This document shows positions 1-64,000 of a stretch of 64,000 bases of DNA, in pieces. How positions within the stretch are numbered: position 1 is the stretch's first letter; every line of letters starts with the position of its first letter. The stretch covers positions 434,001 to 498,000 of the forward strand of contig NZ_QWBU01000004.1 in the NCBI RefSeq assembly GCF_003432075.1. The letters run 5' to 3'. The position numbers and the translations under genes are program-made. Under the pieces are notes generated by a model. It worked only from the letters and a program-made list of their open reading frames with translations, did no database searches and was not told the origin of the DNA. The DNA comes from Shinella sp. WSJ-2. Its GTDB lineage: Bacteria > Pseudomonadota > Alphaproteobacteria > Rhizobiales > Rhizobiaceae.

Positions 1-30
1 CCGGAGCAGGATGGGGCGATCGGAGATCAC
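1..30 (-). CDS. Start of next gene in the BtuF-type operon (partial, probable ABC permease)
   Basis: A GTG codon at 28-30 overlaps the TGA stop (27-29) of the preceding binding-protein gene in a GTGA arrangement. It opens a frame of ten codons without a stop to the window edge. This overlap is typical of translationally coupled ABC operons, so a membrane permease is the expected product. Only ten residues are visible, so identity is inferred from position alone. Confidence 0.35.
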   Translation of the reverse strand, partial: MISDRPILLR

Positions 31-1064
31 TTGGCGAGACCGGCCTTTTCGATTGCATCAGCCAGAAGCTCGATGCCCTCGATAGTACGGATCGTCGGGT
101 TCATCGCCTGGGCGTCCATGTCGAAGACATAGTTGCTCTTCACTGCCGGCATCAGGCTCGCGACCGGATCGGTCTTCAGGAAATCGAGCTTCGCCTCGAG
201 GCTGTCGAGCGGATACCGGCGGCGTTCCATCGAGCCGGCGACGATCATCGTCGGTGCCGCCTTGGCGATGGTTTCCCAGCCGACCGTTGGCCATTCGTCC
301 TCGGTCTTGATGATGTTTTCGATGCCGAGCGCCGACATAATGTAGCCCGGCGCGCCGTTCTTGCCGGCGACGTAGGGATCGGCATCGGCAGCGCTGGAGA
401 ACCAGAAGACGGCGGAGAGCTTGTCCTTGGCGGCGGCGACCTTGGCGCGGGCGGCCTCTTCACGCGCCTTCAGCGCGGCAACGACCTCTTCGCCCTTGTC
501 CTGGATGTTGTAGATCTGCGCCATCTCGCGGATCTCCTGATAGACCAGCTCCATGGTGAAGACCTGATGGCGCACGCCGTCGCTGGCCGCGCTGTTCTCC
601 TTGCCGACGCAATCGGCCGGTGAGGTATAGACGGGAATGCCGAGTTCCTCGAACTGCTCGGGCTTGGCAACGACGCCTTCCGGGCCGACCTGCCATTGGA
701 ACTGCACTGTGACGATATCTGGCTTCTTGGCCAGCACGCTTTCGAAGCTCGGCTCGTTGTCGGCCAGACGGTCGATCTTGGCGTTGACATCTTCATAGCC
801 CTTGAGGACCGGACCGACCCACAGCGCGGTGCCCACCACCCTGTCGGCAAGGCCGAGCATGTAGAGGATTTCGGTCGAACTCTGGCCGATCGAAACGGTC
901 TTCGTCGGGGCCTTCTGGAAGGTGACCGGACGGCCGCAATTCTGCAGCGTCAGCGGGTATTGAGTCTCGGCGGCCAGAGCCGTGCCGGAGGCGATGAGGG
1001 TCACCGCGCCGGCAAGGGCGGAAACGAGCGATGCGGCGCGCAGGGCCGCGGAAAACAAGGTCAT
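27..1064 (-). CDS. Periplasmic binding protein of a BtuF/FepB-type (vitamin B12 or iron-chelate) ABC importer
   Basis: The product is 345 residues and should capture a corrinoid or metal chelate in the periplasm for an importer that continues off the left edge. The ATG at 1064 has a GGGAG ribosome site and is followed by a clear Sec signal peptide (hydrophobic stretch about residues 8-28, cleavage after an ALA motif). The mature part has the pattern of class III binding proteins, with a SIGQSSTEIL stretch and an ILYMLGLADRVVG helix early on. A cobalamin riboswitch lies just upstream in the same orientation, which argues that the ligand is B12, cobalt or a B12-dependent pathway substrate. A siderophore ligand cannot be excluded from sequence alone. 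Confidence 0.82.
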   Translation of the reverse strand: MTLFSAALRAASLVSALAGAVTLIASGTALAAETQYPLTLQNCGRPVTFQKAPTKTVSIGQSSTEILYMLGLADRVVGTALWVGPVLKGYEDVNAKIDRLADNEPSFESVLAKKPDIVTVQFQWQVGPEGVVAKPEQFEELGIPVYTSPADCVGKENSAASDGVRHQVFTMELVYQEIREMAQIYNIQDKGEEVVAALKAREEAARAKVAAAKDKLSAVFWFSSAADADPYVAGKNGAPGYIMSALGIENIIKTEDEWPTVGWETIAKAAPTMIVAGSMERRRYPLDSLEAKLDFLKTDPVASLMPAVKSNYVFDMDAQAMNPTIRTIEGIELLADAIEKAGLAK

Positions 1065-1257
1065 GGATTTCTCCCGGAGAGTGAAGGCGTGCGGGCTCAG
1101 CCGATGGACCACGAAGGGCGCACCGAATGCGGTCGGGAGAAAACGAATTGGGGTCTGCCGCGGGCGGCAGTCTGGCTCGTCATGGCGTCTCCTGTTCCGG
1201 GCTTCCCCGCCCGTGACTTGGATTCTCGAGTGCAGGACAAACAGCACTCTCGGCTCT

Positions 1258-1470
1258 GACGGCAGGTCTCCTGGCTCACGGATATCTGCTGCCTGTCTGC
1301 CTTCCCGCGCAAAATGCGCAGTGGCATGACGCGAAACGCGTCACGAGGACAGGCGGCAATCCGCCTACAGTTGCGGGGGCAGCCACGGAATGGGTCCCTG
1401 TTGGGTCGTCCGCACCGTGTTCCCTATTAATCCCCTGGGAGTCATCCGTCGGGGAACCGTCGTCCCATCC
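1258..1470 (-). promoter_or_regulatory. Cobalamin riboswitch
   Basis: Read on the minus strand, this leader carries the conserved B12-box elements in order: a GGGAA/GGTGCGG segment, GCCCCCGCAACTGT (near 1361-1376), CCACTG, GGGAAGGC, and the 3' closing segment AGCCAGGAGACCTGCC (1261-1276). Order and spacing match the known cobalamin (AdoCbl) riboswitch class. It sits about 200 bases upstream of the BtuF/FepB-like gene and should switch that operon off when cobalamin is plentiful. The 1065-1257 stretch between the aptamer and the gene holds the expression platform and no gene that I can support. The 5' boundary is approximate. Confidence 0.93.
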
Positions 1471-1511
1471 TTAGTCCGCCCCGTTCGGCGGCGTCAAGGT
1501 GACGGCGACAA

Positions 1512-2366
1512 TCAGCTTTCGAAATCCCCGAAGACGTCCTGAAGGTGCGTCAGCCGGTCGACGCGTTCGCTCACCTCGTCACCCATCTCGACGATGACAT
1601 TGCTCAGCATGAGATCCATGACCGCCGTCATGGTCGCGGCACCGTCCCACAACGGCCCGTGCGAGCCGGGCACGATGAGGCAGATATCGGAAACCTCGGG
1701 CCCCCAGGGGCAGAATTCGTCGGTCAGCAGCACGACCTTCACGCCGGCGCGCCGGGCCTCCAGCGCCAGCGGCCGGGCCTTGGCGGCAAAACGGCGCACG
1801 TCGTGCAGAAAAAGCAGCCGCCCGTCGACGGATCCGTCGAGCACTTCGGCATAGGTGCCGTTCACACCATCGACGAACTGCACGCGCGGGCGGGTATAGG
1901 AGAGCTGGCTTGCAAAATATTGCGCGATGCCACGCACGTTCTGATAGGCGGCGACATAGACCTCCGTCGCGCAGATCAGCGCGTCGATCGTCTGCTGCCA
2001 TTCCGGCGCGGTAGTGATGGCGTAGATCTGGCCGAGATTATCGATCTGCTGCTGGATGAGGCCGGCGAGCAGCTTGCCGTCCTTGCGATCCTGCTCCAGC
2101 CGGCCGACCTGGCCCTTGACCTGCCAGGCGGGGTTGGAACTGCCGCGGCGCAGCTCGCTCTTCAGCTCATCGAGCCCGTCGAAGCCCATGCGGCGCAGAT
2201 AGCGACCAATGGTCATGGGCGAAAGCTCGAGGCGCTGAGCGATCGACCGTGCCGTTTCGAAGGGCAGCTCGGCGAGGTTGCGCTCGATATAATGGGCGAT
2301 CAGCTTGTCGGATTTGGACCGCCTGAGGTCGTCGGACTGAACGAGCTTCAGAATGCGTTTCGACAC
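1512..2366 (-). CDS. MurR/RpiR-family transcriptional regulator
   Basis: 284 residues: an N-terminal RpiR-type helix-turn-helix (about residues 1-75, with the typical IAQRLELSPMTIGRYLRRMGF helix pair) followed by a SIS sugar-phosphate-sensing fold (about 110-260). I chose the GTG at 2366 because it has a GAGAGGGG ribosome site; the ATG at 2465 would run into the preceding binding-protein gene. It follows the PotD-like gene on the same strand, so it is probably co-transcribed and controls the importer-peptidase cluster at 2.4-7.6 kb. The ligand is unknown. SIS regulators usually sense phosphorylated sugars, which is unexpected next to a polyamine-type importer. Confidence 0.88.
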   Translation of the reverse strand: MSKRILKLVQSDDLRRSKSDKLIAHYIERNLAELPFETARSIAQRLELSPMTIGRYLRRMGFDGLDELKSELRRGSSNPAWQVKGQVGRLEQDRKDGKLLAGLIQQQIDNLGQIYAITTAPEWQQTIDALICATEVYVAAYQNVRGIAQYFASQLSYTRPRVQFVDGVNGTYAEVLDGSVDGRLLFLHDVRRFAAKARPLALEARRAGVKVVLLTDEFCPWGPEVSDICLIVPGSHGPLWDGAATMTAVMDLMLSNVIVEMGDEVSERVDRLTHLQDVFGDFES

Positions 2367-2433
2367 GTCGCCCCTCTCTTCGAAATCCCGCCCGTCCAAA
2401 GACGGGCGGGGATCAACCGCACTCACACCATGC

Positions 2434-3492
2434 TCATTGCGCCGTCTTGACCCGCGTCCAGACACGGTCCACCTGACGCAGGGCCGGGCCCAGATCCTCG
2501 AATATCTGGAGACGCGCCATCGTCTCGGCGGGCGGGTTGATTTCCTTGCTATTCTTGATCTTTTCCGGGGTCAATTCCCGTGCCGGCACGTTGGCGGTGC
2601 CGTTGGTCTGCTGCGAGACGTTGAGAGCGACGATTTCAGGGCGCGTGTAGAACTGGAGGAACTTGATCGCGTTGTCCTTGTTCGGTGCGCTCTTCAGCAC
2701 GCAGATGTCCTCCTGATACATGGTTGCCCCTTCCTCGGGGATCACGTAGCCCAGGTCCTTTTCATTGGCGAAGATATCCACCATCGCGCCGACGAAGGCG
2801 TGACCGGCGGCAACGTCGCCCGCCTGCACCATCGGGCGCTCGTCATAGGTGAAGGCCGCTACATCGGGCTTCATGGCGATGATCGTGTCGGCCGCCTGCT
2901 GCAGCTCGGCCGGGTCCGTCGAATTGATCTTGTGGCCATTCAGGATGAGGCCGACCGCCAGCACTTCGCGCATGTCGTCGAGCAGGGTGAATTTCAGGCC
3001 CTTGGCCTTCACCGTCTCGATCAAGTCCTTCCAGCCCGTGACATCCTTGCCGAGCACCTTGCGGTTATACATGATGCCGACCGAGCCCCAGGCATAGGGC
3101 AGGCAATATTCACCGTTCGGGTCGCTCTTGGCGCGCAGGAACGCCGGGTCGATATTCTTGAAGCCCTCATATTTGTTGATGTCGGTCTTTTCCAGAAGAT
3201 CGAGCTTGGCCATGATGTCCTGCATGTGCACGGACGGGAAGACGATGTCGTAGCCCGTGGCGCCGCCCTGGATCTTGGCGAGCATTTCCTCATTGGAGGA
3301 ATAGGTCGAGAGGTTGACCTTGATCGAGGTCTCCTCCTCGAACTTCTTCAAAACCTCCGGATTGATATATTCGCCCCAGTTATAGACGTTGAGTTCGGCG
3401 GCGCTGGCCATGCCCGTCGTGGCCATGAGCACGGCGAGCGAAACGGCGGCGCGGCGAAAGCCGGACAGACCGGCATCATGCGATTTCGGCAT
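2434..3492 (-). CDS. Spermidine/putrescine-type ABC substrate-binding protein (PotD-like)
   Basis: 352 residues. The ATG at 3492 has an AGAGGAG ribosome site and a signal peptide (cleavage after ASA near residue 32). The mature N-terminus ELNVYNWGEYINPEVLKKFE is the hallmark of PotD/PotF-type proteins that bind linear polyamines or related cations. It is transcribed divergently from the genes for the matching ATPase and two permeases (3656-6484), so the transporter is split over two transcripts with a shared promoter region. The true ligand could be a polyamine, an opine or a small peptide; the neighbouring P1 peptidase makes a peptide-like substrate conceivable. Confidence 0.9.
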   Translation of the reverse strand: MPKSHDAGLSGFRRAAVSLAVLMATTGMASAAELNVYNWGEYINPEVLKKFEEETSIKVNLSTYSSNEEMLAKIQGGATGYDIVFPSVHMQDIMAKLDLLEKTDINKYEGFKNIDPAFLRAKSDPNGEYCLPYAWGSVGIMYNRKVLGKDVTGWKDLIETVKAKGLKFTLLDDMREVLAVGLILNGHKINSTDPAELQQAADTIIAMKPDVAAFTYDERPMVQAGDVAAGHAFVGAMVDIFANEKDLGYVIPEEGATMYQEDICVLKSAPNKDNAIKFLQFYTRPEIVALNVSQQTNGTANVPARELTPEKIKNSKEINPPAETMARLQIFEDLGPALRQVDRVWTRVKTAQ

Positions 3493-3582
3493 AGATATTC
3501 TCCTCTGATGGTTCGGCCCGTCGTGGCCCCGGCGCTTTCCTTTGCGCCGCATTTCCCGTCCCGGCTTCTTTCGGCCGTTGAC

Positions 3583-3605
3583 TTGGATAAACAAATGGTA
3601 TCCAA
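3583..3605. promoter_or_regulatory. Candidate operator, inverted repeat TTGGATA-N9-TATCCAA
   Basis: A perfect 7-base inverted repeat with a 9-base spacer lies midway between the divergent PotD-like and PotA-like genes, beside a TTGACT sequence (3578-3583). The region is AT-rich against a GC-rich background. The neighbouring RpiR regulator is the natural candidate ligand. A second smaller palindrome (GTTAT-N4-ATAAC, 3625-3638) follows. Assignment is inferred from position and symmetry. Confidence 0.5.
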
Positions 3606-3655
3606 ATATCTAAATCGCACAAGCGTTATTTTTATAACATAAATGGGGAACGACG

Positions 3656-4738
<1,083 letters not shown>

Positions 4739-4739
4739 C

Positions 4740-5642
4740 ATGACGTCGATTGCCTTTCGCCGTCGCGCCCAGCTTGCCGTCCTGCTCGGACCGGTCTCGC
4801 TGTTCCTGGCGGTCTTCTTCCTCGGCCCGCTCGCCATCATGATCGTGACGAGCTTCCTCTCGCCCGGCCTCTACGGCGGGGTGGAGTGGACCTGGTATCC
4901 GCACAATTACGGCCGCATCCTCGGCTTCGCCGATCCCATGTTCGAGGATTTCGATCCGATCTACATCGCGATCTTCCTGCGCTCGCTTAAGATCGCGGCG
5001 ATGACGGTCCTGGCGACGCTGCTCGTCTGCTATCCGGCCGCCTTCTGCATCAGCCGACTCTCGGACCGCTGGAAAAATTTCTGTCTCTTCCTGATCACGC
5101 TACCCTTCTTCACCAGCCTGATCGTGCGGCTGTTCGTCTGGGTGCTCATCCTGCGTCCGACAGGCCTCGCCAACGAGGTGCTGATCGGCACCGGTATCGT
5201 CAGCCGCCCGCTCGACCTTATCTACACAGACGGCGCGATCATCCTCGGAATGGTCTATGTCTTCATCCCCTTCATGTTCATGCCGGTCTATGCCAGCGTC
5301 GAGAAACTCGACTGGACGCTGGTGCGCGCCTCGCTCGATCTCGGCGCCGGACCGATCCGCACCTTCCTGCGCATCATCCTGCCGCTGACGGCACCGGGCA
5401 TTGCCGGCGGCGCGGTCATCGTCTTCATCCCCGCGCTCGGCAATTTCGTCGTCCCGGCCATTCTCGGCGGCGCGAAGGTGATGATGCTGGGCAATCTCAT
5501 CGAGCAGCAGTTCCTCGCCGCGCGCAACTGGCCCTTCGGCTCGGCGCTCGCCATGATGGTGATGACCGTCATGCTGGTGCTGCTCTTCATCCACGTCGTC
5601 GTTTCCGGCCGTCGCGGTTTCGACCCCGCGACCGGACATTGA
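4740..5642 (+). CDS. Polyamine-type ABC importer permease (PotB-like)
   Basis: 300 residues. The ATG is placed immediately after the stop of the ATPase gene (coupled translation). It has about six hydrophobic segments and a binding-protein-dependent permease (EAA) loop around the LDLGAGPIRTFLRIILPL stretch, which contacts the ATPase. Length and topology are normal for PotB. It works as a heterodimer with the next permease to form the membrane channel. Confidence 0.92.
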   Translation: MTSIAFRRRAQLAVLLGPVSLFLAVFFLGPLAIMIVTSFLSPGLYGGVEWTWYPHNYGRILGFADPMFEDFDPIYIAIFLRSLKIAAMTVLATLLVCYPAAFCISRLSDRWKNFCLFLITLPFFTSLIVRLFVWVLILRPTGLANEVLIGTGIVSRPLDLIYTDGAIILGMVYVFIPFMFMPVYASVEKLDWTLVRASLDLGAGPIRTFLRIILPLTAPGIAGGAVIVFIPALGNFVVPAILGGAKVMMLGNLIEQQFLAARNWPFGSALAMMVMTVMLVLLFIHVVVSGRRGFDPATGH

Positions 5643-5653
5643 GGAGAGCGGCC

Positions 5654-6484
5654 ATGAAGATTTTCGCCACACTCGCCCGCGGCAGCCTCATTGCCTATAC
5701 CGCGCTGTTCTTCGCCTTCATCTACATCCCGCTCGCGCTGATCGCTGTCTATTCGTTCAACGCGAACCCGGTCAACATGATGACCTGGACCGGCTTCACC
5801 ACCGAATGGTACGCCCAGGTCCTCGGTTTCAAAACGAAGATTTCGGAAAACGCGCTCTATCTGGAATCGACCAGCCAGCTGGTCGAGGCGCTCTGGAACA
5901 GCCTGATCATCGCGACCTCCACCACAGCAATCGCCACCGTGCTCGGCAGCGCGATGGCGATTGCGCTCTACCGTTTCGATTTCTTCGGAAGGCGTTTCTA
6001 CCGCACCGTCATGTTCATGCCGATGCTGATGCCCGATATCGTGCTCGGCATCGCGCTCCTGATCTTCTTCGTCAATTCCGGCATCAATCTCGGCCTGAAG
6101 ACGATCATCATCGGCCAGTGCACCTTCCTGATCTCCTATGTCTTCATCGTCGTCACCGCCCGGCTCGCCGGCATGGACCGCACGCTGGAGAACGCTTCGG
6201 CCGATCTGGGTGCCAACGAATGGACGACCTTCCGCAAGGTGGTGTTTCCGCAGCTCCTGCCAGGCATCGTCGGCGGCGCGCTGCTCGCCTTCATCATCTC
6301 GATGGACGACCTCGTCATCACCTATTTCATCGCCGGCGTCGATGTGACGACGCTGCCGATGTTCATCTTCGCCATGCTCCGGCGTGGCATCAAGCCGGAG
6401 ATCAACGCCATCGCCGTGATGATGCTGACCTTCTCCTTCCTCATCGCCTCGCTTGGCCTCTACCTCCGTTCCCGGCAGAAATAA
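5654..6484 (+). CDS. Polyamine-type ABC importer permease (PotC-like)
   Basis: 276 residues, ATG 12 bases after the previous stop with a GAGGAG ribosome site. It has six predicted membrane segments and an EAA loop (ADLGANEWTTFRKVVFPQLLPG). The DDLVITYFIAG stretch near the C-terminus is characteristic of PotC-type permeases. It is the second half of the channel for the 2.4-6.5 kb importer and is followed one base later by the P1 peptidase gene. Confidence 0.92.
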   Translation: MKIFATLARGSLIAYTALFFAFIYIPLALIAVYSFNANPVNMMTWTGFTTEWYAQVLGFKTKISENALYLESTSQLVEALWNSLIIATSTTAIATVLGSAMAIALYRFDFFGRRFYRTVMFMPMLMPDIVLGIALLIFFVNSGINLGLKTIIIGQCTFLISYVFIVVTARLAGMDRTLENASADLGANEWTTFRKVVFPQLLPGIVGGALLAFIISMDDLVITYFIAGVDVTTLPMFIFAMLRRGIKPEINAIAVMMLTFSFLIASLGLYLRSRQK

Positions 6485-6485
6485 C

Positions 6486-7604
6486 ATGACCCAGACGACA
6501 AAACCCCGCGCCCGCGCGCTCGGCCTGCCCTTCACCGGCCGTACCGGCCCGCTCAATGCCATCACTGATGTCGAAGGCATTGCCGTCGGCTTCCAGACCA
6601 TCCGCGAGGAAACGCCCCGGCCCGGCCGGAAGCTCCCGGTGCGCACCGGCGTCACCGCCATCCTGCCGCACAGCGAAAGCGAAACGCCCGTTCCCGTCTA
6701 TGCCGGCCTGCACCGCTTCAACGGCAACGGCGAGATGACCGGCACGCACTGGATCGAGGACGGCGGCACCTTCCTCGGCCCGGTCATGATCACCAACACC
6801 CATGGCGTGGGCATCACCCATCACGCGACGATCCGCTGGATGCTGGACCGCTATCCCTCGACCTACGATATCGGCGATTTCCTCTGGCTGATGCCGGTGA
6901 TTGCCGAGACCTATGACGGGGCCTTGAGCGACATCAACGGCATGCCGGTGACGGAGGCCGATGCCCGCGCAGCACTGGAAAACCTCTCGCGCGGCCCCGT
7001 TTCCGAAGGCAATTGCGGCGGCGGCACCGGCATGATCACCTATGGCTTCAAGGGCGGCACCGGCACCTCGTCGCGCGTCGTCTCCTATGGCGACAGGGAC
7101 TATACGATCGGCACGCTCGTGCAGGCCAATCACGGCCAGCGCGACTGGCTGACGGTCTGCGGCGTGCCCGTCGGCAAACACCTCATGGACAATACCCCGC
7201 AAAGCCAGCTGAAGGAGCGCGGCTCGATCATCGTCGTCATCGCGACCGATCTGCCGATGGCGCCGCACCAGCTGAAGCGCCTCGCCCGCCGCGCCTCGAT
7301 CGGCATCGGCCGCAACGGCACGCCCGGCGGCAACAATTCCGGCGATATCTTCCTTGCCTTCTCCACCGCCAATCCGCAGCCCATGGCGCATCGCGCGCCG
7401 GTGCGGCTCAATATCGAGATGGTCAATGACGAATATCTCGACCCCGTCTATGCGGCGGCGGTCGATAGCGTGGAGGAAGCGGTGGTCAACGCCATGCTGG
7501 CAGCGGAAAGTGCCGGCGGGACCCCGCATGACCGCCTGCGCGTCGATGCCATCGACCACGATGCGCTGATGGCCGTCATGCAGCAGTATGGCCGGGGCGT
7601 TTAG
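6486..7604 (+). CDS. P1-family (DmpA-type) aminopeptidase
   Basis: 372 residues. The DmpA/BapA family are Ntn-type hydrolases that self-cleave to expose an N-terminal serine and remove N-terminal L- or D-residues or beta-amino acids. The self-processing site is visible as GGNNSGDIFLAF, with nucleophile Ser about 285. The EGNCGGGTGM segment (about 174-183) and the VGITHH region complete the usual family landscape. No signal peptide is evident, so it should act in the cytoplasm on imported substrate. It is the last gene of the importer transcript, starting one base after the PotC-like gene. Its stop overlaps by three bases the stop of the convergent small membrane protein gene. Confidence 0.88.
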   Translation: MTQTTKPRARALGLPFTGRTGPLNAITDVEGIAVGFQTIREETPRPGRKLPVRTGVTAILPHSESETPVPVYAGLHRFNGNGEMTGTHWIEDGGTFLGPVMITNTHGVGITHHATIRWMLDRYPSTYDIGDFLWLMPVIAETYDGALSDINGMPVTEADARAALENLSRGPVSEGNCGGGTGMITYGFKGGTGTSSRVVSYGDRDYTIGTLVQANHGQRDWLTVCGVPVGKHLMDNTPQSQLKERGSIIVVIATDLPMAPHQLKRLARRASIGIGRNGTPGGNNSGDIFLAFSTANPQPMAHRAPVRLNIEMVNDEYLDPVYAAAVDSVEEAVVNAMLAAESAGGTPHDRLRVDAIDHDALMAVMQQYGRGV

Positions 7605-7972
7605 TTCGCAGTCCCATCAGGCGTTACCCGCTGGCTGTCGCCGCCGGTACCGGACTGCTGCGTGGGCGAGCGGTCCGTCGGCACCGTCTCGCCGCCGCCG
7701 GGCACGCTGTTGTCGATCGTATCCTGCGCCGGCTCACCGCTGGTGGTGGACGACGTCTGCGTCGCATCGACCGGTGCGGAGGGATCGATGTGCTCGCCAA
7801 AAATTTCCACCGCACCCCAGGCGATGACAGCCAGGGCAAGGCTGATGCCGAGTACTTTCAGCACCGGCCGGCCGGGGCCGCCCTGCCGGGTCTCGCGGGC
7901 GGAATAATCCTTGCGGACGGGATCGTGCGTGCGGGTGATCGGATCGCCGCGTTCGTCTTGCTGGTGGGTCAT
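7601..7972 (-). CDS. Small single-pass membrane protein of unknown function
   Basis: 123 residues: a polar N-terminal 40 residues, one hydrophobic segment (VLKVLGISLALAVIAWGAVE, about 36-56) and a low-complexity Ser/Thr/Gly/Pro/Asp-rich tail of some 65 residues that is probably periplasmic. The ATG at 7972 is preceded by AGGGAG at good spacing; an in-frame GTG at 7981 lies too close to that site. No catalytic motif is seen. Proteins of this shape are common in rhizobia, but I cannot name a function. Confidence 0.65.
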   Translation of the reverse strand: MTHQQDERGDPITRTHDPVRKDYSARETRQGGPGRPVLKVLGISLALAVIAWGAVEIFGEHIDPSAPVDATQTSSTTSGEPAQDTIDNSVPGGGETVPTDRSPTQQSGTGGDSQRVTPDGTAN

Positions 7973-8031
7973 GGCGGACACTCCCTGAATTGCTTCTCAG
8001 GGAAACAACTTGCGGGCAGGAAGAAAGTTCC

Positions 8032-9474
8032 TCAGTCCTCCGCCGGACCGTCCAGCCCCAAGACTTCGAGAAGCCGGCGCTGCCGCAACAGGAGATGGGT
8101 CAGCGCCGCGACGTCGCCGTGCGCCGGCTGGTGTGTCATGCCCTCGTCCACGGCCTCGACGATCGCCTCGAACGTATCGGCGATCTCGCGGGAAATGCCG
8201 TTGAGCTCGGCGAAACGCGGATCGACCGCCGCCGCAGCAAGCGTTGCCGTCGTCACGCGGCCAATGCCATGCGGCACCTTCGCCCCGGCATCGGCATAAC
8301 CGTCGGGAAGATCGCCCTTGCGGTTCGTCACCCGCCGGAAACGGATGACGTCTATGATCTGGTCGACCGCCTGGCAGGCGCCGGCCACCCGCGAGGGATG
8401 ATCCGTATCGGCCGCGGCATGGGGCAGCAGTTCGAGCTTTTCCGGATGCCGCTCGGCCAGTTTGAGATAGGGCAGCATCGGGCCGCTCAGCGCCCCACTC
8501 GTCGCGTTCCTGAAGAGGTCGGCATCGATGGCCGCATGGCGCACCTGGCACGAGGCTAACGCCCGATCGAGGGCCGCCGTATCCACCAACTCGCCGCGGT
8601 CGTAATTCACGATGACGGCGCCCCGGTTCATCTCCGCCATGACCGCCTCACCGACGATGCCGGCATTAGCATAGACCCGCGTCGCCTCGTCCAATCTGCC
8701 GAGGCCGATATGCACGGAAAGCACGTCCGCCCCGTCGGCGGCCTCCACCGGTGAGGCCGCGTAGCCAAAACCCTCGGCCTCGATCCATTGCCGGTGCTTC
8801 GGCCGGGCATAGATCGTCACAAGCATGCCGAAGGCCTGGGCGAGCCGGGCAACCTCGCGGCCGATATTGCCGTAGCCAAGCACCGCCATGCGGCGGCCCT
8901 CGAGCTTCGCGGTCGGATAGGATTTGAGATCGCGGCCGGTATCGAAATCACCCGTCACCACGCGCGCATGCAGCTGCGCGACCGGCAGGTCCGGCGTCAC
9001 CTTCAGGATCGCCTTCATCACCATCTGCGCCGTGGCGCGGCTGTTGATGCCGGGCGTGTTCATCAGGGGGGCAGCGCCGCCCTCGCCGTTGCCGCCGCCC
9101 CAGGAGGCCGAGCCCATATTGCCGGTGCCTGCACCGATGCGCACGCCGCCGAGCGGAAAGATCGCCTGCTTTGGAATGAAGGTCGCCGCCGCGATCAGCG
9201 CGTCGTAGCGCCCGTCTGCCGTTTGGGCGATGATCTCGGCCTCGGCGCTCAGATCCGGCTGGTAGAAGAAATGCAGGCCCGGCGGCAGGGTCTCGCGCTG
9301 ATAGGAACCGTCATGAAAGGTGCCGCCCTTGGCCTCGATATGCGCGCGCACCTCGCTCGGATCGGGATTACCCTCCGCATCGAAGCGCAGGCCGACGAGA
9401 TCGGCGATCAGGATCTTATAGGCGCGCTGCGGGTCATCCAGCCGTCCGTCCGAAACCGTATGATCTTCCTGCAT
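8032..9474 (-). CDS. D-isomer-specific 2-hydroxyacid dehydrogenase family protein
   Basis: 480 residues, ATG at 9474 with a GGGAGG ribosome site. It has an NAD-binding Rossmann motif GYGNIG at about residues 206-211, the family NYDRGELVD motif carrying the substrate-binding arginine, and a late LPHAAADT motif with the catalytic histidine. At 480 residues it is longer than the usual 310-340, with an extended N-terminus of about 100 residues and a C-terminal tail of about 80. The glutamate normally found in the DVFE segment is not obvious (here DADLFRN), so activity or specificity may differ from classic members. It is divergent from the CocE-type hydrolase. Confidence 0.8.
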   Translation of the reverse strand: MQEDHTVSDGRLDDPQRAYKILIADLVGLRFDAEGNPDPSEVRAHIEAKGGTFHDGSYQRETLPPGLHFFYQPDLSAEAEIIAQTADGRYDALIAAATFIPKQAIFPLGGVRIGAGTGNMGSASWGGGNGEGGAAPLMNTPGINSRATAQMVMKAILKVTPDLPVAQLHARVVTGDFDTGRDLKSYPTAKLEGRRMAVLGYGNIGREVARLAQAFGMLVTIYARPKHRQWIEAEGFGYAASPVEAADGADVLSVHIGLGRLDEATRVYANAGIVGEAVMAEMNRGAVIVNYDRGELVDTAALDRALASCQVRHAAIDADLFRNATSGALSGPMLPYLKLAERHPEKLELLPHAAADTDHPSRVAGACQAVDQIIDVIRFRRVTNRKGDLPDGYADAGAKVPHGIGRVTTATLAAAAVDPRFAELNGISREIADTFEAIVEAVDEGMTHQPAHGDVAALTHLLLRQRRLLEVLGLDGPAED

Positions 9475-9615
9475 GGCGCCCTCCCTCGCTGCCATTTTCG
9501 TAGGCGAGTTTTGCCGATGGAGCAAGCCGAAGCAAAAAGCGACATGGAAGGTCAAAACCATCGTATTGCCCGGCTTCGGGGCGCGCTCCATAAAGAGCCG
9601 AGAACAGGATTGCCC

Positions 9616-11616
9616 ATGACATCTCGCGCCTTCACCACCATCGAAAACGAATGGATCATGCTTGCCGACGGCACGCGGCTCGCCGCGCGCATCTGGATGC
9701 CCGAGGGCGCGGAAACCGATCCCGTGCCCGCCGTGTTCGAATTCCTGCCCTATCGCAAGCGCGATGGAACGAGCCCGCGCGATGAATCGACCTATCCCGT
9801 CTTCGCCGCCGCCGGCATTGCCGGCGTGCGCGTCGATATCAGGGGATCGGGTGAATCCGACGGCGTCATCGACGGCGAATACACGCCGCTGGAGCTGGCC
9901 AACGCCTGCGAGCTCATCGCCTGGATCGCAGCACAACCCTGGTCGAATGGCTCGGTTGGCATGATGGGCATCTCCTGGGGCGGCTTCAACTGCCTGCAGG
10001 TCGCAAGCCTCAAGCCGCCGGCCCTGAAGGCCGTCATTTCCATCGCCTCGACCGTCGACCGCTACAACGACGACATCCACTACAAGAACGGCACGCATCT
10101 CTCCGCCCAGCTGTCCTGGGCCGCGACCATGCTGGCCTACCAGTCCCGCTCGCCGGATCCCGATATCGTTGGCGACCGCTGGAAGGCGATGTGGCTGGAG
10201 CGGCTGGAAAACGAGCCCTTCTTCCTGGAGACCTGGCTACAGCACCAGCGCCGCGATGCCTTCTGGCAGCACGGCTCCATCTGCGAGGATTTTCCGGGCT
10301 TCCCAGTTCCGGCCCTCGTCATTGCCGGCTGGGCGGACGGCTATCGCAGTACGCCGCTGAAAGCCGTCGAAGGCCTTGGCGACAAGGCGAAGGCGCTGAT
10401 CGGCCCCTGGATCCACAAATACCCGCATTTCGCCTGGCCGAAGCCACGCACGGATTTTCATGCGGAAGCCATCGCCTTCTGGAACCATTGGCTGCGCGGC
10501 GAGCAGAACGGCGCGGAGAAGACGCCGCAGGTGCGCGCCTATATCCAGGATGCCGCCCGCCCAGCGCTGCGTCGTGAATTCGATCCCGGCTTCTGGGCGG
10601 CGAAGGACCGCTGGGAGACGCCCGACATGGCAACCTTCTACGTCGAGCCATACGGCACGCTTGCCCCCGGCATGCCGATTGCCGGCGCGTCGGGCCACGA
10701 TCGCTACCTGAAATCACCGCTCGACACCGGCATCATGGCCGGCGAATGGTTCACGCTGAAGCCGGATGCCGAAATGGCGCTCGACCAGCGCCTCGACGAT
10801 GCCGGCTCGCTCGTGATCGAAACCGCGCCGCTGACCGAAGCGCAGGATTTCCTCGGCCAGCCCGTGCTGGAACTCGACCTGTCGACCGAGGCCGAGATCG
10901 GCAATCTCTGCGCCCGTATCGTCGATATCCATCCCGACGGCACGGCGACGCGCGTCACCTTCGGCGTCGTCAACCTCGCCCATCGCGACGGCAATGCCGA
11001 ACCCAAAGCCATGCCGAAGGGGGAGAAGGTCCGCATCCGCCTCGTGCTCGATGCGATGGGCTATCGTTTCCGCCCCGGCCACCGTATCCGCCTGTCGCTC
11101 TCGACGTCCTATTGGCCGATGGTGCTGCCGCCGCCGGTCGATGCCGGCGTGACGATCGACCTCGCCTCACTCGGACTTGCATTGCCAAAGCTCGGTGCCC
11201 ATCAGGTCATCGCCATCCCGGAGCCGCAGAACCCTGATCCTTTGCCGAAATACACCGAGCTTGCGCCCGGCGAGACGGCGCGCGGCGTGGAACGCGACCT
11301 GACGAACGGCCTCACCGAATACACGATCTACGAGGACACCGGCCTCTACGAGCACCCCGGCACGGGCCTTGCGACCCGGCAGGTGCGCGACGAACTCTGG
11401 TCGATTGCCGAAAACGATCCGCTCTCGATGACCGGCACATCCGTCTGGACCTGCGACATGCAGCGCCCCGGCTGGTTCGTGCGCACGGTCTCGACGGCGA
11501 CCATTGCCTGTACCGCGACCGACTGGCTGATCTCCGCGAATGTCCGCGCCTTCGAGGGCGAAGAGCCGATCTTCGAAAAATCCTTCGAAAAGGCCATCCC
11601 GCGCGACTTCATGTAG
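9616..11616 (+). CDS. CocE/NonD-family serine hydrolase (X-Pro dipeptidyl-peptidase-like)
   Basis: 666 residues. An alpha/beta-hydrolase domain carries the nucleophile in GISWGG (Ser about 120), a WADGYRS aspartate (about 241) and a GPWIHKYPH histidine (about 267), completing a triad. The second half (about 330-560) is the PepX C-terminal jelly-roll with the typical LVLDAMGYRFRPGHRIRLSLS segment. Members hydrolyse cocaine-like esters, glutaryl amides or X-Pro dipeptides. No signal peptide is seen. It ends two bases from the convergent dnaE2 stop. The substrate cannot be read from sequence. Confidence 0.87.
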   Translation: MTSRAFTTIENEWIMLADGTRLAARIWMPEGAETDPVPAVFEFLPYRKRDGTSPRDESTYPVFAAAGIAGVRVDIRGSGESDGVIDGEYTPLELANACELIAWIAAQPWSNGSVGMMGISWGGFNCLQVASLKPPALKAVISIASTVDRYNDDIHYKNGTHLSAQLSWAATMLAYQSRSPDPDIVGDRWKAMWLERLENEPFFLETWLQHQRRDAFWQHGSICEDFPGFPVPALVIAGWADGYRSTPLKAVEGLGDKAKALIGPWIHKYPHFAWPKPRTDFHAEAIAFWNHWLRGEQNGAEKTPQVRAYIQDAARPALRREFDPGFWAAKDRWETPDMATFYVEPYGTLAPGMPIAGASGHDRYLKSPLDTGIMAGEWFTLKPDAEMALDQRLDDAGSLVIETAPLTEAQDFLGQPVLELDLSTEAEIGNLCARIVDIHPDGTATRVTFGVVNLAHRDGNAEPKAMPKGEKVRIRLVLDAMGYRFRPGHRIRLSLSTSYWPMVLPPPVDAGVTIDLASLGLALPKLGAHQVIAIPEPQNPDPLPKYTELAPGETARGVERDLTNGLTEYTIYEDTGLYEHPGTGLATRQVRDELWSIAENDPLSMTGTSVWTCDMQRPGWFVRTVSTATIACTATDWLISANVRAFEGEEPIFEKSFEKAIPRDFM

Positions 11617-11618
11617 GG

Positions 11619-14600
11619 TCAGTGGAAATCACGGGATTTGACGCGGATCTCGTCGATATGGCCATAGCCATCGACGAGATTGCGCGCCTTTGCAAGCTTC
11701 GGTGCACCGCGCGGATCGTGTGGGGGACTGCCATGATGGAACTCGTCGCCCCGTCCGTGCGGAAGAGGAAAAGGCGTATCGCGGCGACCGACGCTGGCGA
11801 GCAACCCGGACAGGTCCGTGAGGTGCTGCACGACGACATGCACCACCGCGCCTTCACGCTGGATATAGCCCTTGATACCCAGCATGGACGCCCCCATCAC
11901 GACCGGGCGATAGGTCATGAAGACCTTCTTCCAGACAACGAGATTGGCAATGCCCGTCTCATCCTCGATCGTCACGAAGATGACGCCTTTGGCCGAACCC
12001 GGGCGCTGGCGCACGAGCACCAGACCGGCCAACGCGACTGGCTGGCGATCCCGAAGGTTCGTTGCGACCTGACAGGACAGGATTCCCTGCCGCTCTAAAT
12101 CCTGCCGCAGGAAACTGACGGGATGCGCGCGCAGCGTCAGGCCGACATGGCCATAATCCTCCACCACCTCGTTGCCGGCTGTCATGGGGCGCAGCGCAAC
12201 GGCGGGCTCGTCCAGTTCCGCGATCACCGCCTCTTCCCGCCTTGCAGCAGCCGTGAAAAGCGGCAGCGGCTCATCGCGCAACGCGCGGATCGCCCAGAGC
12301 GCCTCGCGGCGAGCCAAGCCGAGCGAAGGTCGAAACGCATCGGCCTCGGCGAACTCAACGAGCGTCGCAGCCGGCAGCTCGGAACGCCGCCAGAGATCAT
12401 CCACCGACACAAAAAGGCTCTCGGACCGTTCTGCAAAGAAGTGTTCCAAAGCCTTGCTGTTCAACCCTTTGACCATGCATAGGCCCAGGCGCACGGCAAA
12501 ACGCCCCTTTTCGTCCATGGGCTCCAAGGTACAATCCCATCGGCTCTCGTTGATGCAGACAGGGCGCACTTCAACGCCGTGCTCCTGCGCATCGCGCACG
12601 ATCTGCGCCGGGGCATAAAAACCCATCGGCTGGGAGTTGAGCAAAGCCGCACAGAAGATTTCCGGATGATGGCATTTCATCCACGCCGAAGCGTAGGCGA
12701 TGATTGCAAAACTGTAGGCATGGCTTTCCGGGAAGCCGTAAGAACCAAAGCCTTCCAATTGACGACACATGCGCTCAGCGAACTCGACTGAATATTTGTT
12801 GGCCGTCATGCCATCGATCAATTCCTGGCGGAACTTGTCCACGCCACCGGTGTGCTTGAAGGTCGCCATGGCGCGCCTTAGTTGGTCAGCTCGCCCAGGT
12901 GTAAAATTGGCACCAACGATAGCCACTTGCATGGCTTGCTCCTGAAATAAGGGAACGCCGAGTGTTTTTTCGAGTACCGCCTTCAAGCCATCATCATCCG
13001 GATAATCCGGTTTCTCCAAACCTTGCCGACGCCGAAGATAAGGATGCACCATGTCTCCCTGAATGGGACCGGGCCGAACGATCGCGACCTGAATGACGAT
13101 ATCGTAGAATTTTCTCGGTTTTAGTCGCGGCAACATCGACATCTGCGCCCGACTTTCAATCTGAAACGTGCCGAGGGTATCGGCTTTGGAAATCATCTCG
13201 TAAGTCGGATCGTCGTCCAGTTCGATGTTCCACAGGCCTTTACTGATACCCTTCAGGTCTTCCAGATATTCAAACGCCCGGCGCATGCAGGAGAGCATGC
13301 CAAGCGCCAGAACATCCACCTTCATGAACTCCAGAAATTCGACGTCATCCTTGTCCCATTCGATGACTTGCCGGTTGTCCATCGCTGCCGGCTCTATCGG
13401 CACGAGGTCGTCCAGGCGATCGCGCGTCAACACGAAACCGCCCGGATGCTGGGAAAGATGCCGGGGCACACCGGTCAATTGTCGCGAAAGCTCGACCAAA
13501 AGCCGTATGCGCCGATCGTCAACATTAAAACCGATGTCTTTGATTTCGGCCTTGGGAATATCGTTCGACCAGCCCCAGACCTGAGACGACAGCCCCTTAA
13601 GCACATCTTCCGGCATGCCAAGCACCCTGCCCACATCACGCATGGCACCGCGCGAGCGATAACGGATGACCGTGGCACAGAGCGCGGCCCTATCATGCCC
13701 ATAGGTCTCGTAGACCCACTGAATGACCTCTTCTCGGCGCTCATGCTCGAAATCAACATCGATATCGGGCGGCTCGCCGCGCTGCTCCGAAACAAAGCGT
13801 TCGAAAAGCAGGCCATTTTTAGTCGGGTCGATTGCAGTGATCCCTAAAACAAAACAGACCGCGCTGTTGGCTGCCGAGCCTCTCCCTTGGCATAGAATGC
13901 GAATCTGGCGTGCTTGCCGAACAATTGAATTAACCGTCAGGAAGTACGGCGCATAATTCTTCTTTTGTATGAGCTGTAGTTCATGGTTCAGTTTTTCGCG
14001 CACCATATCAGGCACCCCATTGGGATACCGCTTTTTTGCCCCCTCCCACGTATATTTCTCCAACGCCTCCTGCGGCGTGAGATGCGCGTATTCCTTCTCT
14101 TCGGGATATTGGTACTGCAATTCATCCAGCGAGAATCTACAGCGCCCCACGATATCGATCGTGCGCTGGAGCGCTTCCGGGTAGCGCGCGAAAAGGCGAT
14201 GCATCTCGGCCGGCGGCTTGAGGTAGCGGTCGGCATGGCGTTCGCGCAGGAAGCCGGCATTGTCGATGACGACGTTGTGGCGGATGCAGGTGACGATGTC
14301 CTGCAACAGGCGGCGGGCGGGTTCGTGATAGAGCACGTCGTTGGTGACGACCGTGGGCACGCGGTATTGCGCGGCGAGGTTGGAGAGATCGAAAAGGCGC
14401 AGCTGGTCGTTCGGGCGGCGGCGGAGCGTCAGGGCGAGGTAGCAACGGCCAGCAAACGTCTCCGAAAGGCGGCGCAGGTGGAAGGCGGCGGTGTCGTCTG
14501 CCTCGTCCGGCACCAGCACAGCAAGCAGGCCTTCGTTCCATTCGACGACATCCTGCCAGTCGAGATGGCATTTCCCCTTGCCAGCTTTTTTCTTGCCGAT

Positions 14601-14885
14601 GGTGAGCAGGCGGCAGAGCCGGCCATAGGCTTCGCGGTCCGTCGGATAGACGATGAGCGACATGCCGTCGACGAGATCCAGCCGGCAGCCGACGACGAGG
14701 CGAACGCCGTTTTCCTTCGCCGCGCGATAGGCCTGCACGACGCCTGCCAGGCTGTTGCGGTCGACGACGGCCATGGCTTCGATGCCGAGCGCACTGGCCT
14801 GGGCAAACAGTTCCGCACAACTGCTCGCACCGCGCAGGAACGAGAAATGCGAGGTCACCTGGAGTTCGGCATAGCGCGGCGTCAT
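11619..14885 (-). CDS. dnaE2: Error-prone DNA polymerase DnaE2 (ImuC)
   Basis: 1,088 residues, the normal length for DnaE2. It begins with the PHP domain ([18 protein letters not shown]) and carries the polymerase active-site motif [13 protein letters not shown] with its acidic triad. An OB-fold region lies near the C-terminus ([22 protein letters not shown]). It performs translesion synthesis after DNA damage together with ImuA and ImuB; its ATG overlaps the imuB stop (ATGA). The reading frame is intact, but base composition is not uniform: by hand count sample lines at 13.8 and 13.9 kb are about 45% and 38% GC, against about 63% at 14.2 kb. This suggests the central third was exchanged by recombination. 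Confidence 0.96.
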
Positions 14886-16405
14886 GCAAAAATCCCGTGC
14901 AGGAACCAGCGGCCCGCGCCGTTGATAATGTGCTGCTCTTCACCCGACCGGAACAGCCAGAAGCGCTCGCCCTCCGCATCCTCCACCTGGAAATAATCGC
15001 GCACGGCGGAAAGCTCGGCATCGCGTTTCCACCATTCACCGAAGATGCGCTCGGGACCATCGGCGCGCTGCACGCGCCGGCGCACGCCGCGCCAGGTGAA
15101 GAAGGCGGGCGGGTGGTCGGGCATCAGCGCCATGACGTCAATTGGCTCGGGGCGGGCCAGAAGCCGCGCCGGGCGTGGCCAGCGGCCGGGCCAGGTCGCA
15201 CCGTCATCGGGCGCAAGCGGCGCGATGCGGTGGATGGAGCGTTCCGGCACGTCGCTTTCGACCGGCGCCAGACGGTAGAGCCGGCGGGCACCGATCCGGT
15301 TTGCGATGACATCGACCAGGCTGGCGATATCGGCCTGCTCTTCCTCGATTAGCGAGGAGACGGCTTGGTGCAGAACAAGCGGTTCGGCAAGCGTCGCCGT
15401 GAGCTCCATGATCTCTATGCCGAAGCCCGGATCGATCGTCTCGATACGATCGCAGAGCAGCCGGGCGAGGCGCTTTTCATCGCGCACCGCCCGCGCCGTG
15501 CCGACACGGATGGCTTGCAGCGAATTGTCGACGCGGTGGAAGATCAGGTCGAGCCGGCGGGCGCCGAGACCGCGTTTCTCCAGTGCCCGGCAGAGATCGC
15601 CGACGAGGCCTGACGTGTAGCGCGCGATGGTCTCGGCCGCGCCGATCGGCTCGCCGAAAACCTTGCGCACGCTGACGCGTTCGGGGTCGCGCAGGGGATC
15701 AACGGGCTCGGAAATCGTGCCCTGCATCTGGTCGAGCCGGCGGCCGAGGCCTGCACCGAAACGCAGCACGAGGGGGGCGCGCGGAACGGCGAGCACCTCG
15801 CCGATCGTCGCAAAGCCCAGCACGTGCAGGCCGGTCACGGTTTCCGGCGGGATCCTGAGGCCGGGGATCGGCAAGGACGCCACGATCCTGCCGGTCTCGC
15901 CCGGCGCAATAACGCAGACGGGTGCCGCCAGGAACCGGGCGGCGGCATGTGCGGCGCCCCACGTATCGGCCACCGCCGCGCGGGCGAAAATGCCGGAAGC
16001 GCCGAGACGGTTGACGAGACCGGTCAGCATGCGCTCCTCACCGCCATGCAGATGGTCTGCGCCTGTCGTGTCGATGACGAGCCCATCCGGCGGATCAGGC
16101 GCGACGATGGGGGCATAGTGCTGCAAGGCCCAGAGGGAGAGGCGGTTGAGGGCGGCGGCATCGGCGGCGGGATCGGCCGGCAGGGCGAGAATGTCGGGCA
16201 CCAGCGCATGGGCCTTGGCAAGTGGCATGCCGACGCGCAGGCCCGCCTGCTCCGCCACCCGGCTCACCGCGGTGAGAACGCGGCGGGCGCCATCGCGGCC
16301 GACGAGAACGAGCCGCTGGTCAGCCGGTGGCGCCGCGGCTCCGAGAGAGCGCCGCAGGCGATCGATCGGCCAGCCGGGAAGAAAAAGCGATACAACCCTC
16401 GCCAT
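14882..16405 (-). CDS. imuB: ImuB, Y-family polymerase-like SOS mutagenesis protein
   Basis: 507 residues with a DinB/UmuC-like fold ([19 protein letters not shown] at the start). The catalytic acidic residues of active Y-family enzymes are not evident; at the first position the usual aspartate is replaced within a FLPGWP context, as is normal for ImuB. ImuB acts as an adaptor linking DnaE2 to the sliding clamp. I chose the ATG at 16405 for its GGAGG ribosome site six bases upstream. This start lies 86 bases inside the imuA gene. Middle gene of the imuA-imuB-dnaE2 cassette. Confidence 0.93.
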
Positions 16406-17081
16406 CGGTAGCCTCCACGTCAAATTCCGCCGCGACGCCCGCCCGGCACCGGGTCAATTCCAGCAACCACTGCGCCCGGCCGATGCCCGGAACTGGAAGG
16501 GGCTGGGACGGCCGGACGGACACCCGCCAGCGCGTCACGGCGGCCGTCGGCTGATCGAAAGCGGCCGCCTCCTTCCGATGCCGGAAGCGGCGAAGCGCAA
16601 GGCCGAGCGTGCCGCCGGCCTCCGCCGCCAGTTGCAGGCGGCGCGAAGCGGTCATCGACAGGCGCGCGACCTCCGCCACGACAGCGCCAAGCCCGCCATG
16701 GCGCAGCCCCTCCTCGAAACAGAGGAGCAGGCTCTTTTCATCACCCGCCTCGACATAGATGACACGGCCGGGCGCCAGCCCCGCTTGCGCTAAGGCGGGC
16801 GCGAAGAGGTCCGGCCGGGTCAGGCACCACAGCACCTGCCCTTTCGTGCGCGCGGCGATGCCGGCGGCAAAGAGCATGGCGGCAGCGCCCTCGACGGCAT
16901 CATTGCCGCCACCGCAGACCTCATGCAGGCTGGCCAGCGCCAACCCGCCGCCCGGGAGACGCTCATCGATCTCGGGTACACCAAAGGGCAGTACCGCCCG
17001 GTCGCGCGCCGCGCGGCCGTCGAACTGCCGGATGCGGTCGCGCAGATCGGCGACAACAGCACTGGCGGCGAAGGCGGACAT
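16320..17081 (-). CDS. imuA: ImuA, RecA-like SOS mutagenesis accessory protein
   Basis: 253 residues. The ATG at 17081 was chosen because the family start pattern (DLRDRIRQFDG, then LPFGVPEIDERLPGGGL) begins there; an AAGGAG site lies 12 bases upstream. It is a RecA/SulA-like fold without an obvious functional Walker A motif. It interacts with ImuB in the mutasome. A LexA box lies about 35 bases upstream, and the gene heads the cassette. Confidence 0.9.
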   Translation of the reverse strand: MSAFAASAVVADLRDRIRQFDGRAARDRAVLPFGVPEIDERLPGGGLALASLHEVCGGGNDAVEGAAAMLFAAGIAARTKGQVLWCLTRPDLFAPALAQAGLAPGRVIYVEAGDEKSLLLCFEEGLRHGGLGAVVAEVARLSMTASRRLQLAAEAGGTLGLALRRFRHRKEAAAFDQPTAAVTRWRVSVRPSQPLPVPGIGRAQWLLELTRCRAGVAAEFDVEATDGEGCIAFSSRLADRSPAALSRSRGATG

Positions 17082-17112
17082 TTGGCGGGCGGCTCCTTGT
17101 TGATGGATATAT

Positions 17113-17127
17113 GTTCTCTTTTTGTTC
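17113..17127 (-). promoter_or_regulatory. LexA (SOS) box upstream of imuA
   Basis: GTTC at 17113-17116 and GTTC at 17124-17127, separated by exactly seven bases, match the alphaproteobacterial LexA consensus GTTC-N7-GTTC. On the imuA coding strand it reads GAAC-N7-GAAC. Its place just upstream of imuA indicates damage-inducible, LexA-repressed expression of the cassette. Confidence 0.88.
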
Positions 17128-17254
17128 CTAAACGAACAGAGAGTCAATCGCTCCTGCCGGCTGCAACGTTCACAGTTTGAATCATGGGCGGGAACCAAGT
17201 GGCGCGGCGGAAGTTCTTCCCTTTGCCATTCCATTCAATCCAGGAGACATGTCC

Positions 17255-17560
17255 ATGGCTGACGAAAAGAGCACCGGAAAGCGCACGCTTGGCGTCGTCG
17301 AGGCGGCAGACAGCATTTCGCAAGAGGTTCGCGCCGCCGAAGCGGAAGCCTCGATCAACGAGCAGATCGACGCTTTGAAATCGGAGATCAGCCGGCTGAA
17401 GGAATCCGCGGGCCTGATTGCCGAAGGCACGGGCCAGCTTGCCGTCGCCAAGGCGGAATCGCTGCGCGAAGACCTGCGCCAGACCATCCAGGCCAATCCG
17501 CTGGCCACGCTCGCGGGCGCTGCCTTCATTGGTTACCTTTTCGGCCTGCGCCACCGCTAA
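17255..17560 (+). CDS. DUF883/ElaB-like membrane-anchored small protein
   Basis: 101 residues: a long amphipathic, probably coiled-coil helix (about 10-75) followed by a short C-terminal membrane segment (NPLATLAGAAFIGYLFGLRHR). This is the layout of the ElaB/YgaM/YqjD family, tail-anchored proteins linked to stationary-phase ribosome and membrane association in enterics. The ATG at 17255 has AGGAG eight bases upstream; the ATG at 17249 is too close to it. It converges on a similar protein across a shared terminator. Confidence 0.78.
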   Translation: MADEKSTGKRTLGVVEAADSISQEVRAAEAEASINEQIDALKSEISRLKESAGLIAEGTGQLAVAKAESLREDLRQTIQANPLATLAGAAFIGYLFGLRHR

Positions 17561-17583
17561 TCTCGACCATCAAGCGGCATTAA

Positions 17584-17608
17584 AAAAGCCCGGCATTGCC
17601 GGGCTTTT
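17584..17608. terminator. Bidirectional rho-independent terminator
   Basis: AAAAGCCCGGC, loop ATT, GCCGGGCTTTT: a perfect 11-base stem with A/T runs on both outer sides. It lies between two convergent genes and would work for both strands. Confidence 0.92.
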
Positions 17609-17614
17609 CGGTAT

Positions 17615-17938
17615 TCAGAACCAGCGCTGGCGACGCGGCGGCTCGTTTTCGAGAGAGCCGAGCAGATAGCCCAGCACGACACCGGCAAGACCAGCGGCCA
17701 GAACGACGGTCGAAAGACCTGCTGGGTGCTCGCGGGCGGCCTGCGCGACGGCAGCACCCTCGGAGCGCACATATTTCGTGGCCGAGCGCACGGCCGGGCG
17801 GGCCGCATCCACGGCATTGCCGGCACGGTCGCGGATCGACTCATAGGCCTCGCTGCCGCGATCGCTGAGATCCTTCTGGAGCGTGGCGATCTCGGCGCGA
17901 AGAGCGGAAATCTGGGATTGAACGTCAGTGCTTGCCAT
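17615..17938 (-). CDS. DUF883-like membrane-anchored small protein
   Basis: 107 residues, ATG at 17938 with AAGGAG upstream. The charged helical N-terminal part (SALRAEIATLQKDLSDRGSEAYESIRDR) resembles a coiled coil. The C-terminal membrane helix (LSTVVLAAGLAGVVLGYLLG) is followed by a short basic tail. It shares architecture with the convergent 17255-17560 product, so the two may be diverged paralogues. Function unknown; the family is associated with membrane tethering. Confidence 0.78.
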   Translation of the reverse strand: MASTDVQSQISALRAEIATLQKDLSDRGSEAYESIRDRAGNAVDAARPAVRSATKYVRSEGAAVAQAAREHPAGLSTVVLAAGLAGVVLGYLLGSLENEPPRRQRWF

Positions 17939-18005
17939 TGCGGTCTCCTTATCAGAATGGAGACCGAACGGATGGCGGGCGTCTTGGTTCCCGGAAAGGG
18001 CGAAA

Positions 18006-19025
18006 TCAGCTCGCCTGGCGGCGGCCGTCGCGGCGGATCTGCGAGGGCGTATCGCCGAAGGCCGCGCGGAAACGGCGGGTGAAGTGCGACAGGCTCTCGA
18101 AGCCGGTCTCGAGTGCGATCTCGATCAGCGGCTTGTTGGTGCGCACCACCATATTGAAAGCGGCCGCCATGCGAATCTTCATGTAGATCGTACTCGGCGA
18201 GGCGCCCATGTCGCTCTCGAACAGGCGCTCCAGCTGGCGGCGGGAGACGCCGGTCATGGTGGCGATGCTGTCGATGGACAACAGGTCTTCCGTATGCTGC
18301 TCCATCATCATGATGGCGAGATGTACGCGGCGGTCGCGCGCCTCCAGCCCGAGCGGATTGCGCGGCTGGAGATCGGTGGCGTCGCGCCGGTGACGAATCT
18401 GCAGGATTTCCAGCGCATTGCGCTCCGCCGCCTCGCCGACATGGTGGCGCACGAGCGTTGCGGCCAGATCCGCGACGCTACTGCCGCCGGCACAAGTGGC
18501 GACCTTGCCGTCGAAGCGGAAGATCTGCTCGGAGGTCGCCTCGATATCGGGGTAACGGGCGCGGAATTCACGATGATGCAGCCAGCTCACGCAGGCCGTA
18601 TGCCCCTTGAGCAGGCCCGCTTCGGCAAGGATGAAGCTGCCGGTACAGAGGCCGATCAGCCCGACGCCCGCCTTGGCGGCCTTGGCCAGATAGGCGCGCG
18701 CATAGCTGTCGATCGGCTCATCGACCTTGAGCAGGCCGCCGACCACTGCGATGTAGTCGAACGCGGCGGGATCGGCGAAGGGCGCGGTCGGCGCGACCTG
18801 GATGCCGCTTGACGAAGAGATGAAATTACGCGTGCTACTCAGGACATCCCAGTCGCAATTGACGCGGCGGGAGCGATCCTCGCTGTCGCTGGCAAGCCGC
18901 AGCGTATCGACGAACAGCGCGAAGGCGGAGAGCGTGAAGCTTTTCGACAGGATGAAACCGACGCGCAACGCCTTGGGCGCTGCATGGTTGCCCGTGTCCC
19001 GCGATGTCCGCACATCCACCGTCAT
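18006..19025 (-). CDS. GlxA-type transcriptional regulator (DJ-1/PfpI domain plus AraC HTH)
   Basis: 339 residues. The N-terminal class I amidotransferase-like domain (about 20-190) has the GLCTGSFILAEAGLL cysteine-elbow motif; the C-terminal AraC/XylS double helix-turn-helix covers about 230-335 (SIDSIATMTGVSRRQLERLF and ALETGFESLSHFTRRFRAAFG). In rhizobia this family controls choline, glycine-betaine, arginine and amine catabolism. I prefer the second ATG (19025), because the first (19031) abuts the GGGAG ribosome site. The target is unknown; the closest neighbour is the EamA exporter gene on the same strand. Confidence 0.88.
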   Translation of the reverse strand: MTVDVRTSRDTGNHAAPKALRVGFILSKSFTLSAFALFVDTLRLASDSEDRSRRVNCDWDVLSSTRNFISSSSGIQVAPTAPFADPAAFDYIAVVGGLLKVDEPIDSYARAYLAKAAKAGVGLIGLCTGSFILAEAGLLKGHTACVSWLHHREFRARYPDIEATSEQIFRFDGKVATCAGGSSVADLAATLVRHHVGEAAERNALEILQIRHRRDATDLQPRNPLGLEARDRRVHLAIMMMEQHTEDLLSIDSIATMTGVSRRQLERLFESDMGASPSTIYMKIRMAAAFNMVVRTNKPLIEIALETGFESLSHFTRRFRAAFGDTPSQIRRDGRRQAS

Positions 19026-19147
19026 CCGCATCTCCCGGACCGCCTGCGGGGACAGGATCGTCGCCCGCCAGAACTGCCGACGCTATCCATAGCAGATTTC
19101 GCCTCACCGCTCCATTCCCTGCACGGCGTTTGTGTGCGGATTGGGGC

Positions 19148-20011
19148 TTATCGCGCAAATTTCCGCGCGCCGGCAACGCAGGCGACGATGGCGAGTGTTG
19201 TCAGGAGCATCAGCGGACTGACGCGCTCATGCAGCAGGAAGGCAGCAAGCAGCAGGCCGAAGAAGGGCTGGAGCAGCTGCAATTGCCCGACCGCCGCAAT
19301 GCCACCAAGAGCCAACCCGCGATACCAGAAAACGAAGCCGATAAGCATGCTGAAGACCGAGACATAGGCCAGCCCCGCCCAGGCGCCGCCGGCAATGCCG
19401 GACCAGCTTTCCGGCAGGGTCGCAAGCGCTATGACCGCCATTAGCGGCAAGGCGAGGATCAGCGCCCAGGAAATGACCTGCCAGCCGCCGAGTGTGCGGG
19501 AGAGTTTCGCGCCCTCGGCATAGCCGAGACCGCAGGCGATGATCGCCGCCACCATCAGGAGATCGCCGGTCAGGGAGACCTCCGCGCCGGAATTCAGCGC
19601 GAAGCCCACCACCGTCGCGCTGCCGATGACGGAGAATAGCCAGAACAGCGGCTTCGGTCGCTCCCCGCCCCTCAGCACCGCGAAGACCGCGGTTGCCAGC
19701 GGTAGGAGGCCGACGAAGACGATGGAGTGAGCCGACGTGATATATTGCAGCGCGAGCGCCGTCAGCAGCGGAAAGCCGACGACAACGCCGAGCGCGACAA
19801 TGGCGAGCGAGAAGAGGTTGTCGCGTGACGGTTTGCTCTGGCGCAACGCGCCGAGCAGTGCCGCACCCAGCAGCGCAGCGATGACGGCCCGCGCCGAGGT
19901 CAGAAACAGCGGCGAAAAATCCGCCACCGCGATACGCGTCGCCGGCAGCGACCCGCTGAAGATGATGACGCCGGCGAGCCCGCTGCCCCAACCGTCCATG
20001 GATGTTTTCAT
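19148..20011 (-). CDS. EamA/DMT-family transporter
   Basis: 287 residues with ten hydrophobic segments in two repeats of five, the standard EamA arrangement for export of amino acids, metabolites or drugs. The ATG at 20011 has GAGGT upstream. It is transcribed divergently from the MocR-type regulator at 20.1 kb, with a palindrome in the shared intergenic region, so that regulator probably controls it. Confidence 0.88.
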   Translation of the reverse strand: MKTSMDGWGSGLAGVIIFSGSLPATRIAVADFSPLFLTSARAVIAALLGAALLGALRQSKPSRDNLFSLAIVALGVVVGFPLLTALALQYITSAHSIVFVGLLPLATAVFAVLRGGERPKPLFWLFSVIGSATVVGFALNSGAEVSLTGDLLMVAAIIACGLGYAEGAKLSRTLGGWQVISWALILALPLMAVIALATLPESWSGIAGGAWAGLAYVSVFSMLIGFVFWYRGLALGGIAAVGQLQLLQPFFGLLLAAFLLHERVSPLMLLTTLAIVACVAGARKFAR

Positions 20012-20072
20012 GTCGCACCTCGCATTTACCGGGAAAATACCCGTGCGGGGCTGGCGGGGACAGGAACAAAAC

Positions 20073-20096
20073 AATACAATTTTGAATAACTGTATT
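20073..20096. promoter_or_regulatory. Candidate MocR operator, AATACA-N12-TGTATT
   Basis: A perfect 6-base inverted repeat (20073-20078 and 20091-20096) in the AT-rich gap between the divergent EamA and MocR genes. MocR regulators usually bind their own divergent promoter. Position and symmetry are the only evidence. Confidence 0.42.
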
Positions 20097-20127
20097 AGCT
20101 TCAGAAGCCATACACTTGAGCAAGACC

Positions 20128-21576
20128 GTGACAGAAACCACAAGGGGAAGCCGTACCGAACAGGTGATGGCCACCATCCGAAACCGCATTGCCGGCCGCG
20201 CGCTCGCGCCGGGTGATCGCCTGCCGTCGATCCGCGGCCTCGCCGCCACGACGGGCGTCTCGCCGTCGACGGTCGTCGAGGCCTATGACCGGCTGGCGGC
20301 GGAAGGCTTGATCCGGCCGCAGCGAGGGTCCGGTTTCTATGTCTCCAACGCCTCCCCGCCGCCGCTGAAGCTGGCGGAAGCCGAAACGCCGAAGGCGCGC
20401 GCGGTCGATCCGTTCTGGGTATCGCGCCAATCGCTCGATGCCGAAGACGGCACGCTGAAACCCGGCTGCGGCTGGCTGCCGGCGGAATGGATGCCCAACG
20501 AGGCGCTGCGCCGGGCAATCCGCAGCCTGGCGCGCGCCGACGACGCCATGCTCGCCTATTACGGCCATACGCGCGGTTCTAACGCCCTGCGACGGCTGCT
20601 GCTCGGCCGCCTCGCGGAAGAAGGCGTCGCTGCCGGCCCCGAGCAGCTGATGCTGACCAATACCAGCACCCAAGCACTCGATCTCCTCTGCCGTTTCCTG
20701 CTTCGCGCCGGCGACACCGTGCTGATCGACGACCCCTGCTACTTCAATTTCCAGGCGCTCTTGAAGGCCCATCAGGTCAAGGTGATCGGCGTTCCCTACA
20801 CACCGGCCGGTCCAGATGTCGCGACGTTCGAGGCGCTGCTCTCGGCGGAGCGGCCCCGGCTCTACATCACCAATTCGGCGCTGCACAACCCGACCGGCGC
20901 GACGCTCTCGCCTCAGGTCGCGCACCGTCTGCTGAACGCGGCCGCTGCGAGCGACACGATCATCGTGGAAGACGACATCTTTGCCGATTTCGAGCCGGAG
21001 CCGACCACACGGCTTGCCGCTCTCGATGGCCTGCACCATGTCATTCGCATCGGCAGCTTCTCAAAGACGCTCTCGGCCTCCGTGCGCTGCGGCTATATCG
21101 CGGCGCGGGCGGACTGGATCGAGGGATTGGTCGATTTGCAGATCGCCACCAATTTTGGCGGCCCGAGCCCGGTTTCGAGCGAGATCATCGGCCATATGCT
21201 GGCCGGCGGCTTCTATCGCAAGCATATGGAGGAGCTGCGCCGCCGCCTGGTGCGCGCGCGGCGCGAAACGGCCGACCGGCTGGGGCGGCTCGGTATTACG
21301 CCCTGGCTTTCGCCGCGCGGCGGCTTCAATCTCTGGTGCCGGTTGCCGGACGGGCTGGATTCCGGCGAGGTCGCGCAAACCGCAGTCGCCGAAGGCGTGG
21401 TGTTTGCGCCCGGCAATGTCTTCAGCGTCTCGCAAACAGCCGGCAACCTCATGCGCTTTAACGTCGCCCATATGGACGACCCGCGCATTTACGAAGTGCT
21501 GGCCCGAGCCCTGAAAAGGCTCCCTAGCGCCGCTTCGCCAGCATCGAGCGCGACAGGACCACGACAAGGCCGATGA
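20128..21576 (+). CDS. MocR-type regulator: GntR HTH fused to PLP aminotransferase-like domain
   Basis: 482 residues. A GntR winged HTH (about 8-75) joins a fold-type I aminotransferase domain, with the PLP lysine in IGSFSKTLS (about residue 313). MocR proteins use PLP as a sensor rather than an enzyme cofactor and control vitamin B6, GABA or amine genes. Two starts are possible: TTG at 20116 and GTG at 20128; neither has a strong ribosome site. The last 53 bases overlap the end of the convergent permease gene. The likely target is the divergent EamA gene. Confidence 0.88.
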   Translation: MTETTRGSRTEQVMATIRNRIAGRALAPGDRLPSIRGLAATTGVSPSTVVEAYDRLAAEGLIRPQRGSGFYVSNASPPPLKLAEAETPKARAVDPFWVSRQSLDAEDGTLKPGCGWLPAEWMPNEALRRAIRSLARADDAMLAYYGHTRGSNALRRLLLGRLAEEGVAAGPEQLMLTNTSTQALDLLCRFLLRAGDTVLIDDPCYFNFQALLKAHQVKVIGVPYTPAGPDVATFEALLSAERPRLYITNSALHNPTGATLSPQVAHRLLNAAAASDTIIVEDDIFADFEPEPTTRLAALDGLHHVIRIGSFSKTLSASVRCGYIAARADWIEGLVDLQIATNFGGPSPVSSEIIGHMLAGGFYRKHMEELRRRLVRARRETADRLGRLGITPWLSPRGGFNLWCRLPDGLDSGEVAQTAVAEGVVFAPGNVFSVSQTAGNLMRFNVAHMDDPRIYEVLARALKRLPSAASPASSATGPRQGR

Positions 21577-22306
21577 CGACGGTCGCGACGATGAACAGGA
21601 AGGCGGCGGCGGCGATAGCCGGGCTGATATTCTCGCGGATCGAGGAGAACATCTGCCGCGCCAATGTGCGCTGGTTGGGGCCGGCGACGAAGAGCGTCAG
21701 CACCACTTCATCGAGCGAGGTCGCGAAGGCGAGCACGGCGCCGGAGAGTACGCCGGGCATGGCGAGCGGCAGCGTGATGCGGCGGAACACCGTGATCGGC
21801 GCGGCACCAAGGCTCTGCGCCGCAAGCTCCACACGCTCGTCGATGCCGGCAAGCGCACCGGTGACGCTGACCACAACGAAGGGCACGGCGACGACCGTGT
21901 GCGCGATGATCACGCCGAGATAGCTGTTCGTCAGGCCGAAACCCGCCAGCAGAACCTGCATGCCGACGCCCAACACGACGGCGGGCACGACCATTGGCAG
22001 CAGGAAGAGCGTGCGCATCGTGCCGCGGAAGAGAATCAGCCGGTTGCGCAGGCCGAGCGACGCCGCCGTGCCGAGAATGGTGGCGAGCAGTGTCGTGCCC
22101 GTGCCGATGATCAGGCTGTTGACGATGGCGCGGCGCCAGGCATCGGCAAAGAACAGTTCCTCGAACCAGCGCAGCGACCAGGACGGGATCGGATAGGTCA
22201 GGATGACGCTCGAGGTGAAGGCGAGCGGCAGGATGGCAATGAGGGGTGCCACGAGAAACAGGATCGTCAGCGTAGCGAAGGTGGCCTTGGCGATTTTCAT
22301 CGGCAT
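21524..22306 (-). CDS. Polyamine-type ABC importer permease (PotC-like)
   Basis: 260 residues, ATG at 22306 with GGGAGG upstream. Six membrane segments, an EAA loop (AAQSLGAAPITVFRRITLPLAMPG) and the SLDEVVLTLFVAG segment place it with PotC-like permeases. Last gene of the 25.7-21.5 kb importer operon, separated by two bases from the preceding permease gene. Confidence 0.92.
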   Translation of the reverse strand: MPMKIAKATFATLTILFLVAPLIAILPLAFTSSVILTYPIPSWSLRWFEELFFADAWRRAIVNSLIIGTGTTLLATILGTAASLGLRNRLILFRGTMRTLFLLPMVVPAVVLGVGMQVLLAGFGLTNSYLGVIIAHTVVAVPFVVVSVTGALAGIDERVELAAQSLGAAPITVFRRITLPLAMPGVLSGAVLAFATSLDEVVLTLFVAGPNQRTLARQMFSSIRENISPAIAAAAFLFIVATVVIGLVVVLSRSMLAKRR

Positions 22307-22308
22307 GG

Positions 22309-23487
22309 TCAACGCCTCCCTGGTTCTTCGCTGGAGAGCCGCGCATAGACGCTGTAGAGCACGAGCGTCGCGACGAGCAGCACCATGCCGAGCGCGCCGG
22401 CCATGCCCCAGTTCGCCGATCCCGTGGCGTAGAAGGCGATGATGGACGAGATCATCTGGTCGCCCGGCCCACCGATCAGCGCCGGCGTGATGTAGTAGCC
22501 GATCGCCGAAATGAAGACGAGCAGGCCGCCGGAGGCGACGCCACGCAGGCTGAGCGGCAGGAGCACGCGCAGGAAAGCGCGTAGCGGCGGCGCGCCGAGG
22601 GAGGCTGCGGCCGGCATCAGGTTCTTCGGGATGGTGATCAGCACGGAATAGATCGGCAGCACCATGAAGGGTAAGAGCACATGGGTCATTGCGATGATGA
22701 CACCGGTGCGGTTGAAGATCAGCGCCAGCGGCGAATTGATGATGCCGAGCGTCAAAAGCAGATCGTTGATCAGGCCTTTTTCCTGCAACAGGATGAACCA
22801 TGCGGCGGTGCGCACCAGAAGCGAGGTCCAGAGCGGCAGGAGAACCGCGCCGAGCATCAGGTCACGCTTCCAGCCATCGAGCGACGCGGCGATGATGGCG
22901 TAGGGAAAGCCGATCAGGGCGCAGAAGAAAGTGACGAGCCCGGCAATCCAGAAGGTCCGCGCGAGGATCACGCTGTTGACCGACTGGTCCGGCGGCAGAT
23001 GCTCGATCTCGCCGGCGGCATTGCGGCCGAAATCGACGGCGGCGAGCAGGTTGCGGTCGGTATAGGGCGACAGCGCATCAGCGATCGCCAGCCAGAATTC
23101 CGGCTTTTCCCAGCGCTTGTCGATGGAGACGAGGTCGGCGGGCGGGTTTGCCGTTTCGTCGAGCGCGCTCGTGGTCTTGCCCATCAGCGTGCGGAACCCC
23201 GACCGGGCGCTGTTGAGGCGGCGCACCATATCGCCGAGAGCCTGGTCGTCATCGACGGCCTTCAGGTCCTCCATCAGCGCCGTCTGCATGGCTGCCGACG
23301 GCGGCGACTTGCGGTCCCAGTCGGCGAGAACCTCGGCGCTGCGCGGCAGAAGCTTGAGCACGGCCGGATCCGACACGGCCTGCGACATCATGCTGAACAG
23401 CGGCCAGACGAAGAAGCCGATAAGAAAGAGAAGCAGCGGCGCCAGCAGGATGAGCGAGCGCCCGGTGCGGGATGAGGCTGCACTCAT
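22309..23487 (-). CDS. Polyamine-type ABC importer permease (PotB-like) with large periplasmic insert
   Basis: 392 residues, about 100 more than a standard PotB. The first membrane segment is at about 10-33 and the second starts only near residue 177. The stretch between (about 40-175) is hydrophilic, with heptad-like charged helices, and should form a periplasmic domain next to the binding protein. The rest carries five further helices and the EAA loop (AASLGAPPLRAFLRVLLPL). The ATG overlaps the stop of the ATPase gene (ATGA). Confidence 0.91.
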   Translation of the reverse strand: MSAASSRTGRSLILLAPLLLFLIGFFVWPLFSMMSQAVSDPAVLKLLPRSAEVLADWDRKSPPSAAMQTALMEDLKAVDDDQALGDMVRRLNSARSGFRTLMGKTTSALDETANPPADLVSIDKRWEKPEFWLAIADALSPYTDRNLLAAVDFGRNAAGEIEHLPPDQSVNSVILARTFWIAGLVTFFCALIGFPYAIIAASLDGWKRDLMLGAVLLPLWTSLLVRTAAWFILLQEKGLINDLLLTLGIINSPLALIFNRTGVIIAMTHVLLPFMVLPIYSVLITIPKNLMPAAASLGAPPLRAFLRVLLPLSLRGVASGGLLVFISAIGYYITPALIGGPGDQMISSIIAFYATGSANWGMAGALGMVLLVATLVLYSVYARLSSEEPGRR

Positions 23488-24551
23488 GGCGCGATGACCC
23501 GGCAGTCGCCGGCCGAAAAGGCCGCGAAGACCTTGGTGCCCGGCGGAAACTCGCGCGACCGGCGGCCGAGCTTGGCGATCAGCGGATGGGTAGCGTTCTG
23601 CAACTGCACGCGCAGGTGATCGCCCTGGTAGACGCTGTCGGTGACTTCCGTTTCCAGCACATTGCGCGCCTCGCCGCGGGCCTCACTGAGATCGACGCGT
23701 TCCGGGCGGATGGAGAGGAAGACCGATTGCCCGCGGGCCACCGTGCCGGACACCGCCGATACGATCTGCGCGCCGGAGGGAAGGCGCACGGTGGCCTCCT
23801 GCCCCTGCACGGCTTCCACCACGCCCTCGACGAGATTGGTCTCGCCGATGAACTCGGCAACGAAGCGCGTCGCCGGCTCGTCATAGACCTGCCGTGGCGT
23901 GCCGATCTGCTCGATCCGGCCCTTGTTGAACACGGCGACGCGGTCCGACATGGTGAGCGCTTCGGACTGGTCATGCGTAACGAAGACGATGGTCAGGCCA
24001 AGACGACGATGCAGATCGCGGATATCGAGCTGCATCTGCTCGCGCAGGTTCTTGTCGAGCGCGCCCAGCGGCTCGTCCATCAGGACAACGCGCGGCTCGA
24101 AGACGAGCGCACGCGCGAGCGCCACGCGCTGTTGCTGGCCGCCGGAGAGCTGCGAGGGACGCCGGTCGACAAGGGCGGACAGCTGCACCATGCCAAGCGC
24201 CCGCTTGACCCGCTCGTCAACCTCCGCCTTGCCGATGCCGCGCATCTGCAGGGGAAAGGCGATGTTTTCACCGACAGACATGTGCGGGAAGAGCGCGTAG
24301 CTCTGAAAGACCACGCCCATGTCGCGCTTGTGTGTCGGCACGGCGTTGATGGCGGTTCCGTCAAGCAGGATATTGCCCGAGGTCGGCTGCTCGAAGCCGG
24401 CAAGCATCATCAGAAGCGTCGTCTTGCCGGAGCCGGAGGGGCCGAGCAGGCTGACGAACTCGCCCTTCTCGATGCCGAGGTCGAGATTTTCGACCACGCA
24501 GAGGGGGCCGTAGAATTTGGTGATGCGCTCAAATCGAATGAATTCGGCCAC
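23484..24551 (-). CDS. Polyamine-type ABC importer ATP-binding protein (PotA-like)
   Basis: 355 residues from the GTG at 24551, which has GGAG six bases upstream; ATGs at 24563 and 24590 are in frame but lack a ribosome site. Walker A is GPSGSGKTT, the signature [15 protein letters not shown], Walker B VVLMDEPLGALD, followed by an H-loop (FVTHDQSEAL) and a C-terminal TOBE domain. It drives the importer encoded by the same operon. Confidence 0.93.
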   Translation of the reverse strand: MAEFIRFERITKFYGPLCVVENLDLGIEKGEFVSLLGPSGSGKTTLLMMLAGFEQPTSGNILLDGTAINAVPTHKRDMGVVFQSYALFPHMSVGENIAFPLQMRGIGKAEVDERVKRALGMVQLSALVDRRPSQLSGGQQQRVALARALVFEPRVVLMDEPLGALDKNLREQMQLDIRDLHRRLGLTIVFVTHDQSEALTMSDRVAVFNKGRIEQIGTPRQVYDEPATRFVAEFIGETNLVEGVVEAVQGQEATVRLPSGAQIVSAVSGTVARGQSVFLSIRPERVDLSEARGEARNVLETEVTDSVYQGDHLRVQLQNATHPLIAKLGRRSREFPPGTKVFAAFSAGDCRVIAP

Positions 24552-24602
24552 GGAAGACTCCATCGCTAGAGGCGGAGGACGCAGACGCATCCGGCCATGC
24601 AG

Positions 24603-24628
24603 GAAGGGCGCTCTTTGGAGCGCCCTTC
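24603..24628 (-). terminator. Intercistronic hairpin between binding-protein and ATPase genes
   Basis: GAAGGGCGCTC, loop TTTG, GAGCGCCCTTC: a perfect 11-base stem. It lacks a strong U-run on the minus strand. Within an ABC operon it more likely protects or attenuates, raising binding-protein mRNA over the rest, than terminates fully. Confidence 0.72.
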
Positions 24629-24641
24629 ACCACGGATGTTC

Positions 24642-25694
24642 TTACTGGGCGAGCCAGGCGTTGAAGCGGGCCGTCAGCGTTTCCGCATTGTCGATCCAGA
24701 AATCGACATTGAGCGGGATCGAATCCGTCATGTTGGCGGGATCGGTCGGCAGGTCCTTGGCGAATTCCGCCGGCACCTTCGCTGCGGCGTCCTTGTTCGG
24801 CAGGCCGTAGGCGACGAATTCCGGCAACTTGGCCTGGTTTTCCGGCTGGCTGGCGAAGGCGATGAAGTCCTGCGCAGCGTCCTTGTTCTCGGCATCCTTC
24901 AGCACGACCCAGCTGTCGACGGCATAGATGCTGCCAGGGAAGACGACCTTGAAGTGCTTGCCTTCCGAACGGTTGATGCCGGTGATGCGGCCGTTATAGG
25001 CCGAGGTCATCGCGACTTCGCCTGAGGCGAGGAACTGCAGCGGCTGCGCGCCGGATTCCCACCAGACGATGTTCGACTTCAGCTCGTCGAGCTTCTTGAA
25101 GGCGCGGGCAACACCCTCTTCCGTGCCGAGCACGTCATAGAGCTCGTCTTTGGAGACGCCATCGGCGAGCAGGGCGAATTCCAGCGTGTATTTCGGGCCC
25201 TTGCGCAGCGAGCGCTTGCCGGGGAATTTTTCGACGTTCCAGAAGTCCGCCCAGGAGGTCGGGCCTTCCTTCAACTTGTCGCCGTCATAGGCGATCGCGG
25301 TGGACCAGACGATGGCGCCGACGCCGCAGTCATTGACGGCGCTGTCGAGGAACTTGTCCTTGCCGCCCATCTTGTCCCAGTCGATCTTTTCATAGAGGCC
25401 GTCGGCACAGCCGAGCGCCAGTTCTTCGGCTTCCACCTGAACGGCATCCCAGTTCGGGGCGCCGGCCTTGACCTTCGACTGGATCACGCCGATGCCACCG
25501 TCCCAGGCTTCGTCGAGCACCGGCTTGCCGAGTTTTTCGGAAAACGGTTTGAAGTAGATGTTGCGCTGGGCATCCTGATAGTTACCGCCCCAGGACACGA
25601 CGGTCAGGTCGCGTGCAAATGCGGGCGCGACGATGCTGGCCGACAGGACGATGGCGGCGGCCGCCAGAACACCCGATTTCAGAATTGTCTTCAT
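24642..25694 (-). CDS. ABC substrate-binding protein, spermidine/putrescine class
   Basis: 350 residues. ATG at 25694 with GGGGAG upstream and a signal peptide ending at APAFA (about residue 27). The mature start DLTVVSWGGNYQDAQR is typical of the second large rhizobial polyamine/opine-type binding-protein group. It is the first importer gene after the SDR and should be the most highly expressed because of the downstream hairpin. Ligand not deducible. Confidence 0.91.
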   Translation of the reverse strand: MKTILKSGVLAAAAIVLSASIVAPAFARDLTVVSWGGNYQDAQRNIYFKPFSEKLGKPVLDEAWDGGIGVIQSKVKAGAPNWDAVQVEAEELALGCADGLYEKIDWDKMGGKDKFLDSAVNDCGVGAIVWSTAIAYDGDKLKEGPTSWADFWNVEKFPGKRSLRKGPKYTLEFALLADGVSKDELYDVLGTEEGVARAFKKLDELKSNIVWWESGAQPLQFLASGEVAMTSAYNGRITGINRSEGKHFKVVFPGSIYAVDSWVVLKDAENKDAAQDFIAFASQPENQAKLPEFVAYGLPNKDAAAKVPAEFAKDLPTDPANMTDSIPLNVDFWIDNAETLTARFNAWLAQ

Positions 25695-25883
25695 GGCACT
25701 CCCCTTTTCTTCATTGTGATGGAGCCTTCGCTCCGATGACGATCTCATGCGGACCGCTCACCCCGCCTTTCCGGCGTCGGCGGCGGCCTCTCCGGCCGTC
25801 GCGCCCTTTCCCCTGGGCGTTCGTCCGATTGATGCATTCCGGTCATTGCCGGTCAACGGGGATTTTTCCCCTTTTGACCCTTG

Positions 25884-26624
25884 TCAGACGTGCTGCCCTC
25901 CATTGATGTGGATTTCCGCGCCGTTGATGTAGGAGGACGGCTCGGTGCACAGAAAATAGATGGTCTCCGCGACCTCGCGCGGATCGCCCAGCCGTCCCAT
26001 CGGCACTTCCGCCGCCACCAGTTCATCGGTCCCCGGCGAGAGGATCGAAGTCTCGATTTCGCCCGGCGCGATGGCATTGGCCCGCACGCCGCGCTTACCG
26101 AATTCATGCGCCATTTCGCGCGTCAGCGAGCCGAGCGCCGCCTTGGAGGCCGCATAGGCGACGCCGGCAAAGGGGTGGACACGCGTTCCGGCAATCGAGG
26201 TAACGTTGACGATCGAGCCTTTGGCCGCTTCGAGCTCCGGCATGAGGGCGCGGGCAATCAGCGCCGTCGAGACGACATTGACGTTGAGTACCTGCGTCCA
26301 GACATCCGCGTCCGTGCCCATCACGCCGAGCCGGCTTTTTCCCGGTCCCTTCGGCGAAATGCCGGCATTGTTGACGAGAGCATGCAGCCGGCCGTTCGGC
26401 AGGCGCTCGCGCACGGTCGCGGCAAGGCGGTCGATCTGCGAGAGATCGGCGAGATCGGCCTGGATGTGGCTTTCACGGGCGGACGGCCAGGCGCATTCTT
26501 CGGAAAAGGCCTGGCGGGAGACGGTAAGGATGCGCCAGCCCTTCGACTGGAAGAGCTTGACCGTGGCATGGCCGATGCCGCGGCTCGCTCCCGTCAGCAA
26601 CATGTAGCGGCGTTCTTCGGTCAT
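25884..26624 (-). CDS. Short-chain dehydrogenase/reductase
   Basis: 246 residues, classical SDR. The cofactor motif TGASRGIG lies at about residues 11-18, NNAG at about 85, the catalytic serine in NVTSIAGT, and the YAASK tyrosine-lysine pair at about 150. It lies between the GntR regulator and the importer genes in the same orientation, so it probably oxidises or reduces the imported compound or its product. A 15-base motif shared with the gntR promoter lies 18 bases upstream of the start. Confidence 0.9.
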   Translation of the reverse strand: MTEERRYMLLTGASRGIGHATVKLFQSKGWRILTVSRQAFSEECAWPSARESHIQADLADLSQIDRLAATVRERLPNGRLHALVNNAGISPKGPGKSRLGVMGTDADVWTQVLNVNVVSTALIARALMPELEAAKGSIVNVTSIAGTRVHPFAGVAYAASKAALGSLTREMAHEFGKRGVRANAIAPGEIETSILSPGTDELVAAEVPMGRLGDPREVAETIYFLCTEPSSYINGAEIHINGGQHV

Positions 26625-26641
26625 GCGGAGCGTTCTCCCTT

Positions 26642-26656
26642 GATGCTTGATACATC
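26642..26656. promoter_or_regulatory. Candidate GntR operator (GATRCTTGATRCATC), copy 1
   Basis: GATGCTTGATACATC lies just upstream of the SDR gene and matches the site at 27411-27425 in 13 of 15 positions, both differences being A/G changes. The motif has GAT...ATC symmetry, as expected for a dimeric GntR repressor. Confidence 0.6.
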
Positions 26657-26701
26657 GTAATCGGCGGCCCGCGAATTGCAAGCCTCTCATTCAAGACGGT
26701 C

Positions 26702-27382
26702 TCAGGCGCGACGCGCCTGTCGTTCTTCACCCTGCGCGATGCGGTCGAGGATCGGTTTTCCGCCCAGCAGGATGTCATCGACGATGGCCATGGAGGCCGC
26801 CGGTGAATCATGGCGTTTCAAGGCCTCGACGACCGGATAGTGATGATCGATCATCGCCCGGCCGCCGGCCAGATAGGCGTCGGAAATGTGTGGGCCCATC
26901 TGCAACCAGAGCCGCCGCAGGATGGTGGTGAGCACCGGCAGGCCGGCGATCTGCGGCAGCATGAAGTGGAAGGCCTGGTTGAGCTGCGTGCCCTTCAACC
27001 GGTCGCCATCGGCAATCGCCTGCTCGTTTTCGCGCAAAATCTGCTCCAGCACCTGCACATCGGCGCTCGTCGCCACCTGCGCGGCCGTTTCGGCGGCGAG
27101 CCCTTCGAGGCGCACGCGGATGGCGCGGATTTCGCGGTAACGCGCCTCGCTCAGACCGGCGATGCGGATGTCGCGCGGCGAGCGGAAGGTGATGGCTTCG
27201 TCATTGGCAAGACGCAGGATGGCATCGCGGATCGGCGTGACGCTGGTGCCGAACTGCTCCGCGAGATCGCGGATCTTCAGTCGGTCGCCCGGCTGGAACC
27301 GCCCCTGCATCAGCGCATCGCAAAGCGCCGCATAGACCACGCTGTTGAGGTTCTCATATTCCAGTGTCGCGAATTCGGGCAT
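26702..27382 (-). CDS. GntR-family regulator, FCD (FadR) subgroup
   Basis: 226 residues: winged HTH at about 10-75 (LCDALMQGRFQPGDRLKIRDLAEQFG, TPIRDAILRLANDEAI) and an FCD ligand domain (about 85-210). ATG at 27382. FCD regulators bind small carboxylic or amino acids. It heads the minus-strand SDR-importer cluster and is divergent from the kinase-aminotransferase pair. Matching sites at its own promoter and at the SDR promoter suggest it represses both, and perhaps the divergent pair. Confidence 0.9.
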   Translation of the reverse strand: MPEFATLEYENLNSVVYAALCDALMQGRFQPGDRLKIRDLAEQFGTSVTPIRDAILRLANDEAITFRSPRDIRIAGLSEARYREIRAIRVRLEGLAAETAAQVATSADVQVLEQILRENEQAIADGDRLKGTQLNQAFHFMLPQIAGLPVLTTILRRLWLQMGPHISDAYLAGGRAMIDHHYPVVEALKRHDSPAASMAIVDDILLGGKPILDRIAQGEERQARRA

Positions 27383-27410
27383 GGAACTGGTCCGCAAAAT
27401 CGAGTAACAA

Positions 27411-27425
27411 GATACTTGATGCATC
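27411..27425. promoter_or_regulatory. Candidate GntR operator (GATRCTTGATRCATC), copy 2
   Basis: GATACTTGATGCATC sits 29 bases upstream of the gntR start, in the gap shared with the divergent phosphotransferase gene. It includes the palindrome GATGCATC and matches copy 1 upstream of the SDR gene. Confidence 0.6.
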
Positions 27426-27570
27426 TTTTTTGACGTGTTTCAAGTATGGGCCGCCGCCGCAGGTATTCTCAGGGGAAGAAACGCCCGTGGCAATGGTGAC
27501 CGGGGCGCTGTCAACAGCGCCGGAAACCGTCTTCGACGAAACCGCGGGAAACCGCCAGAACGGAGCCAGC

Positions 27571-28620
27571 ATGACGGAGCAAGCGCCCGCCGCCCAAAAA
27601 CCGGACTCGATGTCGGTGACATGGAGCGTGACCGCAATCGAGGACGCCGAGGCGGCCGTCGCCGATGTCTATGGGCTGACCGGCGCTGTGAAGCGGCTTT
27701 CCAGCGAGCGGGACGAGACCTTTCTTTTCAAACGCGCCGACGGCACCGATTTCATCCTGAAAATCGCCAACCCGGCCGAAGATCCGGCCGCGCTGGAATT
27801 CCAGGACGGCGCCCTGCTGCATCTCGAAGCCGTAGCACCCGCCGTGCCCGTGCCCCGACTGGTACCGACGCTGTCGGCCGAGCCGAGCCGCACGCTCTCC
27901 ACACCGGACGGTCCGCGCATCATGCGCCTGCTCACCTTCCTCGACGGCGAGCTGCAATACCGAACGGAAGCCTCGGAAGCGCAGAGCCGCAATGTCGGGC
28001 GCGCCCTTGCCGAACTCGGGCTCGGCCTCAAGGACTACGACGGCCGTCCGCCCGAGGGGAAGCTGATGTGGGACATTTCCCACACGCTCGATCTGCAAGC
28101 CGTCGTGGGCGACGTGGCGGAAGAGCGGCGCGCGCAGGTGGAAGCCGTGCTTGCCGAATTCGAGCGCTCGCTGCCCGCGATTGCCGCGCTTGAACGACGT
28201 CAGATCATCCACAACGACTTCAACCCACACAACATCCTGCTCGACCCGGCGGAGCCGACGAAAGTCGTCGGCATCATCGATTTCGGCGATATGGTGCATG
28301 CCACGCTGATCAACGACCTCGCTGTCGGCATTTCCTATCACATGGCGACCGACAATTGGGCCGCCCGCACCGGCGCCTTCCTCGACGGCTTCCTTTCCGC
28401 GCGTCCGCTGCTACGTCCGGAAGTCGAACTGCTGCCCCTCCTCATGCGCTGCCGCCTCGCCATGTCGATCATCATCGCCGAATGGCGCTCGGCGCGCTTC
28501 CCGGAAAACCGGGCCTATATCATGCGCAACCACGCCACCGCCTGGCGCGGCCTGCAGAATATTGCCGATCTCACTCCCGCCGGGCTGAAACGGCTCGCGC
28601 CCAACCTGACCGAGGCCTGA
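27571..28620 (+). CDS. Aminoglycoside-phosphotransferase-fold small-molecule kinase (hydroxylysine-kinase-like)
   Basis: 349 residues. It has the kinase Brenner-type motif HNDFNPHN, the metal motif IDFGD, and an N-terminal ATP-lobe (FILKIANP). ATG at 27571 with GGAG upstream. It stops two bases before the start of a class III aminotransferase/phospho-lyase gene. The same two activities are fused in one protein at 58103-61153. The pair parallels the animal hydroxylysine kinase and phosphohydroxylysine/phosphoethanolamine phospho-lyase. The likely role is phosphorylation of an amino alcohol before elimination. The substrate is inferred only. Confidence 0.82.
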   Translation: MTEQAPAAQKPDSMSVTWSVTAIEDAEAAVADVYGLTGAVKRLSSERDETFLFKRADGTDFILKIANPAEDPAALEFQDGALLHLEAVAPAVPVPRLVPTLSAEPSRTLSTPDGPRIMRLLTFLDGELQYRTEASEAQSRNVGRALAELGLGLKDYDGRPPEGKLMWDISHTLDLQAVVGDVAEERRAQVEAVLAEFERSLPAIAALERRQIIHNDFNPHNILLDPAEPTKVVGIIDFGDMVHATLINDLAVGISYHMATDNWAARTGAFLDGFLSARPLLRPEVELLPLLMRCRLAMSIIIAEWRSARFPENRAYIMRNHATAWRGLQNIADLTPAGLKRLAPNLTEA

Positions 28621-28622
28621 TC

Positions 28623-29939
28623 ATGTCGATGGTGAATGCATTTTCGCGCGAGGATTTCGAACGGCTGAGCGACGCCGAACAGGCGCTGATCGCGCGCCGG
28701 GAAAAGGTGCTCGGCCCTGCCTACCGCCTGTTCTACGAAAAGCCGCTGCATCTCGTGCGCGGCGAAGGCGTTTTCCTCTATGACACCGCGGGCGAAAAAT
28801 ACCTCGACGCCTATAACAATGTCGCCTCACTCGGCCATTGCCATCCGCGCGTGGTGGAGGCGATCACCAGCCAGACCGCCGTGCTCAATACCCATACGCG
28901 CTATCTGCATGAGGGCATCGTCGACTATGCCGAGACGCTGACGGCGACCTTCCCGGCAGCACTCAGCCAGGCGATGTTCACCTGCACAGGCAGCGAGGCG
29001 AATGACCTTGCCGTGCGCATCGCGCGCTACGTCACCGGCGGCACCGGCATCATCTGCACCGATCTCGCCTATCACGGCCTGACGAGCGCAGTCGCAGAAT
29101 TCTCGCCGTCGCTGGGCGAATCCGTCACGCTCGGCCCGCATGTGCGCACCGTGGCGGCACCCGACAGCTACCGTCATTCGCCCGAGGAGATGATGGAGAA
29201 ATTCGGCCGCGACGTCCGCGCCGCCATCGCCGATCTCAAGCGCCACGGCATCAAGCCGGCCATGCTGATCACCGATACGATCTTCTCCAGCGACGGCATC
29301 TTCGCCGGGCCGAAGGGCTTTTTGAAGCCGGCCGTGGACGCCATTCACGCGGCCGGCGGCCTGTTCATCGCCGACGAGGTGCAGCCCGGGTTCGGCCGCA
29401 CCGGCGAGACCATGTGGGGCTTTGAACGCCATGGCGTGGCGCCCGACATGGTGACGATCGGCAAGCCGATGGGCAACGGCTATCCGATGGCCGGCATCGT
29501 GCTGCGTCCGGAAGTGATCGCCGAATTTGGCCCGCGCGCCCGCTATTTCAATACGTTCGGCGGCAATCCGGTCGCGGCGGCAGCGGGCAAGGCGGTGCTC
29601 GACACGATCCGCATCGATGGCCTGCAGCAGAATGCGTTTGAGGTCGGCAACTATCTGATGGAGGGCCTGAAGGCGCTTTCCGGGCGCTATCACGCCATCG
29701 GCGACGTGCGCGGCTCCGGCCTGTTCATCGGCGTCGAGATCGTCGCCGATCCCGCCGCCAAAAGCCCGGACGCAGCGCTGACGACCCGCATCGTCAACGG
29801 CCTGCGCGAGCGGCGCATTCTCATCAGCGCGTCCGGCCCGCGCGCCAACGTGCTGAAGATCCGCCCGCCGCTCGTCTTCTCACGCGAGAATGCCGACATG
29901 CTGATCGACGCCCTCGCCGACGTTCTGAAGACGCTCTGA
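28623..29939 (+). CDS. Class III PLP aminotransferase / phospho-lyase-like enzyme
   Basis: 438 residues. PLP-binding lysine in TIGKPMGNG (Lys281), DEVQ motif (IADEVQPGFGRTG), and [13 protein letters not shown] near the C-terminus. The family includes ethanolamine-phosphate and 5-phosphohydroxylysine phospho-lyases, which release ammonia and phosphate instead of transaminating. It follows the kinase gene with two intervening bases and precedes a strong hairpin. Ordinary transamination of an imported diamine is the alternative. Confidence 0.87.
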   Translation: MSMVNAFSREDFERLSDAEQALIARREKVLGPAYRLFYEKPLHLVRGEGVFLYDTAGEKYLDAYNNVASLGHCHPRVVEAITSQTAVLNTHTRYLHEGIVDYAETLTATFPAALSQAMFTCTGSEANDLAVRIARYVTGGTGIICTDLAYHGLTSAVAEFSPSLGESVTLGPHVRTVAAPDSYRHSPEEMMEKFGRDVRAAIADLKRHGIKPAMLITDTIFSSDGIFAGPKGFLKPAVDAIHAAGGLFIADEVQPGFGRTGETMWGFERHGVAPDMVTIGKPMGNGYPMAGIVLRPEVIAEFGPRARYFNTFGGNPVAAAAGKAVLDTIRIDGLQQNAFEVGNYLMEGLKALSGRYHAIGDVRGSGLFIGVEIVADPAAKSPDAALTTRIVNGLRERRILISASGPRANVLKIRPPLVFSRENADMLIDALADVLKTL

Positions 29940-29946
29940 ACGGAAA

Positions 29947-29974
29947 GGGCGAGGCCACGCGTGCGGCCTCGCCC
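29947..29974. terminator. Rho-independent-type hairpin between convergent genes
   Basis: GGGCGAGGCC, 8-base loop, GGCCTCGCCC: a perfect 10-base GC-rich stem just past the aminotransferase stop. No long U-run follows. It can serve both the plus-strand operon and the convergent ridA-like gene. Confidence 0.72.
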
Positions 29975-29995
29975 CGAAACTCACTTTTAAAGAGC

Positions 29996-30334
29996 TCAGA
30001 CGAGTGCGGTGACCTGGATTTCGACCAGCAGCTCCGGCGCGGCGAGGCGGGCCTCGACGGTTGCGCGAACCGGCAGATTGTCCTTGTCGACCCACTGGTC
30101 CCAAACTTCGTTCATCTGGCTGAAATGCGCGATGTCGCGCAGCCAGATGTTGGCGCTGATCAGCTTGGCCTTGGTCGTTCCGGCTTCGGCCAACAATCCG
30201 TCGATCTGGGCAAGGATATCGCGGGTCTGGGCCGTCGTGTCGGCACCATCGCCGGTCACCCCAGCTGTGGTGACGATACCGTTGACGACGACGGCTCCGC
30301 AGAAACGCTTGCCAGGCTTGATACGCTTGATCAT
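29996..30334 (-). CDS. RidA-family enamine/imine deaminase
   Basis: 112 residues, ATG at 30334 with GGGAGA upstream. YjgF/YER057c/UK114 fold. The conserved arginine lies in PVRATVEARL, near the C-terminus as usual. RidA proteins hydrolyse reactive enamines and imines released by PLP enzymes. Its position next to a class III aminotransferase/phospho-lyase, whose product would pass through an enamine, fits a detoxifying partner role. Confidence 0.88.
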   Translation of the reverse strand: MIKRIKPGKRFCGAVVVNGIVTTAGVTGDGADTTAQTRDILAQIDGLLAEAGTTKAKLISANIWLRDIAHFSQMNEVWDQWVDKDNLPVRATVEARLAAPELLVEIQVTALV

Positions 30335-30571
30335 GAAAAGTCTCCCATGGTTATGATCAGAGAATGGTTTGCCAGAGGCCGACAAAATGAAAGGGCGCAT
30401 TCCGCGCCGATCGGCGATGGCAGCGCGGCATCAATGCCGGAAATGCACAGCGAACGCAACTTGCCGCTGAGCGCCGCCATTTTCACCGCCGAACTGTTCG
30501 CGCGCGCCGCAATCCGGCCGACGCCGCTGCTCCAGCCAGACATGTCGGTGAAGCCCAACCGTCGCTTTGGA

Positions 30572-32587
30572 CTAGCCCGCGCGCATGGCAATGGGCCTCG
30601 ACCGCTCCATCGGCGCGGGTTTCCCGAGATAGTATCCTTGCGCTTCCGCGCAGCCTTCGGCACGCAACAGCGCCATTTGTTCCGATGTCTCAACGCCCTC
30701 GGCGAGTACGGGAATTCCGAGACTGCGACCGAGGGCAAGCACGGAGCGCAGGATCGCCCGCGCCTCGGAACTGCGCTCCGCGTCGCGCGTAAAGCAGCCA
30801 TCGATCTTGATCTTGTCGAAGGGGAAGGTGCGCAACGTGTCAAAGGATGAATAACCGACGCCGAAATCGTCGATCGCCAGGAAAACGCCGAGCGCCTTGA
30901 CCTGCCGCAACGCATGCAAAGCCTTGACCTTATCGGCAATGAAGGTCGATTCGGTGATTTCGAGTTCGAGCCGCTTCGCAGGCAGTCCTGTTTCGAGAAG
31001 CACGGCGCGCAGCAGCGCTGGGACATCGCTATTGATGACCTGAACAGGAGAAAGATTAACGGCGATCCTGTGCGGCGCGTCCCAGGTCGCAGCCTCCGCG
31101 CAGGCGGCGCGCAGCACCCATTCGCCGATCGCCAGGATATGGCCGGTCTCCTCAGCGATCGGGATGAAGACCGCTGGCGAGATGCTGCCATGCAGCGGAT
31201 GGTTCCAGCGCAGCAGTGCCTCGTGGCCGACGATGCGGCCGGATGCCACATCCTTCTGCACCTGATAGTGCAAGGCGAACTGGCCGAGTTCCAATGCGCG
31301 CCCGAGATCCTGGGCGAGCGCATAACGTTCGAGGGTGGCCTGCTCCATTGCCGGCTCGTAGAAGGAGATGCGGCGGGAAAGATCGTGTTTGGACTGGTAC
31401 ATAGCCAGATCTGCATGGCAGATCAGTATTTCGCGGTCCGCCCCGTCATCGGGGAAGACTGCAACGCCGATGCTCGCTATGCTCGGCAGGACATTGCCGG
31501 CCACGGAGAGCGGTGTGGTGAGCGCAGCATCGAGACGGGCGAGAAAACTGTCGAGCGCTGTGCGATCGCAAAACCGCTTTACCGCCATGAATTCGTCGCC
31601 ACCGATACGCGCGACGAACTCGTCCTCGCGCAGAAGGCCGGCCAGCCGGCGGCCGATCGTTACCAACACGTCATCACCAGCCTTATGACCGTAGACGTCG
31701 TTGACCTCCTTGAAGCGATCGAGATCGATGCCGATGACCGCAACCTTCTCCTGTCTCTTTTGAGCCTCGACAAATGTGCGGTCGAGATGAGCGAGTGCCT
31801 TCGGGCGATTGGCAAGGCCCGTCAGCGCGTCGTGCAGAGCCAGATGCTCGAGACGCCGCACGGTTTCCTGCGAGGCTTGTTCGTCAAGCAGATAGCTGAT
31901 GACACCGGAGCCGGCCACCAGCATGCCGACGCCCACAACAGCAAACGCGGCCAGCGCCGAAGAGGACGCCGACTGGCTGCCGACCGCAATCGGCGTCACC
32001 GCGAGAGCTGCCATGCCGGTGAAATGCAGGCTGAGAACGGCAAGCATGAACAGTGCGACCGCCAGATAACCCGCATCCCGGATAAAGGGTCGAACCGCCT
32101 GGCGCATGGTGAGCATACCAAAAAACACCGAGAAGGCGAGCGACAGCAGGATGTAGCCGGCCTGCCATTCGACGAGGCCGTCGATACGAAAAGCCAGCAT
32201 GCCGCTATAGTGCATGGCGGAGATCGCAAGGCCAACGACCACGCCGCCTATCTCCGGCGCGGCGTAGATACCCTTCGAAAGCGCAACCCAAAAACCATAG
32301 GCGCAGCCCGTCACGGCGACGAAAAGCGACACCATTGTCCAAGCCGGATCGAAGGTGAAAGCGGCGCCGGCATCATAGGCGACGACCGCGATGAAATGCA
32401 CACACCAGATCGAGGACCCAGCGGCCTGCGAGGCCAGCAGCACCCATCCCGCCCGTTGGCGCCCGACGCGCACCCGCGCCTGCCGGAACAGACGGAATGT
32501 CACCCAGCTGCCCGTTATGCCCACCGCAAGCGCCAGCAGGATCAGCCAGGGATTATGCGTCACGACAAGGCACGAAAGAATGCGCAT
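30572..32587 (-). CDS. MHYT-GGDEF-EAL membrane protein (c-di-GMP metabolism)
   Basis: 671 residues. N-terminal MHYT sensor of about seven helices (residues 10-230) with repeated motifs (WCVHF, MHYSGM, LHFTGM) thought to bind a metal and sense a diatomic gas. GGDEF domain (about 255-410) with intact GGDEF, and EAL domain (about 425-665) with EALLR. Immediately before GGDEF the RxxD inhibitory site reads REDE, so product inhibition may be weakened. Both synthesis and breakdown of c-di-GMP are possible. ATG at 32587 with GGAG. It stands alone between operons. Confidence 0.92.
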   Translation of the reverse strand: MRILSCLVVTHNPWLILLALAVGITGSWVTFRLFRQARVRVGRQRAGWVLLASQAAGSSIWCVHFIAVVAYDAGAAFTFDPAWTMVSLFVAVTGCAYGFWVALSKGIYAAPEIGGVVVGLAISAMHYSGMLAFRIDGLVEWQAGYILLSLAFSVFFGMLTMRQAVRPFIRDAGYLAVALFMLAVLSLHFTGMAALAVTPIAVGSQSASSSALAAFAVVGVGMLVAGSGVISYLLDEQASQETVRRLEHLALHDALTGLANRPKALAHLDRTFVEAQKRQEKVAVIGIDLDRFKEVNDVYGHKAGDDVLVTIGRRLAGLLREDEFVARIGGDEFMAVKRFCDRTALDSFLARLDAALTTPLSVAGNVLPSIASIGVAVFPDDGADREILICHADLAMYQSKHDLSRRISFYEPAMEQATLERYALAQDLGRALELGQFALHYQVQKDVASGRIVGHEALLRWNHPLHGSISPAVFIPIAEETGHILAIGEWVLRAACAEAATWDAPHRIAVNLSPVQVINSDVPALLRAVLLETGLPAKRLELEITESTFIADKVKALHALRQVKALGVFLAIDDFGVGYSSFDTLRTFPFDKIKIDGCFTRDAERSSEARAILRSVLALGRSLGIPVLAEGVETSEQMALLRAEGCAEAQGYYLGKPAPMERSRPIAMRAG

Positions 32588-32732
32588 TCAAAAACTCCGA
32601 AGCGCACGGCGGGTAGTACTTTGCGTGTACTTCCGAATCATATCCGCACGCCTGACGAGTATCGAAGATGCACACAACTATCCTAAGATTCGGATAGCGA
32701 TGATGGTTAAAAGCCCTTAACCGCGCCGCGCG

Positions 32733-33665
32733 TCATGTCCAGGCATAACGCACAATATGGAAAAAGACGGGAGCGGCGAAGACGAGACTGTCGGCACGGT
32801 CCAGCATGCCACCATGGCCCTCGATCAGATGCCCCCAGTCCTTGACGCCGCGATCGCGCTTGATCGCAGACGCGACGAGGCCGCCGAAGAAACCCATGAT
32901 GCAGGCAAGGCCCGCCAGCACGCCGGCCTCGATTGGCGAAAAGGGTGTCAACCAGTAGAGGCCGGCACCAAGCGCCGACGCGCTCACGATGCCACCGATC
33001 AGGCCTTCCCAGGTTTTCGAGGGCGAGACATTGGGCGCGATCTGGCGGCGGCCGAAGAGCTTTCCGAAAATGTATTGCAGCACATCGCTGCCCTGAACCG
33101 TTGCGATCAGGAAGGCGATGAGCAGCAGGCCGCGCCCCTCGTTACCGGGAATCGGCAGCGTCACCAGCGCCGGCACGTGGCTGATACAATAGACCGAGAG
33201 CATGATGCCCCACTGCTGCTCGCTGACCCGTTCGAGGAAGCGGGAAGTGTCACCACGGATGGCCGTCAGCGCCGGCATGGCGAGGAAGCAATAGACGGGA
33301 ATGAAGATCGAGTAGAGCCCGTACCAGTCGATCCAGATCAGGTAATATTGCGTGGGGATGATGATCACGAACATACCGATGAGTGTCCAGCGATCGGCAT
33401 GACGCGTGTTGGTGAGCGTCACATATTCGCGCAAGGCCGCGAAGGAGACGAAGGCGAAGAGTAGGATCACGCCGCCGGAACCAAACAGGAAGGCGATAGT
33501 GATGCCCGCCACCATGATCCACCAGGCTTTTATGCGCGCATTGAGATTTTCCAGCGTTTCCGGGAGTGGCTTGGGACTGCGCCAGGAAAGCCCCGCGGCA
33601 ACGAGGCTTGCCGTGGTGAGGATGGCGACGAGGCCCCAGAAAAGGCAGGTCGTGTCGTCGTTCAT
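32733..33665 (-). CDS. Phosphatidate cytidylyltransferase-like protein (CdsA family)
   Basis: 310 residues, about eight membrane helices. The CdsA signature is complete: SPSKTWEG and, 60 residues on, KRDRGVKDWGHLIEGHGGMLDRAD. CdsA makes CDP-diacylglycerol from phosphatidate and CTP. Its ATG overlaps the plsC-like stop by four bases. As last gene of the lipid operon it would supply activated lipid to the divergent CDP-alcohol phosphatidyltransferase at 37.9 kb. It is most likely a second, accessory CdsA rather than the housekeeping one. Confidence 0.9.
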   Translation of the reverse strand: MNDDTTCLFWGLVAILTTASLVAAGLSWRSPKPLPETLENLNARIKAWWIMVAGITIAFLFGSGGVILLFAFVSFAALREYVTLTNTRHADRWTLIGMFVIIIPTQYYLIWIDWYGLYSIFIPVYCFLAMPALTAIRGDTSRFLERVSEQQWGIMLSVYCISHVPALVTLPIPGNEGRGLLLIAFLIATVQGSDVLQYIFGKLFGRRQIAPNVSPSKTWEGLIGGIVSASALGAGLYWLTPFSPIEAGVLAGLACIMGFFGGLVASAIKRDRGVKDWGHLIEGHGGMLDRADSLVFAAPVFFHIVRYAWT

Positions 33666-34315
33666 CGGCGGGTTCCATCCCTGTTGGGCGCGAGCGTGAG
33701 AAGAGCGTTGCGGGCACGGTCGAGAAACACCTTGCGATCCTCGCCCTCCTGCAGCGCGACGGGCGTGCCGAACACGACCCGACACAGCAAGGGGATCGGC
33801 AGCACGGCACCCTTGGGCAGCACGCGCGACATGTTCTCGATCCAGCAGGGCACGAGTTCGACATCGGGCCGCGCGCAGGCGAGATTGTAGAGACCGGAGC
33901 GGAAGCGAAGCAACGGCTCCTCTGTCATGTTGCGCGTGCCCTCGGGAAAGAAGATCAGCGACTGGCCGGCATCGAGCGCCGACAGCATGACCTGCATGGG
34001 ATCTGCCGCGCGCTCCACCCAGTTGCGCTCGACGAGAACGGTGCGCAGCAGCTTTCCTGCGATGAAGCGCCTGACGGCACCGGCATTCCAGTAATCCGCC
34101 CCGGCGACGGCGGCGGTGCGGGCGCGCTCGGGCGGCGCGAGGCAGGTCGAGACGAGGATGAAATCGCCATGGCTCGCATGATTGGCGAAATAGATGCGCT
34201 GCCGGCCGTTCGGCCCCGTGCCGGCCCAGATCGGCCGCACGCCCGTCACCGCGCGGGAAAGACCCGCAAGCACCGCGCCGGCCGCCGTTTGCAAAAGGGA
34301 GGCGCCGTCCATCAT
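33662..34315 (-). CDS. 1-acyl-glycerol-3-phosphate acyltransferase-like protein (PlsC family)
   Basis: 217 residues. The acyltransferase motifs NHASHGD (H-x4-D) and FFPEGTR are both present; a short hydrophobic N-terminus anchors it to the membrane. It would make phosphatidate, the CdsA substrate. Start at the first of two adjacent ATGs, overlapping the preceding stop by four bases. Part of the tightly coupled lipid operon. Confidence 0.9.
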   Translation of the reverse strand: MMDGASLLQTAAGAVLAGLSRAVTGVRPIWAGTGPNGRQRIYFANHASHGDFILVSTCLAPPERARTAAVAGADYWNAGAVRRFIAGKLLRTVLVERNWVERAADPMQVMLSALDAGQSLIFFPEGTRNMTEEPLLRFRSGLYNLACARPDVELVPCWIENMSRVLPKGAVLPIPLLCRVVFGTPVALQEGEDRKVFLDRARNALLTLAPNRDGTRR

Positions 34316-34752
34316 ACCGCGTCCCCTCCCGCAATCATGTCGAGCAACAGGACGAGGTAGAGCGCGACACCGATTGCAAGCGCGATGCGCTGCAACCGGA
34401 GGAGCCGGTCGCAACCGGCAAGGCGATCGGCCAAGGGTGCAGGAACAGGACTCGCGGACCGCAGGCCCATACGGACGAGCACGTCATCGATTGCGACAAG
34501 CCCCGCCGTCTCATCGTCATGGGACGCTGCCAGACGGAACAGGGCGGCGTCGAAGAGCAGATGAACGGAGACGGCAAGCGGCAGCAGGCAGAATGCGAAG
34601 AGCAGCCACCAGGGGAGCGGTCCGGCAAAGCCTTCCGCCCCCGCGGTCGGCGGGGCGATCGCGAGGATCAGCACGGCCACTCCGCCGCCGGCAAAAGCGT
34701 TGCGGCGCAGGCGCCTGACGGCATCGTTCGTCAGCGTCTTCCAGTCGCTCAT
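34312..34752 (-). CDS. Small membrane protein of the lipid operon, function unknown
   Basis: 146 residues with a basic N-terminus (WKTLTNDAVRRLRRNAFAGG) and three hydrophobic segments (about 22-37, 46-67, 120-142). The ATG overlaps the PAP2-DSP stop (ATGA) and its own stop overlaps the PlsC start. No motif is recognised. Conservation of the coupling suggests a structural or chaperone role in a membrane-lipid complex. Confidence 0.75.
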   Translation of the reverse strand: MSDWKTLTNDAVRRLRRNAFAGGGVAVLILAIAPPTAGAEGFAGPLPWWLLFAFCLLPLAVSVHLLFDAALFRLAASHDDETAGLVAIDDVLVRMGLRSASPVPAPLADRLAGCDRLLRLQRIALAIGVALYLVLLLDMIAGGDAV

Positions 34753-36083
34753 CGCGCCGCCTCGTCGATGGCGGCAAAAATCTCCGGCCGTAGATGCACG
34801 GGGCGACCCGCCGCCTTGATCCGCTCGCCGGCGATCGCGGCATTGGCGGCATGGCCCGCGCGGATCAGCCAGCAAGCGGCAACCGCCGCGCTGCGCTGGA
34901 AGCCGAGGGCACAGCAGATGAGAACCGGCCCATGGCGGCTGGCGTCTTCAACGGCAAGGGCCGCCGCGCGGATGCGGCCGGCCTCGAGCGGCAGAAGGTC
35001 CGTCGAGGGAAAGGCGTGCCATGTCAGGCCGGGGGCGGCGATGGCCGGCATTTCCGCCGTCATGTCGATCACGGCGACATAGGTCGAAAGCTCGGAGCGC
35101 CGGGGGGTACGGCCGAGAAACACCCCGTCGGCGAGTTCGACGGCGGGGGCGAGGTTTCGCGTCCACCAGAGCACGTTCAGCCGGGCACCGAGACGATAGG
35201 GCCAGAGCAGCCAGCGGCTGGCGAGGCTGATGCGTCCGTCCGCCCGCTTCTGGAAGACATCAGGGCCGGCACCCGCATAACCGAGAGCGACGATGGCAAG
35301 CGCCACGCCCGGCCACACGAAAAGAAGGCCGGCGCCGGAACCCCGCGTCGCGAGAACGGCCAGCAGCAGGAAGGCGGCCGCACCGGTGGCATAAAAGCGT
35401 GCCAGCCGCCATGCCTTCGCGTCCTGCGTCCAGCGGAAACCGGCAAGCGGCGAAGGGCCTTGCGCCGGAAAGAGCCAGAGCGCGAAGAGGCCGAGCAGCG
35501 CGCCGGTTGGGATATCGATGAGATGGTGCTGCCAGGTCGTGAGCACCGACAGGCCGATCAACAGGCTCCAGACATGCCAGAGCGCCAGCACTGCCCCACG
35601 CAGCCGGCAGCGCCAATGATCCCAGATGATGACGAGCAGCGCGATATGCAGCGAGGGCGCCTGGTTGAACGGCTTGTCGAAACCGCCGAGCACGTCGAAC
35701 ATGAAGCCCGGCAGGCCATGCGTTTCCGGCCGCACGAAGATCGCCTGCAAGGGAAAGGCGATGAAGCAGGTGACGGCGACGATCTGCGCCGTCAGGTAGC
35801 GTCGGGCCAGCCGCCCGACGGCCTCAGGCGTCGCGTTGATGAAGAGCGAGAGCGCATAGAAGGCGTTGATCGACCAATAGGGCACGATCGTCCAGGCGAG
35901 GAAGGGAATGTGCCGCTCCCATCCGAAGGCGAGGTTGGGCACGTAAGCGCGCTGCGCGGCCAGCCAGTTTGCCACGCCATAGGTCAGGTAGAAGAACGGT
36001 GCGAGGAAGGCGAGCCAGAGCGCCGCCGTGCGCAAGACGGCGCGGCGATCGGCGGTCGGCACGGAAACGATCCCCTCCCCCAT
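34749..36083 (-). CDS. PAP2-type membrane phosphatase/transferase fused to dual-specificity phosphatase
   Basis: 444 residues, ATG at 36083 with GAGGG upstream. The N-terminal two-thirds has at least seven helices and PAP2/Aur1-like motifs FNQAPSLHIAL and HHLIDIPTG. The C-terminal 150 residues form a DSP domain with the CX5R loop CALGFQRS. The residue before the nucleophilic cysteine is Cys instead of the common His. DSP enzymes of the PTPMT1 type dephosphorylate phosphatidylglycerophosphate or phosphoinositides; PAP2/Aur1-type enzymes cleave or transfer lipid phosphates. Both could finish a lipid made by the other operon products. Confidence 0.85.
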   Translation of the reverse strand: MGEGIVSVPTADRRAVLRTAALWLAFLAPFFYLTYGVANWLAAQRAYVPNLAFGWERHIPFLAWTIVPYWSINAFYALSLFINATPEAVGRLARRYLTAQIVAVTCFIAFPLQAIFVRPETHGLPGFMFDVLGGFDKPFNQAPSLHIALLVIIWDHWRCRLRGAVLALWHVWSLLIGLSVLTTWQHHLIDIPTGALLGLFALWLFPAQGPSPLAGFRWTQDAKAWRLARFYATGAAAFLLLAVLATRGSGAGLLFVWPGVALAIVALGYAGAGPDVFQKRADGRISLASRWLLWPYRLGARLNVLWWTRNLAPAVELADGVFLGRTPRRSELSTYVAVIDMTAEMPAIAAPGLTWHAFPSTDLLPLEAGRIRAAALAVEDASRHGPVLICCALGFQRSAAVAACWLIRAGHAANAAIAGERIKAAGRPVHLRPEIFAAIDEAAR

Positions 36084-36090
36084 GCCGCCC

Positions 36091-37827
36091 TCAGATGCGC
36101 TCGGCCAGCGAGACGGTGAAGATGCCCCACGTATCGATGCGCTGCTCGATCTTGCGGAAACCGGCGGCGGCGACCAGCTGGTCCATCTCCTGCTGCGTGC
36201 GCCGGCGCATGATCCAGGCCTCGCCGCCGCGATGCGAGGTAAGCGCACGGGCGATCATCTCCAGCTGCGGATGCCAGGGCTGGCCGGTATAGACGAGCAG
36301 CGAGCCCGGCTCCAATGCCCGCGACAGGCCGGCAAGCGACGCCTCGATCTGGGCATTGTCGGGAAAGAGCTCGTAGAGACCGGACACGATGGCGAGCGTC
36401 GGGCGCGGCTCTATCGATGCCAGCCCGTCCGTATCAAAGGCATCGGCACGGTGGAAACTGGCGATGTCCTGAAGGCCGCGCTCGGCGATCAGCGCCGTGC
36501 CCTTTTCGACATTGATCGGCGAATAATCCTGCAGGCGGATGCTGTCCGGTTTCGCTTCGGAGGCCGTCACCGCGTCCAGCACATAGCGCCCGTGGCCGGC
36601 GGCGATGTCGAGCACACGGATCGCCTTGCCCTCACCCTTGAGGCGCGCAAGCGCCTTGCCGATCAGCTCCTCCAGATGTACCTTGCGCTGGCGGATGCCG
36701 CGCCAGCCGATGGCGTCGAGGAACTGCCGGTCGATCAGCCGCCCGCCGGGACCGAGGCCGCGCGGTTCGTTTTCATAGACATAATCCAGCGTCGAGCCGG
36801 AATCGAAGCCGGTGCGCACGCCCGTCGCGATGCCCTTCGAAAACAGCCCACCGATCCGGATGGAGGCACGCGTCAGCGCCCAATAGGCGCCGCGCGGCGA
36901 AAACAACGAGAGCGGTGTCGCCAGCCGGTCAGCCTCGTCACGGGTATGGCCGGAAAGATGCGCGCGGCGGACATCCGCAACGACAGGTGGCTCGGCAAAG
37001 CGCGCGAGGATAAAGCTGCGCACCATGTCCAGCGCTTTGGCCCTATCCCGCTCGCCGAGCGTATCGTGGAAGAAGCCGGGCAACACATGGCGTTCCTTGA
37101 TCGTGCTGCCAAGATTTTCAAAGAAACGGTGCTGCGGGCCATGGCGCACAACGAAATCACTGCCGGAAATCAGAAGCTGCGTCGGCACGGTGATGGCACG
37201 GGCATCCGCTACCACGCGATCGGCCGCCTCGTAAAGCTCCAGCAGGATGTTGGACGCGATGGGCCGGGTGATCAGCGGATCGGCCTCGAAGGAGGCGATA
37301 CGCTCGGGATCATGCGTCAAGAAACGCGCCTTGACGTAGGAATTGACGAAGAACGTGCCCTTCAGCTTCTGCCAGAGCGCGATGCCTTCGCGCGCGAAGG
37401 GCACATAGAGCTTGACGCTGAAGGCCGGCGAGGCGAGCACCAGCGCGCGGATATCGGGCGCATAATCGTGCACCCAGGTCGCGGCCAGCACCGCGCCGAC
37501 GCTCTGCGCCAGCACGACGACCTGATCCATCGCGAAACCGTCGGTCTCGCGGATATGGCGTACGAAGCAGTCGAGGTCGCGAACGGAATGGGCAAAGGAC
37601 GGCGAATGGCCGCGCTCGCCGGGTGAGCGGCCATGACCGCGCGCATCCCACGCATAGAAAGCGAAATCGGCAAGCCCCAGCTCCTCGGCGATATGGGCGA
37701 CGCGGCCGCTGTGTTCGTGACCACGATGGAGCAGCACGATCGCGCCTTTTGCCGTGCCGGACCGGGCCGGCCAGTAGCGATAGAAGAGCTCTACGCCATC
37801 ATGGCTCGCAAAGGCCTTTTCGATCAT
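36091..37827 (-). CDS. Bifunctional alpha/beta hydrolase and class I methyltransferase
   Basis: 578 residues, ATG at 37827 with GAGGGGG upstream. The N-terminal hydrolase (about 1-290) resembles monoacylglycerol lipases/lysophospholipases: LLHRGHEHSGR oxyanion region, nucleophile elbow AQSVGA, late PGFFHD histidine. The C-terminal half (about 390-578) is a SAM-dependent methyltransferase with the motif RVLDIAAGHGRYVLDA. First gene of the lipid operon, so it could trim an acyl chain and methylate a head group. Fusion order and intact motifs argue for two working domains. Confidence 0.87.
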   Translation of the reverse strand: MIEKAFASHDGVELFYRYWPARSGTAKGAIVLLHRGHEHSGRVAHIAEELGLADFAFYAWDARGHGRSPGERGHSPSFAHSVRDLDCFVRHIRETDGFAMDQVVVLAQSVGAVLAATWVHDYAPDIRALVLASPAFSVKLYVPFAREGIALWQKLKGTFFVNSYVKARFLTHDPERIASFEADPLITRPIASNILLELYEAADRVVADARAITVPTQLLISGSDFVVRHGPQHRFFENLGSTIKERHVLPGFFHDTLGERDRAKALDMVRSFILARFAEPPVVADVRRAHLSGHTRDEADRLATPLSLFSPRGAYWALTRASIRIGGLFSKGIATGVRTGFDSGSTLDYVYENEPRGLGPGGRLIDRQFLDAIGWRGIRQRKVHLEELIGKALARLKGEGKAIRVLDIAAGHGRYVLDAVTASEAKPDSIRLQDYSPINVEKGTALIAERGLQDIASFHRADAFDTDGLASIEPRPTLAIVSGLYELFPDNAQIEASLAGLSRALEPGSLLVYTGQPWHPQLEMIARALTSHRGGEAWIMRRRTQQEMDQLVAAAGFRKIEQRIDTWGIFTVSLAERI

Positions 37828-37947
37828 GCTGTCCCCCTCATGCAAATGTCATTCTCACCTATACGGATGAGGCCTCATATTTGCAGTTGATTTCCCGTCG
37901 ATTGCACATTCATTTCAGCCGGAGCAATCGAGCGGATTCAAGCATTC

Positions 37948-38544
37948 ATGTCGATCTATAAACTGAAATCGTCCTTCCAGACCCTTCTACGGCCCTTGGT
38001 CGGGCGGCTCGCCGCCATGGGCCTCACGGCAAATCAGGTGACACTTGTCGCCGCCGTCGTTTCCGTCGGCATCGGCGGCCTGCTGCTTGCCCGGCCCGAA
38101 CCCGCCCTTTTCGCGCTCGTTCCGGTCTGGATGGTCCTGCGCATGGCCTTCAACGCCATCGACGGCATGCTGGCGCGCGAGCACGGCCAGAAAAGCGCGC
38201 TCGGTGGCTATCTCAACGAGATCACCGATGTCGTCTCCGATGCCGCGCTCTACGCGCCCTTCGCGCTCATCGCGCCCTTTTCGCTGCCATGGCTGACGGC
38301 GATCATCTTCCTCGCCACGCTTACGGAATTCGCCGGTGTGCTTGGCGTCGCGCATGGCAATGGCCGCAACTACGAAGGGCCGATGGGCAAGAGCGACCGG
38401 GCGCTGCTGTTCGGGGCACTCGGGGCGCTCGTTGCGGTGTTCGGCACCCTGCCGGCCTGGACATGGCATATCCAGCCGATGGCCTGCGTGCTGCTCGCCT
38501 GGACCGTCGTCAACCGGGTACGCGCCGGGCTGTCAGAAGCATAG
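37948..38544 (+). CDS. CDP-alcohol phosphatidyltransferase-family protein with altered metal motif
   Basis: 198 residues, five or six membrane helices. The family motif D-x2-DG-x2-AR-x8-G-x3-D-x3-D reads N-x2-DG-x2-AR-x8-G-x3-N-x3-D (segment FNAIDGMLAR to YLNEITD), so two of the four aspartates are asparagine. The family transfers a phosphatidyl group from CDP-diacylglycerol to an alcohol. It is divergent from the lipid operon, 120 bases away. Product lipid unknown. It stops three bases from the convergent rarA stop. Confidence 0.87.
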   Translation: MSIYKLKSSFQTLLRPLVGRLAAMGLTANQVTLVAAVVSVGIGGLLLARPEPALFALVPVWMVLRMAFNAIDGMLAREHGQKSALGGYLNEITDVVSDAALYAPFALIAPFSLPWLTAIIFLATLTEFAGVLGVAHGNGRNYEGPMGKSDRALLFGALGALVAVFGTLPAWTWHIQPMACVLLAWTVVNRVRAGLSEA

Positions 38545-38547
38545 ATC

Positions 38548-39858
38548 TCAGCGCTTGAATCGGCCCGGCGTCGGCCGGCCGGTCACCTGCTCCCAATGCT
38601 CGTCCGCGCGCCGCTCGAAGGTCGCGGCGTCGCGCGCATCGCTCTGATAGAAGGCGCCGCGCGGCACATCGGGCGCATAGACCTGCTCGCTCCAGCCGCG
38701 GACTTCATCATGCGGGAAGGCATAGCCGACATGGCCGAGCGCCGCCGCGCCCTTGTAGTGCGCGTCGCGCAGATGCATCGGCACGGCCGAGGGCGCCTCG
38801 TTCGCCACATGGGCGAGCGCCAGCGAAATGCCGCGGCAGGCCGAATTGGATTTCGGCGCCCGCGCGACATGCAGGGCGGCATGGGCAAGGATGATCTGCG
38901 CCTCGGGATAGCCGATCTTTTCCACCGCATGAAGCGCGGCGACCGCCGTCTGAAGCGCCGTGTTGTCGGCAAGGCCGACATCTTCCGAGGCATGGATCAT
39001 GATGCGGCGGGCGATGTAGCGTGGGTCCTCCCCGCCGTGGATCAACCGGGCGAGCCAGTAGAGCGTCGCGTCGGGGTCCGAGCCACGCATGGATTTCACG
39101 AATGCGGAGACGACATCGTAGTGCGCGTCACCCGAGCGGTCGTGGTTGACAGGTGCGGCCGCATAGGCCTCCTCCACCATCGCCTCGGTCAGCACGACAG
39201 GACGGCCCGGCGCATGGCCGACCGCGAGGCTTTCCAGCACCGTCAGCGCCCGGCGCGCATCGCCCCCGGAGCGGCCGGCGATGCGGCGCAGCTGCGCCGG
39301 CTCCAGCTGAACCTCGATGCCGCGATCCGCCAGATGCCTGACGCCGCGGCGCACCACCTCCTCCATCTCCTCAAGAGTCAGCGGTTCCAGCTTGAGGATC
39401 GTCGAACGGGAAATGAGGGCGGGTGTGAGCGTGTGATAGGGGTTGCCGGTGGTCGCACCGATAAAATCGGCGACGCCTTCTTCACAGAGCGCCAGCAGAT
39501 GATCCTGCTGCGTGGCGCTGAAGCGATGCACCTCGTCGGCGAAAAGCAGGGTCGGGCGCATGCGCGCCTCGTCGGCGATCTTCCTGATATCGGCGACATT
39601 GTTGTGGGCAGCGTGCAGCGGCCGGAAATTCTTGCCGAGCATGTTGCCGATCGCCCGCGCGATCGATGTCTTGCCCAGCCCCGGCGGACCATACAGGATG
39701 ATGCTGCCGAGCCGGCCGGCGGCGATGCGCCGGCGCAGCATCGTGCCCTCGCCGATCACCTTTTCCTGGCCGATCACATCGTCCAGCGTCGCCGGCCGCA
39801 ACTCGGCGGCAAGCGGCATGGAGCCGGTGCGCGGCGCGGCGTCGAAAAGATCGGTCAT
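38548..39858 (-). CDS. rarA: Replication-associated recombination protein A (RarA/MgsA)
   Basis: 436 residues, clamp-loader-like AAA+ ATPase. Walker A GPPGLGKTS at about 57-65, Walker B LLFADEVHRF, sensor 1 ATTGNP, arginine finger SRS, and the C-terminal tetramerisation region with HVGYAFPHD. It remodels stalled forks and processes Okazaki-fragment gaps. ATG at 39858. A housekeeping gene embedded between two accessory clusters. Confidence 0.95.
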   Translation of the reverse strand: MTDLFDAAPRTGSMPLAAELRPATLDDVIGQEKVIGEGTMLRRRIAAGRLGSIILYGPPGLGKTSIARAIGNMLGKNFRPLHAAHNNVADIRKIADEARMRPTLLFADEVHRFSATQQDHLLALCEEGVADFIGATTGNPYHTLTPALISRSTILKLEPLTLEEMEEVVRRGVRHLADRGIEVQLEPAQLRRIAGRSGGDARRALTVLESLAVGHAPGRPVVLTEAMVEEAYAAAPVNHDRSGDAHYDVVSAFVKSMRGSDPDATLYWLARLIHGGEDPRYIARRIMIHASEDVGLADNTALQTAVAALHAVEKIGYPEAQIILAHAALHVARAPKSNSACRGISLALAHVANEAPSAVPMHLRDAHYKGAAALGHVGYAFPHDEVRGWSEQVYAPDVPRGAFYQSDARDAATFERRADEHWEQVTGRPTPGRFKR

Positions 39859-39877
39859 GGCAGTCCTCGTCGAAAGA

Positions 39878-40270
39878 TCAGGCCGGCCGGCGGCGGGCCG
39901 CAATGGCCGTGACTTCCACCTTCATGTCGGGATCGGCAAGGGCGGCGACGCCGACGGCGCAACGGACCGGATAGGGCTTTTTGAAGTAGTTGCAATAGAC
40001 ATCGTTGAAGGCCGGGCGCTCGTTGATATCGGTGAGATAGATCGTCAGGTGCATAACGTCGGCCAGGCTGCTGCCGGCCTTTTCCAGCGAGCTTTTCAGA
40101 CTTTCCAGCGTTGCGATGCTCTGGGTCTTGATGTCACCGGTCTCGATCGAGCCGTCGGCGCGCAGCGGGATATGCGTCGTGAAGAGAAGGTTGCCGAGGC
40201 CTGTCGTATCGGAGGAAATCTCGCTCTCGTCCGTGTCCTCGATGAAGAAAGGGGCGCTGTTGTCAGCCAT
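39878..40270 (-). CDS. RidA-family protein
   Basis: 130 residues, ATG at 40270. YjgF/RidA fold with a longer acidic N-terminus (FFIEDTDESEISSDTTG). The conserved arginine lies in YPVRCAVGVAAL. It lies 17 bases upstream of and 19 bases downstream from its neighbours on the same strand. It could deaminate enamines made by the adjacent PLP-dependent D-threonine-aldolase-like enzyme. Confidence 0.87.
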   Translation of the reverse strand: MADNSAPFFIEDTDESEISSDTTGLGNLLFTTHIPLRADGSIETGDIKTQSIATLESLKSSLEKAGSSLADVMHLTIYLTDINERPAFNDVYCNYFKKPYPVRCAVGVAALADPDMKVEVTAIAARRRPA

Positions 40271-40287
40271 AGGCTGTCTCCTTGCTG

Positions 40288-41376
40288 TTACCAGACCGTA
40301 CCGCGCGCGGCGACATCCTCCACGCGGGTAACGATGCCGTCCCGGTGGAAGACCATGCGGTCGAAAAGATTGCTGACGACGCAGGTGTGGTTGGGTACGA
40401 TCCTCACCACACTGCCGATCGGCGGAAATGCAGCACCATAGGCGCTGATATCCACTACCGCATGTTCTTCCGAAAGCGACAGGATGCGCGCCTCCGTAAA
40501 GCCGTCGATCTCGCCGTAGTCGGAAAAGCCGAGCAGGTCCGATGTCAGCGCCTTGGAGCCGGCGTCGAGCACGGCGCGGGTGTCCGTGGGGCGCGAGACG
40601 ACGGTCGCCAGGATATGCATGGCGAGATCGGCGCGCGTGGAATGGCCGGCACGGACCATGCTGCGGTCGTTATAGACATAGGTTCCCGCCCGGTGCTCCG
40701 TCGCCGAGGGCACGAGATGCGCCTTGAACAGGTCCGGCGAGCCGCCGCTGGAGCGCACCGGGCAATCGATGCCCTTCGCCGCCAGAAGCGCCATCGTACC
40801 GGACAGGAAGGCCTCGATAGCTGCCGCACCGCCCGGCGCCGGATAGGTGAGAAGGCCGCCGAAGCGCAGCCCCGGCGCGGCGACAATCCTTTCCGCAAGG
40901 GCGACTGCCGCTTCGGGTGTCTGCACGCCGCAGCGCTTGCCGCCCGTGTCGCATTCGACCAGCACTGTCAACGGCCGCGCCGCATCGAAGGCACCGGCCA
41001 GTCCCTCGACGGTGACCGCACTGTCGGCGACGACGCTCAGATGCGCCACGCGTTCGTGCAGCGTGCGGAGACGCCGGAGCTTGGCCGCACCAAGAATGTT
41101 GTAGGTGATGAGGATGTCGTCGAAGCCCGCATCGGCGAAGACCTCGGCCTCGCTGATCTTCTGGCAATTCAGGCCGACAGCACCGGCATCGCGCTGGGCT
41201 TCTGCGACCGAGACGATCTTGTGCGTCTTGATATGCGGGCGGAACGCCTTGCCATGCGCGTCGCAATAGGCCTGCGTGCGCTGGATATTGGCGGCCATCC
41301 GGTCCTCGTCGATGACGGGCATGGGGGTTGCGACCTGATCGAGCGGCGTGCCGGCTTCGGGCCAGGGAGAATACAT
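40288..41376 (-). CDS. D-threonine aldolase/D-serine dehydratase-like PLP enzyme
   Basis: 362 residues, fold-type III (alanine-racemase-like barrel). PLP lysine in RPHIKTHK (about residue 50); C-terminal metal site region with DRMVFHRDG and PNHTCVV matches metal-dependent D-threonine aldolase and D-serine dehydratase. It would cleave or deaminate a D-beta-hydroxy amino acid. ATG at 41376 with GAAGG upstream. Same strand as two SDR genes upstream and ridA downstream, forming a probable catabolic operon. Confidence 0.85.
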   Translation of the reverse strand: MYSPWPEAGTPLDQVATPMPVIDEDRMAANIQRTQAYCDAHGKAFRPHIKTHKIVSVAEAQRDAGAVGLNCQKISEAEVFADAGFDDILITYNILGAAKLRRLRTLHERVAHLSVVADSAVTVEGLAGAFDAARPLTVLVECDTGGKRCGVQTPEAAVALAERIVAAPGLRFGGLLTYPAPGGAAAIEAFLSGTMALLAAKGIDCPVRSSGGSPDLFKAHLVPSATEHRAGTYVYNDRSMVRAGHSTRADLAMHILATVVSRPTDTRAVLDAGSKALTSDLLGFSDYGEIDGFTEARILSLSEEHAVVDISAYGAAFPPIGSVVRIVPNHTCVVSNLFDRMVFHRDGIVTRVEDVAARGTVW

Positions 41377-41473
41377 GGCGGGACCTTCGGATTTGCGCGG
41401 CGCCCGCAAAGGGCACCCGGGATTGCTTCCCGCACTATGGTACGAAACGGCGCGGGAAGAAACGGCTTTGGGC

Positions 41474-42223
41474 CTATGCCTTGCGTTCCTGCAGGATGTT
41501 TCCACCGTCCACGACGAGCACCGCCCCGTTGACATAGCTCGCCTTGGCCGAGGCGAAGAAGACGACGGCCGCCGCCATCTCGTCCGGCGTGCCGGCCCGG
41601 CCGCAAGGGGTGGCCTGCGCCGCCCGGCGTTCCTCTTCGGTCGAGGCGCCGGTATCCACCCAACCGGGCGCGACGGCATTGACGGTGACGCCGCGCGGGC
41701 CGGCTTCGAGCGCCAGCGCATGGGTCATGCCCACCATGCCGGCCTTGGCGGCGGAATAGGCGGTCTCGCCGGGATTGGCGACATAGGGGCCGGTCACCGA
41801 GGCGACGTTGACGATGCGGCCGTAGCCATCGGCATACATGTCCGGCAGGTAGATACGCGTGGCGAGAAAGGCCGTCTTCAGGCTGACGGAAATGCCGCGA
41901 TCCCAGTCGGCCTCCTCCAGATCGACGAATTCTCGCTGCAGCGCCGGCTGCGCGACACTGCCCATACCGGCATTGTTGACGAGAACCGAGGCCGGGCCCG
42001 TCGCCTGACGCAGAGCCTCGACGGCGGCCTTGTCGGTGAGGTCGCAGATATGGCCGGTTGCGGCAAAGCCCGCCGCGCGCAATTCCTCGGCGCGGGCGAA
42101 AATGCGGTCGCTGGTCGCGACGAGATGAACGTGAAGCCCCTCCTCTGCCAGGCTTCGGGCACAGGCAAAGCCAATACCGTCGGCGGCACCGGCTCCGGTG
42201 ATGATCGCGGTGTTGCGCTGCAT
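41474..42223 (-). CDS. Short-chain dehydrogenase/reductase
   Basis: 249 residues, ATG at 42223 with GAGGA upstream. Cofactor site TGAGAADGIG, NNAG, active-site VASVTGPY serine and YSAAK pair. Ends with the typical NGAVLVVDGG tail. It follows the other SDR gene with a 10-base gap. Substrate unknown; the neighbouring D-amino-acid enzyme suggests hydroxy- or keto-acid conversion. Confidence 0.9.
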   Translation of the reverse strand: MQRNTAIITGAGAADGIGFACARSLAEEGLHVHLVATSDRIFARAEELRAAGFAATGHICDLTDKAAVEALRQATGPASVLVNNAGMGSVAQPALQREFVDLEEADWDRGISVSLKTAFLATRIYLPDMYADGYGRIVNVASVTGPYVANPGETAYSAAKAGMVGMTHALALEAGPRGVTVNAVAPGWVDTGASTEEERRAAQATPCGRAGTPDEMAAAVVFFASAKASYVNGAVLVVDGGNILQERKA

Positions 42224-42233
42224 GGACTTGTCC

Positions 42234-43013
42234 TCAGTAACCAGCGGTGACGCCGAAATCGATGGAGAGGGCCGCGCCGGTGATCGGCGCGCCATCGGGC
42301 TCGCAGAGGAAGGCCACCATGCGGGCGATCTCTTCCGGCTTGATGAAGCGTGCGGCCGCCTGTTGCGGATAGTTGGACAAGAGCTTTGCCTTGTAACCGT
42401 CGGGATCGCCGCCTCCGTAGCGCTCCGCCTGGAATTCGATCATCGGGGTCGCGACGTCGCCGGGGCAGACGGCGTTGACGCGGATTTGGCGGGGTGCAAG
42501 CTCCAGCGCCAGCGCCTTGGTGAGCAGCACGAGGCCGCCCTTCGAGGCGCAGTAGATCGCAGCCCCGTTATTGCCGACGAGGCCGGCATCCGAGGCGATG
42601 TTGACGATGGAAGCGCCGGCGCCGAGATGCGGGATCGCGGCCTGGATCAGGAAGAAGGCGCCCTTGAGATTGACGTCGAAGACGACATCCCAGTCCGCTT
42701 CCGTCATGGTCGTGGAATCGCCTTCGCGCCAGACACCGGCGGAATTGACGACGACATCGAGACGCCCGCGCCAGGCAAGCACAGCCTCGACGGCAGCGGC
42801 ACAGGAGGCGATCCGGCGCATGTCGAGCGGCACGGCGAGCGCATCGCCGCCGCCCGCGACAAGGGTCTCAACCGTATGTGTCAGGCGCTCGCCATCGAGA
42901 TCGGCGATGGCGACGGCGTAACCTTCCCGCGAAAGTCGGGCGGCAATCGCCGCCCCCATGCCGCCGGCCCCGCCGGCAATGAGCGCTACTCTTCTGGTCG
43001 CCTGATCGGTCAT
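42234..43013 (-). CDS. Short-chain dehydrogenase/reductase
   Basis: 259 residues. Glycine-rich motif GGAGGMG (about 14-20), NSAGV, IASDAG serine and YCASKGG tyrosine-lysine. Near-adjacent to the second SDR gene and downstream of the UTRA-type GntR gene on the same strand (33-base gap), so it may be read through from that promoter and regulated with it. Confidence 0.9.
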   Translation of the reverse strand: MTDQATRRVALIAGGAGGMGAAIAARLSREGYAVAIADLDGERLTHTVETLVAGGGDALAVPLDMRRIASCAAAVEAVLAWRGRLDVVVNSAGVWREGDSTTMTEADWDVVFDVNLKGAFFLIQAAIPHLGAGASIVNIASDAGLVGNNGAAIYCASKGGLVLLTKALALELAPRQIRVNAVCPGDVATPMIEFQAERYGGGDPDGYKAKLLSNYPQQAAARFIKPEEIARMVAFLCEPDGAPITGAALSIDFGVTAGY

Positions 43014-43046
43014 GTCTGCCTCTGTAGGGATGTGTCGCCGCCCGCG

Positions 43047-43778
43047 TCACTTGCGGGTGAGGCTGAAGGAAAAATGGCTGCCGCGATGATAATCAACGGC
43101 ATAGTTCACCGGGATGCCGGCGACGTTGAAACAGGTTTCGGTGATCAGCAGCGCCGGACCGAAATCCCTGAGACCATGCCGCTCGACCACGTCGTCCGGC
43201 AGCATGACGGCCGAAACGCTCGCCGCCGACATGCGGGGGCGGTTGGCATGTTCCTCAAGGATCTTCATCAGCGACCCGCTCCACTCGATATCATAGAGCC
43301 GGCCGGAGATGACGCTGCGGGGCACGTAGTCGATGCAATAGAGGATCGGCTCGTCGCCATGCAGGCGGATGCGTTCGATGCGGATCACACGGTCGGTCGA
43401 GGCGAGCTTCAGGCACTCGGCGACACGCTTGTCCGGCGCTTCCTCGGAAATCGATAGAACCTTGTTGACCGGGCGATAACCGTAGTGCTGCGCCATGTCA
43501 GTGACGCTTTCGAAGACGGTGATCGGCCGGTCGACCTGCACGGCGGAGAGCGCGGAGACGAAGCGGCCACGACCATGCTCGACGTAGATGACGTCATCCT
43601 GTTCGAGCAGCTTCAGCGCCTCACGCAAAGCGGGCCGCGAAATCTTGAAGCGTTGCGTCAGCTGTGCCTCGGTCGGCAGCTTGTCGCCCGGCTGCAACCC
43701 TTCGTCCTTGATCAGATCGGCAACCCGGTCCCGCAACTGGACCGCAAGGGTGCGCGAATCGCGAAGGGGTTCCTCCAC
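43047..43778 (-). CDS. GntR-family regulator, HutC/UTRA subgroup
   Basis: 243 residues from the GTG at 43778 (GAGG six bases upstream). Winged HTH (about 10-75, LPTEAQLTQRFKISRPALREALKLLEQDD) and a UTRA ligand domain (about 90-235). It is divergent from the FrlB-like deglycase gene, as FrlR is from the frl genes in enterics. A TTGTC-T-GACAA palindrome lies 34 bases upstream and recurs at two other promoters of this locus. Confidence 0.9.
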   Translation of the reverse strand: MEEPLRDSRTLAVQLRDRVADLIKDEGLQPGDKLPTEAQLTQRFKISRPALREALKLLEQDDVIYVEHGRGRFVSALSAVQVDRPITVFESVTDMAQHYGYRPVNKVLSISEEAPDKRVAECLKLASTDRVIRIERIRLHGDEPILYCIDYVPRSVISGRLYDIEWSGSLMKILEEHANRPRMSAASVSAVMLPDDVVERHGLRDFGPALLITETCFNVAGIPVNYAVDYHRGSHFSFSLTRK

Positions 43779-43811
43779 CGGATGCCTCGTTCGTCGTTGT
43801 CGTCCCCTTTC

Positions 43812-43822
43812 TTGTCTGACAA
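43812..43822. promoter_or_regulatory. Candidate UTRA-GntR operator, site 1 (TTGTCTGACAA)
   Basis: Perfect palindrome TTGTC-T-GACAA between the divergent regulator and deglycase genes, nearer the regulator. It is nearly identical to the sites at 43937-43947 and 49981-49991. Confidence 0.65.
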
Positions 43823-43936
43823 ATTCCTTATGGTCAAGTCGGCGTCCAAAGCACCGGGACCTTGTGCAATATGTTACGCTTCCGCTTATCGGGAAAATCC
43901 GCGGGTCGGCTTGACAGCGGCGAACCATGATGTCAG

Positions 43937-43947
43937 TTGTCTTACAA
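43937..43947. promoter_or_regulatory. Candidate UTRA-GntR operator, site 2 (TTGTCTTACAA)
   Basis: Core of the palindrome GTTGT-CTT-ACAAC, 31 bases upstream of the deglycase ATG. One base differs from site 1. Confidence 0.65.
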
Positions 43948-43978
43948 CATTGAAACGCATGACCGCGAGGGTACGTCC

Positions 43979-44992
43979 ATGCTGAACTTCGACGAACAGA
44001 GATTCCTGCGCATCCAGTCCGGCGCCATCGGCCTGCAAAAGCGGCTGGAAACGGTGATCGCATCCTGCCTTGCGGCCGGTGCGGAAAACATCTTCTTCCT
44101 CGGCACGGGCGGTGCGGCGATCCTCATGCAGCCGGCCGCCCAACTGTTGCAGCGCCGCTCGCGCTTTCCCGCCTTCATCGACATGCCGGCGGAGCTCGTG
44201 CTGACCGGTTCAGTGAACCTGACGGACAAGTCGATCGTCGTCATGCCTTCGCTGTCGGGCACGACGAAGGAAAGCGTCGCACTTCTCGCCAAGCTCAAGG
44301 AAATCGGCGCGACCGTGCTGACGCTCGTCGGGCATGAGGAAACCCCGCTCGGCAAAGGCGGCGATCATGTCTTCGTCAACTTCGCCGAAGACGACACGTC
44401 CTGCGAATCCTTCTATCTCCAGTCGCTCTTCGTGGCGCTGGCTGTCCTAAAGCACCGCGGCGAGATCGAAAACCACGACGCTATCGTCGCGGAACTGGCG
44501 CGCCTGCCGGCGCTGCTCCTCGAGGTCAAGCGCGCCTATGAGCCGAAGGCGGAAGCCTTCGCCAAGGTGCTGGCCGGCTCCGATTTCCACATCGTCACCG
44601 GTGCCGGCAACGTCTGGCCGGAAGCCTTCTACTACGGCATGTGCATCCTCGAGGAGATGCAGTGGATTCGCACCCGCCCGGTGCACGCCTCCGACTTCTT
44701 CCACGGCACGCTGGAGCTGGTCGAGAAGGGCGTCAGCGTCATCCTGTTCAAGGGCGAAGATGCCCTGCGGCCGCTCGCCGAGCGCATCGAGAATTTCGCG
44801 CCGAACTATACGGACAAGCTGACGGTGCTTGACACCGCGCAGTTCGACCTGCCGGGCATTTCACCCGAGGTGCGCGGCCTCGTCTCGCCGGTCCTGCTGG
44901 CCACGGTGCTGGAGCGCATCAGCGCCCATCTCGAGGTCATGCGCAACCATCCGCTGACGACACGCCGCTATTACAAGCGCGTCGCCTACTGA
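43979..44992 (+). CDS. SIS-domain protein, FrlB-like (fructosamine deglycase)
   Basis: 337 residues with two SIS folds (FLGTGGAAIL and MPSLSGTTKES segments; second at FHIVTGAGN). Length and layout match FrlB, which hydrolyses a 6-phosphorylated Amadori product to glucose 6-phosphate and an amino acid. ATG at 43979 with GAGG upstream. Followed on the same strand by a PfkB kinase like FrlD, which would provide the phosphorylated substrate. The exact Amadori compound is not known. Confidence 0.83.
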   Translation: MLNFDEQRFLRIQSGAIGLQKRLETVIASCLAAGAENIFFLGTGGAAILMQPAAQLLQRRSRFPAFIDMPAELVLTGSVNLTDKSIVVMPSLSGTTKESVALLAKLKEIGATVLTLVGHEETPLGKGGDHVFVNFAEDDTSCESFYLQSLFVALAVLKHRGEIENHDAIVAELARLPALLLEVKRAYEPKAEAFAKVLAGSDFHIVTGAGNVWPEAFYYGMCILEEMQWIRTRPVHASDFFHGTLELVEKGVSVILFKGEDALRPLAERIENFAPNYTDKLTVLDTAQFDLPGISPEVRGLVSPVLLATVLERISAHLEVMRNHPLTTRRYYKRVAY

Positions 44993-45017
44993 TCAACGGC
45001 TTGACGTGAACGCCTGC

Positions 45018-45051
45018 AAGCCGCGAATGCGCCTATCCGTATTCGCGGCTT
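45018..45051 (+). terminator. Intercistronic hairpin between deglycase and kinase genes
   Basis: AAGCCGCGAAT, 12-base loop, ATTCGCGGCTT: a perfect 11-base stem in the 81-base gap. With no long U-run it may attenuate or stabilise rather than terminate. Confidence 0.6.
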
Positions 45052-45073
45052 TGCCGTCCCTGAAGAGATCAGC

Positions 45074-45886
45074 ATGAAGAGCTTCCGCTTCGCCGCCGTC
45101 GGCGACAATTGCATCGACCGTTTCCGCCCGCCCGTCGCGCAATCGCTCGTCGGGGGCAATGCGGTGAATGTCGCCGTCCAGCTCGCACGGCTTGACCAGG
45201 CGTCGTTCTATTTCGGCGCCGTCGGCCCGGACGCGGCCGGCCGCTGGATACGCGAACTGCTCGCGCAAAACGGTGTCGATGTCGGGCACCTGAAGGAGCG
45301 CGACGGCATCACCGCCTATACGGATATCGATGTGCTGTCATCCGGTGAACGCGTCTTCCTCCATGAGGATTTCGGCGTCTGCGCCGGCTACCGGCCGGAT
45401 GCCGACGACATCGCCGTGCTCAAAACCATGGATCACGTCCATATCGGCTGGATGGACGATGGCGGCGCCCTGCGCCGCACGCTTGCGGCCGCCGGCGTCA
45501 GCGTTTCGCAGGACATTTCCGTCAATGCCGATCCCACCAATCTCGGCACCGGCGGCCTTGCCATCGCCTTCGCTTCGGCGGGCAGCGAGGACGGCGCGGC
45601 GGACCGGCAGCTAGAGCGTCTGCTTGGTGACGGCGTGCCGCTCGCCGTCGTGACGCGCGGCAGCAAGGGTTCCATCGTCAGCGATGGCGTGGGGCGTTTC
45701 GAGGCGGGTATTCGCGCTGTCGAGGTGATCGACACGACCGGCGCCGGCGACAGTTTCATCGCCGGTTTCCTCGCCGCCCGCATCGCCGGAAAGCCCCTGC
45801 CCGATTGCCTTGCGGCCGGGCGCGACCAGGCAGCGGCGACCTGCACCCATATCGGCGGCTTCCCGCAGGACGCCAGGCCGCTCTGA
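45074..45886 (+). CDS. PfkB-family sugar kinase, FrlD-like
   Basis: 270 residues. Ends with the PfkB signature DTTGAGDSFIAGF, whose aspartate is the catalytic base, and starts with the substrate-region GGNAVNVAVQLARL. FrlD phosphorylates the sugar part of fructoselysine at O6. Pairing with the FrlB-like gene makes an Amadori-compound kinase the best guess. Its stop is close to the convergent EamA gene stop (three-base gap). Confidence 0.85.
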   Translation: MKSFRFAAVGDNCIDRFRPPVAQSLVGGNAVNVAVQLARLDQASFYFGAVGPDAAGRWIRELLAQNGVDVGHLKERDGITAYTDIDVLSSGERVFLHEDFGVCAGYRPDADDIAVLKTMDHVHIGWMDDGGALRRTLAAAGVSVSQDISVNADPTNLGTGGLAIAFASAGSEDGAADRQLERLLGDGVPLAVVTRGSKGSIVSDGVGRFEAGIRAVEVIDTTGAGDSFIAGFLAARIAGKPLPDCLAAGRDQAAATCTHIGGFPQDARPL

Positions 45887-45889
45887 AGG

Positions 45890-46777
45890 CTACTTCAGGA
45901 CCAGCCAGCCGGAAAAGATGATGATTGCGGCGCCCATCAGCGTGTGCATTTCCACGGGTGTCGAGAACAGAAAGAAGCCGTAGAGGCAGCCCCAGATGAT
46001 CTGGCTATACTGGAACGGCGCGACGACAGAGGCTTCGCCGACCCGGAAGGCGCGCACCAGAAGCGCATTGCCGACGATCATCAGCACACCGCCAGCTACC
46101 GCATAGCCGAACAGGGGAAGATCGAGCGGCTTCAATTCGCCGGAGATGGCCGCGACGGCGAAGGCGACAGGCGTCATCACCACGAGAAGGCTCGCGACCA
46201 GCGCCTCGTCCGTTTCCGCCATCTTGGTCCGGCGCAGCAGGATCAGCGACAGCGAGAACAGCACCGCCGAGGCGAAGGCGGCAAGATGGCCGAAATTGAG
46301 CGGTGCGGCCCCCGGCTTCAGCGCCACGGCGACGCCGGCAAAACCGACCAGCACGCCCAGCCAGCCGATGCGCGACAGCCGCTCGCCCAGAAAGACGAAG
46401 CTCAGCATGGCGACAAGGATCGGCGTCAGGAAGGCGATGAGATAGGCCTCGGCCATCGGCAGCGTGGCGAAGGCGTAGTGAATCAGCAGCGTATCGAGCG
46501 CCAGTAGCAGCGCCCGCCAGAAGGCGAGCGACGGCTGGCGTGGAATCAGGCGGCGAAAGCGGCCGGTGACGAGCGAATGGGTGAGAAGCAGGATCAGCGC
46601 CGTGGCCGTGATGAGGAAGGTCACCTGCGGCGCGGGAATCGTGCCCGCCATGATCTTGACGATGGCATCGGTCGCGGAAAACACGAAGAAGGCGACGAGC
46701 ACGATCAGAGCGCCCTTGCCGTTCGACGGCACGACCGGCGTGCCGTCGCCCTCTGCCACGGAGGCGTCAGCGGACAT
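45890..46777 (-). CDS. EamA/DMT-family transporter
   Basis: 295 residues, ten hydrophobic segments. Start chosen at 46777, which overlaps the end of the permease gene by 11 bases; an ATG at 46816 would overlap 50 bases. Same strand and last in the 49.9-45.9 kb transcript, so it may export a product (for example the released amino acid) of this locus. Confidence 0.83.
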   Translation of the reverse strand: MSADASVAEGDGTPVVPSNGKGALIVLVAFFVFSATDAIVKIMAGTIPAPQVTFLITATALILLLTHSLVTGRFRRLIPRQPSLAFWRALLLALDTLLIHYAFATLPMAEAYLIAFLTPILVAMLSFVFLGERLSRIGWLGVLVGFAGVAVALKPGAAPLNFGHLAAFASAVLFSLSLILLRRTKMAETDEALVASLLVVMTPVAFAVAAISGELKPLDLPLFGYAVAGGVLMIVGNALLVRAFRVGEASVVAPFQYSQIIWGCLYGFFLFSTPVEMHTLMGAAIIIFSGWLVLK

Positions 46778-47738
46778 TGAAGCGGCCGAACCTTTCTTCG
46801 ATGCGGGACTGGGCATATTCCAGGCCGATCGAAAGGATCCAGTAGATCATGGAGGCAGTGATCAGCATTTCGATGTGACGGAACTCGGTCTGGCCCTGGG
46901 TGCGCGCAAGGTACATGATTTCCCACACGCCGACGACGGAGACGAGCGAACTGTCCTTCAGCATCGCGATGAACTGGTTGCCCGTCGGCGGAATGATGAC
47001 GCGCATGGCTTGCGGCAGGATGACGAGCGTCATCGTCTGGGCGGGGCTCAGGCCAAGCGCGGTCGCCCCCTCCGTCTGGCCGCGGTTGATGCTCTGGATG
47101 CCGGCCCGGAAGATTTCCGTCATATAGGCGCCGTAGCAGAGCGACAAAGCGAGAATGCCAGCTGGAATGGCACCGATGACATAGCCTACCTGCGGCAGGC
47201 CGAGATAGATGATGTAAATCTGCATCAAGAGCGGCAGGCCACGGAACAGAGACGTGTAGAAGGTCGCAAGGCCGTAGACGACCCCGTTGCTGGAGAGTTT
47301 TGCAATGGCTCCGGCGAGCGCGATGATCGTGGCGATCAGGATCGAGACCGCGGAAATGAAGAGCGTCGTCGTCACGCCCTGGGTGATCAGGAAGCCGATC
47401 TTCTTGGCGATGAAGGCGAAGGAGAGATCGAAGGAATAGAAAAACAGCATCAGGAGAACGAAGAGCTCGACCCAGACGCCAACCACCTGCCAGCGGCGCG
47501 GCAGCTGCCGCAGCGCCTTCCAGTTCGCCGCGACGATCAGCGCGATCAGCACCGACGAGACGATACGGCCAACGGCCGCGTTCTCCTTCAGCCAGTCGAC
47601 CGAGGACGGTAGGATATGGCCGATCCAGGCGGAGCTGACACCAATGGAATAGAGCAACGCCGCTACGATGGCGAGGATGAGCAGGCCTCCGGCCCTGCGC
47701 GACGCTTCGGGATAGGTGAGTATCAGTCGGCCAATCAT
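46767..47738 (-). CDS. Polar amino-acid-type ABC permease with N-terminal extension
   Basis: 323 residues. The core HisM/GlnP permease (about 110-320) has the EAA region ATALGLSPAQTMTLVILPQAMRVIIPP. The first 110 residues add about three more membrane helices, which is longer than the usual 220-240-residue member. ATG at 47738 with GGGGCGG upstream. It serves the binding protein at 49.1-49.9 kb; no ATPase gene is present in the cluster. Confidence 0.88.
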   Translation of the reverse strand: MIGRLILTYPEASRRAGGLLILAIVAALLYSIGVSSAWIGHILPSSVDWLKENAAVGRIVSSVLIALIVAANWKALRQLPRRWQVVGVWVELFVLLMLFFYSFDLSFAFIAKKIGFLITQGVTTTLFISAVSILIATIIALAGAIAKLSSNGVVYGLATFYTSLFRGLPLLMQIYIIYLGLPQVGYVIGAIPAGILALSLCYGAYMTEIFRAGIQSINRGQTEGATALGLSPAQTMTLVILPQAMRVIIPPTGNQFIAMLKDSSLVSVVGVWEIMYLARTQGQTEFRHIEMLITASMIYWILSIGLEYAQSRIEERFGRFNVR

Positions 47739-47767
47739 GTTCCGCCCCTTGTTCTCGTTGAAGCCGC

Positions 47768-49048
47768 TTACGCCGCGCGCTCGCGCCACCAGTCCTGCGC
47801 CTGGAGTTTCCAATAGGTGAGCTGCGCCACGGCAAGCCCGGCGAGTCCGCCGGCCCAGACGAGGCCGAACGGTTCGAAAAGCTTGTAGCGCTCGGTTTCA
47901 CCGAGAATGCCTTCCGCGATGACCTTGCCGCCGATCGCCGTCGTGTTGAGGCCATGGCCGCCGAAGGCGGTGCAATACCAGACGCCAGGGCTCATACGCC
48001 CGATCTGGGGCATCAAGTGGCGGGCATAGGACATGAGGCCCGACCAGGCGAGTTCGGTCTTGAGGCCGGCAAGCTGCGGATAGGTGCCGACCATTTCGGC
48101 GCGCAGTTCCTTGACGAGGCCGTCTGTGGAGGCGGCGTGTGTGGTGATGCGGCCACCCCAAAGGATGCGGCGTCCGCCATCGACGAGGCGATAATAGTCG
48201 CCGGCACGGCGGTTGTCGCCGATGGCGTTTTTCGTGGCGATCGCCGTGGCAATCAGCTCAGGCGCGTCCTCGCTGACCATGACATAGGTGGCTATAGGCA
48301 GGTAGGAGCGCTTCAGCCTACCGCTCAGCGACCCGGTATAGCCGCCAGTCGTGAAAACGACGTCCCTGGCCTTCACCACACCGCCCGAGGTTTTGACCTG
48401 CTTCTCAGACCGGGAAAGATCCACCGCTGTCGCCGGTGACTGCTCGCAGATACGCCCGCCGAGACGCTCGATTTCGGCGGCGATGGCGCGCAGATAGTTG
48501 AGCGGGTGCATGTGGAAGGCATGGGGATTGCGCAGCGCCTGGAAATAGCGCTCGGACTTCAATACCGCGCGCACGGCATCACGGTCCATATATTCGAGCT
48601 CGTAGCCGTATTCGCGGCGGGTCTCCTCGGCGTAAGCCTTGAGGCTCGCGCCATCATCGTAGCGCAGCACGCTCATGATGCCCGGTTCGGGCTTGGCATC
48701 GTCGATGGCGAGCGACGCGATGTTCTCACGGATGAAGTCCATGCCTTCGATGGAGAGGTGATGCAGCTTGCGCGCCGCCTCCTTGCCGGTCACGCGGGCA
48801 ATGTCGTCTCCGCCCGTCGCGTAGCCCGGGCCGACGAAACCGCCATTGCGCCCGGAGGCGCCGAAGCCGACGCTTTCGGCTTCCAGCACCGTGACGCGTT
48901 TGCCGGCGCGGGCCAGCTGCAGCGCCGTGGTGAGGCCGGCAAGGCCGGCGCCGACGATGACCACGTCGCATTCGACCGTGCCCGAAAGGGCCGGGCGCGC
49001 CGTCTGGTCCGCCATGGTTCGTTTGTAATAGGTGTCCGGATAGGCCAT
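47768..49048 (-). CDS. FAD-dependent DAO-family amine oxidoreductase (PuuB-like)
   Basis: 426 residues. FAD-binding GAGLAG motif near residue 33, followed by the GFGASGRNGGF segment typical of gamma-glutamylputrescine oxidase, sarcosine oxidase and fructosyl-amine oxidases of the DAO family. ATG at 49048. It lies between the permease and binding-protein genes, so it probably oxidises a secondary amine taken up by them. With FrlB/FrlD-like neighbours a fructosyl-amino-acid oxidase role is possible, but not proven. Confidence 0.84.
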   Translation of the reverse strand: MAYPDTYYKRTMADQTARPALSGTVECDVVIVGAGLAGLTTALQLARAGKRVTVLEAESVGFGASGRNGGFVGPGYATGGDDIARVTGKEAARKLHHLSIEGMDFIRENIASLAIDDAKPEPGIMSVLRYDDGASLKAYAEETRREYGYELEYMDRDAVRAVLKSERYFQALRNPHAFHMHPLNYLRAIAAEIERLGGRICEQSPATAVDLSRSEKQVKTSGGVVKARDVVFTTGGYTGSLSGRLKRSYLPIATYVMVSEDAPELIATAIATKNAIGDNRRAGDYYRLVDGGRRILWGGRITTHAASTDGLVKELRAEMVGTYPQLAGLKTELAWSGLMSYARHLMPQIGRMSPGVWYCTAFGGHGLNTTAIGGKVIAEGILGETERYKLFEPFGLVWAGGLAGLAVAQLTYWKLQAQDWWRERAA

Positions 49049-49106
49049 CGCATGCTCCCCCTCGAATGAAATGGCGCGGGCAAAAATCGCCCGCGCCGGT
49101 CTTGTA

Positions 49107-49934
49107 TCAGTCGGCGCTGTAGTCCTTGCCGTACCACTTTGTGGTGAGTTGACCCAGCGTGCCGTCCTTTTTCATCTCCTCGATGATGCCGCCGACCTTG
49201 GCGGTCCATTCCGGATCGACCTTCTCGGCGATGACGACGAGCGGTTCGCGGAAGGCATATTCACCTTCGAGGACCTTGACCGGGTAGCCGTTCTTGATGG
49301 CGTTCATCGCGGTCTGCTCGGGCGCGATCACCGCGTCGAGACGCACGCCGTTGCCGAGGCGCAAGTCATCGAAGGGCAGCATGGAATCGGCGAAGGTGCG
49401 GACTTCACCCGGCTCCAGCTTGTATTCGATCGGCGGCAGGCCCGGTGCGTCGATTTCCAGCTTGCGGTTGATGAAGTCTTCCGAGGTCGTCGCGGTTTCG
49501 ACGCCGATCACCTTGCCGTTGAGGTCGGTGACGGACTTGGCGTCGCTGTCCTTATGAACGACGTAGACATAGGGGCTGTAGTAGTAGATGCCGACGAAGT
49601 CGATCACCTGAGCGCGCGCCTTGGTGGGCGTGACCGAGCCAACGCCGAGGTCGTAACGGCCTTGCCAGCGGCCGCCCGTCAGCGTCTGCCAGTCCGGCGT
49701 CTCGAAGCTCACCTCGACGCCGAGGCGCTTGGCGATCTCGCGCGATACGTCGATGTCGAAGCCGACCATCTCGTTGTTGTCGTCGAGATAGCTTTGGGGC
49801 GGCCAGCCGCTGTTGGTGGCGACGACCATCGCCTTCTTTTCCATGACGCGGTCGAGCGTCTCGCCGGCATGAGCCGAAACGGCGGCGGCGACGAAGGCGG
49901 CGCCTACGGCCAGGCGCATGAAGAGCTTTTTCAT
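49107..49934 (-). CDS. Polar amino-acid-type ABC substrate-binding protein
   Basis: 275 residues. ATG at 49934 with a perfect AAGGAGG site. Signal peptide ends at VSAHA (about residue 23). Family-3 binding-protein features include the VVATNSGWPPQSYLDDNNEMVGFDIDVSREIAKRLG region. First gene of the minus-strand transcript; a TGTCTGACAA site 47 bases upstream links it to the GntR regulator at 43 kb. Confidence 0.91.
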   Translation of the reverse strand: MKKLFMRLAVGAAFVAAAVSAHAGETLDRVMEKKAMVVATNSGWPPQSYLDDNNEMVGFDIDVSREIAKRLGVEVSFETPDWQTLTGGRWQGRYDLGVGSVTPTKARAQVIDFVGIYYYSPYVYVVHKDSDAKSVTDLNGKVIGVETATTSEDFINRKLEIDAPGLPPIEYKLEPGEVRTFADSMLPFDDLRLGNGVRLDAVIAPEQTAMNAIKNGYPVKVLEGEYAFREPLVVIAEKVDPEWTAKVGGIIEEMKKDGTLGQLTTKWYGKDYSAD

Positions 49935-49980
49935 GTGGTCCTCCTTGTGATCCGTCAGTTCGGATCCCCATTTATGTAAG

Positions 49981-49991
49981 ATGTCTGACAA
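49981..49991. promoter_or_regulatory. Candidate UTRA-GntR operator, site 3 (ATGTCTGACAA)
   Basis: Ten of eleven positions match site 1 (TTGTCTGACAA). It lies directly upstream of the binding-protein gene, 6.2 kb from the regulator gene. Confidence 0.58.
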
Positions 49992-50151
49992 CTGAGTGTG
50001 TCAGCGGAATACGGACGAAGTCAAGGGCGGCAAGACGGGCAACTCATGAAACGATCAGATGAGCCCATAGAAATTCGTTATGAATCCGCTCCGGACTGAC
50101 GATCATGCCCGCAGGCACACGATGGAAGTTGTCCTACATCTCAGCTCGATA

Positions 50152-50910
50152 TCAAAGCTGATGCAGCGCGAAAGGCTTGCCCGCGATCGTCTCCACACGC
50201 ATGCGGAAGCCGAAAACCGCCTCCAGCCGGTCGGGTGTGAGGATGTCGGCAGGCGTGCCGTCGGCAACGATCCGGCCGTCCTTCATCGCCACGATCCGGT
50301 CGGCATGGGCGCTCGCCTGATTGATGTCGTGCAGCACGATGACGACGGTCTTGCCTCCGGCATCGGCGACCGATCGCAGCGAGCGCATCAGGGCGCGTGA
50401 ATAATACATGTCGAGATTGTTCAGGGGCTCGTCGAGCAGCAGATAGTCCGTGCCCTGGGCGAAGGCCATGGCGACGAGAGCCCGCTGGCGCTGGCCGCCG
50501 GACAGGGTTTCGATGAAGCGATCACTGAGATCGGTGAGATCGAACTGCGCCATGGCGGCGTCGACGATCGCGTGGTCCTCGTCCGTCAGCCGGTCGCGGC
50601 CATGCGGAAAACGCCCGAAGCCGACAAGCTCGCGCACCCGCAGGCGGCTTGCGACCGTCGTATCCTGCCGCAGGATGGCGAGGACCTTTGCGAGGTCGCG
50701 TCCCGGCGTCGTATCGACCGGCAGCCCATCGACCGAAATTGTGCCGGTCTGCAACGCCTGGAGCCGCGCGACGAGCGACAGCAGCGTGGATTTGCCCGCA
50801 CCATTCGGACCGATCAGCGCGACGACGCCGCCCTTCGCGATGTCGAGGCTGACATCGTGCAGGATGGGCGTTGCCCGGTGCTTGAAGGAGACGTTGTTGA
50901 TGCGGATCAT
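50152..50910 (-). CDS. Iron-chelate ABC importer ATP-binding protein (FepC/CeuD type)
   Basis: 252 residues. Walker A GPNGAGKST, signature LSGGQRQRALVAMAFAQGTD, Walker B LLLDEPLNNLDM, and an H-loop VLHDINQA. The pattern is that of siderophore importers (FatE/VctC/CeuD group). The ATG overlaps the permease stop by four bases. Third gene of the importer. Confidence 0.9.
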   Translation of the reverse strand: MIRINNVSFKHRATPILHDVSLDIAKGGVVALIGPNGAGKSTLLSLVARLQALQTGTISVDGLPVDTTPGRDLAKVLAILRQDTTVASRLRVRELVGFGRFPHGRDRLTDEDHAIVDAAMAQFDLTDLSDRFIETLSGGQRQRALVAMAFAQGTDYLLLDEPLNNLDMYYSRALMRSLRSVADAGGKTVVIVLHDINQASAHADRIVAMKDGRIVADGTPADILTPDRLEAVFGFRMRVETIAGKPFALHQL

Positions 50911-51848
50911 TTGCGGCTCCCGAGGACCAGCAGCAGGAGGAAGATTAGCCCGCCGACGAATTCTATGACGACGCCGAGCGCCGTCGCACTGCCGAGCGCA
51001 TGCTGGAACAGCGTCTGCCCGCCGACGAGGACGACAATGCCGGTGAGAGCTGCGGCCGGCAGCAGCACGGCATGACGGCGGCTATCGACGATGCGCTCGG
51101 CCAGTGCTGCCACGAGCAGGCCGAAGAAGGCGACGGGGCCGACGAGCGCGGTGGAGACGGCGACCAGAGCGGACACGAGCAGCAGGAGACCGGCGACGGT
51201 GCCGGCCCAGTTGACGCCAAGCCCGGTCGCGGCATCGGGGCCGAGTGAGATGACGTCGAGCACATGCCGTGACCGCCAGGCGATGATAATGGCAAGGACC
51301 GTCACGATGGCGGCGAAGACGAGCAGATCCGTGCGCACCGCATTGAAATTGGCAAAGCTTGCCGATTGCACCACGGAAAACTCATTGGGATCGATCAGGC
51401 GGGCGAGCAGCGATTGCAGGCTGCGGAACAGCACGCCGAAGACGACGCCAGCCAAAAGCATCAGTCCCATATCGAGCCGGCTGCGCAACATCGGCAGCAG
51501 AAGGGCGCAGGCGAGCCCCATGAGAAACAGCACTTCCAGGCCGAATTTCAACTGCGGATCGAGCGCCACATAGCCGACGCCGCCGAGCAGGAAGACCAGC
51601 AGCATCTGGCCGAACAGATAGAGCGCGTCGAGGCCCATGATCGAGGGCGTCAGGATGCGGTTGCCGGTGACCGTCTGAAAGATTACCGTCGACACGGCGA
51701 TGGCGACGCCGACCTGTACCAGCGCTGCGAGCTTCAGAAGGCGCAGTTCCAGCACGAAGGCGATGTTGCCCTTGAGGCCGATGGCGAGGAAGGCGGCAGC
51801 CACTGCAAAGGCGCCGAGGCCAAGGCCGAACAGACGACGATCAGCCAT
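50907..51848 (-). CDS. Iron-chelate ABC permease (FecCD family)
   Basis: 313 residues, about nine helices, with the FecCD-type segments GNRILTPSIMGLDALY and SLGPDAATGLGVN. ATG at 51848 overlaps the stop of the other permease gene by eight bases. It pairs with the next permease to form the channel for a ferric chelate. Confidence 0.9.
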   Translation of the reverse strand: MADRRLFGLGLGAFAVAAAFLAIGLKGNIAFVLELRLLKLAALVQVGVAIAVSTVIFQTVTGNRILTPSIMGLDALYLFGQMLLVFLLGGVGYVALDPQLKFGLEVLFLMGLACALLLPMLRSRLDMGLMLLAGVVFGVLFRSLQSLLARLIDPNEFSVVQSASFANFNAVRTDLLVFAAIVTVLAIIIAWRSRHVLDVISLGPDAATGLGVNWAGTVAGLLLLVSALVAVSTALVGPVAFFGLLVAALAERIVDSRRHAVLLPAAALTGIVVLVGGQTLFQHALGSATALGVVIEFVGGLIFLLLLVLGSRK

Positions 51849-52818
51849 GACCGCCCCGCCGGAAGAGCAGCCAGAGAAACACCGCCCCGCCGACAACGCC
51901 CATGACCGTGCCGACGGGAATCTCATAGGGATAGCGGATGAGCCGGCCGGCAATGTCGCAGGCGAGCACCAGCCCTGCCCCACCGGCCGCGACCCAGCCC
52001 AGCGTGCCGCGCACATTGTCACCCATCAGCCGCGAGACGATATTCGGCACGGCAAGCCCGACGAAAGGGATCATGCCGACGACGACGACCACAAGCGCGG
52101 TGATGACCGAGACGATGACGAGGCCGATCTGCATCATGCGCGCATAATCGATGCCGAGCCCGATGCTGGCCTCCCGGCCAAGCGCCATGATCGTCAGCCG
52201 GTCGGCGACGAGCCAGGCGATAGCGACCATGACGGCAGCAATCCACAGCAGCTCATAGCGTCCGCGCAGCACGCCGGAGAATTCGCCATTGGTCCAGACG
52301 GAGAGGAATTGCAGGAGATCGGCCTGCCAAGCGGCGAAGGTCGCGACCGCGCCGATCACCCCGCCATAGACGATGCCGAAGAGCGGCACGAGAAAAGGTT
52401 GCTGAGGTGGCAGGCGATGCGCGGTGACGAGAAAGATCGATGTGCCAATGAGCGCCGCACCGCCGGCGACAAGCGTCTTCACCCATAGCGCCGCGGCGGG
52501 AAAGAGCAGCGTGACCAGGAGGATACCGAGCTCAGCGCTCTGCGCCGTGCCGGCCGTCGCGGGCTCGACAAAGCGGTTGCGCGAGAGCGTCTGCATGATG
52601 AGACCGGCAATTGCCAGCCCTGCCCCACACAGCACCGCCGCCAGCGTGCGCGGCAGGCGGCTGACGACAAGCAGATGCATCGCTTCGGGATCGCTCAAGA
52701 CCTTGTCGAGCGACAGCGGGCTGACGCCGACAATAAGGCTCAGCACAACGAGCGCCGCGAGCCCGAGACCCGCAATAACGTTTATGCGCTGCGATGGCTG
52801 GAAAACGGCTGAAGTCAT
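51841..52818 (-). CDS. Iron-chelate ABC permease (FecCD family)
   Basis: 325 residues from the ATG at 52818 (an upstream TTG at 52881 is in frame, and neither has a strong ribosome site). Typical LVVSRLPRTLAAVLCGAGLAIAGLIMQTL segment and a C-terminal EIPVGTVMGVVGGAVFLWLL helix. First gene of the importer; no binding-protein gene precedes or follows within the window. Confidence 0.9.
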   Translation of the reverse strand: MTSAVFQPSQRINVIAGLGLAALVVLSLIVGVSPLSLDKVLSDPEAMHLLVVSRLPRTLAAVLCGAGLAIAGLIMQTLSRNRFVEPATAGTAQSAELGILLVTLLFPAAALWVKTLVAGGAALIGTSIFLVTAHRLPPQQPFLVPLFGIVYGGVIGAVATFAAWQADLLQFLSVWTNGEFSGVLRGRYELLWIAAVMVAIAWLVADRLTIMALGREASIGLGIDYARMMQIGLVIVSVITALVVVVVGMIPFVGLAVPNIVSRLMGDNVRGTLGWVAAGGAGLVLACDIAGRLIRYPYEIPVGTVMGVVGGAVFLWLLFRRGGHG

Positions 52819-52940
52819 TTTATGGCGGCGAAGCCCTGCGTGATCGCCGGCAGCAAGGAAACTTTCGCAATGTGAAGGCAAGAAATGAACCGAGGCACGA
52901 CCCCTCCTTCCAGCCTAGGAGCACACGCGTCCCGGACCAC

Positions 52941-52973
52941 GATAAAACATAACGTCTTTACTCATGTTTTATC
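52941..52973. promoter_or_regulatory. Inverted repeat GATAAAACAT-N13-ATGTTTTATC upstream of the iron importer
   Basis: A perfect 10-base inverted repeat in an AT-rich stretch, 123 bases before the FecCD permease ATG and 33 bases past the diguanylate cyclase stop. It may be an iron-regulator operator or a terminator for the cyclase gene; the sequence does not match a known box that I can identify with certainty. Confidence 0.5.
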
Positions 52974-53005
52974 CGCAAGGGAAGCCGGTTGACCAAGTAT
53001 GGGGC

Positions 53006-54307
53006 TCAGCGGAGGATAACGCGATCCCGGCCGGACTTTTTGGCGTCATAAAGGGCATTATCGGCGCGCGAGATCGCCGAGCCGACACTTTCGGTCCCCT
53101 CGCAGATCGCGCCGCCCACGCTCACCGTCACCTTCAGCGTGTCCGTGTCGATGATGAAAGGCTCAGCCCCGACGACCTGCCGCAGCCGTTCGGCAATGGC
53201 ACGGACCGAGGCATGATCCGGGCGGTGGAGCACGACGGCGAATTCTTCTCCACCCATCCGGCCGAAACGGTCCTCAGGGCAAAGCACGTCGCGGCACCGA
53301 CGAGTGAACTCGATGAGCACTGAATCGCCGACGCCATGGCCATAGCGGTCGTTGATCGTTTTAAAATGATCGATGTCGACCATCAGGAAAGTGGCAGACG
53401 CGCCGCTCTTTTGGCACTCCGCATGGATACGATCCGCCTCTTCGAAGAAGCGACGGCGGTTCATAGCGCCGGTCAGAGGATCGGTATCGGCGAGAACCTT
53501 CAATTCCCTCGCGTAGCTGCGCTCACGCGTTACATCGATATACATATTCACGTTGAAATTGCCGATCGTGCGGTGGCGGAACTGGATCGTCCGCGTCTCA
53601 CCGCTCGCCGTCGTCACATCGAGGTCGAAGGGTGTCATCTCGCGGTTTTCCGCGCGAGCGGCCGCGAGGGACTCGTACCATTGCGTGCGGGCAAACTCGC
53701 GATAATCCGGATCCGGATAGACGAGCCGCCACCAGTCCTCGATATTTGAAATCTCGTCCTGTGTATAACCGAACAGGGCCTTAAAGGTCGAATTGGCGAA
53801 CTGAATCTGGTCGTCGGTGCCGGAGATCTCAAAACCGAACGGCAGCCAGTTGAGCAGCGAGATGACGTTTTCCTGCCAGCCGGCAAGCGTCACGGACCCC
53901 TGCGGCGGCGCATCGAGGAAGGTGAAGAGACGCAGGATCTCGCCTTCCACCGCAACCTTGGTGACCTGTACCATAAGCATGCGCTCCCGGCCCTGCACCT
54001 GGGCGCGGATCAGGAAAGGCTCGCCGGGAACGCCGACAGGTGCCACGCTCCAGATCTGGCCGAGCATCAGGGTCGCTTCCTGGCCGACCAGTTCCTCGAC
54101 CGAACAACCGCCAAAGCCCTCGAGGCCGCGGCCGAATAGGATCGCGGCGTTGGCATTCGCATAGCGCACCGAAAGCGTCTGCTTTTCCATGAGCACGAGC
54201 GGTGCGCCAACGCAGTTCATCCAGAAGTCCACCTCCCGGCGCGACCTGCGCGAATGGGTCTCATCCGGTGACGGGGAGATCGGAACTGCGGTGTCAGGCA
54301 TGCTCAT
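53006..54307 (-). CDS. PAS-domain diguanylate cyclase
   Basis: 433 residues, soluble. Two PAS-like regions (about 28-140 and 150-260, the second with FANSTFKALFGYTQDEI) and a C-terminal GGDEF domain (about 275-432) with active GGEEF in GRMGGEEFAVV. It should make c-di-GMP in response to an unknown cytoplasmic cue. ATG at 54307. It stands alone, upstream of the iron importer. Confidence 0.92.
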   Translation of the reverse strand: MSMPDTAVPISPSPDETHSRRSRREVDFWMNCVGAPLVLMEKQTLSVRYANANAAILFGRGLEGFGGCSVEELVGQEATLMLGQIWSVAPVGVPGEPFLIRAQVQGRERMLMVQVTKVAVEGEILRLFTFLDAPPQGSVTLAGWQENVISLLNWLPFGFEISGTDDQIQFANSTFKALFGYTQDEISNIEDWWRLVYPDPDYREFARTQWYESLAAARAENREMTPFDLDVTTASGETRTIQFRHRTIGNFNVNMYIDVTRERSYARELKVLADTDPLTGAMNRRRFFEEADRIHAECQKSGASATFLMVDIDHFKTINDRYGHGVGDSVLIEFTRRCRDVLCPEDRFGRMGGEEFAVVLHRPDHASVRAIAERLRQVVGAEPFIIDTDTLKVTVSVGGAICEGTESVGSAISRADNALYDAKKSGRDRVILR

Positions 54308-54496
54308 GTGCTTGCTACTCGCTACACGAATAAGGTGTGGTCATTACACCATCCGCGAGAGGCTAGTGGCTCGGCGTAAGGATTTGGTTTACGCGGCGTG
54401 AGCACGTCATGGCGCGGCGACATAATTGCTTCATGGTGCATAGAAGCTTCAGATAGGAGGGTCGAGCCGTGCTGGAAACATGTCACGTCCGCCCCA

Positions 54497-54515
54497 TTTT
54501 TAGCACCACTAAAAA
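54497..54515. promoter_or_regulatory. Candidate XRE operator, TTTTTAG-N5-CTAAAAA
   Basis: A perfect 7-base inverted repeat next to a TTGACA -35-like hexamer (54522-54527). The right half (ACTAAAAAAACC, 54508-54519) is repeated exactly at 54559-54570, just before the XRE-cupin gene. The paired sites flanking the promoter suggest autoregulation by looping or cooperative binding. Confidence 0.55.
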
Positions 54516-54581
54516 AACCATTTGACAACGCCGCTACCTTTCTCACTATTGAAGTAATACTAAAAAAACCCGGCGAGTACG

Positions 54582-55238
54582 ATGACAAGCTCTGCAAAGC
54601 AACCGGCGGCCGAGACGCAGGCGGTGGGTGCGCGTCTGCGCGCCTGCAGGCGAGCCCTGAAGATGACCTTGCAGGAGGTAGCGGATGCCGCCGGCTTCTC
54701 GGTCGGCTTCATCTCGCAGATCGAGCGCGGCATCACCATTCCGTCGCTGACGTCGCTCGTCGCCGTCTGCCGCGCCCTCAATGCCGATGTCGGCTCATTC
54801 TTCCAGCCGCCGCGTTTGGAAACACCGATCACCCGGCACGACGGACGTGCCGTCTATGGTCTCGGCGGCACGCCGGACAGCGCAATCACCTATGAACGAC
54901 TTTCCGCCTCCTTCCCCGGCAGCGTCCTGTGCTCGACGCTCATCCACGCGCCGCCGGGCTTTCACAGCGAGCCCATGTCGCACGAGGGCGAGGAGATCTA
55001 TTTCATCGTCGAGGGCGCGCTGACCATCGAGATCGACGGTGAGCACACCATTCTAGAAGCCGGCGATTCCGCCCATTTCCTCTCGACGCTGACGCACACG
55101 ACCTGGAACCATACGAGCTCGCCGACGACGATCTTCCATACCTGCACCATGGACGTCTTCGGCGCCGCCGAAGCGGCGGGCCGGACACCCGCAAGCTTCG
55201 TCGTCAAACGCAAATCCCCCTTTTCCGACACTCCGTAA
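54582..55238 (+). CDS. XRE-family regulator with cupin sensor domain
   Basis: 218 residues. N-terminal XRE helix-turn-helix (about 14-70, MTLQEVADAAGFSVGFISQIERG) and a C-terminal cupin_2 domain (about 105-195, SHEGEEIYFIVEGALTIEIDGE, then AGDSAHFLSTLTHTTWN). Members sense small amines or polyamines (PuuR-like). First gene of a transcript with the M24 peptidase 15 bases downstream. Confidence 0.9.
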   Translation: MTSSAKQPAAETQAVGARLRACRRALKMTLQEVADAAGFSVGFISQIERGITIPSLTSLVAVCRALNADVGSFFQPPRLETPITRHDGRAVYGLGGTPDSAITYERLSASFPGSVLCSTLIHAPPGFHSEPMSHEGEEIYFIVEGALTIEIDGEHTILEAGDSAHFLSTLTHTTWNHTSSPTTIFHTCTMDVFGAAEAAGRTPASFVVKRKSPFSDTP

Positions 55239-55253
55239 TCGCAAGGACAGATC

Positions 55254-56357
55254 ATGACCGAACAGACCGCCACGCGCCTGAAGGCGCTGCGCCAGCGCAT
55301 GGCCGATACCGGCACCGGCCTCGTCGCCGTCGCGCCCGGCTCCCATATGGACTGGGTGCTGGGCTTCCACCCGCATCCCGACGAGCGGCCGTGCCTGCTG
55401 TTGATCGGCCCGGAAAAGGAGGCCTTCCTGATGCCGGCGCTGAATGCCGAGGGCACGCGCGAATTCACCGATATCGCCTTTCACAACTGGGCCGACGACC
55501 AAGGTCCGGCCGCCGCCCTCGCCGCAGCGCTCGCCGATATCGGCGCGGAAGCTCCCGGCCTTGTCGCGCTGGACGAAACCATGCGCGCGGATTTCGCACT
55601 GCTGCTGCTCGACGCGCTGCCGGTCGAAACGCGCCGCGACTTCACGCCCGCGACGCTCGGCGGTATTCGCATGCGCAAGGACGGCGCGGAATACGCCAAG
55701 CTGAAGATGAATGCCGGTATCGCCGACCGCGCCATGCAGGCCGCCTTCGCCGCTATCCGCCCCGGCATGACGGAGAAGGAGGTCGCCGCCGAGATCCGCG
55801 CGCATTTCTCCTCGGAAGGCGCTTCGCCGCAGTTCTGGATCGTCGGCGCGGGCGGCAACGGCGCCTTCCCGCACCATTCGGCGAGCGACAAGGTCGTGCA
55901 GGAAGGCGAGGCCGTCGTCATCGACATTGGCGGTCGCAAGGACGGTTTTCCCTCCGACATGACGCGCATGGCCGTCATCGGCACGGCACCGGAAGGCTAT
56001 GGCGAAATCCACGCCATCGTCGAAAAGGCCGTGCAGGCGGCGTTGAAGGCGGCAAAGCCCGGCGCCCGCGCCCGAGACGTCGATGCCGCCGCCCGCACGG
56101 TGATCGCCGACGCCGGCTACGGCGATTATTTCGTGCATCGCACCGGCCACGGCCTGGGCATCGACATCCACGAGCCGCCCTATATTACAGCCTCCTCGGA
56201 TACCGTACTGGAAGAGGGCATGGTGTTTTCCATCGAGCCCGGCATCTACCTGCCCGGCCGCTTCGGCATCCGACTGGAGGATATCGTGATCCTGCGCGCC
56301 GACGGCCCGGAAATCCTCTCCGCGCTGCCGCGCACCGTTCATGTCGTACCGGTCTGA
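55254..56357 (+). CDS. M24-family metallopeptidase (Xaa-Pro aminopeptidase/creatinase-like)
   Basis: 367 residues. N-terminal creatinase fold (about 1-140) and C-terminal pita-bread domain. All five metal ligands are visible: VIDIGG, PSDMTR, HRTGHGLGIDIHE, FSIEPGIY, IRLEDI. It cleaves an N-terminal residue preceding proline or an analogous imide bond (for example creatine or ectoine-type substrates). Same strand as the XRE-cupin regulator. The substrate is open. Confidence 0.9.
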   Translation: MTEQTATRLKALRQRMADTGTGLVAVAPGSHMDWVLGFHPHPDERPCLLLIGPEKEAFLMPALNAEGTREFTDIAFHNWADDQGPAAALAAALADIGAEAPGLVALDETMRADFALLLLDALPVETRRDFTPATLGGIRMRKDGAEYAKLKMNAGIADRAMQAAFAAIRPGMTEKEVAAEIRAHFSSEGASPQFWIVGAGGNGAFPHHSASDKVVQEGEAVVIDIGGRKDGFPSDMTRMAVIGTAPEGYGEIHAIVEKAVQAALKAAKPGARARDVDAAARTVIADAGYGDYFVHRTGHGLGIDIHEPPYITASSDTVLEEGMVFSIEPGIYLPGRFGIRLEDIVILRADGPEILSALPRTVHVVPV

Positions 56358-56368
56358 TTGTCAACGGA

Positions 56369-56396
56369 ACGGGGCGGCAGGCGAGTGCAGCCCCGT
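56369..56396 (+). terminator. Weak hairpin after the M24 gene
   Basis: ACGGGGC, 14-base loop, GCCCCGT, 12 bases past the M24 stop. It has no immediate U-run, so it is a possible attenuator before the flavin oxidoreductase gene. Confidence 0.4.
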
Positions 56397-56515
56397 CTAC
56401 AAGTGCCGTTTTGTGAACAATGCGTTCTCGTGCGGCACCTTTCCAAGCCCGGCGCAATGCACCATGTTCCGTCCAACACATCTTGTAACGGACGCTGAGC
56501 GTCGAGGCGGACATC

Positions 56516-57538
56516 ATGAAGAAAATCGGCTTTCTATCTTTCGGCCACTGGACACCCTCTTCGCAATCCCAGACCCGCTCGGCGGGCGATACGCTCCTCC
56601 AGTCGATCGACCTTGCGGTCGCCGCCGAAGAGCTGGGCGCTGACGGCGCCTATTTCCGCGTCCATCACTTCGCCCGCCAGCTCGCCTCGCCCTTCCCGCT
56701 GCTCGCCGCCGTCGGCGCGCGCACGAAGAAAATCGAGATCGGCACCGCCGTCATCGACATGCGCTACGAAAACCCGCTCTACATGGCGGAGGATGCCGGG
56801 TCGGCCGACCTCATCGCCGGTGGGCGCCTGCAACTCGGCATCAGCCGCGGCTCGCCCGAGCAGGTCATCGACGGCTGGCGCTATTTCGGCTACGAGCCGC
56901 AGGAAGGCATGAGCGACGCCGATATGGGCCGCCGCCACGCGGAGGTCTTCCTCGACGTGCTCAAGGGCGAAGGCTTCGCCCAGCCGAACCCGCGGCCGAT
57001 GTTCCCGAACCCGCCGGGCCTGCTGCGTCTCGAGCCGCATTCCGAAGGTCTGCGCGAGCGTATCTGGTGGGGCGCCGGCTCCAATGCCACGGCCGTCTGG
57101 GCCGCCCAGCATGGCATGAACCTGCAAAGCTCGACCCTCAAGGACGACGAGACGGGCGAGCCCTTCCATGTCCAGCAGGCCGCACAGATCCGCGCCTATC
57201 GCGAGGCCTGGAAAGAAGCCGGTCACAGCCGCACGCCGCGCGTCTCGGTGAGCCGCAGCATCTTCGCCCTGGTCGACGACCGCGACCGCGCCTATTTCGG
57301 CCGGGGCGGCAAGGAAGAGGATTCGATCGGCTTCATCGACGACAAGACCCGCGCGATCTTCGGCCGCTCCTATGCCGACGAGCCGGACAGGTTGATCGCG
57401 CAGCTGGCTGCCGACGAGGCGATCCAGGAGGCCGACACGCTGCTGCTCACCGTGCCCAACCAGCTCGGCGTCGAATACAACGCCCATGTGATCGAGGCGA
57501 TTCTGAAGCACGTCGCGCCGGCACTGGGCTGGCGCTGA
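56516..57538 (+). CDS. LLM-class flavin-dependent oxidoreductase (luciferase-like)
   Basis: 340 residues, TIM-barrel flavin enzyme of the bacterial-luciferase family. The N-terminal barrel start KIGFLSFGHW, the EIGTAVIDMRYENPLYMAEDAGSAD segment and the LQLGISRGSPEQVIDGW segment are typical. It may oxidise a nitrogen- or sulfur-containing substrate with FMNH2. The ATG at 56516 is 158 bases downstream of the M24 gene, perhaps in the same transcript. It stops three bases from the convergent asnC-type stop. Confidence 0.88.
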   Translation: MKKIGFLSFGHWTPSSQSQTRSAGDTLLQSIDLAVAAEELGADGAYFRVHHFARQLASPFPLLAAVGARTKKIEIGTAVIDMRYENPLYMAEDAGSADLIAGGRLQLGISRGSPEQVIDGWRYFGYEPQEGMSDADMGRRHAEVFLDVLKGEGFAQPNPRPMFPNPPGLLRLEPHSEGLRERIWWGAGSNATAVWAAQHGMNLQSSTLKDDETGEPFHVQQAAQIRAYREAWKEAGHSRTPRVSVSRSIFALVDDRDRAYFGRGGKEEDSIGFIDDKTRAIFGRSYADEPDRLIAQLAADEAIQEADTLLLTVPNQLGVEYNAHVIEAILKHVAPALGWR

Positions 57539-57541
57539 CAA

Positions 57542-57976
57542 TCAAACGCGCTCGATGTCGCGGCGAAGCACGATGGAGGTCGTCAGGTCCTCCACATTGT
57601 CCATCGTCGCGACCTCGTCGCGCAGTTCGTTCAGTGCGTTGATCGAGCCGACTTCGACCTCGACCACGAGGTCGAGCTGACCGCTGACCGAGGACACCTT
57701 GCGCACCGCCGAAAAGCCGGCGAGCCGATCAAGCACGCCGATCGACGGCGTGCGCTTCAGCGTCACCAGCAGGAAGGCCTGGATCTGGCCGTCATCGAGC
57801 TGGCCGATATCCGCGCGATAGCCCCGGATGATGCCCGCCTTTTCCAGCCGCATGACGCGCTCGGTCGTCGCACTGCGCGACAGCCCGATGCGCCCGGCAA
57901 GCGACTTCATGGGGATGCGCGCTTCCTTCGTGAGGATGCTGAGGATCGTCCGGTCGATACTATCCGTGCCCTGCAT
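57542..57976 (-). CDS. Lrp/AsnC-family regulator
   Basis: 144 residues. N-terminal winged HTH (about 5-60, SLAGRIGLSRSATTERVMRLEKAGII) and the RAM/asnC ligand domain. ATG at 57976 with GAGAG upstream. It is divergent from the kinase/M23/aminotransferase fusion gene, which it most likely controls in response to an amino acid. Confidence 0.9.
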   Translation of the reverse strand: MQGTDSIDRTILSILTKEARIPMKSLAGRIGLSRSATTERVMRLEKAGIIRGYRADIGQLDDGQIQAFLLVTLKRTPSIGVLDRLAGFSAVRKVSSVSGQLDLVVEVEVGSINALNELRDEVATMDNVEDLTTSIVLRRDIERV

Positions 57977-58025
57977 GATGCCTCTCTCCGCTGCGCCGAC
58001 AAGATGACGGTTATTATATACAGAG

Positions 58026-58051
58026 TGCCGGCACAACCGGCATAATGCCGG
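58026..58051. promoter_or_regulatory. CCGGCA/TGCCGG repeat cluster, candidate Lrp/AsnC site
   Basis: TGCCGG (58026-58031), CCGGCA (58037-58042) and TGCCGG (58046-58051) alternate in orientation within 26 bases of the divergent AsnC/fusion-gene region, beside an AT-rich TTATTATATA stretch (58011-58020) that could hold a -10 element. Confidence 0.45.
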
Positions 58052-58102
58052 ATGCACCAAAGCGCCGTCCATGCAAATCTTCGCCTCGAAAAGAGGATTG
58101 CC

Positions 58103-61100
58103 ATGAACGACATGCTGAAGACGACCCCGGACTTTTCCCTCGACGCCGCAGCCGCCCTGCTCAAGCAGCACTATGGCCTTGCCGGCAAGCTCTCGCCCCT
58201 TGCGAGCGAGCGCGATCAGAATTTCAAGGTGGAAGCATCGGAGGGGACCTTCATCCTGAAGATCGTCAACGCCGCCGAGCCGGCGGTGGAGAGCGATTTC
58301 CAGACGGCGCTGCTCGCCCATCTCGGCGTCCATGCCGGCGATCTGCCGGTGCCGCATATTCGCCCGACGCTTTCGGGCGAAAGCCTCGCCACCACGACGA
58401 GCGCCCGCGGCACGGCGCACCGCGTCCGCCTCGTCAGCTGGGTCGAGGGGGAGCCGCTCGCCGAAACGGGCCGCAGCGAGGCCGCACTCGAATCGCTGGG
58501 GCACATGCTCGGCCGCTTCGACGCCGCCCTGAAAGGTTTCATGCATCCCGGCGCACTGCGCGATCTCGACTGGGATATCCGCACCGCCGGCCGCTCGTCG
58601 GGCCGCCTTTCGCATATCGCGGATACCGAAGACCGCGCCCTCGTCGAACGCTTCCTCAAGCGCTTCGCCACCATCGCGCCGCGTCTTGCGACGCTGCGCG
58701 CCGCCGTCATTCACAATGACGCCAACGACTGGAACGTGCTGGTCGATGCCGCCAACCATGACCGTATTTCCGGCCTGATCGATTTCGGTGATGCGCTGCA
58801 TACGCCGGTCATCGCGGAAGTAGCGATCGCCTCCGCCTATGCCGGTCTCGATCATGCCGACCCAATCGGCGCCGCCGCCGCCATTGCACGCGGTTTCCAT
58901 GCGGAATATCCGCTGCTCGAAGAGGAAGTCGATCTGCTCTTCGACCTGATTGCAGCACGCCTTGTCACCTCCGTCACCATGTCGGCCTCGCGCCGCGTCC
59001 ACGCCGAGGACAACCCCTATCTCGCGATCAGTGAGCGCCCGGCCTGGACGCTGCTGCGCAAGCTCGACCGCATGAACCCGCGCTTCGCCACCGCCATCCT
59101 GCGCAAGGCCTGCGGCTTCGAGGCCGTGCCCGGCGCCCGCGTGGTGGCCGCGTGGATCGAGGCGAACCGCAAGTCGCTCGCCCCCCTCCTCGAAAAGCCG
59201 GCCGCGACCTACCCGGCCGCCCTCGTGCCCTATGGCGACCCGACCCACCCGATGACCGTCGCCTCCGCCGCCGAACGCCCTGACGAGGCGCAGGCGATCT
59301 GGGACGCCTATTGCAGCGAGACCGGCGTCGAGCTCGGCATCGGCCCCTTCGCCGAGGCGCGCACGGTCTATGCCGGCGAAATGTTCGTCTCGCGCTTCAT
59401 CGAGGGCGCGCGCCGCACGCACCATCTCGGCTTCGACCTCTTCATGGCTGCCGGCACCAAAGTCTTCGCCCCGCTTGCCGCCACCGTCGTCAGCGTCGAG
59501 GTCGAAAAGGATCCGCTCGGCTATGGCTGCCTGATCGCGCTTCGCCACGAGCCGGAGGGCTGCCCGTCCTTCATCTCGCTCTGGGGCCATCTCGCCCATG
59601 AGGCCGTCAACCGTCTAAAGGCCGGCGACCGGCTTGAAGCCGGCGCGCTGGTCGGCGAAATGGGCGCACCGAAGGAAAACGGCGGCTGGGCGCCGCATCT
59701 CCACCTGCAGATCTCCACCGACACGACGCTGTCGGCCACCGAAATCCTCGGCGTCGGCGAGCCGCGTTATCTCGATGTCTGGGCGGAACTCTTCCCCAAT
59801 GCCCGCACCTTCGCCGGTGTCGCCAGGGAATTCTTCGAGCGCCAGGGTCGCTCGCACGAGGAGATCGTCAAGAAGCGGCGCGAACTGCTGCTGCCGAACC
59901 TCTCCATCTCCTATGACAAGCCGATCAAGTTCGTGCGCGGCGAAGGCGTCTGGCTGATCGATGACAGCGGCCGGGCCTATCTCGATTGCTTCAACAATGT
60001 CTGCCACATCGGCCATGCCCATCCGGCCGTAGTGGAGGCGATGGCCAGGCAGGCCGCGACGCTCAACACCAACACGCGCTACCTGCACGACAACATCGTC
60101 GCCTATGCCGAGCGCCTGACGGCAACGCTGCCGAAGGAGCTGACGGTCGCCGGCTTCGTCAACAGCGGCTCGGAGGCCAACAGCCTGGCGCTGCGCATGA
60201 TGCGCGCCCATACCGGCCGCGAAAACGCCATCACGCTCGACTGGTCCTATCACGGCACGACGCAGGAGCTGATCGACATCAGCCCCTACAAGTTCCGCCG
60301 CAAGGGCGGCAAGGGACCGAAGCCGCATATCCATATCGCCGCCGTGCCGGACAGCTACCGCGCGCCGGCGGACTGGCCTCTCGAAGAGCATGGCAAGTGC
60401 TTCGCCGAAAGCGTCGCCGAGCAGATCGCCGTCATGAAGGCCAAGGGCGAGGGTCCGGGCTTCTTCATCGCCGAATCCATCCCGAGCGTCGCCGGCCAGG
60501 TCTTCCTGCCGGAGGGGTATCTCAAGGAGGTCTACCGGCTGGTGCGTGAGGCGGGCGGTGTCTGCATCGCCGACGAAGTACAGGTCGGTTTCGGCCGTGT
60601 CGGCAGCCATTGGTGGGCCTTCGAGACGCAAGGCGTCGTGCCCGACATCGTCACCATGGGCAAGCCGATCGGCGACGGCCATCCGCTCGCCGCCGTCGTC
60701 ACGACCCGCGAGGTCACCGACAGCTTCAACAACGGCATGGAATATTTCAACACCTTCGGCGGCAACCCGGTCTCCTGCGCCGTCGGCCTTGCCGTGCTTG
60801 ATGTCATCGAGGGCCAGGACCTGCGCGGCAATGCGCTCGCCGTCGGCAACTACCTGATGGACGCCTTCCGCGACATGCAGACGCGTTACCAGGCGATCGG
60901 CGACGTGCGCGGCCTTGGCCTCTTCCTCGGCATCGAGCTCGTCACGGATCGCAAGACGAAGGCGCCCGCCACCGAGTTCGCCCGCGCCGTCTCCAACGGC
61001 GCACGCCGCCGCGGTGTGCTGATGGGCACCGAAGGCCCACATGACAACGTGCTGAAGATGCGCCCGCCGATGATCTTCTCGAAGCGCGACGCCGATCACC

Positions 61101-61153
61101 TCATCGCCGTGCTCGAGGAAACCTTCGCCGACGTCGAAAAGACGCTCGGCTAA
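58103..61153 (+). CDS. Trifunctional fusion: APH-type kinase, M23-like domain, class III aminotransferase/phospho-lyase
   Basis: 1,016 residues from the ATG at 58103 (AGAGG upstream). Residues about 1-330 are a kinase with HNDANDWN (His204, Asp206) and LIDFGDA. About 400-560 is an M23/LytM-like fold with HLGFD (His441-Asp445) and HLHLQ (His532/His534). About 600-1016 is a class III aminotransferase with DEVQVGFGR and PLP lysine TMGKPIGDG (Lys854). First and last parts match the separate proteins at 27.6 and 28.6 kb. The likely function is phosphorylation followed by PLP-dependent elimination of an amino alcohol. The middle domain's role is unclear; no signal peptide means it is cytoplasmic. 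Confidence 0.9.
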
Positions 61154-61185
61154 GGCCTGAAACACCACATTTTCAAACCTGTCAG

Positions 61186-61208
61186 CCGGGGGAGCGTTCT
61201 CCCGGCCG
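61186..61208 (+). other. Hairpin in the leader of the amino-acid binding-protein gene
   Basis: A GC-rich near-palindrome (CCGGGGGAG, CGTT, CTCCCGG) between the fusion gene and the binding-protein gene, with one bulge. A possible mRNA processing or stabilising element. Confidence 0.4.
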
Positions 61209-61249
61209 GGAAGACGCATGCCAAAAAACCAATCAAGGAGGAGAACACC

Positions 61250-62257
61250 ATGAAGACGACAATTCTGGCCCTCGCGGCCGCAGCCTTTGCCGCCGGCACC
61301 GCCCATGCCGGCACGGTCGATGTCATCAAGGAGCGCGGCGAAGTGCGCTGCGGCGTCAGCCAGGGCGTGCTCGGATTTTCCGTACCGGACAAGAACGGCG
61401 TCTGGGGCGGCTTCGACGTCGATTTCTGCCGGGCGGTAGCTGCCGCCACCCTCGGCAACCCGGACAAGGTGGCCTATGTGCCGCTGTCCACCAAGGACCG
61501 CTTCACGGCGCTGCAATCGGGTGAAGTCGATCTTCTCTCGCGCCAGACGACCTGGACCTTATCGCGCGACACCGATCTCGGCATGAGCTTCGTCGGCGTC
61601 AACTACTATGACGGCCAGGCCTTCATGGTGAACAAGGAGGTCGGCGTGAAGAGCGTCAAGGAGATCTCCGGCGCCTCCGTCTGCACGGAAACCGGCACGA
61701 CGACCGAGCAGAACATGGCCGACTATTTCAGCGCCAACAAGATCGAATACCAGGTCATCGCCTTCGAAAAGCCGGACCAGACGATCCAGGCCTTCAACAC
61801 CGGCCGTTGCGACGTCTATTCGACGGATGCCTCCGCCCTCTACGCCCAGCGCCTGACGCTGAACGATCCCGACCGTTTCGTCGTGCTGCCCGAAGTCATC
61901 TCCAAGGAGCCGCTCGGCCCGGCCGTGCGCCAGGGCGACGACCAATGGTTCAAGGTCGTGCGCTGGACGCTGTTTGCGCTGATCGAGGCCGAGGAAATGG
62001 GCATCACCAAGGAAAATGCCGCTTCGCTTCTCGAAAGCGGCACGGTCGCGCAGAAACGCTTCCTCGGCATCGAAAACGAGGCCGGCAAGGCGCTGGGCCT
62101 CGATCCGAAATGGGCCTATCAGGCCGTCTCCGCCGTCGGCAACTATGGCGAGATCTTCGAACGCCATCTCGGCAAGGGCAGCCCACTCAAGATCGACCGC
62201 GGCCTGAACCGCCTGTGGAACGACGGCGGCCTGATGTATTCGCCACCAGCGCGCTAA
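61250..62257 (+). CDS. General amino-acid ABC substrate-binding protein (AapJ-like), without permease genes
   Basis: 335 residues. ATG at 61250 with AGGAGGAG upstream. Signal peptide ends at GTAHA (about residue 20). Family-3 features: GEVRCGVSQGVLGFSVPDKNGVWGGFDVDFCRAVAAAT at the mature N-terminus and a LLSRQTTWTLSRD segment, as in AapJ/BztA. It follows the fusion gene by 96 bases and should deliver its substrate, but no permease or ATPase gene follows; a terminator ends the transcript. Confidence 0.92.
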   Translation: MKTTILALAAAAFAAGTAHAGTVDVIKERGEVRCGVSQGVLGFSVPDKNGVWGGFDVDFCRAVAAATLGNPDKVAYVPLSTKDRFTALQSGEVDLLSRQTTWTLSRDTDLGMSFVGVNYYDGQAFMVNKEVGVKSVKEISGASVCTETGTTTEQNMADYFSANKIEYQVIAFEKPDQTIQAFNTGRCDVYSTDASALYAQRLTLNDPDRFVVLPEVISKEPLGPAVRQGDDQWFKVVRWTLFALIEAEEMGITKENAASLLESGTVAQKRFLGIENEAGKALGLDPKWAYQAVSAVGNYGEIFERHLGKGSPLKIDRGLNRLWNDGGLMYSPPAR

Positions 62258-62277
62258 GCCGCTCTATCGAAAATCGA

Positions 62278-62305
62278 CGCCGCGGATATCCTCCGCGGCG
62301 TTTTC
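62278..62305 (+). terminator. Rho-independent terminator after the binding-protein gene
   Basis: CGCCGCGGA, loop TATCC, TCCGCGGCG followed by TTTT: a perfect 9-base GC stem and short U-run, 20 bases past the stop. Confidence 0.88.
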
Positions 62306-62308
62306 CGT

Positions 62309-62460
62309 TCAAGTGGCGGCGATCAGCCGGCGCGTGTAGGGATGGACGGGCGCTTCGAAAATATCGCGCCGTCCTCCTCAACGACCTCACCGAAATATAT
62401 AATCAACACGCGGTAGCTCAAACATCCGTTTATTTCGTGGTCTTCAGCGTGCCGCCTAGT
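62309..62460 (-). pseudogene. C-terminal remnant of an Opp/Dpp-type ABC ATPase (frameshifted)
   Basis: Read on the minus strand, one frame gives YRVLIIYFGEVVEEDGA, then a shifted frame gives RDIFEAPVHPYTRRLIAAT ending at a TGA (62309-62311). Together these are the conserved C-terminal end of oligopeptide/dipeptide importer ATPases (usual form ...VMYFGEVVE...IFEAPVHPYTRRLL). At least one frameshift separates the pieces, and nothing recognisable of the ATP-binding domain precedes it. No partner genes are present. It is a decayed tail left after a deletion or rearrangement. Confidence 0.72.
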
Positions 62461-62880
62461 ATCTGCTCAAGCTCGTGCGCCGACCACCGCCGCCATTTGT
62501 CATGGACCAGAAACTGGAGCTGGTTCGATCCAGACGCCCGGAGCCCTTGGATAGGGCATTATCGTTGAAGGATCTCAATATGTCGGCGGCTGAACACGGC
62601 TCTTTACGAGCAAGATCACAGCGGTACCGACGTCTACCACAGTGCAATGATGCCGGCGGGAACGCAGCAGGAGAGAAAGCCGAGTAAAAACATGGCAAAA
62701 GCATTTCTGTAAAAGTTGCATTCCGCTTATGGTGATCATGCTATTTCAACTGCATAATCCTAGCTTTATTGGAATTTTAGCTTTCAAAAAGATACGAATT
62801 ATATTCCCGATTTTCCGATGCACGTGAAGCGCTGCGATTCCGCACTCGCAGTTCATCGTTGTGAATGTGGCCGGCCAATC
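62461..62880. other. AT-richer non-coding stretch
   Basis: About 420 bases with no gene that I can support. GC drops markedly at 62.68-62.83 kb (runs of TTTAGC and AAAAAGATACGAATTATA). Short reading frames exist on both strands (up to 82 codons) but lack ribosome sites and recognisable content. It lies between a decayed ABC gene and the ProC-like gene, so it looks like a rearrangement junction. Confidence 0.5.
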
Positions 62881-63666
62881 TCAGCGCGTCTGGATTCGAG
62901 CCAGGACGGCATCGAGCCCGTGTGACAGGGCGTCTAGGCCACCACTGTCGCCGTACTCCGCAAACATATGCTCATTGAGGCCGCCCTTGGTAGAATACTC
63001 ACGGCGGAGATCTGCCAGAGAGGTGGATGGATTGCGAAACGCGACCGTCGAGAGGCTTAGAAAGTGCTGTGCGAGATATCGACGCGCACTTTCTTGCGGC
63101 AGGCCCTTGGACTGCATCCATCCGACGATGTGATCCATGATTCCGAAATAGGAGCCCATCAATGCGCTTGCCACAGCGAGGATATCGAACTCCTCGATCG
63201 TCGCGCAGGCGACGGCCGTCCCCAACCGGGAAAAGAAGGCTTCAACGGCCGGGTCAGGAGGGAAGATCGTGGTAACGCCGCTACGGGTGGCAACGAATGG
63301 CAGCGGCACCGCACGCACGAGATTGACAGGAACGTCGATCAAGGCGCGCAGGGTCTCATGGTCGATCGTCGCGATCAGGCTGACAACCTTCTGGTTGGGC
63401 CGGAAACGGAGCGCGCGCACGACCTCTTCGGCGACATCAGGCCGGACCGCCAGGAAGAGCATATCCGCGACGTCGACCACATGCTGGTTGTCGGCAGCAA
63501 CCGTCACCTGAGGCGAGAGCGCTGCTAGATGTGCGGCGGTTTTTGCGGAGCGGGGCGATACGAAGATTTCGGGTGCCGGCTCGGCTCCGGAGACGATACC
63601 CGTCACGATTGCTTCGGTGATCGTGCCGGTGCCGATGAAACCAAGCCGGAGCTCTGGGAATGCCAT
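62881..63666 (-). CDS. Pyrroline-5-carboxylate reductase-like protein (ProC family)
   Basis: 261 residues. N-terminal dinucleotide site LGFIGTGTITEAIVTGI (ProC consensus GxGxMxxA, with Ile instead of Met), an LAVRPDVAEEV segment (equivalent to LAVKPQ) and a C-terminal dimerisation part. The late region with TKGGLNEHMF corresponds to the ProC signature but differs from the usual PGGTT form. So it is probably a divergent imino-acid or ketimine reductase rather than housekeeping ProC. It follows a 63-codon ORF with a six-base gap. Confidence 0.83.
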   Translation of the reverse strand: MAFPELRLGFIGTGTITEAIVTGIVSGAEPAPEIFVSPRSAKTAAHLAALSPQVTVAADNQHVVDVADMLFLAVRPDVAEEVVRALRFRPNQKVVSLIATIDHETLRALIDVPVNLVRAVPLPFVATRSGVTTIFPPDPAVEAFFSRLGTAVACATIEEFDILAVASALMGSYFGIMDHIVGWMQSKGLPQESARRYLAQHFLSLSTVAFRNPSTSLADLRREYSTKGGLNEHMFAEYGDSGGLDALSHGLDAVLARIQTR

Positions 63667-63672
63667 GAAAAG

Positions 63673-63864
63673 TCAATCCTCGACGGGATTATGAAAACCG
63701 GCCGGAAGCATGAAGCCCGACATTGACGCCGGCGGTTCCGCATGAGCCTCAGGCCGCGGCTTCGGGATCATCGAATGCGCCGCAACGACGGAGCGGATCG
63801 CTACGGGACGATAATTCCGCAAGAGGTCCGGTCGACACTCCTTCTCAGATGCCTTGCTGGTCAT
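63673..63864 (-). CDS. Small protein of unknown function upstream of the ProC-like gene
   Basis: 63 residues, ATG at 63864 with a strong GGGGGAGGA ribosome site. Composition is basic with a proline-rich second half; no membrane segment or known motif. It sits 20 bases after one gene's stop and six bases before the ProC-like start, so it fits an operon. I do not recognise it. Confidence 0.6.
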   Translation of the reverse strand: MTSKASEKECRPDLLRNYRPVAIRSVVAAHSMIPKPRPEAHAEPPASMSGFMLPAGFHNPVED

Positions 63865-63884
63865 GCCCGTTCCTCCCCCTGGCA

Positions 63885-64000
63885 TCACTGTGCCTCGAAT
63901 TTCACCATTGTGCCACCACCTGTCGCCTGATCGGTCGGGAAGACTTCGACGCGGGCGACATCGACATAGACCGGCAGCGCGATCACGTCGTTGACGATAC
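63885..64000 (-). CDS. C-terminal end of an unrecognised gene (partial)
   Basis: An open frame of 37 codons enters from the right edge and ends with TGA at 63885-63887. The visible end (VIALPVYVDVARVEVFP, then a Gly-rich stretch and VKFEAQ) does not identify a family. It is in operon position for the following small ORF and ProC-like gene. Confidence 0.55.
   Translation of the reverse strand, partial: IVNDVIALPVYVDVARVEVFPTDQATGGGTMVKFEAQ

Follow-up and report, generated by a model that had tools for sequence, protein, structure and literature searches.

Two described gene clusters resemble the locus reported here. In Pseudomonas aeruginosa, a transposon screen for genes that help cells survive type VI secretion attack singled out PA2541-36, which were named arc1A-F, for antagonism resistance cluster 1; of the six products, four are similar to enzymes that make phosphatidylglycerol (accessible text of PMC8926400). 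According to the same text, loss of arc1A lowers the survival of P. aeruginosa against B. thailandensis, no single effector deletion in B. thailandensis abolishes the arc1 defect, and in the Tle3 screen and the ColA screen only one arc1 gene each exceeded the cut-off (PMC8926400). The available portion of another report describes lowered survival against lipase-bearing attackers upon arc1A loss, and terms the role of this gene against lipases auxiliary (PMC12663445). The second cluster is ynbABCD of Escherichia coli. Its product YnbB makes CDP-diacylglycerol (CDP-DAG) in vitro, as stated in the accessible part of a review (PMC7018664), and is, within the available text of PMC6362211, unable to replace CdsA or to carry bulk synthesis.

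The window analyzed here, a 64,000-nucleotide stretch of the genome of Shinella sp. WSJ-2 (contig NZ_QWBU01000004.1), contains six genes that, judged by their sequences, are a cluster of this arc1/ynb type; an already published cluster is now placed in the Rhizobiaceae. The original prediction could name no known pathway with this gene set. That part of its interpretation falls, as the set has been published as arc1A-F (PMC8926400) and overlaps ynbABCD. Its description of the six genes, with their coordinates, overlaps and spacings, was borne out in full and proved useful. The features, numbered by position in the window, are as follows.

32733-33665, minus strand: CdsA-like CDP-DAG synthase, counterpart of YnbB and Arc1F (Pfam CTP_transf_1, 229 bits)
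33662-34315, minus strand: PlsC-like acyltransferase, counterpart of Arc1E (Pfam Acyltransferase, 62 bits)
34312-34752, minus strand: small membrane (three-helix) protein, counterpart of Arc1D (hydrophobic stretches 19-38, 42-74 and 117-146)
34749-36083, minus strand: fusion of a PAP2-like membrane domain and a dual-specificity phosphatase (PAP2-DSP), counterpart of YnbD and Arc1C (36% identity to YnbD over 420 aa)
36091-37827, minus strand: fusion of a monoacylglycerol-lipase-like hydrolase and Methyltransf_20 (hydrolase-methyltransferase), counterpart of YnbC and Arc1B (Pfam Methyltransf_20, 496 bits; Hydrolase_4, 240 bits)
37860-37892, minus strand: promoter-like footprint AATCAAC-N20-CGTATA upstream of the five-gene operon (pattern in 11/80 Rhizobiales loci, L006-L016)
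37948-38544, plus strand: CDP-alcohol phosphatidyltransferase-like (CDP-AP-like) protein, counterpart of YnbA and Arc1A (Pfam CDP-OH_P_transf, 36 bits; cut-off 22)
38152-38229, plus strand: altered CDP-AP signature N69-xx-D72-G73-xx-A76-R77-x8-G86-xxx-N90-E91-xx-D94 (N69, N90 and E91 in 107/107 readable rows)

The five minus-strand genes are joined by three 4-base overlaps and one 7-base gap (36084-36090), and 120 bases (37828-37947) separate the hydrolase-methyltransferase gene, which has an alternative TTG start at 37845, from the divergent CDP-AP gene. A regulon behind the promoter-like footprint was considered and rejected, because in a scan of the genome the operon site was the sole exact match; one further match has one mismatch. 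Elsewhere in the assembly lie a second CdsA-family gene (PF01148; G000:C27:202602-203345), three additional acyltransferase-family genes and three additional CDP-AP-family genes. The expectation of further PlsC and CdsA homologs was thus correct and extends to CDP-AP, and the idea of a dedicated lipid cluster is supported. In the closest loci, which come mainly from Shinella species but include Rhizobium wenxiniae, the hydrolase-methyltransferase is 90-94% identical.

Five domains other than CDP-AP retain their catalytic residues and look competent. Residues S109, D224 and H254 of the hydrolase and the methyltransferase motif D407/G411/G413 are present in 108/108 alignment rows, which are related sequences that include at least three duplicate pairs (L133/L036, L134/L024 and L135/L068, the contigs of each pair matching in length). 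The PlsC-like protein has HX4D in 83/83 readable rows and FPEGTR in 84/84, the CdsA-like protein keeps its catalytic C-terminal residues in 85-86 of 86 rows, and the phosphatase (DSP) half carries the Cys and Arg of the CX5R loop together with the general-acid Asp in 101/101 readable rows. We take the catalytic roles of S109, D224, H254, HX4D and CX5R to be established for these families. The residue preceding the CX5R Cys is Cys instead of His in 98 rows. The best solved relative of the hydrolase half is the Mtb monoglyceride lipase (E 5e-21). The CdsA-like protein scores 106 bits against the housekeeping CdsA profile NF008635, below the curated cut-off of 385. No Pfam or NCBIfam family was found for the small membrane protein, with its three hydrophobic stretches, at E 0.001. 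A PADLOC match of the methyltransferase half to mad2 (E 6e-6) was set aside as general methyltransferase similarity.

The proposed fusion of PAP2 and DSP domains stands in its DSP half, as the C-terminal half of an AlphaFold model (pLDDT 88) has a DSP fold. Support from Pfam is weaker than had been implied: the PAP2 half of the Shinella protein matches nothing in Pfam up to E 10, and the protein reaches 21.3 bits against DSPc, below the cut-off of 33.5. Nor was a PAP2 half seen among the 50 listed of the model's 496 fold matches. E. coli YnbD scores 97 bits against DSPc and matches PAP2_3 and PAP2 at E ~1e-4, under their cut-offs. The PAP2 half retains PSLH and H-H-xx-D, and the Arg of motif 3 is Thr in 104/104 rows. 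Classical PAP2 phosphatases have three motifs, the last of which is SRx5HxxxD; the state of the motifs here recalls, in our estimation, PAP2_3-type lipid phosphotransferases as much as phosphatases.

The CDP-AP signature is D1xxD2GxxAR...GxxxD3xxxD4. The Shinella protein belongs to the family by Pfam profile and by fold match, and to this extent its assignment was sound. The intact signature, DxxDGxxAR(x8)GxxxDxxxD, is not there: two of its four Asp residues, Asp 1 and Asp 3, are Asn, which the original prediction did not see. The protein is therefore filed as CDP-AP-like, with putative activity. Throughout the arc1A/ynbA family, Asn occupies positions 1 and 3 in 107/107 readable rows (of 108), positions 2 and 4 remain Asp, and Glu follows Asn 3 in 107/107. 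In a yardstick set of 44 CDP-OH_P_transf matches from 13 genomes, three are of this N-type (the window, G008 and G012), and the remaining 41 have Asp at positions 1 and 3, with a differing spacing in L004 that was read by eye. Glu follows Asp 3 in 0/41 D-type motif instances (40 loci; one gene counted twice).

In M. tuberculosis PgsA1, Asp 1, 2 and 3 coordinate a first magnesium, and a second is bound by Asp 3 and 4 (accessible text of PMC6506517). In MjPSS, according to the available part of PMC8633023, any change at the signature residues cuts or abolishes activity, and the loss in the D62N variant (Asp 3) is rescued negligibly or not at all by added Mg2+. Because of this last result, phosphatidyl transfer by the Shinella protein is only putative. 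The same result would fit a protein without transferase activity that binds CDP-DAG as a scaffold or sensor and channels the CDP-DAG of the dedicated CdsA, as would the presence of Asn at two metal-ligand positions in 36/37 arc1A-clade genomes sampled (the exception, L186, has Ala at position 1). However, Asp 2, Asp 4, Gly and the basic residues do not vary, and Asn 3 is followed by a new acidic residue, such that the site looks re-tuned; we consider a scaffold or sensor decidedly improbable.

The top sequence and fold matches of the Shinella protein are actinobacterial PIP synthase and archaeal AIP synthase. It does not reach their NCBIfam cut-offs (72 of 180 and 48.5 of 170 bits, respectively), and differs from both in having Asn for Asp 1 and Asp 3. 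PIP synthases match its sequence at E 4e-11, versus E 0.12 for PGP synthase; they are likewise the nearest folds to its AlphaFold model (pLDDT 91), with PGP synthase ranked far lower. These comparisons bear on the possibility that no new lipid is made, and that the cluster performs an emergency resynthesis of the phosphatidylglycerol type, in which lyso-lipid debris left by a phospholipase attack is turned back into an ordinary phospholipid. The resemblance of four arc1 products to enzymes of that pathway (accessible text of PMC8926400) speaks for it, as do the monoacylglycerol-lipase-like hydrolase and the occurrence of PTPMT1, a DSP phosphatase, at rank 34 among the fold matches of the PAP2-DSP model (50 listed of 496). 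Yet the CDP-AP-like protein is nearer to PIP synthases than to PGP synthase, its metal site is altered, and the conserved methyltransferase is left without explanation. We therefore regard resynthesis as unlikely. Inositol phosphate was considered as an acceptor and set aside: inositol-1-phosphate synthase (PF01658) was found neither in the Shinella genome nor in the E. coli control, and de novo supply is thus unlikely.

Gene neighborhoods were sampled with the hydrolase-methyltransferase and CDP-AP as the only seeds. Among the best 80 Rhizobiales loci, some of which end at contig ends, CDP-AP adjoins the hydrolase-methyltransferase in all 80 and all six genes are detected in 53; 17 lack PlsC and have no CdsA next to the operon, one of these carrying a CdsA-like gene ~8 kb off. 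CDP-AP is divergent in 50 of these loci, including 33 with five or more of the six genes, and runs in the same direction in 30. In a broader sample of 398 evenly drawn proteobacterial genomes, a Methyltransf_20 protein occurs in 27. The 26 besides Shinella's own all have CDP-AP adjoining it; PAP2-DSP is found in 24, PlsC with CdsA in 23, and all six genes in 18. The gene set recurs in different proteobacterial classes, and its togetherness is therefore more than chance; the scattering named beforehand as grounds for doubt did not appear (adjacency in 80/80 loci and 26/26 genomes). Gene order varies among genomes. There is a 2234-base gap in L137, and short gaps occur in L124 and L126.

A profile of CDP-AP found 50 places in 49/398 genomes, all of which were inspected: 37 belong to the arc1A/ynbA clade, 10 to a second, distant clade, and three are ordinary D-type proteins. 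In the second clade, both positions are likewise Asn in 10/10, with Glu or Asp after Asn 3; the Arg of AR is missing from 6/6 aligned sequences and also from four further motifs. All 27 hydrolase-methyltransferase genomes also hold an arc1A-clade CDP-AP. Ten of the 37 arc1A-clade genomes are without the hydrolase-methyltransferase; eight of these have a bare PlsC-CdsA-CDP-AP triad, and the other two have a broken CDP-AP beside CdsA and, in L186, CDP-AP alone. PlsC and CdsA accompany the second clade in 9/10 cases and none of the three D-type places. For the two N-type clades together, both genes lie within 7 kb in 41/47; the like-for-like comparison with D-type control loci, which span 1.5 kb per side, is either gene within 1.5 kb in 20/47 N-type versus 0/31 D-type. 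The cluster is thus modular, with PlsC-CdsA-CDP-AP as its core and the hydrolase-methyltransferase and phosphatase as add-ons. The self-contained six-gene unit of the original prediction survives as a dedicated, co-occurring cluster, but not as a fixed, indivisible set, given the triad alone in 8/10 genomes. The 17/80 loci without PlsC, and E. coli without PlsC and the small protein, likewise argue against a single indivisible pathway.

Plasmids carry the cluster as well, and parts of it extend outside the Proteobacteria. In PLSDB, 58 records match the hydrolase-methyltransferase, 29 over 80% of its length. A Burkholderia ambifaria plasmid and a Citrobacter plasmid have five of the six genes by profile, and where the sixth would lie each has an annotated small protein. 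On a Pseudanabaena plasmid, CDP-AP, CdsA and PlsC are accompanied by the methyltransferase half alone; this suggests a closer bond of the core with methylation than with the hydrolase. In a Fusobacterium record, the hydrolase-methyltransferase and CDP-AP occur together with a CdsA-like gene that is split in two.

The part of these observations that deserves specialist attention is the N-type signature and its link to PlsC and CdsA. Our literature searches, whose coverage left out many subscription papers and preprints, returned no description of such a class. We propose, tentatively and at somewhat less than even odds, that N-type proteins are an unrecognized class of CDP-AP-like enzymes, distinguished by Asn for Asp 1 and Asp 3 and an acidic residue beside Asn 3. 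They would draw on a private PlsC-CdsA supply of CDP-diacylglycerol to make an undescribed phospholipid that, in the arc1 branch, would be dephosphorylated and methylated and would protect membranes from phospholipase toxins.

The best explanation for the Shinella locus, and one that we hold to be somewhat favored, is a phospholipid module of the arc1/ynb type that supplies its own precursor. In such a module the PlsC-like enzyme would acylate lysophosphatidate, and the YnbB-like enzyme would convert the phosphatidate to CDP-diacylglycerol apart from the housekeeping pool, a step supported by the activity of YnbB in vitro. The Asn-type CDP-AP would then transfer the phosphatidyl group, with a phosphorylated polyol as the likeliest acceptor. 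Next, the DSP domain, possibly with PAP2, would remove a phosphate, and the lipase-like and methyltransferase domains would trim and methylate either the lipid itself or the head group. Either the product or the rebuilding itself could let membranes withstand phospholipase attack. The acceptor, the product and the order of steps are what we infer; we know of no methylated product of the cluster. The orthology to ynbABCD, the arc1 six-gene order, the adjacency of CDP-AP and the hydrolase-methyltransferase, the N-type link to PlsC and CdsA, the intact residues, the CDP-DAG activity of YnbB and the arc1 defense phenotype all argue for the module. The MjPSS Asp 3 to Asn result, the failure of YnbB to substitute for CdsA, the persistence of the arc1 defect after every single effector deletion, the lone arc1 gene over the cut-off in each effector screen and the "auxiliary" role of arc1A argue against it, as do the 17/80 loci without PlsC, the 10/37 genomes without the hydrolase-methyltransferase and the variable gene orders. 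The operon could instead feed synthesis of the glycolipid MPIase, as proposed for YnbB, whose overproduction raises MPIase in E. coli; but loss of ynbB leaves MPIase unchanged (both from the accessible text of PMC6362211), and the remaining genes get no role, making this reading very improbable.

The cluster is present in E. coli K-12, P. aeruginosa and many Rhizobiales, with a defense phenotype in one of them and a known product in none, and its key CDP-AP-like enzyme departs from a signature that is regarded as essential. E. coli K-12 lends itself to tests of the lipid as well as of the chemistry. There, ynbABCD encodes full-length orthologs of CDP-AP, the CdsA-like protein, the hydrolase-methyltransferase and PAP2-DSP (44, 42, 57 and 36% identity, respectively), and the ynb locus is at least 80% covered in 4,242/5,426 complete E. 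coli genomes. Unlike the Shinella cluster, it has neither PlsC nor the small membrane protein, and its genes run A-B-C-D in one direction, an order that Shinella does not share. The tie to arc1 was made by searching genomes of two genera for a published PA2541 primer, which was found in 0/398 genomes of one genus and 1/25 of the other. This one locus, L233, matches three of the four primer pieces, and its six genes follow the order of arc1; from its sequence, it is P. aeruginosa or a near relative. Gac/Rsm control and resistance to the type VI secretion system are documented solely in P. aeruginosa, and Gac/Rsm is described as limited to gamma-Proteobacteria in the available text of PMC8926400. 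Identity between L233 and Shinella is 54, 63, 48, 50 and 61% for A, B, C, E and F, respectively; Arc1D and the Shinella small protein are barely alike (19.7 bits), but occupy the same place in the locus. Thus, all six arc1 families are represented in Shinella, Arc1D by position and those 19.7 bits only, and the order B-C-D-E-F is kept with A at the B end; arc1A, which is first in the operon in P. aeruginosa, is flipped to a divergent orientation in Shinella.

The second clade of N-type CDP-alcohol phosphatidyltransferase-like proteins (CDP-APs), in which the first and third signature aspartates are replaced by asparagine, comprises ten loci (L187-L192, L234, L235, L237 and L239). Its signature reads NxxDGxxA[VIM]...NE or ND, and PlsC and CdsA adjoin the CDP-AP in nine of the ten. 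Apart from a weak hydrolase match in L188, neither the hydrolase-methyltransferase fusion nor PAP2-DSP was found in the fetched stretches of these loci. The Rhizobium-type genome G043 carries such a triad (L192, G043:C1260) and, at a separate place, an arc1-like locus devoid of PlsC and CdsA (L134, G043:C1448). The second-clade triad could possibly be the source of the two steps absent from the latter.

The neighbours of the operon in the window were assigned by eye:
29996-30400, RidA-like small protein, flanking the operon region
30572-32587, putative GGDEF-EAL protein, downstream
39878-40270, RidA-like small protein, flanking the operon region on the other side

The methyltransferase also occurs in variant settings. 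On a Moraxella osloensis plasmid (L172), an N-type CDP-AP is present and the fusion is split over two frames; a patatin-like phospholipase, an SDR, a CdsA-like protein and PAP2 are also encoded, all amid transposases. A cyanobacterial plasmid (L176) has the core genes and the methyltransferase half only, adjoined by nif genes. In Kosakonia cowanii (L173), a homologue of the fusion (36% identical) lies in a different context, where its neighbours encode an acyl carrier protein, a ketosynthase, a dehydratase and FabG. Because a record titled Bacillus subtilis (L081) contains a Rhizobiales-type operon, that assembly is probably mislabelled or mixed.

In E. coli, a transposase lies within the ynb match in each of the five best-ranked records (H31-H35); therefore, insertion sequences disrupt the locus in some strains. 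At L183, the genes next to a bare triad encode an AzoR-like protein and a product of 1300 residues. These are the same neighbours (azoR and hrpA) as those of E. coli ynbABCD, and, given the shared surroundings, the triad and ynbABCD seem to be modules exchanged at one position.
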